64,000 bases of DNA, taken from Tetracentron sinense (lineage: Eukaryota; Streptophyta; Magnoliopsida; Trochodendrales; Trochodendraceae). The first letter of the stretch is position 1. Each line of letters begins with the position of its first letter. The notes beneath the pieces are model-generated. The model was not told the DNA's origin, made no database searches, and saw nothing but the letters and a program-made list of their open reading frames with translations. The stretch lies in contig CM026554.1 of assembly GCA_015143295.1 (NCBI GenBank), forward strand, positions 32,935,531 through 32,999,530, written 5' to 3'. This document shows, piece by piece, positions 1 to 64,000 of this stretch. Made by a program: the position numbers and the translations under genes.

Positions 1-68
1 GGGATTGGTATGTACTTTGATGCTAGGGTCAACCTTGAAAGTTCTCTACAGATTTGCAAACCCTAACC

Positions 69-210
69 CTATGTTTGGTTGCTAAGAAAATAAGTGAAAA
101 CATGAAAAGAAAAGAAAATGAGATAAAACACAACTAAGAATTATATTAGAAATTTAAAATTTTCTTTTCTTTTCCATGTTTTCACTTATTTTCTCAACAA
201 CCAAACATAG
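69..210. repeat. Foldback MITE, family A copy 1
   Basis: The ends are near-perfect inverted repeats about 55 bp long (CTATGTTTGGTTGC at the left; its complement with a few changes at the right). The centre is AT-rich and there is no coding capacity. A second copy of the same family lies at 54,387-54,524. The target duplication is not clear, so the superfamily is left open. Confidence 0.75.
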
Positions 211-1096
211 CATAAAGTAAATAATCCACTGATCTTGCTAATTAAAAAGAACATCTAGATTTTTTTCATACTCTATAATTAGGATAATACAGAAGTTCTA
301 TTCTAAAAAGAATAAAATAAAATAAAATTGCAACCCCATTAGATTATTAAACCCTTGAAATCCTAACACAAAAAATTTCTCTTCTTTTATAATATACATA
401 TAATAATGTGGAATAGCAGTGGGGCAGACAATGACGTTTATGATAAAATGAAAATGGTGGGACAAGAAAAGAAAAAATAAAACATTCATGTGAGTAAGAG
501 AATTTATCGCATTTCCTTCTGGGTCATGAGGCTCATGCCTAAGCCTAATAAGTAATATATATGCTAATTCATTTAGTGTCTTGACTCATTGGTAGCCTAG
601 CTCGAGTTGTCGAGCATAGCCAAGCCAGCACAAATGCTAGGTGAGCAGCTCACCTCTAGGCCAGTGCAAATGCTAGGCAACTAAGTACTACCACAACTAA
701 CTATGAAACCAGATCACACAGCCAATTGAGAGTTCAATTGTGATTGAACTCTTGCAGCCACAAGTCCACACGTGTTCTTTTTTAACTCTTATAATCTTTA
801 GTTAAGATCTGTTAATCCTTAGAGTTTAACAATATAATCCTAGTGTTTAGCAAAAAATATTTAAAAACTATTTAACTTTGATTAAGAATTTTTAATCTTA
901 GAATTAATATTTTTTATTCTTCTAAAAACTAAGATTAGATTACAATATCCCTAAGAGTTAGTGAATTAATAGGGGTTAAAAAGGCGATGATTGGATTGTG
1001 AGGGTATATTATATGAGGGTTCTCTGGATGGTTTTAACGTTTCAGCAGACTCTGTCGTTCGCGGATCTTTAAGACGAGTACGGATAAACGAAATCA
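211..1096. other. Upstream region of the THUMP gene, no gene seen
   Basis: AT-rich DNA with no convincing ORF. The last 100 bases become less AT-rich and probably contain the promoter and 5' UTR of the gene starting at 1097. No strong TATA box is obvious. Confidence 0.4.
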
Positions 1097-4000
1097 ATGG
1101 CGGAAGCGGAAGAGGAAGTAGGGTTAGGGTTAGGGTTAGGGTTAGGGCAAGGAGAAGCAGAGGGTTTGAGTCCTTGGGAGCAGCACTCAGCAGTTATCAG
1201 CATTCCTCGCTTCGATTACAACGCTCCATCTTCCCTTCTGGAGCACTCGCATTCTGGATTCCTCGTCACATGCACCCTTAGTGAGATCTACGTTTTTATT
1301 GCAAAACATTTGCTTCTATTGGTTACGATTTTACTTGAATTTTATCATTTTTTCTCCTAATGTCTTATATAGATGATTTTGGTATAATTTTATCTATCTG
1401 TGTACATGAACACGTTTTATTCATTTATATGCAGAGCTCGAGAAATCGAAGTCTCGGTGTAGCGGTCAAAAAATCCTTTGTTTTTACTTTTCTTTTGATG
1501 AGAGTATGTAACTTAATATCATGTTTTTTTTCCTCTTGTTTATATATATATATATATATATATATATTTTATTTTTAAAACCAAAAATCCACAAAGACAG
1601 AAATACAAAAATTACATTCTTGTATTTAGAAGACCAACTTTATCAAGCAGAAAAAAACCTTTTGCTTCACGAGGAAGGCAGAAAGGTGGAAAATAATATT
1701 TTTCATTCTCACTATTTGATTCTACCAATACCACACAGACTAAGGAGGATCAAATTTCCTTATAATGAAATTGATAAGAATAAGGGAGTCACTTTCAACC
1801 ATAGTTGCAGGGAAGCTATTTACAAGGTAGGAAGCTCTCTTCCAAGGAAGCTCGTTCTAGACTCGCTTCTGTTCTCTTCCACCTGGTCCCATTTAGTGGT
1901 CAAAAGGGGCTATGTATCTAGGAGGCTATGAGATAGACCTGAGTCTAACGCATATTATATAAATCCTAAGCAAGTATCGTTGGAGTGAAACCTAAGGCTG
2001 TAAGACACTTACTTCTACACAAATATCTCATTTCAGATCAAATTTATAGTATGATTGTCCATCCTAATATAATGGGAATGAGACACTTATATCTATTTCT
2101 CGCTTTCCATTTTCTAAGGATTTTTTGAGTCTCGCTTCCCGCTATTCGTTTCTCTTCTCGTTTTCTCTTCTTACTTTGGTAACTATACTTTCAACAAATA
2201 TATGACACAAGTTCAACTCCTCACAAGTCAATAGACCATCACAAATGGCTCGAAATTCTGCCTCCATATTAATACAATTCCCAAATTACCAGAGTGATCA
2301 TGAACAACCCCTCAACCTCCCATATATATAAAGAAAAAACAAAATTTAATTAATGATTTTTTTTAGAACAGATATTTTTTAGGGTTTCCGTATTTGGCTC
2401 TCACTCTTCCTTTACCCAAATTGTACTATTTGATTTTTCTCAATGACATTTTGGTCTTTATTTCTAATTTTGAATATTTATTTTCAATAATTTCTAAATA
2501 TCTTAAATCCTTATAGTGTTAATGAATAGAATATATTTGGTTCGCCTAGGCAACACTTTGCATAGGGGAATCTCAATTGCCTTGGCGTCGCCTTGAGGCT
2601 TTGACTATGTTGCATTCATATATATACACATAAATACATATATGTATATAGAATAAAACATATACATGTGAGTTCTTGTCACATTAAGGACGATGCCATA
2701 GCATTCCCTTGTAGGCATAGTGAGGCTCTCAAGACGTTGATAGCTTTTAAGGATATGATCATAGGGTCAATGCAGGCATGCCAACCGCTCATGCTGATGC
2801 CGCTTTTCTAGAGTGTTTCATATCTTATTGCGTCAATCGAGTTAGTAGAAGAGCCTCTAAATATCCAATCCCTTTTGTCCCTATTCTTGAGGGATTGGTA
2901 GCCTGAAAAGATTTCTTTTTGGTGTTACCTGTTAATGGCCCCACCTCCCATGAGTCGAGTTTGACAACTAGTGCCTCAACCCCATTTTCTCTTCACGGCA
3001 AAGCTTGGAGAATCGACGCAAGGCTGTCGAGTTGGCTGGAGGATTGGAACCTCTAACCCATATCCAATCCTTTTGGCCCCAGACCTATTCTTCCTAAGAA
3101 CCTCAGAGATTGATTGGGGAATAGCTATATGTCTGGCGTTACCTGTTAGTGGCCCCACCTCCCATGATTCGAGTTTGGCAACTAATGCCTCAACTCCCAA
3201 TTCTTCTTCAAGTCCAAGCTTTGGGAATCGATGCAAGGCTGTCGAGTTGGCTGAAGGATTGGAACCTCTAAGCCTTATCCAATCCCCCAGTCATCGTTGA
3301 TGAATTGGATTTGATTCCTTGCCTATAGCACTATGGCTCGGATCACAACAGTATTTACCAATTTGATTTTTTAGGTATATTATTAGTTTTGTTTTATTCT
3401 TTTGACAACAGTCAAGACTGTAACAACTTTGCTTTAATTAACTATGAATTATTGGATATAATTGTATTTTAATCCAAATGACTTGGAGTTACTTTACTAG
3501 ATTGAGTTTATTTCCTTCTGTTCTAATTAGGTATGATTGTTCCATTTGAGGTATATTTTTTGAACTAATTTCAGGTATCTATGCCCTGCTAGTTGTAAAA
3601 GAAAATATCTGAAATTTCCAAACTCACTATACATAGGGTTTGGGGGTCCTTGGGAATGTTGTGTCTTATGTAGAAAGCTAACTATGATGGTCTACCAGAT
3701 TATAATATTTACAAAATAATAGTTACATCCTCATTAACAATTCTAAACGTATAATAGTCAAAATGTTGAGTGGGCAACACCTAACCATCGACGCCTAGCT
3801 AGGAATTTTATCACCTAATCAGAGTCTAGGCAAATACTTGTCAAGACAAGGTCATCTACTGGTGCTTATATCTATAAAACTTTTCTTACTTGACAAATTT
3901 TGTCTAGGATTTCTGAATCTAGTTTTCTCTACCCCTTTTTTGCTTATTATTCTTTGTAGTGACATTTTTGTCTGATGTTCTAATTCTAATTTTCAATAGT

Positions 4001-7000
4001 ATACGAATATCTTAATGTTTTATTATTTTAATAAAAGAAAATAAATTTTTGTTGCCTAAGCATTACCCAAGTAATGCCTAGGCAGTGCCTCACCTAGGGA
4101 GTCCCTATTGCCTAGGTGTTGTCTGGAGGCCCTGGACGCATTAACTACACCGTCTAAACATTTGCACTCGATTTGCTGGTATCAATTTGATTACATTACT
4201 TGATAACCAATAGTTATCCACAAGATTTAAACTCTAAATGTTTGAGGAGCCTGATAGCAACATAGTTTAAAATATCGGTATCGACAAGGCAAGTTTAAAA
4301 TATGTATAAAAATTTAAGCATATTATGGATACCCTCTATTTAAAATACTCTCAAATTTAAATTTCAAAAGAATTATATGGATATGTTTCTGGGCATGAGC
4401 CGTATGAATATGAGTATAGAGGTGTACCTATTTGGTAATGCCAAAGACAATTGTCCATCATTACCCATAGTATCTACTGATGGCCGATGGGAGTGTTGCT
4501 ACATCTTGGACTAGATGACTACCAACGTTATGTACAAGAAAAGAAACTATTATATTTACGTATTAACTATTATGTATGAAATTGATTGTATTTGAGATAA
4601 TTGGTATGCTTGATTGAGAAATGAATGAAACTTTTTATGTAAGTTAAGTGAATCATACATTACCGTCAACATTAGTGCACATCTTTGGCCCTCTTCTCAT
4701 TGCATTTCTTATATACATTGTTGTTGTTTTTTTTTTTTTTGATTCTCTGATGTGTATTAACATTTATTTTAACATTTCCTGAAGTTTCATTGAAAAATTT
4801 AATGTTTTTTACCTTTTTTTTCAATTTTCTCTTAAATATGTGATATTATACCTGCGATATCGATATATCTCCGATATATCTTTTTTCCATGGCTCAACAT
4901 GTTATGCGATATCGATATTCAAAATCTTGTATACACAATCCCAATCAACTACAAGCCCGAGAGTTGTGGAATCTATTCATAATTGTCACTTGATGCTTGA
5001 GATTGAGCATCATGACCATAGCCACTATCACAATGACTATGCTCATTAACACTCACTTTATCAATCCCATTAATCATGCCATCTATGCCTTGTCTGGCCT
5101 ATCGCTCAATATCACGCCGTCATCGCTCATACGTTTGGCTCTCATTACCACAAGAGGGCATACACAGACCATGACTACTCTCCTGGGTGGCATGGTCGAA
5201 GTACTGTTCCTTTATAAATACAATACCATGCCTCCCCTACTCATGACTCACATCTGGTCGTGCATGTGACTGCTCTCCATCATCATCGTCATCATTACCA
5301 TTATGGTCGTCTTCGTTAATTTTTGAAACTTCTACCTCAATCTCCAACTGATGAGTCCTCAGTTTATTGAACTCGTCGTCTTCATAACCATCGTGCATTG
5401 TCCTTTTGAGCATCCTTAGTGAGCTGCTTCAGTCGCGACCTCATATTATAGTGCGAATACACTAATCACTCCAATTTCTCATAATTTAACCGGTTGAGAG
5501 GCTTCAAATAAATTAAGGAGAACATGCTCCAATTTCGTTCACAATCGCTAGATGATGCCATTTGGGATAGAATATGTATAACAATTTTCCTTAGATTAGC
5601 GGCATCCATACTTATCAACTGCCATTCAGCCGCATGGGACAAAAAAAATTCTATGAGAAGTTAGAACCCCTTTTTTATCGTATATCAAATAGTAATGCGT
5701 TCATTACAAATTAAATTATTTGGGTTAGTCTTCTTCCTTCTTTGCCATTCTTTCACCGAATCCATACATGGCATTTCGAAAGACTTTGCACTATAATAAA
5801 GAAGCATAGTGTCAAGTTTGTAAGTATATATATATATATATATATATATTCCCTAGTAATATAAGCAGACAAATTTATTATGCCTTTACCTCCATGAGTG
5901 CTGTAGTAGCTTTAGATAGATCTTTTTCTAATTTCTGCACAACCTTCTTCAAGAATCCCAATAAGGACTCATTAGTGTTGAGGTCGTTCACATAGTGATA
6001 GACGTGATTAAGATAAGAGGCTGTTTTACCCAAAACATTATTAATATAAATCAAATGTTCAAATGTTAGTACCCAATATAAATGGTAGCAAATAAATGTT
6101 ACTTTTCTATGGATGTCATGTAAGAGCTCCTTATCCCACCACCTGTCTATAATTGCACAGTAGTCCTTATAAGATTTTGGGGGCAGTAGTCCGGATAGCC
6201 AAACTTCGTCTACCTCATACCTCGTACACATAGCTCATAGTGACTCTCTTGTCCCCATCAACCATTTTCAGGACCTTCATAACCGTCTCAAGTATCTTCA
6301 TTACCTGACGCATAAGGTCCAAGAATTAGTTATTGCAGATAATGTCCTTTACCCTCTTCGCTTCAACGGTGCGGCTACATGAGTACTCATCCCATCCGTC
6401 ACATATAAAAATCATCTTCAGTCCTGTCTTCTGAGCAAGAATACATTGAATGACTATGAAGTTGGTGGCGAATTGAGTTGTCCCTTACCGTAATAGCTCC
6501 CCAATGGCGTGCTCTCTCATAATACTCAAGACCCAATTTTGTTTATATATATAATTCATCACATCTTGGGCTTGTTTAACCATAGTCTTCACATTTGTTT
6601 TTCTCCAAAATCTTTCAACATCAAATCGATGCAATGAGTCATACACGGTGTCCAATAAATGTGCTTCCTCTTTATCATTAACAACTTTCGACTTTTTAAA
6701 TGAAGACTGATTTTCCGTGACAACCTGTACCACGTATTCCTCTCCAATCTCCTCTACCACATCATCAATTAATTGGAGGTATATATTATCTTTAATAAAA
6801 GTGAACATCGACAAATTTCCAAAATTTGTTTTACTATTATAATAGATGAGAAAGTTAATCAGTGATAACCTTGTTGACTTGGTCCAATTGTCACATATAA
6901 GAGTCACCTCGTATGCATCTCAATTCTTCGTAAGAGAATTAGTGTGAGAGTCGATCTCAGCAATCTCGTCATCAAGTAACAAACTTATGATCTTGTAGGG

Positions 7001-7458
7001 AGTGGGTCCCTTTATGCTTGGGCCGACTCTCTGGATCTCTTCAATCATGGTCTAATAGTATGGAGATGTCGTGGCGTTAGCTGTGATGAGATTAAATATT
7101 TAAAACTTTTCAATCGCTCTCGTCACTGTCGTTGCTACATTCCCTCAAAACCACATATCCTTCAACTTCTTCTGAGATGCCCCCTGGTCTATTCCCTTAA
7201 TGCTTGGACCACTACCCTTCTTCGATTTTGACCTTAACACGTTTGGAACATATCGATCAAATACCTCACATATGCTTTGTGTCCTCTGTATCCCACCTCT
7301 CCTATCCCTGCTCAAACCCTTACCTCACACTGTAAATAACCAAACCCATGCCTGTTGGCCTGAAATTGCTGCATCTCCTCCCTCTCCCATGCGTCTTGCC
7401 TAGAATGGCCCATGGCTGTCTTCATTCATCTGCTTCCTCTTGAGTGGGATATATCAAG

Positions 7459-7496
<38 letters not shown>

Positions 7497-10400
7497 TATT
7501 CTTACCACTATATCCTCTAGACCTGCTCTTCAGAGTAGCCCTAAGGTCTAACTCACCGCAACCGTTCTCTTCTTCTCAACCTTCTCATTTAGGTTTGTCC
7601 TCATTGCTTGGCTAACCTCTCGAGAGTACTTAGGGCAAGAGTGAATGTTTGTCCTTATACCCGCCAAATGTTCTTTCAGTCGTGTGATCCCACAACCTTT
7701 AGACTGAAATCCATAGAATTACATTTCGTTGCCTCGACCCATTTATAGACTCCCCATATTGTCACCCTATATCTCTAACATGTTCTTTACCTTTATCTTT
7801 CTTTGGCGCCATTTCAAACTTATATAGAAAGAAATAATGATCATTAATATATAGCATTTCAAAGTATGCAATTAAGTTACATATACTTATTTTAATGCAA
7901 TATACATGCAAAAAAAAAATTAAAAAAAAATAGGGTTAGTACATAGATTTTCAAGATCATCCATAGAATTAACTTATTTCATTTTTTGAATGAACACTAG
8001 ATTGAAGGAATGTTTCGAAATATTGAAGATTTTTGGATTTGTTTTTTTGGAAAATTGTTGATTTTTGGAGGGAAAAAAAAGGGTATTGCTTTATGGATTT
8101 CACATGAAATCAACAAATTTACTCATTTTAGGTTGATTACAACCTATTTTCATTAATTTAAACAACTAAAATGAAAAAAAAGGAGAAATTTTGCATACCT
8201 TCGAAAATTTCGGGTAACTCTTTCAATCCGAAATCAAATGCTAAGATCTTCATATGAGCCGAAAATCGACAATGGACTTGTTGTTTTAGGCCTAGAAATT
8301 GATTTAGAGGAGAATTGTTGAAACCACTCAAATGAGCAAAAGCCACGGTCTTGATCAATACTGTTACAATATTGATTAAGACTTAAAAAATGAAGAAAAA
8401 AAAAACAGTATCGCTTAGTATCAGATGATACTCCTTGATATGCACCGATACTGTGCAATACTTAGAAATTATATGTATTCTGCGTACCAAGGTACCGGTC
8501 CTCTCCAAAACCTGTACGTACTAGACCGGTACGCTTGGCACATCTAGATTTTTGAACCATGGTTGGTAGGCACGTTCCTCATCTGATTTGGTTCTAAATG
8601 AACATGCTCAATCCTTAATTGACAAATTTGTCAATTTGAGTGCCGCAAGGGTAATCTCTAGAAGTATCAGATCATTTGTAAAGATTGTAATTATGGTGTT
8701 TTTATTTAGTGATTTCTTATTTGCATTTGGTTAAACATGCATTAAAATGATAAAGAATCTGAATCAGACACTTCATGTTGCAAGTTCGAATTATGGTGCG
8801 TTTATTTTTTGTTTGCATTTAGTTAAACTTTCCTTAAAGTCATAAAAACTCTGAACCAGAGACTTCATGTTGCATGAAGAGAAGCGACAAGAACACTCAA
8901 GAAAGAAGAAGTATATCTGAATCACTTTTGATCAATTGATCATTCTAATACAAATCCAAAATGTAAGGGAATTCTTTAACCGAACATCCATAAATTCACC
9001 TCTATGTAAATTTTAGAATTGTCCAAGGTTGCTTGTAACACATTGTGATAATCTAACTAGCCTTCCCATTACATGGGTTAAGTCCAAAGCGTTTAAATTC
9101 ATCCACAAAGGATTTTAAGCCTCAAACAGGAATCAATTTTGAGGCATCTTAGGCCAAGCAAAAACCTTCTTCAAGTGAATTGAGTCAGTTGAACCTTTTG
9201 CGGTCATATATGCCTGTCTCGTCCAATATCAAAGACGTCCAAGTTGTAGGTTTATTGCCTTATTGGGGCCATTTCTCTCATGTTTATGCATGCCTCCTAT
9301 ATATTGTATGGACTGTTATGCTTTGATGACTAAATAATTTTTTTTTCGCTTATTTCTTGGCTTGTTCAAGTCTCAATATCTTTTGTAATGACGTTGTGCA
9401 TTATTATGCTTGAATACTTATATGCTTTTGATTTTTTAAGAATGCAAGCTCTTCAGCATGGACCCTTAGCATTTGGAAAAGGGTTTACCTGTTCCTCCTA
9501 TTGGGTACATGCATATCCTTTCTCATTCTACTTGGGAATTGACGTTTGAAAATTTCTATGTTCTCGTCAGAGCGGGAGAAAAGTGCCACCAAAGAAGTCA
9601 TTTCCATCCTTGAAAAGGTTTTTATCAAGTATCTTAACTTGTCTAATTCTATATCATACTGTTTCATATTTGATGTTTATCCTTCCAATGGATGTAAGGG
9701 CAATGTATATATTATTCTGCTACAATGGCTATACATGCAATAGAGTGCAAGTTTGACTCATTGGTTCGGATGCAGGATTAGTGTTGAACCAGCCTACTTC
9801 AAAAGTGGAATTTGTTGAGACTTGGAATCTAGTGTCAAACTGAGAAAAGAGAACATGCATAAAAGTGTGAGACAGTGGTAGAAGTTAAAAACATTTGAAT
9901 AGATTGAGAAGATTTAAATTATCTGGGGCACTCGATTGTGTCATATTGTTTATTAATAAATGATTATGAAAACAATTAGATAAATAACCCATAAATGTAT
10001 AAATCGGGTGACTTCAATATTTGACTTCAGACAGAGAATTTGAATAGAAAATAATATCAAAGGACCTTTTGACCTTTTAATCATTTCATATGAAAAGAAG
10101 AAAAATATTAATCTCAGGCTAAGAAAAAGAGAACAAACTATCAACCATGGTTCAAAATATCAGTATCGGGTAACATATTGCTAAGTCCAAAACATGATAC
10201 GTATCAGATCGTATCGGATGGATACGGCGGAAAAAATAGGATACGCTAAGAAATGCTTGGATATGCAAGGAAAAACTTGGATACCTTACATAAAACTTAT
10301 TTTAATGCAAATATAAGCTAAAAACAAACTAAATGAAGGTCTCTACTATGTTTATAACTATACATATGAGAATTAAAATTTTATAAGTTAAAAAAGGCGT

Positions 10401-12253
10401 GTTGCTGATAAAAAAAAATGTGAAAAGACAAACCATAGTCAGTTAGCCAAGTATAAGAAAAACAATTTAGATATCAAAACCTTACATTCAATGAATAAAA
10501 TAAGAATGTATTGAATTACAACCATAAATTTTAAGCTTAATGCACGTCTTTTTATGATGCTGTTAGTTGACTTTTTGACCTTGTATATGAATATATTTTT
10601 TAAGACTAAAATATGAGACTTTTTTGCTAGACTTTTGGGTTTTGGTAATTTTTGATATAATAGAATTTATGAGATTTAAATATTTGAGAAATACCGTATC
10701 ATTTGAAATTTTAACCAATCCCTAAAAGGTGCTAAAAAAACAGGATATTGTTCTTGAATTGGAAAGTCATGACCTTTTATTATTTAAGAATTTGGATCAA
10801 GGATAATATTTATCGAATTCAAATATGGGGATAACCTTACTTACATATTAATATTTTAAGTAAATGAAAGTAAAATTAATTTGAAATCATTTATTTAAAT
10901 AATATTTCATGTAAATAAGTTGTGCGTATCGGGTTTGTGTTGTGGATTCTAGTGTAAATGGAAGAAAAAAAACTGAAAAATTCCCAATATTAGGCGTATC
11001 AAGCCTGTATCGATCTCGTATTAGCTTGATACGGGGGATTTTCTTTTTAGCGTACCAGTGTATAGTGTAGTTAAAGCGTCCAGCAGACACTTGGGCGATA
11101 AGGGGTTCCCTAGGCGAGGCGATGCCTGGGCAATCAAAATTTATATATATTTTTATTTTATATAATATTATATAAGAATTAATGAGTGCCTGCCTAGATC
11201 ATGATGTAGGCGATAGGGGTCCTAGTTAGGCGAGGCGGTGGCCTAAGCATTGCCTAGGCAACATTTTGACTACACTGCCAGTCTATCAGGTAGCTCCAAA
11301 CAGGATGTGTATCGGCCCGTATTGATTGATATGTATCAAAATTTTAAACCATGCTATCAACTGAAATTGGAGAAACTATGAAAGGAATAGCCAAATGGGT
11401 GGGTAGAGAGTGGCCATGGTAGAAATTCTGTGAGTCGAAGGCTTTCATCCTCCCCCCATTTTCTCAAATGGTTTTGTTGCAGGACGAGTATGCACTCCTT
11501 AGAACAAATCTAGGGGAGGGGGAATTGCTGATGACGGTTTTGTTTCCAATTGATGCAAAACATGACTTTTATTCTAAAATAAGTAAAAAACCAAGGAGAA
11601 AAAGTATTGACAGTTAAACATGCGAGCATGTGAATGAGATGTTTGATACTATGACACCCCAAAACCGCACATGCATAGAGTGATTCTAAGGTGGTGTTTG
11701 GCATTCCAAATCAGAAACTGATTCTAAAAATGTATAACTCATGATGAATAAGATTCTCCATTTAATGCCCGATTTTTTTAATTTATCAGGCCCGAGATAA
11801 ATCAATTCGTTCCGTAAGAGGATCAACTTTTTTCTATTCCTTAAAAATTGTTCCAATTGCAAAAGAAACGCACCATAACAAATGCATTCCCAAAAACGGA
11901 ACAAGAAAAAAAATCGTTCCATGGGAACGATACCAAACACGCCCTAGAATTCCAGAATAACCCTACTATGTCCTCTGCTTGCTTCCATTAGAATCACAAG
12001 ATCAAAATCTTTCAAAGCTCTGTTACCAACCAATGCAAAACACATCATTTTCTAAAGAAAAAAAGGAAGAAGAAAAATACCTACATATGTGGGTGTGGAC
12101 ATGAGATGTTTGATACTATGACCCTAAAACCCCACATACATATACTGCTATCATGTGGTAGTCAAATTTAGGTGAACAAAGGTTGTTAGAACACTAACTC
12201 AGACTATGCAAAAAAAAAAAGTTGTTAGAACAAAAACATGAGAGTAAAACACA

Positions 12254-12303
<50 letters not shown>

Positions 12304-13096
12304 CATATATATACATTATCCTTGATTGCCTACTTGACAGTGTCAATATCCTTGTTACACAGCTTGCACTTATTCAGATTGCATCCATATGATAGAAGAA
12401 ATTCTTTATCTGGGTGTGGAGAAGGTTTAGATTTTCTAGTTGTTTTCTTTGTTAATGATTTTTTAGACTACTGTTTTATCTGCATACTGTTACTCCAATT
12501 TGTATCTGGTTTCAATCTTCAACCTAGACAACTTTACAATATGCAGAATGTTCTTATTTTGACGTTGATACTGTAATCCTTTGGATTTTCTTGCAGTATG
12601 TTGGGTCTTCAAGTAGCAACAGCTCTGAATGTTCGGAAAGCTCAGATGCAAATGAGTCTGGAAAGAGAAGGAAGACATTCTCAGAGGAAATAGATGGGGA
12701 ATGTGTCAATAATGCAAACATTAAGAGGGATACTGCTATCTTAGGGGATTCTGGTAGTAATTCTGGACACAAAGTGACGTGCGTTTCTCTTGTGCTTTCA
12801 TTTAGATCTTTTGTATGGCCAAGATTTGTTTTTTTTTTTTTTTACTTTGGTAAGATACAATGCAAGTACATACTGACTTTATAATCTTTAAAAGCAGGTG
12901 AACTTTCAAAAGAGACTGGTTTGTCGTTTTTGAAGAGGGATGCAAATGTAGAAAGAGATCTTGTTCTTTCATTAGTTAAGCTGACAAGGAGCGGCTTAAT
13001 TCTCCTTACCTTCCCGAGAAACAATTTTCATGACACAGTTGACATTGTGTCAAATGTATTTCATACACTGGAATCTGGAACTCTCAGGTCACCACT
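1097..13096 (+). CDS. THUMP domain-containing protein 1-like gene, N-terminal exons
   Basis: Four exons are recognised: 1097-1280, 9571-9617, 12597-12773 and 12898-13096. Exon 1 ends after SHSGFLVTCTL with donor A|GTGAGA. Exon 2 (acceptor CTCGTCAG) completes a Lys codon and reads REKSATKEVISILEK. This junction and the motifs match plant THUMPD1/Tan1 homologues. Exon 3 is a Ser/Glu-rich linker. Exon 4 reads LVLSLVKLTRSGLILLTF, the start of the THUMP-side region. In yeast and animals the family is the tRNA-binding adaptor for N4-acetylcytidine formation on tRNA-Ser/Leu. The exon 3 to exon 4 phase does not fit the simplest GT-AG pair, so that boundary is uncertain. Exons after 13,096 (the core of the THUMP domain) are not recognisable in the window: either the next intron is very long or the gene is broken. 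Introns 1 and 2 (8.3 and 3.0 kb) are full of transposons. Confidence 0.72.
1119..1147 (+). repeat. Telomere-like hexamer repeat inside THUMP exon 1
   Basis: Four tandem TAGGGT-type hexamers are read in frame as a Gly-Leu dipeptide run (GLGLGLGLG) just after the start codon. The unit is six bases, not the seven-base TTTAGGG usual for plant telomeres. Confidence 0.85.
2921..3290. repeat. Imperfect tandem duplication, about 214-bp period
   Basis: Two diverged copies run in the same direction (about 2921-3070 and 3135-3285), sharing for example GGCCCCACCTCCCATGA and GCAAGGCTGTCGAGTTGGCT. Short ORFs cross it on both strands, but none resembles a known family. It lies in THUMP intron 1, is less AT-rich than its surroundings, and may be the remains of a retroelement or captured gene. 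Confidence 0.5.
3747..4151. mobile_element. hAT-like non-autonomous element, CCTAGGC motif family
   Basis: The left end (TAGTCAAAATGTTG) and right end (CGCATTAACTACAC) resemble the ends of the 215-bp element at 11,063. Inside, CCTAGG-type motifs recur near the right end (TGCCTAGGCAGTGCC). The target duplication is decayed, so the limits are approximate. Confidence 0.45.
4261..4929. mobile_element. hAT-like non-autonomous element, GATATATC family
   Basis: It is co-linear, in the opposite orientation, with the element at 16,602-18,181. Both hold the same internal blocks: a stretch near TACCCTCTATTTAAAATACT, one near CCATAGTATCTACTGATGG, and a terminal block of repeated GATATC/GATATATC. The ends are CATAGTTTAAAATATC and ATATTCAAAATCTTG. 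Relative to the other copy it lacks several hundred bases near its left end. No clear target duplication remains, suggesting an older copy. Confidence 0.6.
5290..7812 (-). pseudogene. hAT transposase remnant (BED finger, DUF659, hAT dimerisation)
   Basis: Read on the minus strand from ATG at 7812. An N-terminal region near 7812-7600 begins MAPKKDKGKEHVRDIG and continues, after a frame change, into GITRLKEHLAG, as in BED zinc fingers of plant hAT transposases. A long Asp run follows near 7495-7457. DUF659 lies at about 6930-6490 (TLICDNWTKSTRLSLINFL, then VVEEIGEEYVVQVVTEN). A block at 6231-5878 has YKDYCAIIDRWWDKELLHDIH. The C-terminal dimerisation region at about 5620-5420 contains SDCERNWSMFSLI. 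Several stops and frame changes break the frame, so it is not functional. It sits in THUMP intron 1. The right end of its element may be the GTATCAG-rich block at 8395-8562 ending TTTTTGAACCATG; the left end is uncertain. Confidence 0.8.
7457..7495 (-). repeat. ATC/GAT triplet run coding poly-Asp
   Basis: About a dozen ATC triplets on the plus strand, read as GAT (Asp) codons in the hAT transposase remnant. This is a coding microsatellite, prone to length change. Confidence 0.8.
8395..8562. repeat. hAT-like element right end, GATACTG/GTACCGG motifs
   Basis: Short motifs (AGTATCAGATGATACT, CCGATACTG, GGTACCGGTCC) repeat up to a terminus TTTTTGAACCATG, the same terminal pattern as the elements ending at 11,353 and 18,181. 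It may be the right end of the hAT element whose transposase remnant lies just to its left. Confidence 0.5.
8563..9570. other. THUMP intron 1, distal part; nothing recognised
   Basis: Single-copy-looking intron DNA up to the splice acceptor of exon 2 (CTCGTCAG at 9563-9570). It includes two similar stretches around 8680-8780 and 8790-8880 (a shared 'attatggtgtttttattt' theme), an old local duplication. No ORF of interest. Confidence 0.4.
10146..11353. mobile_element. hAT-type non-autonomous element, GTATCGG family
   Basis: The termini are CATGGTTCAAAATATC and its near complement TTTTAAACCATG. A perfect 8-bp target duplication CTATCAAC flanks it (10,138-10,145 and 11,354-11,361). GTATC/GATAC motifs (for example GATACGTATCAGATCGTATC) cluster near both ends. 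It has no transposase. A second, 215-bp element is nested within it at 11,063. It lies in THUMP intron 2. Confidence 0.9.
11063..11277. mobile_element. hAT-type MITE nested in the 10,146 element, CCTAGGCG family
   Basis: The ends are TAGTGTAGTTAAAGCG and ATTTTGACTACACTG. The flanks CCAGTGTA and CCAGTCTA match at 7 of 8 positions. CCTAGGCGAGGCGATGCC and a mirrored GAGGCGGTGGCC...GCCTAGGC block lie at the two sides. It inserted after the host element. Confidence 0.75.
11690..11944. mobile_element. Tourist-like MITE (PIF/Harbinger type)
   Basis: The inverted ends are GGTGGTGTTTGGCATTCC and GGAACGATACCAAACACGCCC. They are flanked by TAA on the left and TAG on the right, consistent with a 3-bp TWA duplication that has changed by one base. 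There is no coding capacity. It lies in THUMP intron 2, and a related element is at 47,909. Confidence 0.65.
12256..12299. repeat. (AT)n microsatellite
   Basis: About 22 AT dinucleotides in THUMP intron 2, followed by a further interrupted AT tract. Confidence 0.95.
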
Positions 13097-15132
13097 GTAA
13101 GTTGCTTGCAAGTGCTCATTTGTGTTCAACTGTAGAGTGTTTATTGCTTTCTATTTTCTTAATTTTTTTCCTTCTCTTCTTTTCGTTTCTTATTGCCCCT
13201 TGTTTGGTTGATGCGAATGATCTTACCACTAATGATACTTCAATTTTCTTAATTTCTTATGAAATTGCTCTATGTTTGATCCATGTCATCATACTTATTT
13301 GGAAGCAAGTCCAGTTTTGCCATGTTCTCGTTTTTATTTGCTATTAATATTGTACGTGTGTTGAAAGTGTCAATTTTGAACGAAGATAGGAAAACACAAT
13401 TTTTGTTCATATAAAGGTTAAGATCAGCAAATCAAAATTACGAAATTTGAATAAAAGTATGAGAGAACTATATTCGATGAGAAATAAACAATTGTTAATT
13501 TATAAAATCTACGTCAAATTTATGAAATATAATAAACCTAATATGTAGTAAGTTTTTCTTAGATCAAGTGCATGTTCATCCATTTATGATTTCATTTTTT
13601 TAATGGTCGATCATCTCCTAAATAATAATCATCATTGATAATATATTCTTACTGTTTGTGGTATAAACTTATTTAATATAGTTCAATATTTCTTGTCTGT
13701 CTTGATCTGAAATATCTCTTGCATTTGACTTTTTCTTTTATTATAAATTTTCTTTAATAATGTTAGAACATCAATGTATACTCTACAAATAAGAAGCTAA
13801 TATTTTAATGAAAGTAAATAGAAACTATTATCTCAGCTTTCAAGTATATAAGATCCAATAAATGACTTCCAATGAGAAATTCTCATTAAAATATAGTCAT
13901 ATATTGTGCAGTTGTATCTGAAACTCTAAATCTAAGTGTATACTGCACAAATTTAAAGTCATTTACAACTAATATAACGAATATGCATCGTATGCATAAA
14001 TTTTAAGAGAGATTTTGTTACATTTGGACAGATTTTGAATTATTGTTATTTCAAGTTGTGCACTTAGCTCCTTTGATGAAAACTACTTTAAGGTTGCATC
14101 TTTCACAAACACTATAGTAAGGCTCATTTGTATTTTAATTATTCAATATAATTGCTTTGAAATAATATGATGTTTTTCATAAACAAAATTAAGCTATTAA
14201 TTTTTTTCTAATTTCTAAATAACAAAATGTATGGAAATCAGAATATGTAGGTAATAACATCTTTATTTATGTACTTGAAGCAATGATGTAGATTTTCAAT
14301 ACTCTATTTGAATCAAATTCATTCAGCATCTTTAATCTTTGTAATTTATTTTTTATGTGAAAGAATATAGAGCTTTAACCCTTTGTTTTAAATAATCGAA
14401 CCTGTAATTTTTTTTACTTAGTCATCGCAAAAAATGTTTTAAATAATGGTCAATAGATATGATAACATACTAATAAAAGCATAGGTATTTACCAATTCCT
14501 AAATTTATTTGTTTTAGTGACATTTGGGCTTATTTGGATTGTGGTTCTTAATAGTATTTGAAAAGATAGACCTAATAAACATAAAAATAATAAGTTGAAT
14601 ATAGTATTTAAAATTGAATAATAGCTTACATTAGTCAATGTTAAATTGTTAATTAATTAAAGGGGAGTGATCGTCTCAGACGATTCAAAATAGAATATTT
14701 GGCTGTCATGCGGCTATTGATGCAAGTGAACCCATTTTTGAGTTGGTTGAATTAATAATGGTCAATGCTCCTAATTAGTGGATGCTGACCAATACAAGTG
14801 CAGCTACACGTGCTATTCAATTTGAGTCGACGTATGAGACCATTTCCCTTAATAAAATATTATAGATATCATCAAGGGGTGGGTGACAAGGAGCAAGTTC
14901 CTATTCCTCTTCACTCTAATAATAAATCTAAATGATTCTGAATGAATTGATAATATACCCCTGTTGGTCAATCAAAATGAAGAGAATAATTTGTCCTTTA
15001 GTAAATATTCTTATGAGCACTTGACCTTCATTTTCTTCTAAATTTACCCATAACACCTAAGTTATTGTAATTTATGTATTAGAAAAAACACATTAGTTAA
15101 GATAATTAATACATATTATTAGTTAAATATCA
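13097..15132. other. AT-rich stretch after THUMP exon 4, nothing recognised
   Basis: It begins at the donor CACT|GTAAGTT of THUMP exon 4. About 2 kb of strongly AT-rich DNA follows, without convincing coding sequence or further THUMP exons. If the gene is intact this is the start of a very long intron. Confidence 0.4.
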
Positions 15133-15250
15133 GTGTAGTCAAGGCGTCGCTTGGGTGTTGCCTAGGTAGTCGCCTAGGTGGTTTTGGACTGTCACCACCT
15201 AGGCACCTCTCTAGGCGGGCGGCAGTCATCTGGACCATTTAATAGTTAGA
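15133..15250. repeat. Fragment of the CCTAGGC hAT-like family
   Basis: It starts CAGTGTAGTCAAGGCG, like the left end of the 11,063 element, followed by GTTGCCTAGGTAGTCGCCTAGG and a CACCTAGGCACC block. The opposite end is not found nearby, so it looks truncated. Confidence 0.5.
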
Positions 15251-15300
15251 TTTGAAATATACCCCTTCAAGGGCTAGGATTGACTAGGCCCTAACTATGC

Positions 15301-15656
15301 CATGGAAATAAAAATCGTCGAAACCGATACGAAATGGACGATATGTATAGGTTTCGGTAGCCCCCTGTACGATATTTATGTTGATATGAAGCGACCGATA
15401 CATATTTTTTTTAGTTTTTTATGTTTTCATTCATTGTGAAATTGTAATTTTGTTTGATACGGTCTTTGAGTCACTTCCCATGACTTTAGATTTAGTAAAT
15501 TTGGCTCCTATAACTCATTTGATTTTTAAAATTTAAATTGATTTTTTAAAGAAAAAGAAAACATTATATGTGTCACCTGAAACTAATACCGAAACTGATA
15601 CGTATAGGTTTCGGTTGAGACCAATACATCCCCTGAAATCGTATTTTTAATCCTTG
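15301..15656. mobile_element. hAT-type MITE, CGAAACCGATAC family
   Basis: The left end CATGGAAATAAAAATCG pairs with the right end CGTATTTTTAATCCTTG. The flanks AACTATGC and AACTCTGT match at 6 of 8. CGAAACCGATACG near the left is mirrored by CGTATAGGTTTCGG near the right. Confidence 0.65.
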
Positions 15657-16194
15657 AACTCTGTACTCAAGGGTCAGGCAGGGCCAAAGGGCGGAAAAGA
15701 AAATCAAATTTTTTTGTCATTTGAGAAGACAAGATTTTTTTCTTACACTGATTGTCAACCTGACATGGAAGTGGATATCCTCTTTTAGTGGCAGTTAGGC
15801 AGAAGAAAAGTAAAATAAAATAACATGAAATGTTAAAATAAATTAAAAAAAATATAATAATAAAACTATATAAAATAAAACTTACAAGTTACGAAATGTT
15901 TAATTATCTATATCATCCCTTTATATATATAATTTTGACACATCTCTGAACTCTGTACTAATCCAATCTTGGCAACAAACCTTATACAATCTTTGATTTT
16001 AAACAACTCCTAAATTGGTAAAGTGACCTTCCTAATGCTTAGTGGAGACTCAGATGCTACTGTTATCACTGGAATTGTTAAAATGTCACGAGCCATCATT
16101 GACAAAATTAGATTTTTATTGAATTAAATTTCCACCAAAGTAATATATTTAAAGCATTGGATATATCTCTTGGCTCTTCCAAATATTGATTTTA

Positions 16195-19100
16195 TTTTGA
16201 TTTTACTTCACAGTAGGAGAGGTCCTTAATCTTGAGGACCTGCCTCCCTGCCTAGGTTGCAAAATTGGGAGTCTCTCATTTAAGTACTTGGGTTTACATT
16301 TAGGAGCGCACTTTAAGGTGAAATCGGATTGAGAACCGGTAATTGAGAGATCTAATATGAGATTAAAAGGATGGAAATTTGTTCCCAACCTCAATGGCTG
16401 CAAGTCTGGAAAAATCCAATAGAGGTTCTAGTGGAACGTAAAGATCCTAATTAATAAATATCATCTAGTGAAATGGATTTCCATCCATTGCCCGAAGGAG
16501 AGTGGTGGGCTCAATCCGTGGCCTCTTAAGGGACGTGAATATGGCTTTAACGAGAAAATGATTATGGCGAGTTGGGGAGGATCCCATCTGTTTGTGGAGA
16601 GCAAGGTTCTAAATGTTGATATCACTCGACATGTCGAGCAGTAGAAAAAAGATATATCGGGGATCGTTTATCTGTGATTTTTGAAAAAATGACAAAAAAA
16701 AATGGGACAAAATATGGATTTTTGTAGTGGAACTTCAAGAAAAATTTAAATATATGTTAATAATGAATACACCTTTGAGAATAATTTTTTTATTTTAAAA
16801 ATAAAAATGTACATACGAGATGCAATGAGAAGGGGGCAAAGATGTGCATTGATGACACAATGTATGATTGATTTATATTTCCTAAATCATTCATTTCTCA
16901 ATCAATAATAAATTTATAATTTATAAGATTCATAACATGACAAAGTTACAAACATACATAATAAAAATCAAACCCTACCCAAGAACTACAATCAAAACCC
17001 AAAGGAGTTATGCAAAGGCTCGAAGTCATCTCTGTCCTGACTAGGTTGGCGATAATACTGGTTATCCACTTATGTACAATATCATGCCCAACTCATCACA
17101 TTATGGTACATTAATGTATACTCAAGTACCTAACATTGGTAGTCATCTGGTCCAAAATGTAGCAACACGCCCATCGGTGGATACTATGGGTATTGACTAC
17201 TGAGGCATAACTGTCACGTGCACTAACAAATGAGGTTGTACACCTCTATACTCATATGGGTGTGACTTATACTAAAAAACATATCCATGTGGATATTGGT
17301 CCTCTGGCTTAGCATAGCTATGTTTCCAAGAGCACAATAGTGTCAGATATTGTTGTACCCCCATACTCATCTTCATACGACTCATACCCAAAAATATATC
17401 TATTCGATTTTTTTGGAATTTAAATTTGAGAGTATTTTAAATGGAGGGTACCCACAATATGCTTAATTTTTTTTTTTGCAAAGCATGAATGTAAAGTCTT
17501 TTCTTGCTGAACTATTAGTTGACTTTTTAACCTTGTAGATGAAAATATTTTTAAAGACGAAAATATGAAAAAAAATTTCCGGAATTTTGGTTTTAGACTT
17601 TAGTAATGCTTTAATATGGTAAGATTTATAAAATTTTAAGATTTGAGAATACTTTAGCATTTGAAAGTTGAAATTTTGACATAATTCCTAAAAGGCACTA
17701 GAATGCGGATTTTGTTCTTGGATTGGAAAGTTGACTTTTTATTCTTAAGAAATTTAGTTATAGGATATTTTTTATCGAATTCAAATGGGGGGTGTAATAC
17801 TGTAACCTAAAACCATTTACTTAAATGATATTTAATATAAATAAGCTGTAAACAGATTTTGGGTCTGTTTTATATCTTAAAATCAATATCACACGATATC
17901 GACGATATATTGTTGATATTGTACGATTTGGTGTAAAATTTATAATACCCCATGTAAATATGTTATGAGGGTGCGATATTGAAATATATCATCGACCTTT
18001 CTTTCAATGTTCCTTACTTATAAAACATTTATCAGAAATATCAGGCGATATGTTAGAAATATCTGAGGATATATTGGAAATATCAGAGATATATTGATGA
18101 TATTTTGTAAGAAAAAACTGATATCTTTTACCTTGCGATATCAGAGATATATCGGAAATATCGAGGATATTTCAAACCATGGTGGAGAGAGGTGATCATG
18201 GCCCGTCACGGGGAGTATAATAAATGGATACTCAGAGAAGCTAAAAAATCGCACGAAATAGGTTTGTAGAAAGCAATTATGTTGATAAGGGCTAAATTTG
18301 AGAGCCATACGAGGTTTATTATTGGAAATGAGGGGAAGTCAAATTGTGGTCCGATCGGTGTTGTCTCACCACACTACAACAAAACTTTGAATCCTTCTAT
18401 TTGATCTCGCTAGATCAAAAAGCATCAGTAGCATTGAGGTGAGTCAATCGTCTAGGTCCCGAGATTGATGCGTTCGCTAAAAGGCTAAAAAGTGAGTCCT
18501 TTCACTAGATTCTTGTCTCACTTAGTATCTATCATTCATTTTCCTTCTTCTATGGACAACCGAATCTGGTCTAGGGATAACAAATATCAGTTTACTGTGA
18601 GATCCTTTCTACAGGTTTGGCATCCCAGGCTCTCTCCATCATTTCTCTGTTGGTTTTTGTGGCATTTTGGTATGCCATCCAACGTATTATTTTTTTTTTC
18701 CATGGACAACTTATTTGGACAAAGTCCTTACTTGTAATCATCTCCAAAGCGGAGGATGGAATTTAGCAAATTGCTGTGTTGTGCTTGTTAGCAGAGGAAA
18801 TTGTAGATTACTTGCTCTTACACTGCCCTTTTGTGATTAATCTATGGAACCATTTTCTGTTGTATTAATGTCGCATGGGTCTTTCCATGTTCCTTCAAGG
18901 GCTTTTTATCTTGTTGGCATTCAGCCCCATTGAATTACCTTTTGGATGTTCTCTGGGAGCTCTTCTTAGGGGTGATATCTTGGTCCATATGGAAAGAGAG
19001 GAACATGTGCATTTTTGAAGATTTATCTTTATCCCAAGAAAGAGTTAGGCAATGAACTCGAAACCTCTTGCTTGACAGCACTTCTATCAGAGATGACTTT

Positions 19101-19300
19101 GAGGAGTTGGGGATTTCGAGCTTCCTTGTCTAACTTGGGGATTGGTTAATCTGTTTCAGGTTACTTTGTTTATGGTTTCTTCATATTTGTTTTACCTTGG
19201 TTTTTTATTGGCTTTTTTGTCCTGTGATTCACTTGAATCTGGGCTATCTCTGTATATTCTCTCGTTTCTTGAATGAAATTATGATTAGTTATTTTTTTTT
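16195..19300 (+). pseudogene. Broken L1-type LINE, C-terminal RT and zf-RVT region
   Basis: There are two parts, 16,195-16,601 and 18,190-about 19,300, separated by a hAT-type insertion. The first reads GCKIGSLSFKYLGLHLGAHFK and then KESGGLNPW, as in the C-terminal reverse transcriptase region of plant L1 elements. The second reads MDNRIWSRDNKYQFTVRSF and FLCWFLWHFGMPSNVLFF (the zf-RVT region), then ISWSIWKERNMCIFED near the 3' end. It ends in an A/T-rich tail near 19,290. Several stops interrupt the frame; the 5' part is missing. It is an old, inactive copy. Confidence 0.8.
16602..18181. mobile_element. hAT-type non-autonomous element inserted in a LINE, GATATATC family
   Basis: The termini are CAAGGTTCTAAATGTTGATATC and GATATTTCAAACCATG. 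A perfect 8-bp target duplication GTGGAGAG lies at 16,594-16,601 and 18,182-18,189. GATATATC/GATATC motifs are dense near the right end and present at the left. No transposase is visible. Its insertion splits the LINE between the RT and zf-RVT parts, so it is younger than the LINE. An older relative lies at 4261-4929. Confidence 0.92.
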
Positions 19301-19615
19301 TAAATTGTAGATCTCTCATATTCATATAACATAGTACTAACATTGACAATATTTTAAAAACCCTGCGAAATATCCCGAGCTTCCAGAAAATGATATAAAA
19401 TGGACGTGTATTCAATCTTGAGATGGTATCTTCGATGACAACACAAGGGTCACCTTTAGTAAAGCCATTTAGCATTGCTCGTGTTACACAAGTATTGGAA
19501 TTGGTGTTGAAATTTGACACATGGACAAAGGATAACAGTATATAATGACAATGTCAAATTCAGCATGAAGCGTACGCTGGAGCATAATTGTACAATCTAA
19601 TGTCGTTTTGCCACA
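19301..19615. other. Unassigned sequence with a minus-strand ORF
   Basis: It includes most of a 116-codon minus-strand ORF (19,520-19,170) that overlaps the LINE tail and matches no family I know. Probably not a gene. Confidence 0.3.
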
Positions 19616-19838
19616 GCAGCACCCAGGGTTGAAGAATAGTGTTTCAAATGCTAAATTAGATTAGTTGAAGCAGCACCCAGGGTTGAAGAATAGTGTTTCA
19701 AATGCTAAATTAGATTAGTTGAAGCAGCACCCAAAGCAGCACCCAGGGTTGAAGAATAGTGTTTCAAACGCTAAATTAGATTAGTTGAAGCAGCACCCAG
19801 GGTTGAAGAATAGTGTTTCAAACGCTAAGATTAGTTGA
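19616..19838. repeat. 54-bp tandem repeat, four copies
   Basis: Units start at 19,616, 19,670, 19,736 and 19,790, each beginning GCAGCACCCAGGGTTGAAGA. A 12-bp partial unit sits between copies 2 and 3. The copies are nearly identical, so the expansion looks recent. Confidence 0.95.
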
Positions 19839-20092
19839 AAAGCAAGCGGGGGTAGTACCATTCTACTGTCCAAACACTAGAGAGACTTAAGGAAAAGAGG
19901 TAGAGAGATCCTATCTACCAATCTGCAAACAAGGCTCACACAAGCTCCCCCCAATCTCCCGAGATTCGAGGTAAAGGGACATTTGTCTGTTTATGTGCAC
20001 CCTGACACGAGATTAATCAAGTGACTAAGGGTCAATTGATGCAAATGGGAGTGTACAAATCTGTTTTTGATTAATAGAGCGTTGTCCGTGAC

Positions 20093-20252
20093 CTAGGAAG
20101 CACAGAAACTTTGAAAATGGAAACGTACCCATATTGCCGTATTGGATACGACACTCTAAGGTAAAACTTAGCTGGTTTTCATAATTTCTGCCATATCGCC
20201 GTACCCGTATCGTATCGCCGTATCTAAGTATCACCGTACCTGTCCTTCCTAG
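20093..20252. mobile_element. 160-bp hAT-type MITE, CGTATCGCCGTAT motif
   Basis: The ends are CTAGGAAGCAC and CCTTCCTAG. A perfect 8-bp duplication TCCGTGAC lies at 20,085-20,092 and 20,253-20,260. CGTACCC/CGTATCGCCGTA motifs fill the interior. It directly abuts the next element. Confidence 0.85.
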
Positions 20253-20260
20253 TCCGTGAC

Positions 20261-20598
20261 CATAGTTACCAAGTCGGGATTCGGGAATAATTCGTCTATG
20301 AGAAAGTTCGGAAAAATCGCCAAAATTCAGAAATAAATCGGGAAAATGTCAAGTAAAAAATGAAAAAACACAAAATAAGATTACTAATTATGAAAGGTAT
20401 AAACAAATATATTTCATATATTCGGTATTTATTCTGGACTTTTTCAAAAAATCATGAATTATTCGTGTTTAATTCGCAACTTTTTGAAAAATTCGCTGTT
20501 TTTTCAAAACTCACGAATACTTCGTGAATAATCGTTTTACGAAAAAGTCGGGTATTATTCGGGATTTTTTGAAAAAATTGGAGTACGTGGTAACTATG
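20261..20598. mobile_element. hAT-type MITE, ATTCGTGAATA/TTCGGG motif family
   Basis: The ends are CATAGTTACCAAGTCGGG and TACGTGGTAACTATG. The flanks TCCGTGAC and TCCATCAC match at 6 of 8. TTCGGGAATAATTCG near the left is mirrored by GTATTATTCGGG near the right. Confidence 0.7.
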
Positions 20599-20606
20599 TC
20601 CATCAC

Positions 20607-21689
20607 CAAGGATAGTCTTCCCACGGCCATTGAACATAATAGATCCACCAAAATAGGAAAATAGGGTTCCTAAATACAGAATGATGCAAGTGAGATGCAT
20701 AAACATGTTTCCAAACAAAATTGAGAGTTTTGATTGCCTAGGCATGTTTCTAAGTATCAAACAAGGTTTGTTGCTAAGCCTAAACGTGAATAGAATCGTG
20801 ATTTTAGAAACTAAAATAAAGCATGATTTTAGAAATAGAATAAAGCACAAATATCATGTAACTAAAAATCTAGGAATTGCTAATTTGGTTTCCAAAGTCT
20901 AATGTGGATTCGAGTTTCATCTTGAATCTTAAAAAATGAAATCCAGTGGCAGTGGAGTTGCCAAACTCTAGACATGAGATTTTGCACCATTACAAATCGA
21001 GAGAACCCTAATTTAGCGTAATGGAAAATCATAAAATACGAAGTAGCTACCTATTCTAACTTCTAAGTGATGAGGGAGAATAGGAATCCTAAATCTTACC
21101 AATGGTTAAGGCAAATGACTAAACTAGAGATTTGGGTAAGAGATTCGGTTGAGATAAGGACATCTGTTAGGCATCCTTAGACACTTTCCAAATGCGATTG
21201 CTTACTCCTAAACTCACCTTAGACTGAATTGGAAACCAAGTTATAAATCCTAAACTAAAACACGTTATTATTGAATTATGCTAAAAATTGGAATCATGTT
21301 AATCAAGAGATCAAACCAAAATTTGAAACATGCTATTGGGCAATTCTAAGTATCTTTCAGCTGAAATCAAATATGCTAACAAACATAGAGATATTGCTCA
21401 AATCAGAAATAGAAACTATCTAAAATCCTAGTAAAATAAAATGGTAATAAATAATAAAAAAGAAACTAACCTAAGTTTCTACCTGTATAAAAAATCATAG
21501 AAAATTAAAATGGTAATAAATATTAAAAAAGAAACTAGCCTAAGTTTCTACCTAGGGCAGCTAAAACGAATCAGGGTTTCTTGTGTATCCAACAAAGTGG
21601 AATTAAGCTACATGTAGTTCCAAAGCATGACTAGCTTAATAATTTTGGATTTTAAAAAAAAAAATTATGGTTATTTAGATGGCCTGAAG
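20607..21689. other. Intergenic or intronic DNA, nothing recognised
   Basis: It holds a local direct repeat (about 60 bp, near 21,430 and 21,495, around GAAACTAACCTAAGTTTCTACCT) but no coding sequence I can support. Confidence 0.35.
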
Positions 21690-22214
21690 CAGCCATGGTT
21701 CAAACTATTTTTGGGATAGTGTATGCTCTCATATGCCAATCACCAGACGTACATGCAGATGTACGAGGTCACGTACCACACTGCACACTTATCATGTAAT
21801 CACTCTATTCATTTTTTGAGCCTACAATGTTTGTATTGAGTTTGTATATTGTATGCCATTTAATTTATGGATGTAAAGTCAACACTTATGTATTTCATTG
21901 AATATAAGGTTCTTATATTTAGATTGTATTGCCTATACTTATCTTAGTGACTATGGTTTGTGTTTTTATATACTCGCCTTTTTTTAACTTATAAAATTCT
22001 TAACTCTCACATATATGGTTATAATGTAATTGGAGGATTTCATTTATTGTGTTTTTAGCTTATATTTGCATTAAGAGAAGTTTGATGCAAGGTGTGTAAG
22101 TTTTTCTTTGTGTATCCAAACGTATCTTAATTTTCCGGTGTATGGGCGTATATCCAACCAATACTCTGATACGTATCCTAAAATCACCTTACCGATACTC
22201 ATACCGATAACGAT
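21690..22214. mobile_element. hAT-like element, GTACGT/GATAC motifs
   Basis: The ends CCATGGTTCAAACTATTTTTG and GATACTTTGACCATG follow the pattern of the other CATGGTT elements. Motifs ACGTACATGCAGATGTACG (left) and ACGTATCC/CCGATACTCATACCGATAACG (right) are repeated. The flanks do not match, so boundaries are approximate. Confidence 0.5.
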
Positions 22215-22442
22215 ACTTTGACCATGTAACTAGGTGGTTCCATATGAGTGTTTCGAGGTAAAGACAAGGTCCTATGAGAACGATCCCTTTGATTTAAGTT
22301 GTAGCATCTTGAAAGGAAGATATAAGTGTATCCTTGATGGCAAATTATAGCTTGTTCAGTTGGTGATATATCGTGTAGTGCTATTGATGCATCTTTGGTT
22401 CTCCATTCTCAAGGACTATAATGATGTTTGATAGCTTCTTTT

Positions 22443-22980
22443 CAGTGTTTTAAAAAGCGTGTGAGGCTTACGCCATGAGGCTCACCTCGGGATGAGGCCT
22501 AAGGAAAACGTCTTGAGGCTTAACCATGAGGCTTAAAACCTCATGAGGCTCACATGAGGCATATGCCTCATGTCTTGAAGCTTGCTTTATGTTTGTGTAC
22601 GTCTTATACATTAACTAAAATTAGGATCTGAGACTTAAATGTCGTTTTTTTTCTAAAATTTGTTATTTGTTTCAACTAATTTATATAGTCTTTCTTATGT
22701 GTACGTGTGCGCCCACATGAACACACACAATGTATAGAAATACAAATATACAAATATATATATATATATATATGTCTCTCTCTCTCTATATGTATATATA
22801 TTATAATTTTTCATCAACGTCTTGAATCTTTTTGCTATTTTTCTTATATTATATTTATTTGTTAAAATTAGAGAGCATGAAGCTTTCTTGCGAGGCTTAC
22901 GCTTCACGCCTTAAGGCTTATGCCTCACGCATCTTGAGGTCCTAACGCCTTGCCTCACGCCTTAACGTTTTAAAACATTG
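22443..22980. mobile_element. hAT-type non-autonomous element, TGAGGCTTA motif family
   Basis: The ends are CAGTGTTTTAAAAAGCG and CGTTTTAAAACATTG. A perfect 8-bp duplication CTTCTTTT lies at 22,435-22,442 and 22,981-22,988. GAGGCTTACGCC/CATGAGGC motifs are iterated at both sides. The interior is AT-rich and includes a microsatellite. Confidence 0.9.
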
Positions 22981-23696
22981 CTTCTTTTTGCTCTAATCGG
23001 GCACCCCCTTCTCTTTTATTATATAGGGATCCCGCTATAAATATTGTATAAGTTTTGGCTATCTTAATCTTCTTGAGATAGCTTTCTTCCATATGGCATT
23101 TGCCACTTCTTGCAATGAATTTTCTTTACTTGTCAAAAAACTACCGGGATATATTGGGAGATATCTTATGTGTAGTGTCATAAACATAGAGACAACAAGA
23201 TAACACACGAACTAATGTTATATTTGGCACATAAAAACTTGTTATTGGGATTCATGTCATGTGCAAGTAAGATAGTCAAGGAAATCAAGAAACGTTATAC
23301 CAAATTCAGTGTTGTGCTGAAAAATGGCACTTGTTGACACAGTACTTCAAAAAAAAAAAAACACAGTACTTCACCCATCATTTAGTTGCATTGTCTTTTC
23401 TTGGTTTAACGGATCCCTGAATTGATGAAATAAAGTCAGAAAAAAATAAAAACAAAAAACCTATAACATTCTAAAGATAATTTCATAATTTGCTCTACAC
23501 GTTTCAAAAACTATGGCTGATAAAGGCAGCAGAAATCTTTGCTTGCAGTTTTTTTTCGATCTTTTTTATATTCTTTTTTGCAGTATTTAGCTTCACCACT
23601 GTTCCTTTACTGTCACTTAAGAGTTCGATTTGAGGACTTAGCATTTCTGACACTGTTCTTTTGTCTTAATGTCCTGAGACATGAATAGGGCTATCA

Positions 23697-23830
23697 AAGG
23701 GTAGGGCTAGGGCTAGGGCAAGGCCTAGGTCTTACTATCGGTCACAGGGCTTGAACTGATTAGGCCCAACTCGTGTCCTCTAGGTCTTGGGTTGGGTTAA
23801 GGTTAGGGCTTAAAAGAAGAGTATTTTTTT
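23697..23830. repeat. Fragment of a TAGGGCT hAT-like element
   Basis: It starts TAGGGCTATCAAAGGG, followed by repeated GGGCTAGGGC. It resembles the left end of the element at 62,551. The other end is missing. Confidence 0.45.
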
Positions 23831-23924
23831 TCATACACAGCCATTGGATGCCAACTCAACCTCTTTTAATCTGTCTTGGGACGGGCGATGCAATGCAAAT
23901 AGCAGGTCAGAGTAATAATTTTTT

Positions 23925-25355
23925 GGCAGGTGATCCTCTCCAGTTATAACCGGCTCTGGCAGAACCGGTTATAACGAGCGTCCGACGCGTGTCCCAAACT
24001 TTGGGCGCCAAACTCTCCGTTAATCTTCTCCCGTTAGCGCTCCATTTCAAGCCCCGTCTTCTCATTTTCAAAAAAAACCCAACTTCCCCAAATCACCCAA
24101 CTCTCCCAAATCTGTGTGTAACCAAAAGTCCAAGAGAAGAAGCCGCAAGCCTTATTCCAACGATTCGGGTAGCCGGTGCCGACGAGATTTCGGATTCCGG
24201 CGAGCATCAGTTCCTACTGGTGAAGGCCCCTCTATTTTACCTTCATTTGCTTTGAATCGAAGGCTCTCTCCAACTAATGCTCTCTGCAACTGATTTACCC
24301 AACTCTTGTCGAGAACCAACCCTTATTCCGGCCATTTTTGGGTAACCAGCGCCTACAGGTGAAGATCCCTCTGTTTCACCCTCCGACTGTCTTCTTCATC
24401 AATATTTATCTCTGTTTCAGGTAATATTTATGGATGAACATATTTATGAAAAACTTCTTATATATTTTGGAAGAAGCCTAATGATCTTTTAAAACCCTTT
24501 AAGGGTTTATATCGTTTCTGCTGTTGCTTGTTACGGGATTTCTATCGTTTCCCTGACTGTCTTCTTCTTCCATTGCGTGTTAATCTTGCTTAAAAGAGAT
24601 ATTAAATGAATGTTTGATATCTCACTAGGCTTGGAACTCGACCAATGAGTCCAGTTCTCTTTCTAGGATGCGTAGCTTTGCCATGAGGATATTCCCAAAT
24701 TCAGGGCTGTATGAGCATGGAAAGACATATGGGTAGTCTGTATAGATTCCAAAAAACCTTCTTCAATGAGGAGCTCTAGGGTGAAGCTTACATGGGCTGC
24801 ATGTGTGTAGTGTGTGTGTGTGTGAGTTTGCATGTGGTGTGTTTGCTTGGGTGGTGTGAGTATTCCCTTGTCTTTGCCTTCCGTCATTGCCTTGTGGTAT
24901 GATTGAGTTTACCAAAAAAACCAGAACACCTTTTAGGGTGAGAGTTTAGTCCCACATCGGGTATCTACCCGAGCATGTTGTCCCATATAAGTTCCTTGGC
25001 GCCTCAAACGGTTGGTACACGTTTTGAGGAGCTCTAGGGTGAAGCTTACATGGGCTGCATGTGGTGTGTGTGTGAGTTTGCATGTGGTGTGTGTGTGTGT
25101 GTTTGCTTGGGTGGTGTGAGTATTCCCTTGTCTTTGCCTTCAGTCATTGCCCTGTGGTATGATTGAGTTTACCAAAAAAAAAACAAGATAACAAGGATTC
25201 TGTAGTTACTATTAGGCTGAAATCCACTGAAGCCCTCTTAATACTTGTTTAACTGTTCCCATGTTTGAACCCCAATTAACAGAACCTATCTTATCCCCCA
25301 CCCTAAGCCATCCAATCAATATCTTATACCAATCGTTAAATGAATTGGCAAGAGG
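23925..25355 (+). repeat. Left terminal inverted repeat of the MULE
   Basis: 1,431 bp, matching 39,083-40,514 in reverse. The outer 400 bp is GC-richer than the surroundings with many CG steps (CGTCCGACGCGTGTCCC), as for a promoter or 5' exon. Further in are two direct copies of a block about 150 bp long (about 24,765-24,918 and 25,025-25,178), each beginning GAGGAGCTCTAGGGTGAAGC and ending GTTTACC plus an A-run. The match to the other arm stops at GGCAAGAGG (25,347-25,355). Confidence 0.93.
24950..24990 (+). promoter_or_regulatory. USE-like box and TATA in the left TIR
   Basis: TCCCACATCG (24,950-24,959), identical to the core of the plant snRNA upstream sequence element, is followed 26 bp later by TATAA (24,986). 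Plant Pol III snRNA promoters use a spacing of about this size. The expected transcript start falls near a hairpin, CCTCAAACG with CGTTTTGAGG. A mirror copy lies in the right TIR at about 39,452-39,492. No known small RNA gene is recognisable downstream, so this is a pattern match only. Confidence 0.35.
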
Positions 25356-25470
25356 TAAAATGAACAATCATGATCAAGAGATCCTGATAATTCCATTAAC
25401 ACATTAATTTTTTTATTTGGGGTATATTAGCTAATTTTATATTGATAACTGATGTCTTGTTAACCAACAT
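25356..25470. other. Short spacer inside the MULE
   Basis: Unique sequence between the left TIR and the LINE fragment. Nothing recognised. Confidence 0.4.
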
Positions 25471-25845
25471 GTATCTTTTTTTTTTTGGTCGATCAACAAG
25501 CAACAAGAATATATAAATAAGGACGACCAGAAGTACAGATACATGAAAGCAAGAGAAGCAAAGAGTTTACAAGTATATAAACTCAAGAACCACCCCACCT
25601 ATGTGACCCCCTAACCCAACTTCCCCAGGCTTCTAGAAGTCAATCCAGAACCCCCTTAAGCTCCTCTCTTGCATAGTGGAGCCTCGCCCATTCCAAAACA
25701 ACCAGCCGGATACAAGCACAAATGTGAGATGAGGGCAAAGAAGTATCCTCAAAGACTCTAAGGTTTCTCTCTTTCCATATCATTCATGATATGGCTCCCG
25801 GGAGGACTGACCAATTAGCCGCTCGAGCACCCATACCACTGAAAA
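25471..25845 (-). mobile_element. LINE 3' fragment inside the MULE
   Basis: Read on the minus strand it ends in TTGTTGATCGACC plus poly(A). Coding traces upstream include a reading like SVLPGAISWMIWKERN, the conserved 3' part of plant L1 elements, also seen in the LINE at 19 kb. It is strongly 5'-truncated, and the target duplication is not clear. Confidence 0.65.
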
Positions 25846-26654
25846 ATGACCAATATGATAAAAAGTTATGAAAGGAAGAGGGAAAGACCTAGTCCACTCC
25901 TATGTGGGAAATGAAATGTCCCCAAATACCATAACAGTGTTTTTAGACACCCATCATGATAAAAAGTTATAAAAAGCTATGGACCCTTATACACCCATCT
26001 AAACTCCCTCTTATCTCTCTTTTTTAGTTTTTTTTTCTCTCTCTCTCTAAAATCATCCCCACTACAATTTTCCTTTCAATCCAAACAGTGTTTTTAAAGT
26101 ATCTAATATTGTGTATTTATATAGAAATGACCCAATTCAAATGAGTAGTGATGTGTTTGTGACTTGGCCTCCAAGCTACTGTATCTGGGATGGAATCCAA
26201 CATTGAGCTTCATTGCTTGTGCAACGACCTATAGCTTGAACATGTATTATGCATAGCACTGTACTTTCTATTTAGAGAGTGTGTGAAAAAAAACATCTCA
26301 AATCAAATAATAGTAATTGACATGTTTTTGGTCATTGGTTCTCCCAGTGTTTCACTTTCCACTCTAGTTCTCCCTCTATGTGAATGTTGTCCAATTAAGA
26401 AGAGAAGAGATTTGAATATAGGGATGATACTTATATTTTCTTTGAATGCATGAAAGGATCTTGGTGTAGAAGTTCAGAGCTTTATTAGGAAATGCTATAT
26501 CCTGGGTTTTATCAATCATATCTCACCACTGAGTAGAATTTGATTCCTTAGTTCTTATATTTTATTTTTATTACCTGTTCTTGAATTTTTTAATCTTGTT
26601 CTAAATGTTTTAACATGCTTTTCTTTGTTCTTTACATGCCTCTTTAGTGTGGAT

Positions 26655-29544
26655 ATGGATATCGATAAGGAGGTTCGAACGGCACGGATGTTATCATTTG
26701 ATATAGAAGAGAGTGGGGAAAAATCAAAATCTCTTGGGGAAGATGATAGTGAGGGTCATATTGGCAGTGGATGTGAAGCAATTGAAGATCAATCAAAGAG
26801 CATTGATACACTGAATCCCAAACTTGGAATGGAGTTTCAAACCACTGACAGCGCATATGACTTTTATAATGAATATGCTAGAATAATTGGTTTCAGCCTT
26901 AGAAAGGAGTGGGTAAACAAAAATAAGTTTGGTGCGGTGAAGAGTAGGAAGTTTTGTTGTTCGAGAGAAGGTAGTAAAAAAGAGGATAAACGGATTGTGA
27001 AACAACACTGTGACAATACTAGAGTCAATTGCAAGGCAGAAATGGTTGTTTCATTACAATTAAACGGTAAATATTATGTTTCAAAGTTTGAGCCAACTCA
27101 CAACCATCATTGTACACCAAAGAAAGCCTACATGTGCAGGTCACGAAGATCAATTACTGTTGCTCAGGCTATTCAAACTGATATAGCAGAGAGTGTTGGT
27201 ATAGCACCAAAGGCAGCATATGACTTGATTAGTGCACAAGTTGGAGGACAGGAGAATGTTGGTTTTCTTCCTGTGGACTATAGAAATTATCTACGTTCAA
27301 AGCGGATGAGATCCATAGAGAGGGGAGATGCAGGGGGCATATTACAATATTTGCAGAAGATGTCAGTGGAGGACTTTGGTTCTTTTTATGCCATACAAGT
27401 TGATCTTGAAGATCAAATAACAAACATCTTTTGGGCGGATTCAGAAATGGTGATGGACTACGAGGCATTTGGGGACGTAGTTTGTTTTGACACAACATAC
27501 AGGACAAACAATTATGATCGGCCATTTGCACCATTCGTAGGAGTTAATCATCATAAACAAACTATTTTATTTGGTGCAGCTTTAATGTATGATGAAACTA
27601 TTGAGTCCTTTGAGTGGGTGTTTAAGACCTTCCTAGATGCAATGTCGGACAAGAAGCCCAAGACAATCCTCACCGACCAAGACAAGGCAATGTCCAATGC
27701 AATATCTTCAGTGATGCCTACTACTTATCATCGCATATGTGTATGGCATATGTATCAGAATGCTGCAAAACATCTTGGTTATGTATTTAGTGCGTCAGAA
27801 ACTTTTAATACGGATTTCAGTAGATGCATTTATGATTATGACGATGAAGCAGACTTTCTTGATGCTTGGGAACTTATGCTAGATAAGTATGATCTTAGAG
27901 AGAATGCATGGCTACAACAAATATTCAGTGAAAGAGAAAAGTGGGCTTTAGTTTATGGAAGAAATACATTTTGTGCAGATATGAAAAGCACACAACGGAG
28001 TGAGGGTATGAACAGTGTTTTGCGAAAATACTTGCATCGTAGCTATGATTTGTTACGGTTTTTTTCACAATTTGAAAGATTGGTGCGCGATAGACGGAAG
28101 GCAGAATCAATTGCTGATTTTAACATGACACAAAGTGAACCAAATTTGATAATGGAGGTTCCACTGTTGATTAGTTCAAAGGAAAAGTACACACCGGAGA
28201 TTTTTAAACTCTTTCAAGCAGAATATTGCTTGGGAATGAGTTGTATAGCAAAGTTACATGGCAACCTTGGATCTATTATCACATACACAGTTATATGGGT
28301 TAAGAAAAATCGAGAATACACGGTTACATTTGACTCTTTAGATGACACGGTGTCTTGTTCGTGTAAGAAATTCGAGTTCGCCGGAATTTTATGTGGGCAT
28401 GCATTGAGAGTCATTGATATACGGGGTTTACAGGAGGTCCCAGGTAGATATATTTTACAGAGATGGAGAAAAGACGCAAAAGGTCAAATGGTACGTAGCA
28501 CTCTCTACCAACTGTAGCTTCGGAAGGGGATATGGCATTGTCACATCGTTATAGACATTTGATGCATCTGAGCATGAAAGTGAACACGAGGGCTGCAGAA
28601 AATGAACACGCATATGGGGTTGCTGTGAGATGGATGGAATATGCGTGGAAACAAGTGGAAGAAACATTCCAAAAAACAACTCAATTATCGAAACCTCTAA
28701 TAATTGAGTCACATGAGACAATCGTCAACACTTGTGCGCAAGAACATGGAAGCATTCAACCTTACATGGAACTAGATAATGTTACTAGGCTAACTCAAGT
28801 CAAGGGGGTTAAGCAAAGGGAGCGAGCTTGTAAGGGAAGGCCTAGAATTAAGAATTGTTTGGAGAAAAGAGGAAAAACAAGGCGTTCTACAAAGACACCA
28901 TTCTCCACCTTACCTAATTCATCTGGTCCCATAGGGCACTCAAACCCTTTCACTCCACCTATTCAAGTTCCACCTAATCAAGTTATGTTAGTCCAATATA
29001 TATGTTGCCTTTCATTTAGTTTATTGATTGTTTAAGTCATTTAGTAACTTTAAAGACATTACATAAATAATTTCTGTGTTAAATAGGGATTCACATATCA
29101 ACAAGTCCAACCAATTGGTGTGGATCCATATATGTATCAGCAATCCCATAGTCATCAGATGCTTCAACTCATGTTTCAACAATCCCAATTCAATCCATGC
29201 ATGTATCAACTCTCTCAAGAATCCATCTTTAACACATCTCAGATGATTCAGGTAAATCTTAATGCCTTAAAGCCCTATTTTGCGTTTCGTAATATTTTGG
29301 TTTGTTAAAAATGCATTTTATACAGGAATCACAATTTCCCATCAGACAACAACAGTCTTTTGTCGGTAGTACCTCACCGGGAGAGACCATTTCGAATGTT
29401 ATGGGTGAGTTATATGTGAAATGATTTGGTTGTTGAGTATTGTATGACCTAGATATTTGTTTGATACTGATCTCAGAAATATCCCATTTTATAGGAAGTA
29501 TACAAAAGGATGCAGGGAACGAACATGAATCGGTTGCCGAGTAA
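26655..29544 (+). CDS. FAR1/FHY3-type MULE transposase
   Basis: The chosen start, ATG at 26,655 (MDIDKEV), comes just after a splice acceptor (CTCTTTAG at 26,647), so a non-coding first exon probably lies upstream. The first open stretch runs 620 codons. The FAR1-type zinc-binding DNA-binding domain is at about residues 70-155 (ends FEPTHNHH). The MULE DDE domain has D279 (CFDTTYRTN), D341 (ILTDQDKAM) and E450 (QRSEGMNS), with CVWHMYQNAAKHL between D341 and E450. The SWIM finger is C568-x-C570, then C580-x-H582. Near 28,490-28,500 the frame shifts: the downstream frame, HSLPTVASEGDMALSHRYRHL onward, continues the homology, with no room for a normal intron. Further exons fit GT-AG: 29,087-29,251, 29,326-29,404 and 29,495-29,544 (stop), coding a Gln/Pro-rich tail. 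The protein would bind the TIRs and cut and join DNA in the nucleus. A domesticated FAR1-related gene is less likely, since it sits inside the element. Confidence 0.92.
28482..28535 (+). other. Apparent frame shift in the transposase gene
   Basis: The frame holding the DDE and SWIM domains ends at TAG (28,515-28,517), 30 codons after the conserved RYILQRWRKDAK. The next frame is open from 28,499 and reads typical FAR1-family sequence (SHRYRHLMHL). The shift equals one missing base. GTACGT at 28,491 looks like a donor, but the nearest AG (28,516) would leave a 27-bp intron and the wrong frame. Confidence 0.65.
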
Positions 29545-31033
29545 TCCTGAACTGCGAGTGGTAATGATTTAAATATCATTTTCATGAATAAATAGTGTCT
29601 AGTCAGACCATTTATTTCCTTTATTACTCTTCTGTGAAGTGTTTACTTTTAAACATCATGTTCATTAAAACCATTTATTTGAACAAATTTTATAGTTTGC
29701 TTGCCAGATGCAGTCATGTTAGTTAGGGACTCATAAAAGTAGAATCACCTAAGTCAAACCCAAAGCTAAATTGATGCCTCTTTTTTCGTTCTTTTCACCC
29801 AAAGAGAAAAAGTTTAAAGGAAAAATATCTTATTTCAGCCATTTTATGGAAGTATAATATGGATTTCATGGATTACTTATTTCAGTTTACTTGATGTTTC
29901 TGCATTTGCTTATGATCGATTTCCATCTCAAGAATTCAAACTGTCCAATGCCAATGTGGCTCACTGATTTGTTCTGTCATGAGCTGCTAAGCTTGAATGG
30001 GCATATCATATTGTACACCTTGATATGTGAATTTATGTCTCAATCACTATTTTAGGGACTTTAGCTGTCATTCTACTTTATTCTAACCACCTATAACTTG
30101 TAACTGCAGATGAATAAGAAGTTGCGACCGTTGAAAGCACCAAAGAAGTTGCAATGGTCGAAAGCACCGAGGGTCGTGGCATGCCTTTTATGGAATATTG
30201 TTTTGATGATCTTCACTTGCAGCACCACCTAGTTTAGATGACTTTTATGGAATTTAATCCATTATGTTGGTTGTTTTGTAAACTCATGACCTTTTTATTA
30301 CTACCGAGGTAGCAATTTATATGGCAGTTGATCAAATCCATTATGTTGGTTGTTTAGGTAGCACTTTAGATGGCAGCTAGTTTGCCATTCTTCTTATCGA
30401 GTTATTGGTGTTCTTAATGGCTTTTGTTATATGATTATGTGGATTTTATGGTATGTTCATGATGAACTGAAGACATTTCAATGTCATTTCCATATGAAAA
30501 CATCTGGATTATCCCAGCTATTCAGTCTATTCCAATCTTTGTTTTGTTTTTTAGATGATGGTTTTTGTTGAGAAGGGATATTCAGAGAAACTACTCTGTT
30601 TAGCTCATGAACAATTCTGGACTATTAAATCAGTTAATTTTGCCTTACATGGTAGTATGCGTGTTTGCTAATATTGTTAGACATATAGTTATGACAATTC
30701 ACATAAATGCCTAAATTCTGTAGGTAGCTACTGTCATCCACTTGTTGGATTTTATAAGGTTTCCTTTGGATCTACCCACATTCGCATGTGGGGTGAAACC
30801 TGATTTCACTTTGAAGGTCTCCTTGGTTAAAGATCTAGTTGCTTTGATTTGTGGATTTCTTTCTTGATTATTTGGGGACTTTTGAACCATCCAAACGAGT
30901 TACATTCATTTATTGCTTAAAAACTAAAAAATTAAAAAAAAATTAATTATTGTGCTGAGACCAACTTCAAATTGTGTTGAGTATTGGCTACCTAGAAATG
31001 GTCCTTTTTTTACTTGATTTTTAATCTCAAAAG
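29545..31033. other. 3' flank of the transposase gene
   Basis: AT-rich with no ORF of interest. An acceptor-like AACTGCAG at about 30,109 precedes a purine-rich stretch (ATGAATAAGAAGTTGCGACC), which could be a spliced 3' UTR exon. Otherwise nothing is recognised. Confidence 0.35.
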
Positions 31034-32200
31034 CCGAATAAACCAAGTACAGACCACCTATTTGGCCAACATCCATACCGATCTATCGTTTGTTTTATTG
31101 TGATAGATCAGTATAGGATACCGATCTATCGCAATAAAAGGAACGATCTCCAATCCAGAATTGGGAGAAATAGCCAAGTACAGGCCACCTTCCAGGCCAA
31201 TATCCATACCGATCTATCGTTTGTTTTATTGCGATAGATCAGTATAGGATACCGATCTATCGCGATAAAACCAACGATCTCCAATCCAGAATTGGGAGAA
31301 ATAGCCAAGCACAGGCCACATTCCAGGCTAATATCCATACCGATCTATCGTTTGTTTTATTGCGATAGATCAGTATAGGATACCGATCTATCGCGATAAA
31401 ACCAACGATCTCCAATCCAGAATTGGGAGAAATAGCCAAGCACAGGCCACCTTCCAGGCCAATATCCATACCGATCTATCGTTTGTTTTATTGCGATAGA
31501 TCAGTATAGGATACCAATCTATCGCGATAAAACCAACGATCTCCAATCCAGAATTGGGAGAAATTGCCAAGCACAGGCCACCTTCCAGGCCAATATCCAT
31601 ACCGATCTATCGTTTGTTTTATTGCGATAAATCAGTATAGGATACCGATCTATCGCGATAAAACCAACGATCTCCAATCCAGAATTGGGAGAAATAGTCA
31701 AGCACAGGCCACCTTCCAGGCCAATATCCATACCGATCTATCGTTTGTTTTATTGCGATAGATCTCCAATCCAGAATTGGGAGAAATAGTCAAGCACAGG
31801 CCACCTTCCAGGCCAATATCCATACCGATCTATCGTTTGTTTTATTGCGATAGATCAGTTTAGGATACCGATCTATCGCGATAAAACCAACAATCTCCAA
31901 TCCAGAATTGGGAGAAATAGCCAAGCACAGGCCACCTTCCAGGCCAATATCCATACCAATCTATCGTTTGTTTTATTGCGATAGATCAGTATAGGATACC
32001 GATCTATCGCGATAAAACCAACGATCTCCAATCCAGAATTGGGAGAAATAGCCAAGTACAGGCCACCTTCCAGGCCAATATCCATACCGATCTATCGTTT
32101 GTTTTATTGCGATAGATAAAACCAACGATCTTCAATCCACAATTAGGAGAAATAAGCCAAGTAACTGCACCGATCTATCATTGTTTGTTTTATTGCGTAA
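31034..32200. repeat. 131-bp tandem array between the convergent MULE genes
   Basis: About eight and a half units. The landmark TCCATACCGATCTATCG recurs every 131 bp from about 31,072, except that one copy near 31,725-31,818 is 38 bp short. Edge units at both ends are more diverged. Each unit holds perfect dyads: GATCTATCG with CGATAGATC, and GCGATAGATC with GATCTATCGC 13 bp apart. The period is not a multiple of three, so the 70-codon ORFs that repeat across it are by-products and not genes. Confidence 0.97.
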
Positions 32201-32682
32201 ATGACTATACTAGATATTTGCAACCCAAAAATGGTTCTATTACAATTGATAGATGTAATGTGCTACAGAAGAGAACCACTCTCTTAAAGTAAATTATCTT
32301 AATTGGTTTACTTATCATTTGTAACATTGTACATTCCTGTTAGTTGAAGATTGGATAAAGGGTCATTTCAACTAGTAGTACACAAAATTCACATTGAGGG
32401 TGAACCTGCACCAAGTAACCATACTTAATAAACCAAGTCCAAGATGGTAACAAAAATCCAAGCCACGTGAATTGAAATTTATGGGGGAATGAAAACCACA
32501 CTTTTACAGACAATATAACACTATAAGAACCAAGAAATCAACTACATCCCAACTGAAATGGGTAGATGGTACCAAAAAATACATCAACTTTGTATACTTC
32601 TGCATCTATCCCTGATGTGATAAAAATTAGTAATGTCTACTACATCAACTTTGCATTTCTTCCATTCATCTACAGTCCTGAA
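32201..32682. other. Spacer after the protease stop codon
   Basis: Unique, AT-rich. It should contain the 3' UTR and poly(A) site of the minus-strand protease gene. No feature stands out. Confidence 0.35.
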
Positions 32683-35600
32683 TTACAGCAGTGCAACACC
32701 GGTCATTAGCTCGAAAGCCATTCTCTTTCTGAAATGCACAATGTCAGCCTGAAAAAACATTTGACAGAAATAAGTATTGCCCTTACAAGTGTGCTTACAC
32801 ATGTATGCTTTAACCAAAAAAAAAAAGTGTGCTCACACATGTATGCTTTAAAGGTATTTGTGCTTACCTGTTTGAAAGCGATAGGTAGGTCGGAACACAG
32901 GAAGTCTATGTACTTCAAAACAAATACCCCGCAATTGCGACTAATAACATACAAAAAGAGTGAATATATTTATAATGACAATGAATTTGTTTAGTAGGGT
33001 ATTTAGTACAACTTACACATTTTGCTGCTTTGGTACATAAGTAATCTCCTTCATTACCCATTCACCACCTTCCAAGGCACACTTATCCCCGGTCATATGG
33101 AATAGTCCAAGGATGCACTCTTTTAACACTTGCACTTCAGTTGCATATCTCTCCTCCAAATTTTTGTAGAGCGAGTCGAAGAGTAATATCTCCCTCTTGG
33201 GAGGTTCCGGAACAACCAAAGCCCAGTGGCTTTCATGGTAGAAAGGGAGATATACCCTTTCACACTGCCACATTGTTGGCAATCCAGACTGTGGGCCGGC
33301 AGCAATATGAAGGCCTTTATGAATCTTCCCACTAATACCCCTTTGTAGGTCTTCATCTTGCACTTTCTTATATTCTTGAAAGTCCAAGATCTGACGAGCT
33401 AGAAAATCCTATCACCATAAAAATAGAAAACCTCTTAGATATAGAATGAAAGAATTAAATTCAATAAATGTAGTTAATTGTACCATGAACCACAGTTTTC
33501 CGAAAGAACACTCCTGGGTGTACACATCTGGATGGCCCGCATGTCGAAGGGTCAACAACTCCATATACACATTAATATGCTGAGTCATACAGTGCTAATT
33601 ATTACAATCTCTTAAAATATATTATATTGAATCATACATTGCTAAGTTAAAACTCAATACCTCTGAAGTGACTAATCGTGTTGGCGTCGCCAAATCATAG
33701 AGCAATTCGGGTGTCATGGCAATGTTGTAAACAAGTATTGGGCTATGAAGTAAAAAAAAAAAGAAAAACTTCAGATTAAACTAATAACTAAGAAAACATT
33801 AAATAAAACTAACAACCTGAGTAGCTACCTTGTCTTATCGCCTTCTTTGTTAAGGTATTGGGCTAGTCTCTTTCCTTCTTCTTTACTTATTCGTCTCATT
33901 GGTTTTATTATACATATGGATGGCACCGCTCGCTTCCTCTTCTTAGTAACCAAGAAGGGTGAGCGAAGGAAACGAGACTTTACACTCAGTCTCTGCAGCA
34001 TCTTTGGCTGCTGAAACATAAACATTATGTACTTCAAGTGTTAACGAAATAAAAAAAGTTAAAGGTACAAGACTTGCACGAGTTAGAGAATACCTGTTGG
34101 GACCCTTGTGTAGTAATGTTCTGCATGGGGTCACTGTCAACCATCATCTCTGACCCATCATAGATATCGAGATCCTCTTGTTGATTAACCTCCTGTCGTT
34201 TGGTAATCCTAAAATATTAATCACATATGCGCATGCAATAGATAAATGGTGATTTGGTTTAAATAGAGATTATAGAGTACCTTCATACAACTCTCTTTCT
34301 GGATGTGCCTATCATCCTTCATTTCTCTTAACTCTGTCTTGAACTGAAGAAATTGTGATGATAAATTATCAACTCTAATTGACAATTGGCCCACCTGCTC
34401 CTTTAACTCTCCTTTAAGTTCACCAATTTGCTGGTCAATATGTTGCAGTCTTTCAAACATAGAAGCAAAATCAAGTGCCTACATTTAACATTATGGTTAT
34501 TTGTGCATTATGCAATAGACGCTAGCCAATACAATATACACATCGAAAATAAAGAATACCACTTACATGTTTTGTTCTACTCTTTTTATTATGACCCGTT
34601 GAGGGTGAACCTTCCTCAAACCCAACTTCATCCTCCTCATCCCCAACTTCCTCCTCGTCTTCCTCTTCCTCCTCTTCATCCTCTTCCTCCTCTTCGTCCT
34701 CTTCTTGGGCAGCTGTCATTGAGGTGGAAGGCACCCTAACAAGGACATCCTTCACCACTTGTTCTTCTTTTTCCAAATCGGTCAAGACTAGCTCTTTTTT
34801 CAACTTAAGCTACAAATAAATTTTCTTGCTCAATTCATAACTATGAATAATTGACTAATAATAGGTAATAGGCCTTAGATGCATACCCTTTTTTTGTTGA
34901 ATACATGTTTTGCTAGAAACTTGTATCCCCTATATTTGATGTTGTTCCACTTGAGTATGCGTGGAAAGATCGGCAATGGGGAACCATCATTGTTTATACT
35001 TCTACAACAAAGTGTAGACAGGAGGGGGATGTGTTCAAATGCCCAAATCTATCACATAAAAACATTGGTGTAGTTAATAAATGCAAATAAAAATAAGGAA
35101 AATCAAATAATATAATAGCACAAAATTAAATAAAACACGCGTACCTGGAATGCAATAACACATCCATATATATTATACTTTGGTTTTCTCTGGTCCAAAG
35201 CAGCCAATAATCCATCATTCATTAGCTTGAAGGCCACACTTCCCCAAGGATATTTATTAAACAACTCGAAGTCATCTACCAAACACAAATAGTCTGTGTT
35301 TACCCCGGTATGAGTCTCTTTGGCTCTCAAAAATGACTCAACGAAAAGCACAGATGCCAACTTTATGGCATCAGTATGGTCCTCACATGCCAAGAATTGA
35401 TTGAGAAGGTGCTCCTTTTTAATTAGCTTAATGTCGTTGAATAGCCTTGTCATCAAAGACCCAGTTGGAGCTCCAACTTTGATGGCAGGAGCACGTACTG
35501 GTGAGCAGCTTAGGCCAAGGATGAGGGTGAAGTCCAGCTCTATAAACCTCAACCGTTTCCCTTTAATCTCAAACTCTAAGTCACCAATGTGATGCTCGAG

Positions 35601-35849
35601 GAGATGTTGGATTGCCTGGCCACACGTAGGAATCTTTGGCATATCAAACAAATGGCCAAAGCAGCTCTCCATCCAAAGCTGCTTTCTCTCGGGATGGGCT
35701 TCCAGGTTCTCCTTGATTTGGAACCAAATATTTTGCATGCATCTCGCGGTTGGTTGTCCCTTTACTTCTTTACCCTTTTTTATTTGGGAGTCCGTTTTAT
35801 CTATGCTATGATGTGCCCTTTTCCTTTTGCTAATACTTTTCTTAGGCAT
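32683..35849 (-). CDS. DUF1985-Ulp1 (C48) cysteine protease of the MULE
   Basis: Minus strand, 11 exons: 35,849-35,145; 35,048-34,887; 34,809-34,567; 34,478-34,281; 34,192-34,094; 34,010-33,829; 33,742-33,661; 33,579-33,484; 33,408-33,017; 32,940-32,868; 32,748-32,683. All junctions are GT-AG and phases agree, giving 2,298 bp (765 residues). ATG follows an acceptor (TTTTGCAG), so a 5' non-coding exon is likely. Domains: basic N-terminus (MPKKSISKRKRAHHS), DUF1985-like region about residues 50-290 (LDFTLILGLSC, IWAFEHIPLL), an acidic Asp/Glu run, a coiled coil (FERLQHIDQQIGELKGEL), then the peptidase with His in ESHWALVV, Asp in LLFDSLYKN, Gln in VPKQQN and Cys in NCGVF. Family members cleave SUMO or SUMO-like tags; the plant MULE versions have no proven role. 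The triad and frame are intact. No intron-free or broken alternative fits as well. Confidence 0.9.
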
Positions 35850-37035
35850 TTTGAGGCTGCAAAAGGTAATAACATTAATAAGTAACGAGACAACCAAACA
35901 AGATAGATAACATAGACATGCACATAAGTTTTATATGGTAAAAGAAAATATTAAGTCATGATAAAGATTTGACCATGCTACAACACCCATTAAAGTGTTC
36001 ACACCATAAGAAGGTAAGTCAGTTGGCAACTTGTGGACAAGAATATCTAGGTTTACATAACAAGACACTGAAACACAAAACCAAGTACACATACATGAGC
36101 AAACGTGAGAGCTCTCCAAAATTTAAGAAAAACCAACCAATGCAACTTTCTCCAACCAACATATAAATATACAGAGCAGTCGTCAGATTGATTGAGAGAA
36201 CATTATAGCAATGGAAGAGAATATAAATTTTTTTTTTGGGTATATGAAAAAGCATGAGTAAAAAATTCATGGAAACACAAATATGCATGATCCCTAAAAT
36301 CCAAATGGAAACACATTCACATATCTATGAAATTTGAAATCAAGTGGGCTACTTGTGTCAGGGTGATAGAGGTCATTACTTGGGCAACCACAGGATATTA
36401 AGTCTGAACCATTATCTAAGAGTTTCCTGTTTCTATGAATATCCAAGATTCAACACAAATGAACTTAGTTTTAGGTCGTTACATTCTTCGTTTTCTATGT
36501 AATAAAAGCAAGATATGATTTCCATACATCATCAAGGACCCATCTCTAGACTTTCATCAGATGATAGTCTCTATCTCACAAAATAAGAAAAAGGGTAGGT
36601 GTACTTTGAATTTTTTTTAGAGAGACGTGTGACATCTCTATCGGTCTTAAGTTAAAGAGCCCTTGACGCAAAGGGCTTCCAAAGAGTCATGTTCCAAGTA
36701 GTGTTGTTGGTAACCACAAAATAAGTTCCAACTCAGAACTCACCACTCGTCAACCCTATCATAAATTCCTCCCATTCTATGGACAAATTCGCGTTCTCAG
36801 AACTTCATTGGTTTCCCCGTGATCCCTTAAAGGTTGAAAATCAAACAAAACAGAGGACTAGACTGGTAATGTCTTCAGTGTAATTGCCGTTACTGGAATC
36901 CATGACTATTTCACTACTGCAAGTTAACAGCAAAAGATTGTAATGACAACTTTTTTCAACTCTAGATACCCTGTTAGATATAAGACTGAGAAGAAACATA
37001 CAATTTTAAACCAAATTTTTTTTGGGAAATAGTTA
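35850..37035. other. MULE interior upstream of the protease gene
   Basis: No convincing coding sequence. Short ORFs match nothing known. If the protease transcript starts in or near the right TIR, this is part of its first intron. Confidence 0.35.
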
Positions 37036-37086
37036 ACGGACCCATGGATCCCATTTGCTAACCTAAGGCATCCACCTATTGGTGGA

Positions 37087-37121
<35 letters not shown>

Positions 37122-37184
37122 TAAAATGCTCACCACACCTATTGGTGGATGCCTTAGGTTAGCAAATGTGATCCATGGGTCCGC
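37036..37184. mobile_element. Foldback MITE with a 31-base poly-C core
   Basis: Inverted arms of about 55 bp (ACGGACCCATGGATCCCATT at the left; complement at the right, ending GGGTCCGC) flank an uninterrupted run of 31 C (37,089-37,119). TTA on both sides (37,033-37,035 and 37,185-37,187) suggests a PIF/Harbinger-type 3-bp duplication. It is inserted in the MULE. Confidence 0.7.
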
Positions 37185-38381
37185 TTATCACTACTCATTT
37201 TTGTAAAACTAACTTCAATTCCTTCAATCTAATAAGGCTTAATTTCTCAATGGGTACTAGCAAAAGCAAAATGCAAGATAACAAATACATCTCACCACAC
37301 ATTCCGAGGTGCAACCATGTCTTCAATGATGAATCACTTCCAAAATTATCAAACTGTGACAAAGTCAAACCGGCATCTAATTCCCCGGATTTTTCTTAAT
37401 ATTTTCATTCCAAAACTCTCCCAAACTACGGTCAATCATGTAGAAGATCATATTAAAAAAAGGTAAACCATGCAACATTAACAGGATGCCTTTACATAGT
37501 ACTGTCACACAAATGATAAAATTAAAATTTAAAAATTCAGACATAGAACCAAAGAGAAGATACCTTAATACAAATGTTTCCTTCCTTTAATTATGCGACT
37601 TCCAAAATTAAATTGGAAACAGCAGAGATTACTCTGAGAGATGAAAAATACATGAATATGGGAGTTGTCATCATATTATACGTATGCCCACAAAAGTAAC
37701 CGTGCAAAGAAGAACGTCAAGAACAGTCATTGTATTCCGGCAAGCACATTAAATTGCGGTAATTGAATCTTGATACAGGTGGCACGCATCTCTCTCATCT
37801 TATGCTCTCATCCTAGTCTAAACCCTATTTTATAGATGTAGATGTAATTGAAGGAATGAAACCGTTGCAACTATTTGAATCAATGCACCCTTTTGTACAC
37901 TCCAATCGGTGCATCTTTTCTATGCACCATTTCATATTCTAAACGTTAGAGGAAGAAGAGGCGTAGCCCTCTTACTTGGGTTGTGATGTTTGAAAAGATA
38001 ATGTTGATATCCTCTGAAAAATCTCCTAAAAATCCTCTCAATAAAGTAGTTGCATCCCCATTCAAAACCCACCAAAAACTGAACAGTTGCATCCCTACCC
38101 GAAACACTAAGAAAATCAAAGGCTGTTGAAATAAAAAGGGTTGTAACCCTTGAACGGACACAACCGCCACTACCAACTTAATTCTTTAAATCATAACCAA
38201 TAACAAAAGGACACGTGGAATAAATCCCTGAAATCCCTCCCTAACTGCCACGTCGACCTCCCCGTCCTTGGCTTTCTTGTAGTATAATTTGAGATGGTTT
38301 GGGTTATCAATTGCAGATATTTACCACCAGTGTAAAAAAAAAAAACTAATTGCCCTTATGGTAGATTTACTAATACTGGCA
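37185..38381. other. MULE interior, possibly captured non-coding DNA
   Basis: No recognisable protein. Around 38,205-38,280 it is promoter-like on the minus strand (CCACGTGTCC, GTCGACGTGGCA), so a captured host promoter is possible but unproven. Confidence 0.3.
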
Positions 38382-39082
38382 TTATAGGTGTGATATTCTT
38401 TCCCAAAATGTAATTATATTACGCATAGTGTGCCTATGATTGCATTTCCAAAGGTTATCATTACTTGGGATTGGTCTAGTAGTGTAGGAAGCATTGAGAG
38501 TGGTGCTATTTATAGTGCAGTAAAATGCACTGGATTGCCCAAAGATCAGAATTGAGGGGATGTTGTTAATGGTGCAACCGTAGTATAAAGTAAGGTTCTG
38601 AACAGTGGAAGCATAATTGAAAATAGTGAAATTAAGGGCGCCATTAGCAAAGCGAGCGGGACATCTATTGTTCTAGAAATCCTCTCTAGCAACTTTGAGA
38701 ATCCGGGACTCGGATGAGATTCCCAGAACCCGGTAGCTTTCTAACATAATTTGTATCTCCGGGATATCATCTTGGCAATCCAGCTCAAACCTCGGATGCC
38801 AGCAATAATCGGGTCGGTCCCTTCCCCAGAAAGGGTACATGATGCTTCCGAGGCTTCCACACTCAAATGGCCGACTGCAGTTTAGGAATCGCTCGTTGGC
38901 GTCGCACAACGATATCAGAACAAGGACCAAGACAAGGAAGATTATCAAGATGAAGAGAAGGGGAGATGGGAAGAGCTTGGGATGCATTTTGGTGTAATCT
39001 TTCAAGAGGCAAATTGTGAGATGGAGATGAATGACTTGATTTTTCTCATGATAAAACAATAAGCTTTGACGAAGTAAGATGG
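38382..39082 (-). pseudogene. Captured fragment of an LRK10-like receptor kinase gene (GUB_WAK domain)
   Basis: On the minus strand an ATG at 38,987 opens a signal-peptide-like start (MHPKLF, then LLFILIIFLVLVLVLISL). The cysteine-rich extracellular domain follows: LNCSRPFECGSLGSIMYPFW, PDYCWHPRFELDC, then YRVLGISSESRILKVARED. A TAG at codon 105 interrupts it, but the same frame continues with CPARFANGALNFTIFNYAS, LTLYYGC and FYCTINSTTLNASYTT down to about 38,420, all typical of the GUB_WAK_bind/WAK_assoc region. No transmembrane or kinase part is present. The fragment, with about 95 bp of 5' UTR, begins exactly at the inner edge of the right TIR, as in Pack-MULE captures. It is a host gene piece and not a working receptor. 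Confidence 0.85.
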
Positions 39083-40514
39083 CCTCTTGCCAATTCATTT
39101 AACAATTGGTATAAGATATTGATTGGATGGCTTAGGGTGGGGGATAAGATGGGTTCTATTAATTGGGGTTCAAACATGGGAACAGTTAAACAAGTATTAA
39201 GAGGGCTTCAGTGGATTTCAGCCTAATAGTAACTACAGAATCCTTGTTATCTTGTTTTTTTTTTGGTAAACTCAATCATACCACGGGGCAATGACTGAAG
39301 GCAAAGACAAGGGAATACTCACACCACCCAAGCAAACACACACACACACACCACATGCAAACTCACACACACACCACATGCAGCCCATGTAAGCTTCACC
39401 CTAGAGCTCCTCAAAACGTGTACCAACCGTTTGAGGCGCCAAGGAACTTATATGGGACAACATGCTCGGGTAGATACCCGATGTGGGACTAAACTCTCAC
39501 CCTAAAAGGTGTTCTGGTTTTTTTGGTAAACTCAATCATACCAAAAGGCAATGACGGAAGGCAAAGACAAGGGAATACTCACACCACCCAAGCAAACACA
39601 CCACATGCAAACTCACACACACACACACCACACACATGCAGTCCATGTAAGCTTCACCCTAGAGCTCCTCATTGAAGAAGGTTTTTTGGAATCTATACAG
39701 ACTACCCATATGTCTTTCCATGCTCATACAGCCCTGAATTTGGGAATATCCTCATGGCAAAGCTACGCATCCTAGAAAGAGAACTGGACTCATTGGTCGA
39801 GTTCCAAGCCTAGAGAGATATCAAACATTCATTTAATATCTCTTTTAAGCAAGATTAACACGCAATGGAAGAAGAAGACAGTCAGGGAAACGATAGAAAT
39901 CCCGTAACAAGCAACAGCAGAAACGATATAAACCCTTAAAGGGTTTTAAAAGATCATTAGGCTTCTTCCAAAATATATAAGAAGTTTTTCATAAATATGT
40001 TCATCCATAAATATTACCTGAAACGGAGATAAAAATTGATGAAGAAGACAGTCGGAGGGTGAAACAGAGGGATCTTCACCTGTAGGCGCTGGTTACCCAA
40101 AAATGGCCGGAATAAGGGTTGGTTCTCGACAAGAGTTGGGTAAATCAGTTGCAGAGAGCATTAGTTGGAGAGAGCCTTCGATTCAAAGCAAATGAAGGTA
40201 AAATAGAGGGGCCTTCACCAGTAGGAACTGATGCTCGCCGGAATCCGAAATCTCGTCGGCACCGGCTACCCGAATAGTTGGAATAAGGCTTGCGGCTTCT
40301 TCTCTTGGACTTTTGGTTACACACAAATTTGGGAGAGTTGGGTGATTTGGGGAAGTTGGGTTTTTTTTTGAAAATGAGAAGACGGGGCTTGAAACGGAGC
40401 GCTAACGGGAGAAGATTAACGGAGAGTTTGGCGCCCAAAGTTTGGGACACGCGTCGGACGCTCGTTATAACCAGTTCTGCCAGGGCCGGTTATAACTGGA
40501 GAGGATCACTTGCC
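39083..40514 (-). repeat. Right terminal inverted repeat of the MULE
   Basis: 1,432 bp, mirror of 23,925-25,355. It has the same internal pair of direct repeats, the USE-like box, and the GC-rich outer part. Differences seen are few (for example CCGGCCCTGGCAGAACTGG against CCGGCTCTGGCAGAACCGG at the tip, and short changes in A-runs). Confidence 0.93.
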
Positions 40515-40639
40515 TAATTTTTTACTTTTACTCAGTGTTGAAGTAGATTTTTTTAATGTAAAAATAGTATAATATGTTTACTATTCTTAGTATAATATAC
40601 TATATATGTTGTTGTGTTTTAATTTCAACGCAGTACTTA

Positions 40640-41146
40640 CATAAAACGTGAGCTGAGTGGTGGGATGTTCAAGATTGTTTATTAAGTAAACGAACTAGAA
40701 AATTAAGCTTGAGCTTGACTTGTTTATTAAATAAACGAGCTTGAACTTTAACACACAAGCTTGAGCCGGGCTTAAGTAGTTCTCGAGCAGCTTCATTCAT
40801 TAGATATAGCTATTTATTAGGTTTAATTTTTTACTTTATAATCCTCATATAGGTAAAAAAAAAGTTACAGTATTACCTAAAATTTTAGGGAAATTTTATA
40901 ATTGTATAAAGGATATTCCTATTATGTAAAATATATTATACATTATTAATCTTTACTAGTATATAATAAATATATTTAGTTTTAAAATTTAAATGAAATA
41001 AGTATATTTAGATATTTAGTAGGTTAATTATATATATAATCGAGCCGAGCTTTTAACGAGTCGAGTAGAGGCATGTTCAAGCTTGACTCGTTAACCAAAC
41101 AAGCTTAAGATGTTCGCGAGCACTTTTGTTTGATAGCCACCCCTAC
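40640..41146. repeat. hAT-like element, GAGCTTGAGC/CGAGCC motifs, left end unclear
   Basis: AAGCTTGAGC, CGAGCTTGAAC and GAGCCGGGC on the left side are mirrored by CGAGCCGAGC and TTCAAGCTTGACTCG on the right. The right terminus TTTGATAGCCACCCCTA is a standard plant hAT-like end. The left end is not clear. Confidence 0.55.
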
Positions 41147-41301
41147 ATATGTAGATCTTATATGTATAATATAGATTGTATTAAATTGTTTACATAAGTC
41201 ATAATACTAATTATAACATAAGACATTTTGAAAATCTAAAAGGGCACCTGAGTAAAATAAAAGTCATAGCAAAATATAACTTGTGGGCATTCGTGAAAAT
41301 C

Positions 41302-41735
41302 ATAGTATTAAAACTCGGCCGAGTCGACTTGACTCGATCTTGAGGTAAAACTCGGTTTTGACACTGAAAACTGAGTAACTTGATCCGACTCGCCCGAGTT
41401 TTGTATTTTTTTTTGTTAAAACAAAAAATCGAGTAAATCGCCTACCTGAGTAACTAAATTATGTTTTTTTTTTCTTTATTTTAACATACCCCATTTGCTC
41501 TTAAGTATAAAAATGAAACAAAATGGGCATGTTTAGTATATATTGAATTATATATCTCATTTTAGGCATGGTTGATCATTAATTTTGAATTTATACCATA
41601 TATAGTATTAGAAAAATATTATATATGTCCGAGTTTTAGGTATCATTACTCGGATGAGTTTTGTCCGAGTTTCCAAGTTAACTCTACTCGTCAAGTTTCC
41701 GAGTCGAGTCGAGTTTTCGGGTTTTAAAACACTGG
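41302..41735. mobile_element. hAT-type MITE, ACTCGACTCG motif family
   Basis: The ends ATAGTATTAAAACTCGG and CGGGTTTTAAAACACTGG resemble those of the 22,443 element. The flanks TGAAAATC and TAAAAATC match at 7 of 8. CTCGGCCGAGTCGACTTGA on the left is mirrored by CGAGTCGAGTCGAGTTT on the right. Confidence 0.75.
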
Positions 41736-42042
41736 TAAAAATCGGAAACAGTCTCATTGCACAACAATTACACAATGTCGTTCTAGGAGCAAAAAAAGGA
41801 CAAAAATATATCAAAAATCAAAGCAAGATAGTAGATGAAATCCAGCTAAACCTATTTCTAATCTCCTGATAATCCTCGTCACAAGAGCATGTCTGAAGAC
41901 CCATAGAATCGTGCTTGGTAATCCAAAGCCCTTGGTTTCTAAGTATAACCGATTCAGCACACAACAACGTCAAAGGTAGTTATTACCTTCCTAAACAACG
42001 TCTTAAAAAAAAGGTCAAGACTACTCATTGCTATGTTCCCCT

Positions 42043-44233
42043 TGATGGGGGATCCGGATAAAAATTTATGCGGAAATTGGATCCCGATGATCTTTACACC
42101 ATAGAAAACAACTAAAATTATCTAGGAGTTTTAGTCATATTACCTCGGTGAATGATGTTCACCGGTGAAGCAAAATCCACTCGAACCGTTAGAAAGTTTT
42201 GTAGAGATTTCTCAAAGAAATACTCGATTCTTGTTCTTCACTATCCGCACGAAGCTTTAGAATCTCTATTTGGAATTGATGAAGCAAGAGGAAGAAGATG
42301 GAGTAATGGTGTATACTTTCTATCACCCAAAACCCTGGGGTTCAAAACCCTTGAATCGAAAAACCCAACCTAGATGCACCCTTGTAGCTCACGAAAATCC
42401 CTAGGGAATACCCTAGGGGCTCACGGTTTTGGAGAGGAGGAGAGGGAGACAAAAAAATCTGGAGAATTAATGAGAGTTCTTCTCCATACGTTTTGGGTGT
42501 TAGGGTATTTATAGATTGGATCAAATCCAAATCCTACTTCAAATACAACTTATCCCTTTAGAAGTTATTTATTAATATTAACTCTTATTATTAATTTAAA
42601 TAAATCCTAGTTTAACTATAACTACTTTAATTATACTAATCTTACTAATTAAAGAGTCCTTCTCAAAAGAGGATTGCTTAATTAAAAGGAATTAGCCAAC
42701 AACCAACTAAAAGAAGAAGTCCTAATCCAATTAGGAAACCTCCTAGGGGGCGTGAGCTATAGGGGAGCCATGGACTCCTAGTTGTAATCCAATTACAACT
42801 CTTCTTAATCCTATTTGCATTCCAACCATTGGAATTTAATTCCATAATAAAAGGAGTTATTATTCAAGTTCAAAATTCTAATCCAATTAGAAGAACTAAA
42901 GTGGGCGCCCCATTCATGGGTTTTAATCCATGAGTTTGGGCCCATATTAAAGGTCCATACTTTATGGGTTTATGGATATGGGTCAAACCCATTTTCCCTT
43001 TAATTAGGTTAATTAAATAATTACTAATATAATCTCTTAATTTAAATTAACAATTAATTTAAACCATAGATTAACTTTTAATCTATTTAATCAATGATTA
43101 ACATTTAATAATTTAAATAATTGATTAACTTTTAATCAATTTATGAGCTTGTATTTCTTATGTGAGCATCGCCACAGATTGCTCTGGGACATTCAAACCC
43201 TGGCTTACCCAATGTTATCCCATTGACCCTAAATAGGAATTTCATTGGAATTGCAAGTGACGTGAGATATCCATGTTGCAATTGAATTCTAATGTATGAA
43301 CATTAACCAATACGTATCCCGCCACATGAACTTTTTAATTCAATTGATCATTCCAAATACATTATCCTTAATGGGCCTTCGAGATTATTTGTACTATCTA
43401 ACTCATACCCCATTGCACATCATCCGGGTTTCCAAGACATTTTGATTAAGTCATGAGAAACTTTTTCTCATGTAAAACATTTTGATAAAACATTTTTCTA
43501 AGTATAATATATTTTAATAAAAATATATTCAAACTTATTTTGTTTCAAAATTATCTACGCATGATTTAAGCTTAATCGACTGTCTTTCTCGGAACTTGGA
43601 TAATCTCTCAAATTAATGAATATGAATTTCTTGTTTGAAATTTATTATGACTCGAACAGCTTTCTTACTATCCAACTGTCACTTTATCATATTCCCTAAG
43701 GTAGAGAATACTTTGGGGAATCAAAACAGTCAGATTATTGTTCAGTTATAAATGAACTCATCAGATCTAAGGATCATTGAAATTGTTCAATGTGAATAAG
43801 AAACCAACTATCTGATAATATGTTTATGCAAGAGGTCTCTCATTGAATGCAATCAGTCAGTGTATATTTAAGCACCCATATGCTGATGTGTAGTCTCCAC
43901 TATAATAGTTCGAGATAAAACTATATCTCAACTATTGAGAACATCTTAGCATAGTGGCAGCCATATAAGTGAAGTGCCCAGCTTCACCCTTAGCTATGAC
44001 TATATAAGGTATAAGGAACTAGAAAGTTATATCTGCCTGTGATAATTCAATCACATAACTTTCCTACAATATATCCTAATGACCTTTATCGATATCTCAT
44101 ATCGTATAGATCATCTCATAATCATAGTCAATTACCCATAATTAATACACAATAGATAAAGAAGAAGTCTCTATTAATCAAATTAATAAGAATCCTACAA
44201 TCTAAATGACTTTTTTGGGCATCATGTCTAACA
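42043..44233 (-). mobile_element. Solo LTR candidate, about 2.2 kb
   Basis: On the minus strand it starts TGTTAGACATGATGCCC and ends CCCCCATCA, so both ends are TG...CA. A TATA box with good context (TCTATAAATACCCTAACACC) lies about 490 bp before its 3' end, as expected for the U3/R boundary. No internal region, primer site or coding domain is next to it. The 5-bp duplication is not convincing. Fossil; the family is not assigned with certainty. Confidence 0.5.
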
Positions 44234-44924
44234 CCTCCTTCCAGGATGAAAGCTGAAAAACCAGTTTCACAAGACAAGTCCTTCCTCACAAACCAACAAG
44301 CAGAAAAACATTTTCATTAAAAAAAATTATCAATTTTTTAAAAGATATTAATTTCAAAATCATAGTTGTGTGTCTAATGATTTGTTTAAAATCGATCTTA
44401 GCTCTCTTAATAGAAGAAGTCAATTTCAAGATCACAAAATCAACCAGAGGAAAGCGCAACAACCACACATGTGCTCTCTTAATAAAATCGACCTCTAGTG
44501 ATTACTGTTGCACATTACCCGGTAGGGGGTAAATCCTACAGAACACATTGCCCTGTAGGTAATAAATCCTACATCGCATTTCAATATGTATATCTAGTAA
44601 AGTTGGGCATTGATCGGGACTCATCTAGCAACCACACGTGCCCGTTTGCATAATTGGTGAAGCTAGGTAAGGACCGGGAGGCCTCTAGTGAACATCGTTG
44701 CACACATCATCTCACTACTCCTCTGTGAAGAGGTTATAAACTAGCTACCCTCTGTGAAGAGGTTATAAACTAGCTACCCCCCCGGGAAAATATTATAAAC
44801 TCACATCTTGCACACCATATCTCATTGCCCTATAAGGCTCTGCTCTTTTGGTGGAACTTTTAAAATTCCGGAACATTAATGTTTTAGAACAAGAGGCAAG
44901 TGTGTGGGAAGAGATGGGAGAGGG
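44234..44924. repeat. Left half of an interrupted repeat
   Basis: Blocks such as AAATCCTACA...ATCTCATTGCCCT and GGTGGAACTTTTAAAATTC recur, partly inverted, at 47,000-47,350. The solo LTR at 44,925-46,992 seems to have split one older repeat. Confidence 0.45.
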
Positions 44925-46992
44925 TTTCACGCCCCAAAATATGCACACAATATATCTCATATTTGTGTAGATCCTGAGACGCGATCCAGGGACAAACCTT
45001 AACAACAATAGAATTTATTCATAATAAATATCATTCAAATATATCATCAAGCAACTGAAGTTTAAACAAACCACAAAGAGTAAAAGAGTTAAAGCAATTA
45101 ATTAAATTTCACTACATCTCACTCTACCTCAGATAAATGTTCGATTAAAACTCAACAAAGTCTTGACAACTAACTTTGTCCTCCTGACTCCCTAACCTCT
45201 TCCGGTGTCTCCTGAAAAATTCAACAATAGCAAGAGTGAGCTCTAAGCTCAACAAGTGAATACAACAAGCATGTAGCAATTTACAAAAGTATTTAACATT
45301 TAATATACCAATATTAAAATATGCAATAATTACTACAGTTAATTTCCAATTGGTTTGGTCACCTGCCCATAGGGTTCTTCGAGAGTCTATCCTATTGACA
45401 GTGGTCTAAGGTCATCTAATCCATCATTAAGGGACCCTTATGTCGTATTGTCATACTGAGAAGTCCTGGACTCCTGAGTTCACAATACACCTAAGGTTGT
45501 CTCACTGAGAAGTCCCGGATTCCCCCAGTGGAATCTCCTGGAGATCACTCATAAACTTAGACTTCTTCGAGAGTAACCTACACTTCAAAGTCATCCATTG
45601 GGTAATGGTCTATACTATTAACAAAATATACTCTCTTTATTATGGTGTCCCATACCATCATAATAAAGAGGAACAAGAACAAACATGCATTCAAAACAGT
45701 ATATGAAATGAAACAATGATAATAATACATTAATTAAATAACTCATGTTTTTCAAGTCTATTTATCAAGTTATGAAGTTTTATATAATTGTAACAAACAA
45801 TATAATATTTTCAATGATCTTATTTAAAATAAATAAAACGATTTATTTATTTATTTCATTTTTCTTTAGTTTCCTTCTCTTCATTTATGTACTGATAATT
45901 TCATAAATAATTAAACTCAATACAGTTGCACTGCCTCATGAAATAATAGAAAACAGAGACCTTTATGGTTTCATAATTTCTTGGAGATTCATCTTTTGCC
46001 TAAAAATTATGAAGCATACTTTTCTGGAAAATAGACTTCCAGAACACAATAATAAAAATATCATAAAAATCAAATTATAATATTTTAAATATAAAATATT
46101 GAGTAAAACACAGCCAATCTACAGTGAGAAATTTTCTGACAGTTTCGACACCTTTCACCAATATATTCACAAAATATACAATATAAAAGAAAATAACATG
46201 AGACCAATTGGGTTTAAATTCTATTAGATTATAGTTGTGTAAAAAAAATTTAAACAACACTCTCATGTATAAAATATTTAAAAATATTATAGAACAAGTT
46301 AGGTTTTTCTGATTCTGAAATTGTTGACAGGTTTAACACGTCCTAAACAAAATTATGGAATCAATATCAAACAAACTCTTTTTTGTCTGAAATTTTGCAG
46401 AGAGTTGTATTTACCAATGTGCGAACTACCCACAAAGTTTCGTAATGTTTAGAATAAGTGAGAATATATTATGAATATTGTCCCACTACTGATCCAAAAA
46501 TTCCAAAAATCTAATAACTTCATATTAATTCAATTTAAAATACCTAAACCTAAAATATGATTACCAAACTTCACATACTTCATAAAAAGGCTTTGAATGA
46601 AGCTAATCATGATTTAAGATGAATATATCTACTTTTAAATTAAAGAATTCACATACAAAAACCTAGATCCAAGGGGAGTATTCACTTGCCTCAATAATTT
46701 AATCTACCACGAGGAAGAACAAGCTTTGGAATCACGATCTCCTTTCTTGAAAACTCTTCCAAACGTGAAAACTCTATTTTTCTTCTCTCTCATGTTCTAT
46801 TTTCTAGAGATTGTGTTCTGTGTATTCTAAAATTAAGTTTATCACTTTCTATTTATATTAACTTTATTATTTATTTACCAGAACATCATTAATGACTCTT
46901 ATTTGTCTACACTTTTAATTAAATCTCATTCAAGGTTATTTTTATTCCCTCATTTATTTTCACATTAGCTAATTAATTATTAGGTCACTACA
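44925..46992 (-). mobile_element. Solo LTR, TGTAGTGACC family, copy 1
   Basis: On the minus strand it starts TGTAGTGACCTAATAATTA. The other end reads TTTCACGCCCC on the plus strand. The flanks GAGGG and GAGGA match at 4 of 5. It shares blocks with the LTR at 58,620 (for example around GAGCTC...AGCTCAACAAG.GAATACA). This terminal pattern is common among Gypsy-type LTRs. No internal region remains. Fossil. Confidence 0.65.
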
Positions 46993-47908
46993 GAGGATTT
47001 CTAACCCTTTTAGTTGATGGTATCTCAAATTTTTTGAGTTCAATCTAATTAGAAGTTCCACATCTATGGAACTTAAAAGATCCAAATTTTTTTGTAGAAC
47101 TTGAAAGTTCCATATTTTTAGAACTTTTGCACCCTATGAAATAATATAGTTCTAGACATCTAAGTAAAATTAGGCATGAAACAATAAAAGTTCTAGACTT
47201 TAAAAGTTCCACCATAAGAAGGGAGCCAAGGGATAAATCCTACACATCTTATCTCATTGCCTTGTAGCAAATCCTACACATAATATCTCATTGCCCTATA
47301 TATATATGGGGGTAAAATCCTACACTTGATATCTCATTGCAATGGATGGAGTAAAATTCTACATTAATCTTGGTTCACCTACAACTTTAGATTTGATCTC
47401 TTGTAGAGGCATATCTACATCATTTTAGGATGAGACAATCATCTACCTTAGAAGGCGGGACATCCTTCTATCTCCTGTGGAGAGGCAAGTCCACCCCCTT
47501 TATTATTTCTTCAACAAACTTAGGTTTATCTTCTAATTGTTTTCTTATCTCTTCTCGTTTTTAGCAAATTTAGCATTTTTTGGCATCAATGATTCAACAT
47601 TTTTAGTCTTTTTGACATTCATTTCCAACAACTTTTGAAAAAGAGGGACAACTAAAAATACCCATATTATTATTATTATTATTTTATTTTTTTTTACTTC
47701 TTAGGAGTTTTCAATAGATGTGCGTGTTTGGACTTTTAGGACTTTCAAAACATTATATTGAAAAAAAAATTCTGATTTTGAATTTAGTAGTTCTGTTTGA
47801 AGTTATCGTTAGAATAATTACTACCAACTTCCTTTTCTTATCCTAAATGTCAATTTGGCCTATCTGCAAATTGGCGGTTATTCTATTATTGCCACCTAAA
47901 GTTTCTTA
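46993..47908. repeat. Right half of the interrupted repeat, then unassigned DNA
   Basis: Up to about 47,350 it mirrors and continues the blocks left of the solo LTR (AAAGTTCCACC, AAATCCTACACATCTTATC). The rest is AT-rich without a recognisable feature. Confidence 0.4.
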
Positions 47909-48377
47909 GGAGTTGTTTGGCATCGTTCCTCGGAAATGATTTTTCTTATCCTGGGAACAGAAACAATCTAAACGCGTTTGACAAGTCATTTTTAGGAAAT
48001 GATTATAAGAATCTAGGCACAAGTTTTAAGGAACAAAAAAAAATTGTTTTTCAGAATCAATTCTGAGAAACACACTTAAAATGAACGAGATAAGCATAAA
48101 AATTGACGAGAAAGATGAGACATAATAAAAAATTTGGTATTTTATGACACATATATGTGTTGATGACATGAAAATATTACTGCCTAAATTTTATTTTTCT
48201 TTTACTTTTTTTTTTTCATCCAAACGTAATTTTGTTATTTCTTTTCTTCATAATTGATTCTGACCAACAATTATCAAATGCATTTACAATACAAAATTGA
48301 TTACAAGAATCAAAACTTATAAGAATTAATTCTTTTTTAGAATGAGAGAATCACTAGAATTGATGCCAAACGACCCC
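47909..48377. mobile_element. Tourist-like MITE (PIF/Harbinger type)
   Basis: The ends are GGAGTTGTTTGGCATCG and GATGCCAAACGACCCC, with TTA on both sides (47,906-47,908 and 48,378-48,380). It is a relative of the element at 11,690. Non-coding. Confidence 0.75.
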
Positions 48378-48795
48378 TTATTTTCTTAAGATTTTGAATT
48401 AGAAATATTTTGCATCAATTGAAAGCGCCTACATAAATTCCCTTCGTGTTTTAAATTTCGTACTTCTAGCTCACCTCAAATGAGCTTCAGAGAAGTTCAA
48501 AGTAGAATTCTCTATTTTCTTTTCTACATCTTCTCAAATCAATTTGAATCAAGGAGGAACTTATTATATTGGATTATATTTTGTCCCCCATCTAGTTGTC
48601 TTGGGATTATTAAACAATTTCATCCAAAAAAAAGAAAAGGATTACTAAACAATCTTAATGTAAGTGAATTTTCTCTTATTCTATTCTCTCTCATCTTTTC
48701 ATGAGAAAGAATACTGTAGTGGTGTTTGGATTAGATTTTATTAGCCAAAAATCAATTATAATTGTAAGTCCATACTTTTAGTATTGGTATATTCT

Positions 48796-49930
48796 GGTGT
48801 CAAAACAAAGTGTCTAGTAGTGTCTTATGTCATTGTCTACAAGCATCCATGTCCATGAAGATGAAGACCGAAGAAGTTCGATTTAAGACATTCAAAGCAT
48901 CGCTTTTGTCTCACTCATAGGATGGTAAGTGACCTAGATACCTTATACTCTAGGTGGAATTGACTTAGATAATGTTCTATAAACCCTAGGTGGCTAGATA
49001 CAAGCCTTGAGTGACATAAAAAGTGTTAGTGGGTTGTAAAACGATCCTTGTTCGGTATTTGGGGCATAACTCTTTGTTTCTCCGATTTGGATCCATAATA
49101 TATCAAAACGACCGCGTTGAAAAGAACAACAACTTTCATTAAGGAAGTTTTGTCAAATTCCAAAGTGGACTGGTCGACCGAAGGTATGACGGGTCGATCG
49201 ATGGTATGAAATTTTGAATAGCAAAATTTTCTAGCAAACTGTTTTTTGACTGGTCGACCAAACCTTGTTACCTGTCGACTGGTCCTATATATGTTGAGTT
49301 TGATCCTCATTCGAACCTAAAGAGTTTAGAGAGAGCTTTTTAGAGAAATTTAGGGTTTTCTAAACTCATTTTCCTCTCCTCTTCCATCCTAGTCTATGCA
49401 AGACATTGTTTGATTATTCTTGCTTGGTATTCTATTGTTGGGATTTAAACTAGGATTTATTTGTTTAAATCAACCATCAATCCGTTCTTGGTAAGAACAT
49501 CTTGGCCGGTGTGAACCGGAGCCTTTGCGAAGGAGATCGATCCGAAAAGGATCATGGTTATTGTGGAGATCTAAGAGAAGTACGAGCGGTTGCGGTTGAT
49601 CACGGGACTTATGAATATGTGATGACTTTTTGAAGCGTGGAGGACTAAGAACTGAAGGATCGTAATGTCAAGTTCGAAGGAGTCAGGTTCGAGTCTTCTA
49701 AGTTTGTTGACTTTGTCTTAGTGATATCTCTTTACTGGATTAGGTCCTGTGGTTTTTCCCGAAAGAGTTTTCACGTAAAAAACCTTGTGTTGTAGTTTGC
49801 TTGTTTTTTTTTTCCATACTTGATTATCATCTTCCCTTAGATAATAATTTAATTGTTAAATCTTTAAAAGAGTAGAAAGAATTATAGGGAAAGCTAGCCA
49901 TCCCCCTTTAGGTTTAGTGAGTTCTCAACT
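48796..49930 (+). mobile_element. Copia-like LTR, probably solo
   Basis: It contains a U5-like block (TTTTTCCCGAAAGAGTTTTC, then ACGTAAAAAACCTTGTG) near its 3' end, shared with a second copy at 60,940-61,020. An upstream block (CTAGGTGGAATTGACTTAGA) is shared with 57,845. No internal coding region is present, and exact ends are not fixed. Fossil. Confidence 0.5.
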
Positions 49931-49971
49931 CGAATATTTTATTTAGGGTTCATCGATTGTTTTTCAATAAT

Positions 49972-50835
49972 AAAATTAATTGTCAAATAATCACTTTTAA
50001 AATTATATTGTTCTATTCTCTCCCATGGTTTCATGAGAAAAAAAATTATTGTGGTGGTATTTGGATTAGATTTTATTAGCCAAAAATCAATTATAATAAA
50101 AATTAATTGTCAAATAATCACTTTTTAAATTATAGTGTTAAGGAAAAATATCAATTATGATATATTAATTGTGTAAAAATTAATAACACTATTATTTAAA
50201 ATTATAATTAACTACATTAATTTTAATGTAGTTATTAATTAACAATAATGAGTCCAAACTTTTTAAAATATCACTTTTTAAATGTTTTTGTGTAGAAATA
50301 ATTAACTACATAGGAATTATTGTTAATTGTAATCCTAATAAGTCTCAACTACATTTAAAAAAAATATTATGTTATCTTATTTTACAAGAGAAAAATTAGC
50401 AAAGGTGTTGAAATATCAATTACAATTCACAATAATCTCTCTATATCTCCACAATCCCCTCAAATCTTTATCCTTATCTCCTCTCATTTATCCTTATCTT
50501 CTCTCATACTCCCTCTAAATCCTTGTCTTCTTTCATGCTACCTCCTTGATTTTGAAAATATCATTTTCTATAATTTCTCGTTTTTTTTTAAATTTAAAAA
50601 ACACCCAAGTTTCTATATTAATAAGTTTTAAATTTTTTTTCAAAATGCCCTACTTGGATCCCTATTCCCTTTAATATAAAAAAAAATCCCTATTCCCAGT
50701 CTTTCTAATAATTTTTAAATTTTTCTCCCCAAAATGCCCTACTTGGATCCTATTCCCCGTCTTTCTCCCCTTACCCTCTTTCTCACGTGCCACATGCCTC
50801 TTCCCACTACCAATTTGGGCCAGGCTGGGTTTGGG
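49972..50835. repeat. Dispersed repeat related to the Helitron interior
   Basis: The stretch at 50,370-50,830 (CTCTATATCTCCAC, then CTCTTTCTCACGTGCCAC) matches 55,490-55,870 inside the Helitron. Its 3' hairpin is decayed and no CTRR end is clear, so it is a degenerate relative. A 75-bp block at about 50,013-50,095 also occurs at 48,690-48,765, on the other side of the Copia-like LTR. Confidence 0.5.
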
Positions 50836-51938
50836 ATATATGCTTTTTATCTTGAAAGTTGTATAATAATCCTTTTATACTTATATTTATAATCTCATAT
50901 ATGATGTAATCTATGATCAATTTCTGTTTTATTTTATAAAACAGTTGTATTTGTTTTTGGAAGATATGAAAGGACCCAATTTTATGAGATGTTGTATACC
51001 TTTATGTTTTTGGAAGATTTATACGTCTATTTTTTTTTAATACCCATACGGTATCTAAACATATGATACCTTTAGATATGAACCGTCCAATCTAAAAATG
51101 GACGGTTTGAATGTGTTCCTATGAAAACACATTTATCCCTTAATTTTTTCAGACAGATTCGGCAGTTTTTCACGCTGTTCTTATGACCTCCTGCTGCCGG
51201 TAACCAATTAGAATTGTGGTCATTCACTAAAGGTATTGAAGTGCTATAATTAGAATTGTGGTCATAGACTAAGGGTATTGAAGTGCTATAGCTCCGCTGA
51301 GCAATGCTCTATTTGTTTTGGTATAGGTAAAGGAAACACTAAACACCAAGGTAACCACCAAGGTGCCATAAGAAGAGTATAATTCCTTTTGTTTGTAAAC
51401 TCCTTTCTCAAGTCTACCGGGTTCTTGTATACGAAGGTTAACACTCCACAGGTCTGACTCTGTGAGTTTAATCCAACCGAAAAGAAACTATTCTCAAATT
51501 ATTCATAAATTTCACAATTTTCCTAAAATTTTCAAATTGTTCTCGAGTTTAGCAAAAACACTGATTATTTTGTGTACTATTATATATTTTTATAATAATT
51601 AATTTATTTTTTCAGTTTCATTTAAATTTAATCCAAACCCTTAAAACCTTGTCACAATGCTTGGTGTATAGTATTATCTTAATTATTAAAAGGTTATGAT
51701 TAAAGCTGATGTGGCATCAGAAGGACAGAATAAGCAAATTCAAATCCTAAACCTTACCCTTAATAGTTGGTTATAATCAGTTAGGATTAGCCCATAGACC
51801 AACTCGGGTAATATACCCATTTATGATAGATATTTTTTTTTTCACAAGAAGGTGCTAATATCTACTCAACTTAAAGTGAAGTCAAATCACAAGGAAAGGA
51901 TTCGGATCCGGATTCATCTTTATGAATCACCTTGACTC
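50836..51938. other. Unassigned DNA with a small tandem duplication
   Basis: A block of about 53 bp (AATTAGAATTGTGGTCAT...GAAGTGCTATA) is present twice at 51,207-51,310. Otherwise there is no ORF or element I can support. Confidence 0.45.
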
Positions 51939-52547
51939 AGAAGGTCTCCAACCCAATTTCAACCCAATTTCTAAAAGTTCCTATTTTTACTTAAAATAAA
52001 GAGTTTGATTTTTTTTTAGGAACTTCTTTTTCTACTTGGAACAACCCAAATTCCTTGTTTCTCCTCAATTTCTATTAAATACTAATTTTTTTATTTATTT
52101 TTAAATATAATAACACTCAATGACAAGACTAGTTTGATTTCAAAAGGTTTTAAAAAAAAAATTTAAAAAAATATATATTAAAATACTATATGACAGAAGA
52201 CAAACAGAAGAGAAACGCTACTAAGCAAAATCCCTACCGTTCAGAGAGGTGCTCTAAGCAATAAATAATGTCAAACGTTTCTCTTTTGTCCTATAATATT
52301 TTAATATTTTTTTACTTTTATAAAAAAAACCTTCTAAATTCTGATAATTCATTGAGTATCATCTCAGTTAAACAAAAAAATTTAATATTTATAAAAATAG
52401 AGGAGAAATAGAAAGTTTAAATTGAAATTGCAAATAGGAAAAACAGTATTCCTAAAACAAAATTGAACTTTATTTTAGAGTAAAAATAGGAAACTTTTAG
52501 AGATAGGGTAATAGGAAACTTTTAAAGATAGGGTTAGAGATGTTCTA
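51939..52547. mobile_element. Long foldback MITE, AGAACATCTCTAACCC family
   Basis: The left arm AGAAGGTCTCCAACCC and the following TCTAAAAGTTCCTATTTTTA pair with TAAAAATAGGAAACTTTTAGA and GGGTTAGAGATGTTCT on the right. Further inside, AGAAGAGAAACG pairs with CGTTTCTCTTTT. Termini of this kind occur in Mutator-type MITEs of many plants. No clean 9-bp duplication was found. Confidence 0.6.
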
Positions 52548-53399
52548 AAGTCTCTCCAACACTAGGCTCCATTGGGCACACCAAATGACCTCACTACTCC
52601 GGGGAGCACGATGATTCGGCTGTCAACGGAGAGGCGAGCGGAATCACTTTGCTACTCTTTTAATTAAAAAAAAAAACCCATTGATGACAATAAAGAATAC
52701 CGGGAGACATCACGGAGAAGAAAAAGGAAAACGATAGGGAGTGGGTTAGAGTACTCCTGCACCTGCACCAGCACCAGCTGATATTCCCATTGTGTTGATA
52801 TGCTAGTTCATTAGAAACATATTGCTGACATCGACTGAATTTCTATTTTAAAAAATCAAGTCTTGGATAGAAAAATCTAGAGTCCATTAGGCAAAGTACA
52901 ATCTACGCAGGCTTAAGCCCCTTTTCCCTTCAAAATTGGGAGACTTATGCACAAAATGTAAACTCCGAATAGGTTTAGGAGGAACAAATTTAGTGATCTA
53001 GATAATTTTATTAAATAAAAAAACATATTCATTAAATCATGAACATAAATACTTAATAAATAATAAGTTTTTATAAAACCCTCTGCGGCAATATGGATGC
53101 ATGTGTTGGAATAATATCCACGTTCACCGAAAATACAAGTTTTTATAACAAAAATGCTACATGGTTTGACTCTCAAAACTATGCAAGACCTTAGCCCTTA
53201 AGCATACAAAGTCATTAAAAAAAAAACACGTTCTTCGAAGAGAAGTTCATTCATACAGGACCATACGAATCCTGTGTATCAAAAGGTAGAAACTCCTCGA
53301 TGGGTCACAAAGGCCAAACTCTGTTCATTTGGATGGATATGAATGACACATATTACCTTCTTCACCAAAGTATTGATCTCTACTATATTTTCTTTAAAT
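52548..53399. other. AT-rich DNA, nothing recognised
   Basis: A minus-strand ORF of 87 codons (53,176-52,913) has no familiar motif and typical AT-rich composition. Probably non-coding. Confidence 0.35.
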
Positions 53400-53800
53400 A
53401 AAAATAATTTTAAAAAAAATAGTTGGAAAGATCAGAGATCTGGCTTTTACATCTCCGAAAATGAGATAGAAAAAATAGCACAATTATAATCGTTGTCGAT
53501 CATCTGGGGAAAGTCTCCTCATTTCAATTCCAACAAATCCCTTTTATCCTAAATTGTTAATGAAAATAATCTATATATAAAAAAAAAAAACAAAATCATA
53601 ACATAATAAAAACTTCAAAACCCTTAGATTTAGATCCAGATTTGGATTAGATGGATCAGATTCCTGGCTTGGATTCTCCGAAGAGAAATACACAAAACGC
53701 TCAGTATAATCAAAGTCGATCATCTGGGGAAAGGATCATCACTTCCATCAATCAAATATCTCTTTTTCTTCCGTTTCAACAAAAAAATAAAAAGAAAATA
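53400..53800 (-). repeat. Diverged duplication around TTTCCCCAGATGATCGAC
   Basis: On the minus strand the blocks near 53,745-53,640 and 53,530-53,420 share TTTCCCCAGATGATCGAC, GATTATA and a downstream TTCGGAGA. The first also has a TGATGA box and a CTGA box, but only about 30 nt apart, which is short for a C/D snoRNA. Confidence 0.4.
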
Positions 53801-53801
53801 C

Positions 53802-54101
53802 CTCTCTGAACATGAAATTTCTCCGGATCTGCTTCAACAGGCCATCTCGGCCGCTGAGTCTAAGAATTGCAGAGACGGATACCTAACAAGTGTAGCGTCA
53901 TCTCATACACAGCACCCACGAATATCATAGAGCGCTGGTAATCAGTAATCGACGCAAGAACAGCCAAATCTACATGAAACGAAACCCTAACTATGGATTC
54001 AGTCGAAAACAGCAAACCCTAAACCCTAAGCAGAGTGAAGATAGAAGGAAGGCTTGAAAGAAAACATTATGAAATTGATGTGGGATTGGGTGCAATTTAT
54101 A
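53802..54101 (-). promoter_or_regulatory. Possible promoter and 5' exon with telo-boxes
   Basis: On the minus strand TATAAATT (54,101-54,094) is followed by telo-box sequences (TTAGGGTTTAGGGTTTG near 54,030, AGTTAGGGTTTCG near 53,990) and a donor-like GAGAG|GTATTT at 53,802/53,801. Telo-boxes are frequent upstream of ribosomal protein and snoRNA genes. No ORF or known RNA is recognised in the exon. Confidence 0.35.
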
Positions 54102-54386
54102 GAATTAGGGTTAAAACCCTAGAAATATCGCCAGCTGTATTGATGCCACGTGTACGGTAGAGGATCTAATTCCCGTTTCTGCGGCGTATGTAAGAAGAGA
54201 AAAAGGGGTTATGGCTTCTATAGGTATCAACTATCCTAACCCTAATATTTTAGCAGCTGTCATTGATTCAAAACTTAGGATCTTACTAACAAAATAACGT
54301 GGCCTTTTTCCAAGTTTGCATCCAGTCCTATTGGCACAAGTCCGACCCCCTCGTTCGGTTTTTGGAGCGTGCTAACCCAATCCTGG

Positions 54387-54524
54387 TTATGTTTGGTTGC
54401 CGAGAAAATAAGTAAAAAATTCTGAAAAAAAAATTTAAATTTCTAATACAATTTTTAATTGTGTTTTATCTAATTTTTTTTTTCTCTGTTTTTACTTATT
54501 TTTTCGGCAACCAACCAAATATAG
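54387..54524. repeat. Foldback MITE, family A copy 2
   Basis: The ends TTATGTTTGGTTGCCGAGAA and its complement match the MITE at 69-210, with the same AGAAAATAAGT.AAAAA block inside each arm. Confidence 0.75.
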
Positions 54525-54649
54525 GGTTAGACATTCTTTGTTTTCAACAAAAAAAATTAACACCTCTTAAAGCAAAGACGGGCATTAGTTTTTGATTGAA
54601 AGTAAGAAAAGTGTTGGCTTTTGGCTGAGTAAGGAATAAGGGTTGGTTG

Positions 54650-54829
54650 GACTCCAAGGGTGTAACCCTGTGGTCACTTGGACGAACCATAAACCCGGAG
54701 GTCTGGAGTTCGATTCCTAACTCCTCTCACTAACGGTTGCAGGGGGTGGAGGTATTCCTTGTGTAACTCGTGGGACTAGTATGAGCTTTCAAGGTTCTCG
54801 ATATCCACGGTTATCAAAAAAAAAAAAAA
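54650..54829 (+). mobile_element. tRNA-derived SINE with poly(A) tail
   Basis: An A-box-like stretch (GTGGTCACTTGG) and a B box (GAGTTCGATTCC) lie about 35 bp apart. A unique body follows, ending GATATCCACGGTTATC plus an A-run. This is the layout of Pol III-transcribed plant SINEs. The target duplication is not clear. Confidence 0.75.
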
Positions 54830-55066
54830 TGCCTAGTCTAAAAAAGGTTGCCTCACTTTTTGTGTTTAAAAAAAGGAAAGTGAATGAATAAGAATTCAAC
54901 CAAAAAAAAATGAATAAGAAGTAAAGTGGACATAGTGTTCCTCTTGTATAATAGTATAGAATAGGGAAAGTGAATAATGAGTTTTAATTTAAATAGTTTG
55001 ATGTTCTTTAGATGGAGGTGTCTTTCAACAATAATGGAGTTCATATTTATTTTCTCTTGTCATCCA
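54830..55066. repeat. Partial copy of the neighbouring Helitron interior
   Basis: TTCCTCTTGTATAATAGTATAG and AGTTTGATGTTCTTTAGATGG recur in the same order about 290 bp further on, inside the Helitron (55,210-55,370). Confidence 0.7.
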
Positions 55067-55877
55067 TCTCTACTATTATAAGGCTCAAGATATCCACGGC
55101 TATCAAAAAAAAAAAAAAAATGGTGAGTCTCAAAAAAAGTTCTCATTTTTTGTCTTTCTTGTTTAAAAAAATTGAAAAGTGAATGAATAAGAAGGAAATT
55201 GAACATAGCATTCCTCTTGTATAATAGTATAGAATAGGGAAACAATGAGTTTTAATTTAAATTGTTTGATGTTCTTTAGATGGAGGAGTCTTTCAACAAT
55301 AATGGAGTTCATATTTATTTTATTTCATCATCCTTATCTCTTTTCTATTATTAGATCTTTTTCTAATATTCCTAATGAGTCCTAATTTTATGTTATCTTA
55401 CCATGAATGTAGTTAATAAGGTGAATCTTTTATATTTTTCCTATTTTATCCATAACTCTTTTGAAAAAAAATTAAGATATTATGTTATCTTATTTTATAT
55501 GAGAAAAGTTAGTAATGGTATTAAAGTAATATCAACTACAACTAACATTAATTTCTCTATATCTCCACGATTCCCTCAAATTGTATCCTTATCTTTTCTC
55601 ATGCTATCTCCTTGGTCTCTCTCAATGAAGAGGCACACCCTCTCTATATGGTAACTATTTTTCAAGAGAAAAAGTAGGGTTTTTTGGTTATCAAAATATC
55701 CATTTATATACTAACGTGTCTCTCACAATTTTTTTTTTAATCTAAAAAGTCCCTCGAGTTTCTATACCCAAAATATTTTTTTTTTAAATTTCAAAATGTC
55801 CTCTCTAAGATCCCTATTCCCAATCTCTCTCCTCTTCCCCTCGTTCTCTCACGTGCATTGCACGTGCCACCAACTAA
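55067..55877 (+). mobile_element. Non-autonomous Helitron
   Basis: It starts TCTCTACTATTATAAGG after an A (55,066) and ends CTAA before a T (55,878), as expected for insertion between A and T without target duplication. Eleven bases before the final base a perfect 7-bp stem occurs: CACGTGC, loop ATT, GCACGTG (55,850-55,866). No Rep/helicase coding is present. A SINE-like tail (GATATCCACGGCTATC plus A-run) lies near its 5' end. Confidence 0.85.
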
Positions 55878-56274
55878 TAGTATATAATGACATATATGGA
55901 TGAAACCAAGCAAACATATAGTCGAATCATATTTGATGCGAACCGACAAATTGTCTCTCTATCTATGACCTAACTAAGTTCCACACTCAAAATCCTCTTT
56001 TGATTCCAGGATCTACTCAAATGGATATCAGTCAACAAAGACAGAGCTTTGCGGCTCTAACCAACCTCACATGAAGAGAGGGAAGACAGACAAGCCTCAA
56101 AATCTTATATAGGATGTGGGGTGGGCCCACCTAATATTGTTGTATTTTCCTATTGCCTTTTTTGGTAAACCAACTATATTTAAGAAACCATACAGGGTCT
56201 ATTTACAACATACAAACCATATTGGCTCTATATAGTCATAGCTCTAGCCAAATTATGGGTCTATTAATCAACTT
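55878..56274. other. Unassigned DNA
   Basis: No coding sequence or element recognised. Confidence 0.35.
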
Positions 56275-57840
56275 AGCATGCTTGCTTGTAAGAATTACTA
56301 TGACTTGATCCCGCCAAGTCGGGTAGGTAGGCAACCCTAATGGGTCCAGCTCACCTAGGATTAGTTTCTTTTTTCCCCTTAATCTTGCTTTATTTACTTA
56401 ATTAGTATAATTAAACAATATACTTAAGTTTTATTTGAATTTCTTCTTTAATTGGCTTAGACATAGGGAGTAGGTCCCCAAGATGCAACAGATCTGTTTG
56501 GGAGGAATAATATGCCCAAAATACTGCGCAAGGAATTGAAAAACCAGCTAAGAGAAAATTCACAGTCTTTAATGATCAGATCGGTGCAGCACCAAAGTGA
56601 AGAAGAGTTTCAAGAAGTACCAAACTCCTCAAAGAGCAGATTGGCAGCCGGTTGTAATGCAGGAGAGAATTCCATTGATTGAATATTCCTTTGAAGAACA
56701 TCAGTTTATCTAAAGACAAGAGAGATATAGATCAAATGAATGGTTCTTCATCTCAAATTCTCAAGCAATATAACTTAGTCCTATCAGGTAAACAAAAATA
56801 AACTATTCTGCAGTCCTTAGAGCCTGATCTAAACAAAAACTCGGCCTTTTTTAGTAGGAAGAATGTAATGGATGAAGAAGATGTGATTGAAAACTTAGTT
56901 AATGGTGATATATCAAATCTCATAGATTCAAATCCAAAGTTGGAGAAAAACGGCAACAACTATTCGGATTTGAACTTGGGTATTGTTTATCTAGATCAAC
57001 ATGGAGCTCAGAGGTTTTGGAACATTACCGCATATGGAGGTTTTGGAACAAGAGCATCCTGTCATGAAGAACTTGTTGCCTTCCACAAGTTTAATGGAAA
57101 ATCAAGTGGATAGCTCTAAGATCCACAAAGTAATGATTCTTGAGAAAACTCCAGAAAAGGCCTCTATTGTGATAAGAGTCAAAATCCCCTATCCCCATAT
57201 CAGAATTATTCTGAGGATCCTTCTCTATTGGATGAATGAGAAGTTGAGTTCCTAGTGGACTTGGTAGTCAAGAGCAAGTTCGTGACGATATTCTTATTGA
57301 AGAATTCAAAGAAGAAGACGATTTTCAACTAGTAACATCAAAGATAAATAAAAAGAAGAAGAAAGCATCAACAATTGATTCTTCTAAAGGAATATCAAAG
57401 AGGGAGGTTAGAAAACCAACTCGATTTAAGGAGTAGTTTTATTCTTTGGTAAAGTAAGAACTGTTCTTAGTAAAGTCTTATGTATTTGTGTTCTTGTAGA
57501 TTTGTAGGGGTAAGGTTTTATATCCCCCAATTAATTTTTCTTAATAAACAGGTAGGAGTCTGGCAAACCCTCCACTCCCACTGAGTGGCATTAAAAAAAA
57601 AAAAAGGGAGTAGGTTACCATTTTCGGATGAGGGTCCTAGGGTGCCAAACACCTTCCTCGGGGCTTAAAAGAATATCTTACCGAAAATCTCATTTTAGAC
57701 CTTAAGCATTATCCATTGTATATTTGGGATCTGATTTCCCCTTAATAAAATAGGTGACGACTCTTATTTTAGGCGTTTAGCGTCATTCCTCTATAGGACC
57801 TGAACCGAATGGAAAGGTAGTAAATTCCTTTGCTCACAGC
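56275..57840 (+). mobile_element. Gypsy-like LTR fragment split by a LINE
   Basis: The right part (57,616-57,800) has GGGTGCCAAACACCTTCC and AGGTGACGACTCTTATTTTA, typical of the 3' part of Tat/Athila-type Gypsy LTRs. The left part (56,275-56,464) contains CAAGTCGGGTAGGTAGGC. A LINE derivative with target duplication sits between them. Fossil. Confidence 0.5.
56476..57604 (+). mobile_element. LINE derivative lacking ORF2, with poly(A) and target duplication
   Basis: The flanks AGGGAGTAGGT are identical at 56,465-56,475 and 57,605-57,615. The 3' end has a poly(A) tail after TGAGTGGCATT and an upstream AATAAA. The coding trace in the middle (FKEEDDFQLVTSKINKKKKK) resembles the end of a plant L1 ORF1. 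The 3' UTR follows at once, with no endonuclease or reverse transcriptase between. It would need another LINE's enzymes to move. Confidence 0.7.
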
Positions 57841-60800
57841 TACCTTAGGTGGAATTAACCTAGATAACTTTATCATATACCCTAGGTGATTAGATATTGA
57901 CTTAAGTCAGTTTAAATGACCTTATGGATGGTTGATTGTCTTTTGAATTGGTTCTGTGCAAAAAAATAGCATAAATCTGCATAGACCGTTCGAACGGCTT
58001 ACCAGCCTTTGAACACTATAGAATGGCTGGCCAACCATTCGAACGGCCTAGTGGAACTCAAATTCCAGTAGCTTCCTTGGCACACTGTTTTGTGACCAAT
58101 CTAAACCATTCTCTAGGCCGTTCGAACGGCTAGAAGGACATTCGAACGACCCTCGTATATTGTGTTTCTAAACACATCCGAGCTTCGTTTTTGGTAAGGA
58201 AATTGTGTTGGCTATTTAGCTCGTTCTAAGGTTAAGGTGAGAGAGTTTAGAGGCTTTTCTGAATATTCTAGGGTTCTACAATCTCCTTTTGGTAGATACC
58301 ATTTGTTCTCCTCTCTCATTCTCTAGAGAATGCAAGATTGAATTGTTCCATCTTGTTCTTTTATGGGTTGATCTCCGTTATGTTTGATATCCCTCTAGAA
58401 GACTGTTAAAACTTTGAAGACTGTTAAAACTTTCAAACTAGTTTGTATACTTTGTGTGAGCTTTTGGTTGGCATGAGCCAAAGTCGTCGAGGACGGAGAT
58501 CGGTCTTTGGAGATCGTGGTTGGATACTTTGAGAAACGTTGGTCGGTGAGGAACTGGAGCTGCTGTTGCAGAGATCGAACGAGGAGTTCGTCAACTTTAA
58601 GACGAAGAATCTGTATCGATGTCAAGCCCTGAAATCTATACACAATAATACTAATATTTGTATAAATATCAAGGCGTGAACCCGAAACAAAATTTCAATA
58701 TTAATGGAAATTAAAATAATTTAATACTCTATTAAACAGATTTAAATAACCAGCATAACTAAAAGACTCAATAACATGAATTCTCCCAAAAACTAAATCA
58801 TCCAAAGATTTCATATAGTTTACCTCACTACAGTTCTCTCACACTCTAACAGAGAAGAAAACTATAAGGCTAGTCTCACTTGCTCAAACGAGAGCAATTC
58901 CTATGCTTTTTAATCACCACCTGAAAAAGAAGAATCAACAAGGGTGAGCCCACAGCTCAACAAGAGAATACACTATAATTTAAATGCATTAACAATTCAT
59001 ATGATAAGATGACTAAAAAATTATGCATATTACTCAATTAAGTCTTTACTTATGGTTCGGTCCGGTCAATAGGGGTTTTACACAACTTACCATATTGATC
59101 AAGGGAATCCTTGGGGTCTCACAAAGCTTACCCTATCCCTTGGGTCTCATACAGTTCACCTATCTTAGAATTGAGTGTCTTATACAACTCAACTCAATCC
59201 TCTGTTTCAGGGTAGGTATTCTACACCACCCTGAAACCATCATTGGGTAGTACATAACATCACCCTATGATCAATTTAATGAGGTCTTACACAATTTACT
59301 CTTTGAATGACCCTTAACCAAGGTTAAAACAATGTTTATTGAATCACCATTATTTTAGAAGATAAATTCCAACTATTATTACAATATAGCAAAACATTAA
59401 ATGACAGTTATAATAGTCAACATCATAATTCATAATTAAAATCTACAATGTTATAATTTACAATTAATATCTAGGCAGACATAACATACTTTATTTCAAA
59501 AGAGGTTTCAGCTGTATTCCTACAACTGAAACTTTAGTTATAAATATCACATATTTATAACCTTACAAATTTTCAATCTCTCATGATAATGGGGTTCAAG
59601 GTTTCATAAACCCCTAAGGGCTTGGAAAAACCCTTTTTATGCTAGTGAGTTTAGTAAAACCCTTATACTAGCATAAAAGAGCTTAGTTACTAACCAATTA
59701 GTTAATAACTAATTAGTTAAGTTTGTTAGGGGTATCTTTCAACCATCCAACAAATTAACTAATAAAATATAAGTCAAGTTATTAACAAATTATTTAGTAA
59801 CTAAATATTTACATTTGTTAGAGGTATCTTTCAACCATCTAACAAACTAACAAATTAATTATAAAGGAATCTCAACAAAACAATATTCCCACACTCAAAT
59901 AATATATACATTTAATTAAAATATCTTAGGAAAATTAATGTGAAAAATATCACTTTTTCCCGTTTTTGATTTTCAACTAAGGTTTTGACCCACAAAAATA
60001 CTGATTTTGGGTAAACTTTCTTCACGAAAGTTGTATATCTTTTCGAGCTCTTCAAAACGATGTACTATTGGACCAAAATTGGACTTAATGTCATAAAGTT
60101 ATGACCCAAATATCGAAACTGGATAAATCTCATTTAAATTAACTCAATTCCGAAATCACTAATTTTAATCTCCTAGATCTCTTATATTTTCTTCCTTAAA
60201 ATCTAATATTTTATTCTATCATTTATTAAAATCACCCATAACATATTTAATAAATCAAAATAATACCTATATAAAATATTTATCGATCTAGCATATTTTC
60301 ATACACACTATCATTAATACAAGAAGAAAAACACATTAAAATATTGTGTTATCACAATACACCCTACATCTAAACTATAGAAATATTCACTTGGCTCTAG
60401 ATCTGATTTTCTTTTTTGGAGAAGAATGCAAGATGTTGATTGCTTAGGAGAGCTTCGAAGCTAACTTGGATGATCCAATTCTCATCATTGGGTTCTCCAC
60501 GAGATCTGATAGAATTCCAAACTCTACATCCGCTTTCCTCCTTTACTCCCAAAACAATCGTATATCACTTCTCCTAATTTAGGTTTAGCAAAAAAAATAT
60601 GACTATTAGGTTAAACAATTCTATTTATACTAAACTCTATTTAGAGAATTACTAATATACCCCCCACTAAGGCTTGTTTGTTTATAACCTAGATTTAATT
60701 AATTTAACTCATTAAATTAAATCATTGGGTTAGCTCTACCCCACCAAGGTTAGCCATATGATCAAATACCAAAAATCAATTACTAAATTACCCTCAGGGT

Positions 60801-61110
60801 ATAATTTACCAATTTAGCCCTGAGTGTATTTAATTTAAATTAGGGTCACTACAACCGAGGAACATTGTTTGGTGTCCGGTTGGGTAAAGTTCAAGTCTTT
60901 ACTTGATAACAATTTTCATAGTTGATTTTGTACTGCACTAGGTCCCGTGATTTTTTCCGAAAGGGTTTTCCACGTAAAAATTTCGTGTATTGTGAATTGT
61001 GTGCCTTCTTCTATTTCCGCACTTAGATTGTTTTGTTTGCCATAACTCTTATTAATGCTGGGTTAAATTAAAATTGGTAGACATTACTAGGAAGACCTAT
61101 TCACCCCCAC
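57841..61110 (+). mobile_element. Copia-like LTR copy, split by a solo LTR
   Basis: The left part (57,841-58,619) and right part (60,854-61,110) together follow the order of the LTR at 48,796-49,930: AGGTGGAATTAACCTAGATA at the start, and a U5-like block (GGTTTTCCACGTAAAAATTTC) near the end. No coding region. Fossil, interrupted at 58,620. Confidence 0.5.
58620..60853 (-). mobile_element. Solo LTR, TGTAGTGACC family, copy 2
   Basis: Both ends are TG...CA: on the minus strand TGTAGTGACCCTAATTTAAA at the start and GGGCTTGACA at the end. The flanks ATCGA and ACCGA match at 4 of 5. It is a relative of 44,925-46,992. Inserted into a Copia-like LTR, so younger than it. No internal region. Fossil. 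Confidence 0.7.
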
Positions 61111-61986
61111 CCCTCTAAGTCAAAGGAATCATTGAACATGGATATTTGAAAGTATGAGTGAACTAAATTTATGATAAGCAATACTTGATGACAGAGAACC
61201 TCCGTCCACTGCCATGTCATGCCATACCCTCTCTTTCTCTCACTCTATTTCTGGTTTTGTTTTGGTAATGGAATACGCCAGCGTATCGTCATTACAACTG
61301 GTTTTGTTTTGGTAATGGAATACACCCACGTATCGTCACTACAGCTCCTGCTCTCCCTATACAGTCCACATGGTAGAGTCTTTAATGTCCTTGATGAGGC
61401 ATACACTACAAGAAGTTGGTGACTCTTTCTGCACTTCAACCAATCACTTTTAGACATTTTTAATTCATTGAAAGTGCTACAATGTTACAGTTATATTAAA
61501 CTTAGATTACATCTACCGTATAATTTCTTCAACTATATGTTTACTTGGTTCCTTTTCTTGCCTTTACTTTTATCTTTCGTTCTCCCTCTTACAAATAAGC
61601 CCCCAACATGTGTATCATCTTCATTTAAACTTTTCTTTTTCACATCGCTTGAGAGCTGGTCCGCTACATTTTATTCAACTCTATGGTATCATTCTCATAG
61701 AGTAAGGCTGTAACGAGATGTTCATACTAGTGGAGAGAAGAAAATAATAGCAGAGCTTGATCCTCATCCTTGACTTTCTCATTAGCACTGGCTAACTCAG
61801 TGATTGTTCAGTTGAACATACTCATATGTTCCATGAGATTCCAACTTTTCCTTCATCCGAAGACTATAAACTTTTGCTTTAGGAACAGTCTCTTAGTCAA
61901 TGACTTTGTCGTGTATACACTTTCAAGTTTTTTCGAAAGCGCTAATGCAGAATATTAGTTGAGCACATGGTAGAGAACATCGTCAA
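61111..61986. other. Unassigned DNA with a short direct repeat
   Basis: TGGTTTTGTTTTGGTAATGGAAT occurs twice (about 61,250 and 61,298), a 48-bp step duplication. The ORFs are short and match nothing known. Confidence 0.45.
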
Positions 61987-61996
61987 ATAGGCTAAC

Positions 61997-62205
61997 TGAC
62001 GTGCATGGGTTGGTGTTGCCATGGCTAGGACTACGCATCAGGGAGCAGAGGCCTTGAGTTCAATTCCTTTCCCCTTGTTAGTCATCCTCATGAATTTATC
62101 CCTTCTTTCCTGGTGTGTGTGGATTAAGGGTTTTGCACATGCTCGGGGGATTTAGTCTATTGCTCTAAGAGGCTTGGACACCTTTGCTAAACAAAAAAAA
62201 ATCAG
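61997..62205 (+). mobile_element. tRNA-derived SINE with target duplication
   Basis: A tRNA-like head holds the B-box match GAGTTCAATTCC, and the element ends in an A-run. The flanks ATAGGCTAAC (61,987-61,996) and ATAGGCTTAAC (62,206-62,216) differ by one inserted T. Its body differs from the SINE at 54,650, so it is another family. Confidence 0.7.
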
Positions 62206-63116
62206 ATAGGCTTAACCTAATGGTGCTTACAACCTTTAGTTCTAGATCTTTTCCAATAATTGATGTCGACTTATGTTTTACCTTGAAGCGTTCTGTGCAA
62301 ACTTTGTTGTATTAACAAAATTTTCACCCCACTATGTCTTACTCCAAAATTGCCTTTCCTATCGAATCTTGCAGCTTCGAACTTGACATTTGACCTTTTT
62401 CAATGTCATTGCTTTGAACCTTGGTTTTGACACCAATTTTGTGGTGAAAATAATATGCAAATACGAAACAAAAAATGGGCTACGTCCATGAAGAGATCAC
62501 ATTATTTACTAAATCAAAATAAAGAGAATACAAAATCACTATCTCACAACTAGGGGTGTGAATGGGTCAGGCCGGCCCGATGGCCCGGCCCGAAAAAGTC
62601 CACCCATTACCCATATTATAGGCCCTAGGGCTAGGGCCGGGCTCAAATTTTTAGGCCTATTTTAATATGGGTTGGGCTAGGGCTTGGCTACGTAAAGCCT
62701 GGCCCGATATATTTATCTATATATATATGCTTATTATCTAAATACTTACCATTACTAAGTTATATATGTGTATGTATATATATACATATAGTATATATTA
62801 TAATACATAATATATAGTGTAAACATCTAATACTTATATATCAATATTATTCTTAATAGTATCATAACTCATTTTGTCATATTATTATAATAATTTTTTT
62901 TTTACTTATATTGTAATAATAAAATATAAAAAAAATAGAGAAACAAATATATTAGACACAATTTTGCAATGCATAACAGTGACAGTCACTGTTCTGCATT
63001 GCATAACAGTGTTATGCAAGTTTTGTTTTGTTTTCCTAATTTTTTTTTCTTATTCTATTATTAGTATATTACATAATACTTATATTTTACGTGCGCATAA
63101 TATATATAGACACACT

Positions 63117-63593
63117 TAGGGCTGTCAATGGACCGGATCATGATCCGGATCCGATCCGAATCCGATTCGATTAGCCGGACTTTGGACCCTATATGTGATC
63201 CGTCGGATCGGATTCGGATCGGATCGGTGGAATCCGATTATAATCGGATCGGATCTGGATATAGGGTGATCCGATCCGATAATAATAATAATTTTTAATT
63301 ATTTTAAATATATTATTTAGATTTTCTATGTAAAAAATGTTAATTTTTAAAAAAATTAACATTAATTAGTATTAATTAAGGTATTATTAGATTTTTTATT
63401 ATTAAAATAGATTTAAAAAAAAAAAAATAACCTTACTCGGATCGGATCGGACGATATATAATCGGATCGGATTCGGATCGGTTACTTCATGATCCGACGG
63501 ATCTCGGATCGGATTCGGATCAGTCGGATTCTTAATCGGATCGGATTCGGATCTAGGCAGATCCGGTCCGAATCCGATCCGTTGACAGCCCTA
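63117..63593. mobile_element. hAT-type MITE nested in the 62,551 element, GATCCGATCCGAATCCG motif
   Basis: The ends TAGGGCTGTCAATGG and GTTGACAGCCCTA are inverted. A perfect 8-bp duplication GACACACT lies at 63,109-63,116 and 63,594-63,601. GATCCGATCCGAATCCGATT-type motifs are packed in the outer 120 bp on each side, around an AT-rich core. Confidence 0.95.
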
Positions 63594-63618
63594 GACACAC
63601 TTATATATTTATTTGGAT

Positions 63619-63789
63619 GAGCAAAGCTGAGTCCACTTTCTGGTTGTCCACTCTCCCCTATTTTTATACAAGAAAACAAAATAGTATGACACTTTTTTGT
63701 GGTCCCATCACTTTTATTTTATATTTTTGTTTAAAATTAGGAAAGATAACCGGAGAGAGGACAATTGGAAAGTGGACGTAGCATTGCTC
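63619..63789. mobile_element. Foldback MITE nested in the 62,551 element
   Basis: The arms GAGCAAAGCTGAGTCCACTT and AAGTGGACGTAGCATTGCTC are inverted. The flanks TTATTTGGAT and TTATTGGAT differ by one T, close to the 9-10 bp of Mutator-type MITEs. Confidence 0.65.
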
Positions 63790-64000
63790 TTATTGGATAG
63801 AGATGGGTCAGCCCGACCATGGCCCGGTCTAGTCCTATTAATTATAAAGCTTGGTCAAGCCCGGCCCAACTAAAAAATGGGTAGGGCTTGGGCTTATATA
63901 TCTCGAGCCCATTAAAAATAGGCCCAAGCCCAAGCCCCGTCCAAGCCCGATCTAGTCCGGCTTATTGACAGCCCAACTCACAACCTCTTAAATTGAGTTC

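Follow-up and report, generated by a model that had tools for sequence, protein, structure and literature searches.

The window analysed here, a stretch of 64,000 nucleotides from Tetracentron sinense, almost certainly contains a MULE with long TIRs, a FAR1-type transposase gene and a second gene coding for a DUF1985-Ulp1 protein (Table 1). This protease is very probably a selected resident gene of the family, which has travelled with the MULE. The first-pass annotation of the same DNA had described a bounded MULE uniting a FAR1-type transposase and an Ulp1-type protease, and the Pfam domains found inside the exact ends bear this out. It made no mention of the 131-bp motif array, of DUF1985, or of a captured host fragment; the array and DUF1985 together point to a particular function of the protease.

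Table 1. Features of the element, in window positions.
Feature	Position	Strand	Remarks
MULE, 16,590 bp	23925-40514		both end coordinates exact
Target-site duplication, left copy, TAATTTTTT	23916..23924	.	identical to 40515-40523
Target-site duplication, right copy, TAATTTTTT	40515..40523	.	identical to 23916-23924
Left TIR, 1,431 bp, begins GGCAGGTGATCCTCTCCAGTTATAACCGG	23925..25355	+	98.8% to right arm
Right TIR, 1,432 bp	39083..40514	-	98.8% to left arm
Transposase main frame, 620 aa to stop, FAR1 + MULE + SWIM	26655..28514	+	Pfam; 98-99% to four open-frame copies
Transposase C-terminal part, shifted frame	28499..29035	+	2-bp insertion; alignment with six copies
131-bp tandem array, about 8-9 units, between both genes	31043..32163	+	GATCTATCG three per consensus unit
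DUF1985-Ulp1 protease gene, 11 exons, 770 aa, open	32683..35849	-	gene model, Pfam, SENP1 alignment
Exon 3 of protease gene, acidic repeat	34567..34809	-	multiple-of-three length variation, 201-261 bp, six copies
Captured GUB_WAK_bind fragment	38390..39040	-	Pfam 3.2e-15 for ORF 38676-39098

The element, its genes and its siblings

The target-site duplication is perfect, as had been claimed: the flanks agree at 9/9 positions, which at one fixed place has a chance of about 1e-5 given the composition, and the insertion site is AT-rich. The TIRs, announced as 1.43 kb, measure 1,431 and 1,432 bp, and the arm-to-arm comparison that had been recommended, carried out over their full length (23925-25355 against 39083-40514), yields 98.8% identity with 16 mismatches and one gap. 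Just inside the right TIR lies a piece of a host receptor-like gene (GUB_WAK_bind) that the element has captured. This fragment has a 98-99% match in four other copies of the MULE family, a 92% match at C499:136365 (query 3-601), and matches of 82-85% over 595-627 bases at three places in C4:42.89-42.96 Mb.

The transposase matches the Pfam domains MULE (PF10551, 2.2e-33), FAR1 (PF03101, 3.5e-21) and SWIM (PF04434, 8.4e-6). Two extra bases at about 28,501-28,505, private to this copy and absent from all six aligned sibling copies, shift its frame; continuous frames of 788-792 aa exist in four siblings, one of which (C17) has an open protease as well. With its own transposase frame broken, the window copy would therefore depend on transposase from a sibling copy. 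The description of the element as near-complete does not hold in a functional sense, since the transposase is frameshifted.

The protease gene model, predicted from the sequence and from sibling alignments, has 0 stops and 10 introns with GT/AG ends. The spliced product matches Peptidase_C48 (1.2e-21) and DUF1985 (PF09331, 5.4e-16), and the order in the protein is DUF1985, acidic repeat and Ulp1/C48 domain; DUF287 is not among its Pfam matches up to E 0.5. According to the alignment to SENP1, the C48 domain retains the catalytic His, Asp, Gln and Cys of SUMO/Ulp1 (C48) proteases, which we take to be H655, D672, Q722 and C728 of the model. An AlphaFold2 prediction of DUF1985 made with 16 sequences gave no usable fold, with a mean pLDDT of 47.9 and a pTM of 0.39.

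The family was rightly called recently active in this genome, and the window copy is itself a recent insertion. A genome search with the outer TIR sequence had been proposed; with the outer 29 bp and up to 2 mismatches it returned 65 sites, against 0 for a reversed control pattern. Nine-bp duplications accompany the insertion of family members: among the 11 copies with both ends, the flanks agree at 9/9 positions in five and at 8/9 in three. In the remaining three copies the agreement is 7/9, 5/9 and 1/9. Five two-ended copies (C4, C1, C17, C13 and C16) contain the two genes or recognisable parts of them, although the C48 exon was not found in C16 among the matches listed. The union of transposase and protease in one bounded copy is therefore real, but it is common in this genome and not exceptional. 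Among the matches listed, a DUF1985 exon lies within 50 kb of 8/11 transposase loci of at least 82% identity (within 20 kb of 6/11), compared with 2/60 loci below 82%; for these counts, 76 rows were merged to 71 loci and five second pieces were dropped. The sibling at C14:26.0 Mb has an odd right end, where the sequence is a direct repeat of its left flank.

The motif array and a proposed anti-silencing role

Within the 131-bp unit, the copies of GATCTATCG alternate in strand and start 21 and 22 bp apart, and the array holds 20 exact copies of the motif. The multi-unit matches of the array that are listed all lie in copies or remnants of the MULE family, and the trio pattern occurs at 38 genomic sites, 36 of them in the family (control, 0). 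Among the matches listed, the C16 copy has no array, and C4b has only a trace. The CpG o/e ratio is 1.06 in the array, whereas all other parts of the element range from 0.08 to 0.66.

VANC proteins contain DUF1985 and bind short motifs, of nine bases for VANC21 and eight for VANC6, and the sites they target are described as non-coding tandem repeats of the element that encodes them (PMC5735166). The genes known as KIUs have been described as VANC genes bearing an Ulp1 domain (PMC13317346). By analogy, the DUF1985-Ulp1 protein of the window element would act like the Arabidopsis VANC anti-silencing proteins of VANDAL MULEs. DUF1985 and the adjoining N-terminal segments would recognise the GATCTATCG trios, spaced by about two helical turns, and so tether the protein to the 131-bp array of its own element. 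There the Ulp1 domain at the C-terminus would cleave SUMO, or some similar tag, off silencing proteins. The element would thereby be opened and both transposase and protease expressed. The whole chain, in which a SUMO protease is the effector of a VANC-like anti-silencing cassette, is the preferred reading, put forward tentatively; equally tentatively, the array and the DUF1985 protein may form an anti-silencing pair, with putative binding and demethylation. Somewhat unlikely is the more specific version, that of a self-contained cassette in a FAR1/Jittery-type long-TIR MULE in which 9-bp trios on one helix face would be read by DUF1985-Ulp1 and SUMO-protease activity would undo the element's own silencing. 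Several observations count against the proposal: KIU proteins are held unlikely to act on SUMO (PMC6117577), GATCTATCG is unlike the published VANC motifs, DUF287, the other VANC domain, has no Pfam match, the listed array matches omit C16 and give only a trace for C4b, and motif conservation in diverged copies, described below, is not significant in the plain test.

The motif trio is also found outside the family. A separate 153-bp array family has in common with the 131-bp unit only an 88-bp core, which contains the trio with the same 21/22 spacing; the local score between the cores is 52, compared with 21 at most among 500 shuffles. Since no DUF1985 or transposase match is listed within 50 kb of the 34 loci of this second family (one transposase lies at 76 kb), its core may be read by a protein other than the DUF1985 type. 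The two array cores may be of common descent.

These 34 loci bear on a second explanation, possible though somewhat unlikely. In this view the array would serve as a docking platform, either for the transposase or for some host factor, and so act as an enhancer or internal transposition site; the Ulp1 domain would leave the array untouched and work elsewhere, for example by deSUMOylating the transposase or host repair or silencing proteins. The core without a listed DUF1985 neighbour agrees with such a platform, as do the transposase's own FAR1 DNA-binding and SWIM domains and the C8 copy, which keeps several trios, yet has no DUF1985 or C48 match listed. However, GATCTATCG is absent as an exact match from the rest of the window, including the TIRs, where transposase sites would be expected, and the TIR ends bear a different palindrome.

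It is unlikely that the array is a neutral minisatellite formed in an ancestor, with the motif as an accident of the founding sequence. Homogenised arrays do repeat whatever their founder contained, and in the plain circular-shift test on diverged copies 19 of 131 shifts gave values as low, so that motif conservation is not significant. CpG positions in old arrays decay faster than others (0.222 vs 0.111); with these positions excluded, 7/131 shifts were as low (4/131 for the core), a borderline and exploratory result, as the exclusion was chosen after the plain test. Conservation of the motif is not seen in the C13 copy (0.127 vs 0.137), and in young copies motif and other positions are nearly alike, C12 even going in the opposite direction (0.029 vs 0.023). 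Against a neutral origin, the unit holds one 9-mer three times with like spacing, whereas a 9-mer present three times per unit was seen in 1 of 5000 base-shuffled units, and the same trio and spacing recur in an array of other unit length and flanks, albeit with the possible common descent of the cores.

In favour of the anti-silencing pair, another DUF1985 family (about 50% identity) has an array of 32-bp units in 6.4-9.5 copies immediately upstream of the gene at no fewer than 14 of the 20 loci fetched. A tie between this family and FAR1-type transposases was considered and no link is claimed, the count among the matches listed being the 2/60 given above for loci below 82% identity. Arrays are present at 12/23 transposase loci without a listed protease, with at most 4.4 copies, vs 20/20 protease loci when coding acidic repeats are counted. 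This contrast is not used as evidence because the 23 transposase loci span only 1.5 kb past the match, too little to reach an array lying where the window element has it.

Selection on the protease gene and integrity of the interval

A rival reading makes the protease a host-captured passenger with no role in the element's life. Gene-fragment capture is frequent in MULEs, and this family carries the GUB_WAK fragment; in addition, the protease is broken in five of the seven copies read (C1, C12, C14, C6 and C4b). Between the window copy and the other youngest copies, dN/dS is 0.73-1.52, with few changes and no constraint seen; among all the youngest protease copies it is 0.32-1.52, again with too few changes to be informative. 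Comparisons with older copies give a different picture, pN/pS being 0.23-0.45 both in DUF1985 and in C48. Between the intact C17 and the older C6, pN/pS is 0.23 for C48, 0.45 for DUF1985 and 0.81 for the linker; between C17 and C4b, the values are 0.42, 0.42 and 0.69, respectively. Whole-gene Fisher P values are 5.8e-6 (window copy and C6), 6.4e-7 (C17 and C6) and 2.6e-10 (window copy and C4b), and the stops contained in C6 and C4b push the ratio towards 1. Furthermore, the length changes of exon 3 keep the frame in six copies, C17 has an open 776-aa protease frame beside its open transposase, the opposite-strand arrangement of the two genes is kept in the C6, C13 and C16 copies at 84-90% identity, and DUF1985 exons occupy at least 254 distinct loci in the genome. 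The passenger reading is very improbable and is rejected on the grounds of pN/pS, frame-keeping, the open C17 frame and the repeated gene arrangement.

That the interval is an assembly artefact fusing two elements is extremely improbable and is likewise rejected, despite the anomalous right end of the C14 sibling, since the arms and the 9-bp duplications of the window copy match, N is absent from the whole window, and C1, C13 and C16 hold both genes between matching 9-bp duplications.

Relation to known MULE systems

The PF10551 match and a duplication of 9 bp, the usual length in a range of 8-11 bp, place the element among the MULEs. Elements of its kind are already known: ULP-bearing Jittery-like MULEs have been published for grapevine and melon (Benjak 2008, PMC2528002), and CUMULE is cited as a melon example (van Leeuwen 2007; PMC2528002, PMC5299730). 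As in the window element, the ULP gene lies downstream of a Jittery-type transposase, and the opposite orientation is among those reported (PMC2528002). The present element differs in its 1.43-kb TIRs, in a ULP gene that reads as a complete frame over 11 exons and shows evidence of selection, and in DUF1985 and the motif array, which are unmentioned in the available text of that paper (PMC2528002). Jittery/FAR1-type group 36 is described with an N-terminal FAR1 and a C-terminal SWIM (or CCHC) domain, which are found here, and with TIRs of 39-292 bp or none (PMC6446971), compared with 1,431/1,432 bp in the window. The element is called FAR1-type by its domains; MULE TIR length is described as variable, and the formal group is left aside.

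The Arabidopsis KI-MULEs with their KIU genes (Kaonashi) are also present in many copies and also have a C48 gene in reverse orientation to the transposase (PMC2528002, PMC6117577, PMC13317346). According to these descriptions they lack TIRs and have a mudrA gene, whereas the window element has long TIRs and a FAR1-type transposase and is not filed as a KI-MULE. Pack-MULEs share the host gene fragment between TIRs (PMC13317346); unlike them, the window element codes for transposase and protease, and the captured fragment is a side feature.

The likeness to VANDAL21/VANC21 and VANDAL6/VANC6 lies in a MULE-encoded DUF1985 protein, here in the second gene, together with a non-coding tandem array of short motifs, and a variable repeat region within the protein is common to the VANC proteins and the window protease (PMC5735166, PMC10398659). 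VANC is shown with DUF1985 and DUF287 (PMC5735166), but the window protein has no DUF287 match; VANDAL TIRs are described as missing or short and degenerate (PMC6446971), in contrast to the long arms found here. In word searches of the available text, ULP and KIU are not mentioned in PMC5735166, nor KIU or protease in PMC10398659. Binding and hypomethylation have been shown for the VANDAL systems (PMC5735166, PMC10398659), while for the window element they are putative. The likeness is proposed in the sense of "works like", not of membership.

The role of the Ulp1 domain in plant transposons has been described as unknown (PMC13317346). This family offers a concrete proposal, with a named gene, a 9-bp site, an array, catalytic residues and natural copies that differ in whether the protease is open. 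If it is right, sequence-specific anti-silencing would extend from VANDALs to another MULE branch, and the protease would be given a job. The second array family, which has the same trio but is otherwise unrelated, could then parasitise the same system. Instead of being a speciality of VANDALs, VANC-type anti-silencing would be encoded by the second gene of plant MULEs in general, and Ulp1 would be its effector.

The element and its relatives

The first-pass annotation had outlined a 16,590-bp MULE bounded by a perfect 9-bp duplication, and both the bounds and the duplication proved exact (see the table); the 64-kb window contains no N. The two terminal inverted repeats (TIRs), aligned over their full length, are 98.8% identical (16 mismatches, 1 gap). 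The arm-to-arm divergence, a measurement which that annotation had recommended, is 0.0113 over the TIRs, which, with substitution rates of 1.3e-8 to 6.5e-9 per site per year, corresponds to an age of 0.43-0.87 million years, the arms being possibly unlike at insertion or converted later. At the outermost TIR ends (23943-23975 and its mirror) there is a near-palindrome, GTTATAACCGG...CCGGTTATAAC, followed by GACGCGTGTCCC, which is a possible candidate for a transposase site; the FAR1 site is CACGCGC.

A recommended search of the 1.16-Gb genome, in which the window is C4:32935531-32999530, used the outermost 29 TIR bases (two positions open, at most 2 mismatches) and found 65 sites, 34 forward and 31 reverse, while the reversed pattern gave none genome-wide. 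The 9-bp flanks were compared in the 11 copies with both ends in hand, and most of the copies checked have partnered ends and 9-bp duplications. The copy at C14:26.0 Mb (C14:25995772-26012485; loci L008 and L069) was left out of this count: its right end repeats, in the same orientation and with indels, the copy's left flank and TIR, through either local duplication or misassembly. The C16 copy carries an extra same-direction TIR end internally, at 27687324. In the C1 copy the DUF1985 and C48 exons of the protease gene are about 32 kb apart, which points to insertions after the copy's arrival. The copy at C8:39612038-39622472, whose left end was not found, has an open transposase frame and a partly kept array, and no protease among the matches listed in the DUF1985 and C48 searches.

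Features of the window element and copies of its family in the T. sinense genome (unprefixed positions are those of the window)
Feature or copy	Position	Length	9-bp flanks	Protease gene
Window (C4) copy	23925-40514	16,590 bp	9/9, TAATTTTTT	open, 770 aa
9-bp duplication, left	23916-23924			
9-bp duplication, right	40515-40523			
Left TIR arm	23925-25355			
Right TIR arm	39083-40514			
Transposase frame (+)	26655-28514			
131-bp array	31043-32163			
Protease gene (-)	35849-32683			
GUB_WAK_bind fragment	38390-39040	651 bp		
C1 copy	C1:39793089-39845757	52.7 kb	9/9, CTTTATAAA	one stop, break at exon 3
C13 copy		46 kb	9/9, TTAGTATTA	
C16 copy	C16:27684890-27699282	14.4 kb	9/9, AATTTCAAA	
C3 copy	C3:58 Mb	4.8 kb	9/9, TTTGAAATA	
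C14 copy	C14:10.0 Mb		8/9	
C14 copy	C14:28.8 Mb		8/9	
C19 copy			8/9	
C10 copy			7/9, low complexity; classed as not matching	
C7 copy			5/9; classed as not matching	
C17 copy			1/9; classed as not matching	open, 776 aa
C12 copy				one stop
C14 copy (protease reading)				exon 1 with 10-bp loss
C6 copy (older)				5 stops
C4b copy (older)				20 stops

The element also carries, inside the right arm, a fragment matching the ectodomain of GUB_WAK_bind receptor-like genes, with matches at C499 (92% over query 3-601) and at five places in a cluster at C4:42.89-42.96 Mb (82-95%). Four other copies share it at 98-99%, and its capture therefore probably predates the spread of the family. In the C4 and C14 copies the fragment sits at the end nearer the protease, as it does in C8 (91 bases, protease gone); in C1 and C12 it sits at the transposase end. 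C17 has it at both ends, complete on the transposase side and 223 bases long on the protease side. From these differing positions, the interior of the element seems to have been flipped relative to the fragment-bearing arm, as by recombination between the long inverted arms.

Transposase and protease genes

The element had been described as near-complete. Its transposase gene is present, with FAR1, MULE and SWIM domains, but an insertion of 2 bp near 28,501-28,505, private to this copy and absent from all six aligned ones, ends the frame at 620 aa and leaves the last quarter in another frame. Open siblings of 788-792 aa, uninterrupted from the same ATG, exist in the C1, C8, C17 and C14 copies. 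The window copy may still yield a truncated transposase, and is best regarded as dependent on sibling copies.

The protease, on the contrary, is complete as claimed, its 11 exons with GT/AG introns encoding 770 aa without a stop in a model built on conserved frames and splice sites rather than transcripts. The protein comprises a basic N-terminus, DUF1985 (E-value 5.4e-16), an acidic repeat, a coiled-coil-like segment (by eye), KKRKR, and C48 (1.2e-21). The DUF1985 part is also weakly similar to PMD (3.8e-5, below the PMD family cut-off). In an alignment to human SENP1, the His, Asp, Gln and Cys are all retained in the C48 part; at 32934-32936, immediately before the catalytic Cys, the window copy has Asn where C12 and C17 have Asp. 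The state of the gene was read in seven copies.

Between C17 and the older C6 copy, pN/pS is 0.23 for C48, 0.45 for DUF1985 and 0.81 for the linker; against C4b, another older copy, the values are 0.42, 0.42 and 0.69. Whole-gene Fisher P values in the three pairs tested are 5.8e-6, 6.4e-7 and 2.6e-10. C6 and C4b being pseudogenes, the active protease lineage was probably under stronger constraint than these ratios show. Window-copy pairs among the youngest protease copies give dN/dS of 0.73-1.52, over too few changes to be informative. For the transposase, dN/dS is 0.58-0.70 against its C16 pseudogene and 0.18-0.28 against 12 more distant loci, the latter being a long-term figure; the two genes are not ranked by constraint. 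By its own ratios, the protease gene has clearly been maintained in the family.

Among the matches listed, of the 11 transposase loci with at least 82% identity, eight have a DUF1985 exon within 50 kb (six within 20 kb), the exceptions being C8:39.6, C8:43.8 and C5; of the 60 loci below 82%, two have one. The chance expectation is about 0.013 per locus (150 DUF1985 rows), and enlarging the set to at least 254 distinct DUF1985 loci leaves the result unchanged. The protease is thus associated with this MULE subfamily, and would have been gained or lost near its base. Such patchiness agrees with the patchy distribution of ULP in grapevine MULEs described in PMC2528002.

Among the best 150 scored of 964 DUF1985 candidates, 141 have 47-60% identity, many evidently of one family. 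This high-copy family, at about 50% identity, carries 32-bp arrays (6.4-9.5 copies) immediately upstream of the DUF1985 gene in at least 14 of 20 loci (L051-L059, L063, L065-L068, among L049-L068), loci within one family not being independent. Where their sequence extends that far, the 20 share the AFQ exon end with the window protease gene. At 23 transposase loci for which no protease is listed, arrays reach at most 4.4 copies; these loci are no fair control, because the sequence covers only 1.5 kb past the match and would miss a window-type array.

The 131-bp array and its motif

Of all tandem arrays in the window, the one with the highest score lies between the 3' ends of both genes. Its consensus unit carries three copies of the 9-mer GATCTATCG, the middle one in reverse orientation, at start-to-start distances of 21 and 22 bp; the exact motif occurs 20 times in the array and nowhere else in the 64 kb, and any 9-mer was found three times in one of 5000 base-shuffled units. 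Multi-unit matches are present at no fewer than 11 loci (C1, C4, C8, C12, two in C14, C17, C13, three in C6), all copies or remnants of the element's family; among the matches listed, C4b has an array trace only and C16 no array. Weaker matches to the array core alone are found elsewhere in the genome. The trio pattern occurs at 38 genomic sites, 36 of them in the family (control, 0).

A second array family, with a 153-bp unit, is found at C1:62.61 Mb (L100, C1:62610450-62611250) and at 33 other matching loci, including C14:450502. All that the two units have in common is an 88-bp core, in which the trio has the same spacing; the local score is 52, and 500 shuffles gave 21 at most. The matches listed include no DUF1985 or transposase within 50 kb of these 34 loci.

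In diverged 131-bp arrays, motif positions and the remaining positions have substitution rates of, respectively, 0.028 and 0.123 in C6, 0.049 and 0.170 in C14, 0.066 and 0.126 in a second C6 copy, and 0.127 and 0.137 in C13. In a plain shift test on diverged copies, 19 of 131 shifts score as low as the motif, which is not significant; with CpG positions left out, an exclusion chosen afterwards, 7 of 131 do, and 4 of 131 for the core. The array has a CpG observed/expected ratio of 1.06, against 0.08-0.66 for every remaining part of the element and 0.60-0.61 for the flanking DNA, and in old arrays CpG positions are altered twice as often as others (0.222 vs 0.111).

A possible anti-silencing pair

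According to PMC5735166 and PMC10398659, the VANC proteins of Arabidopsis VANDAL MULEs contain DUF1985 and DUF287, bind short motifs, and target non-coding tandem repeats in their own elements, where methylation is lost; the VANC21 motif is YAGTATTAY, and those of VANC6 have eight bases. A 2026 review (PMC13317346) refers to VANC genes with an Ulp1 domain as KIUs and states that what Ulp1 does is not known. Ulp1-bearing Jittery-like MULEs are already in print (PMC2528002) and CUMULE is named in PMC5299730. Searches of the open-access literature turned up no paper connecting FAR1/Jittery-type MULEs with DUF1985 or with anti-silencing arrays.

Like the VANDAL/VANC system, the window element combines a DUF1985 gene, whose protein has a repeat-variable stretch, with a motif array of its own; beyond the VANC parts, its DUF1985 protein is joined to an Ulp1 domain with catalytic residues present. 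The protease gene and its selection, the array, the motif and their linkage are observed. By analogy with that system, we tentatively propose, at rather less than an even chance, that the DUF1985-Ulp1 protein and the 131-bp array form an anti-silencing pair in a FAR1-type MULE, in which the protein would bind the array, the Ulp1 domain would cleave SUMO, and the element would become demethylated.
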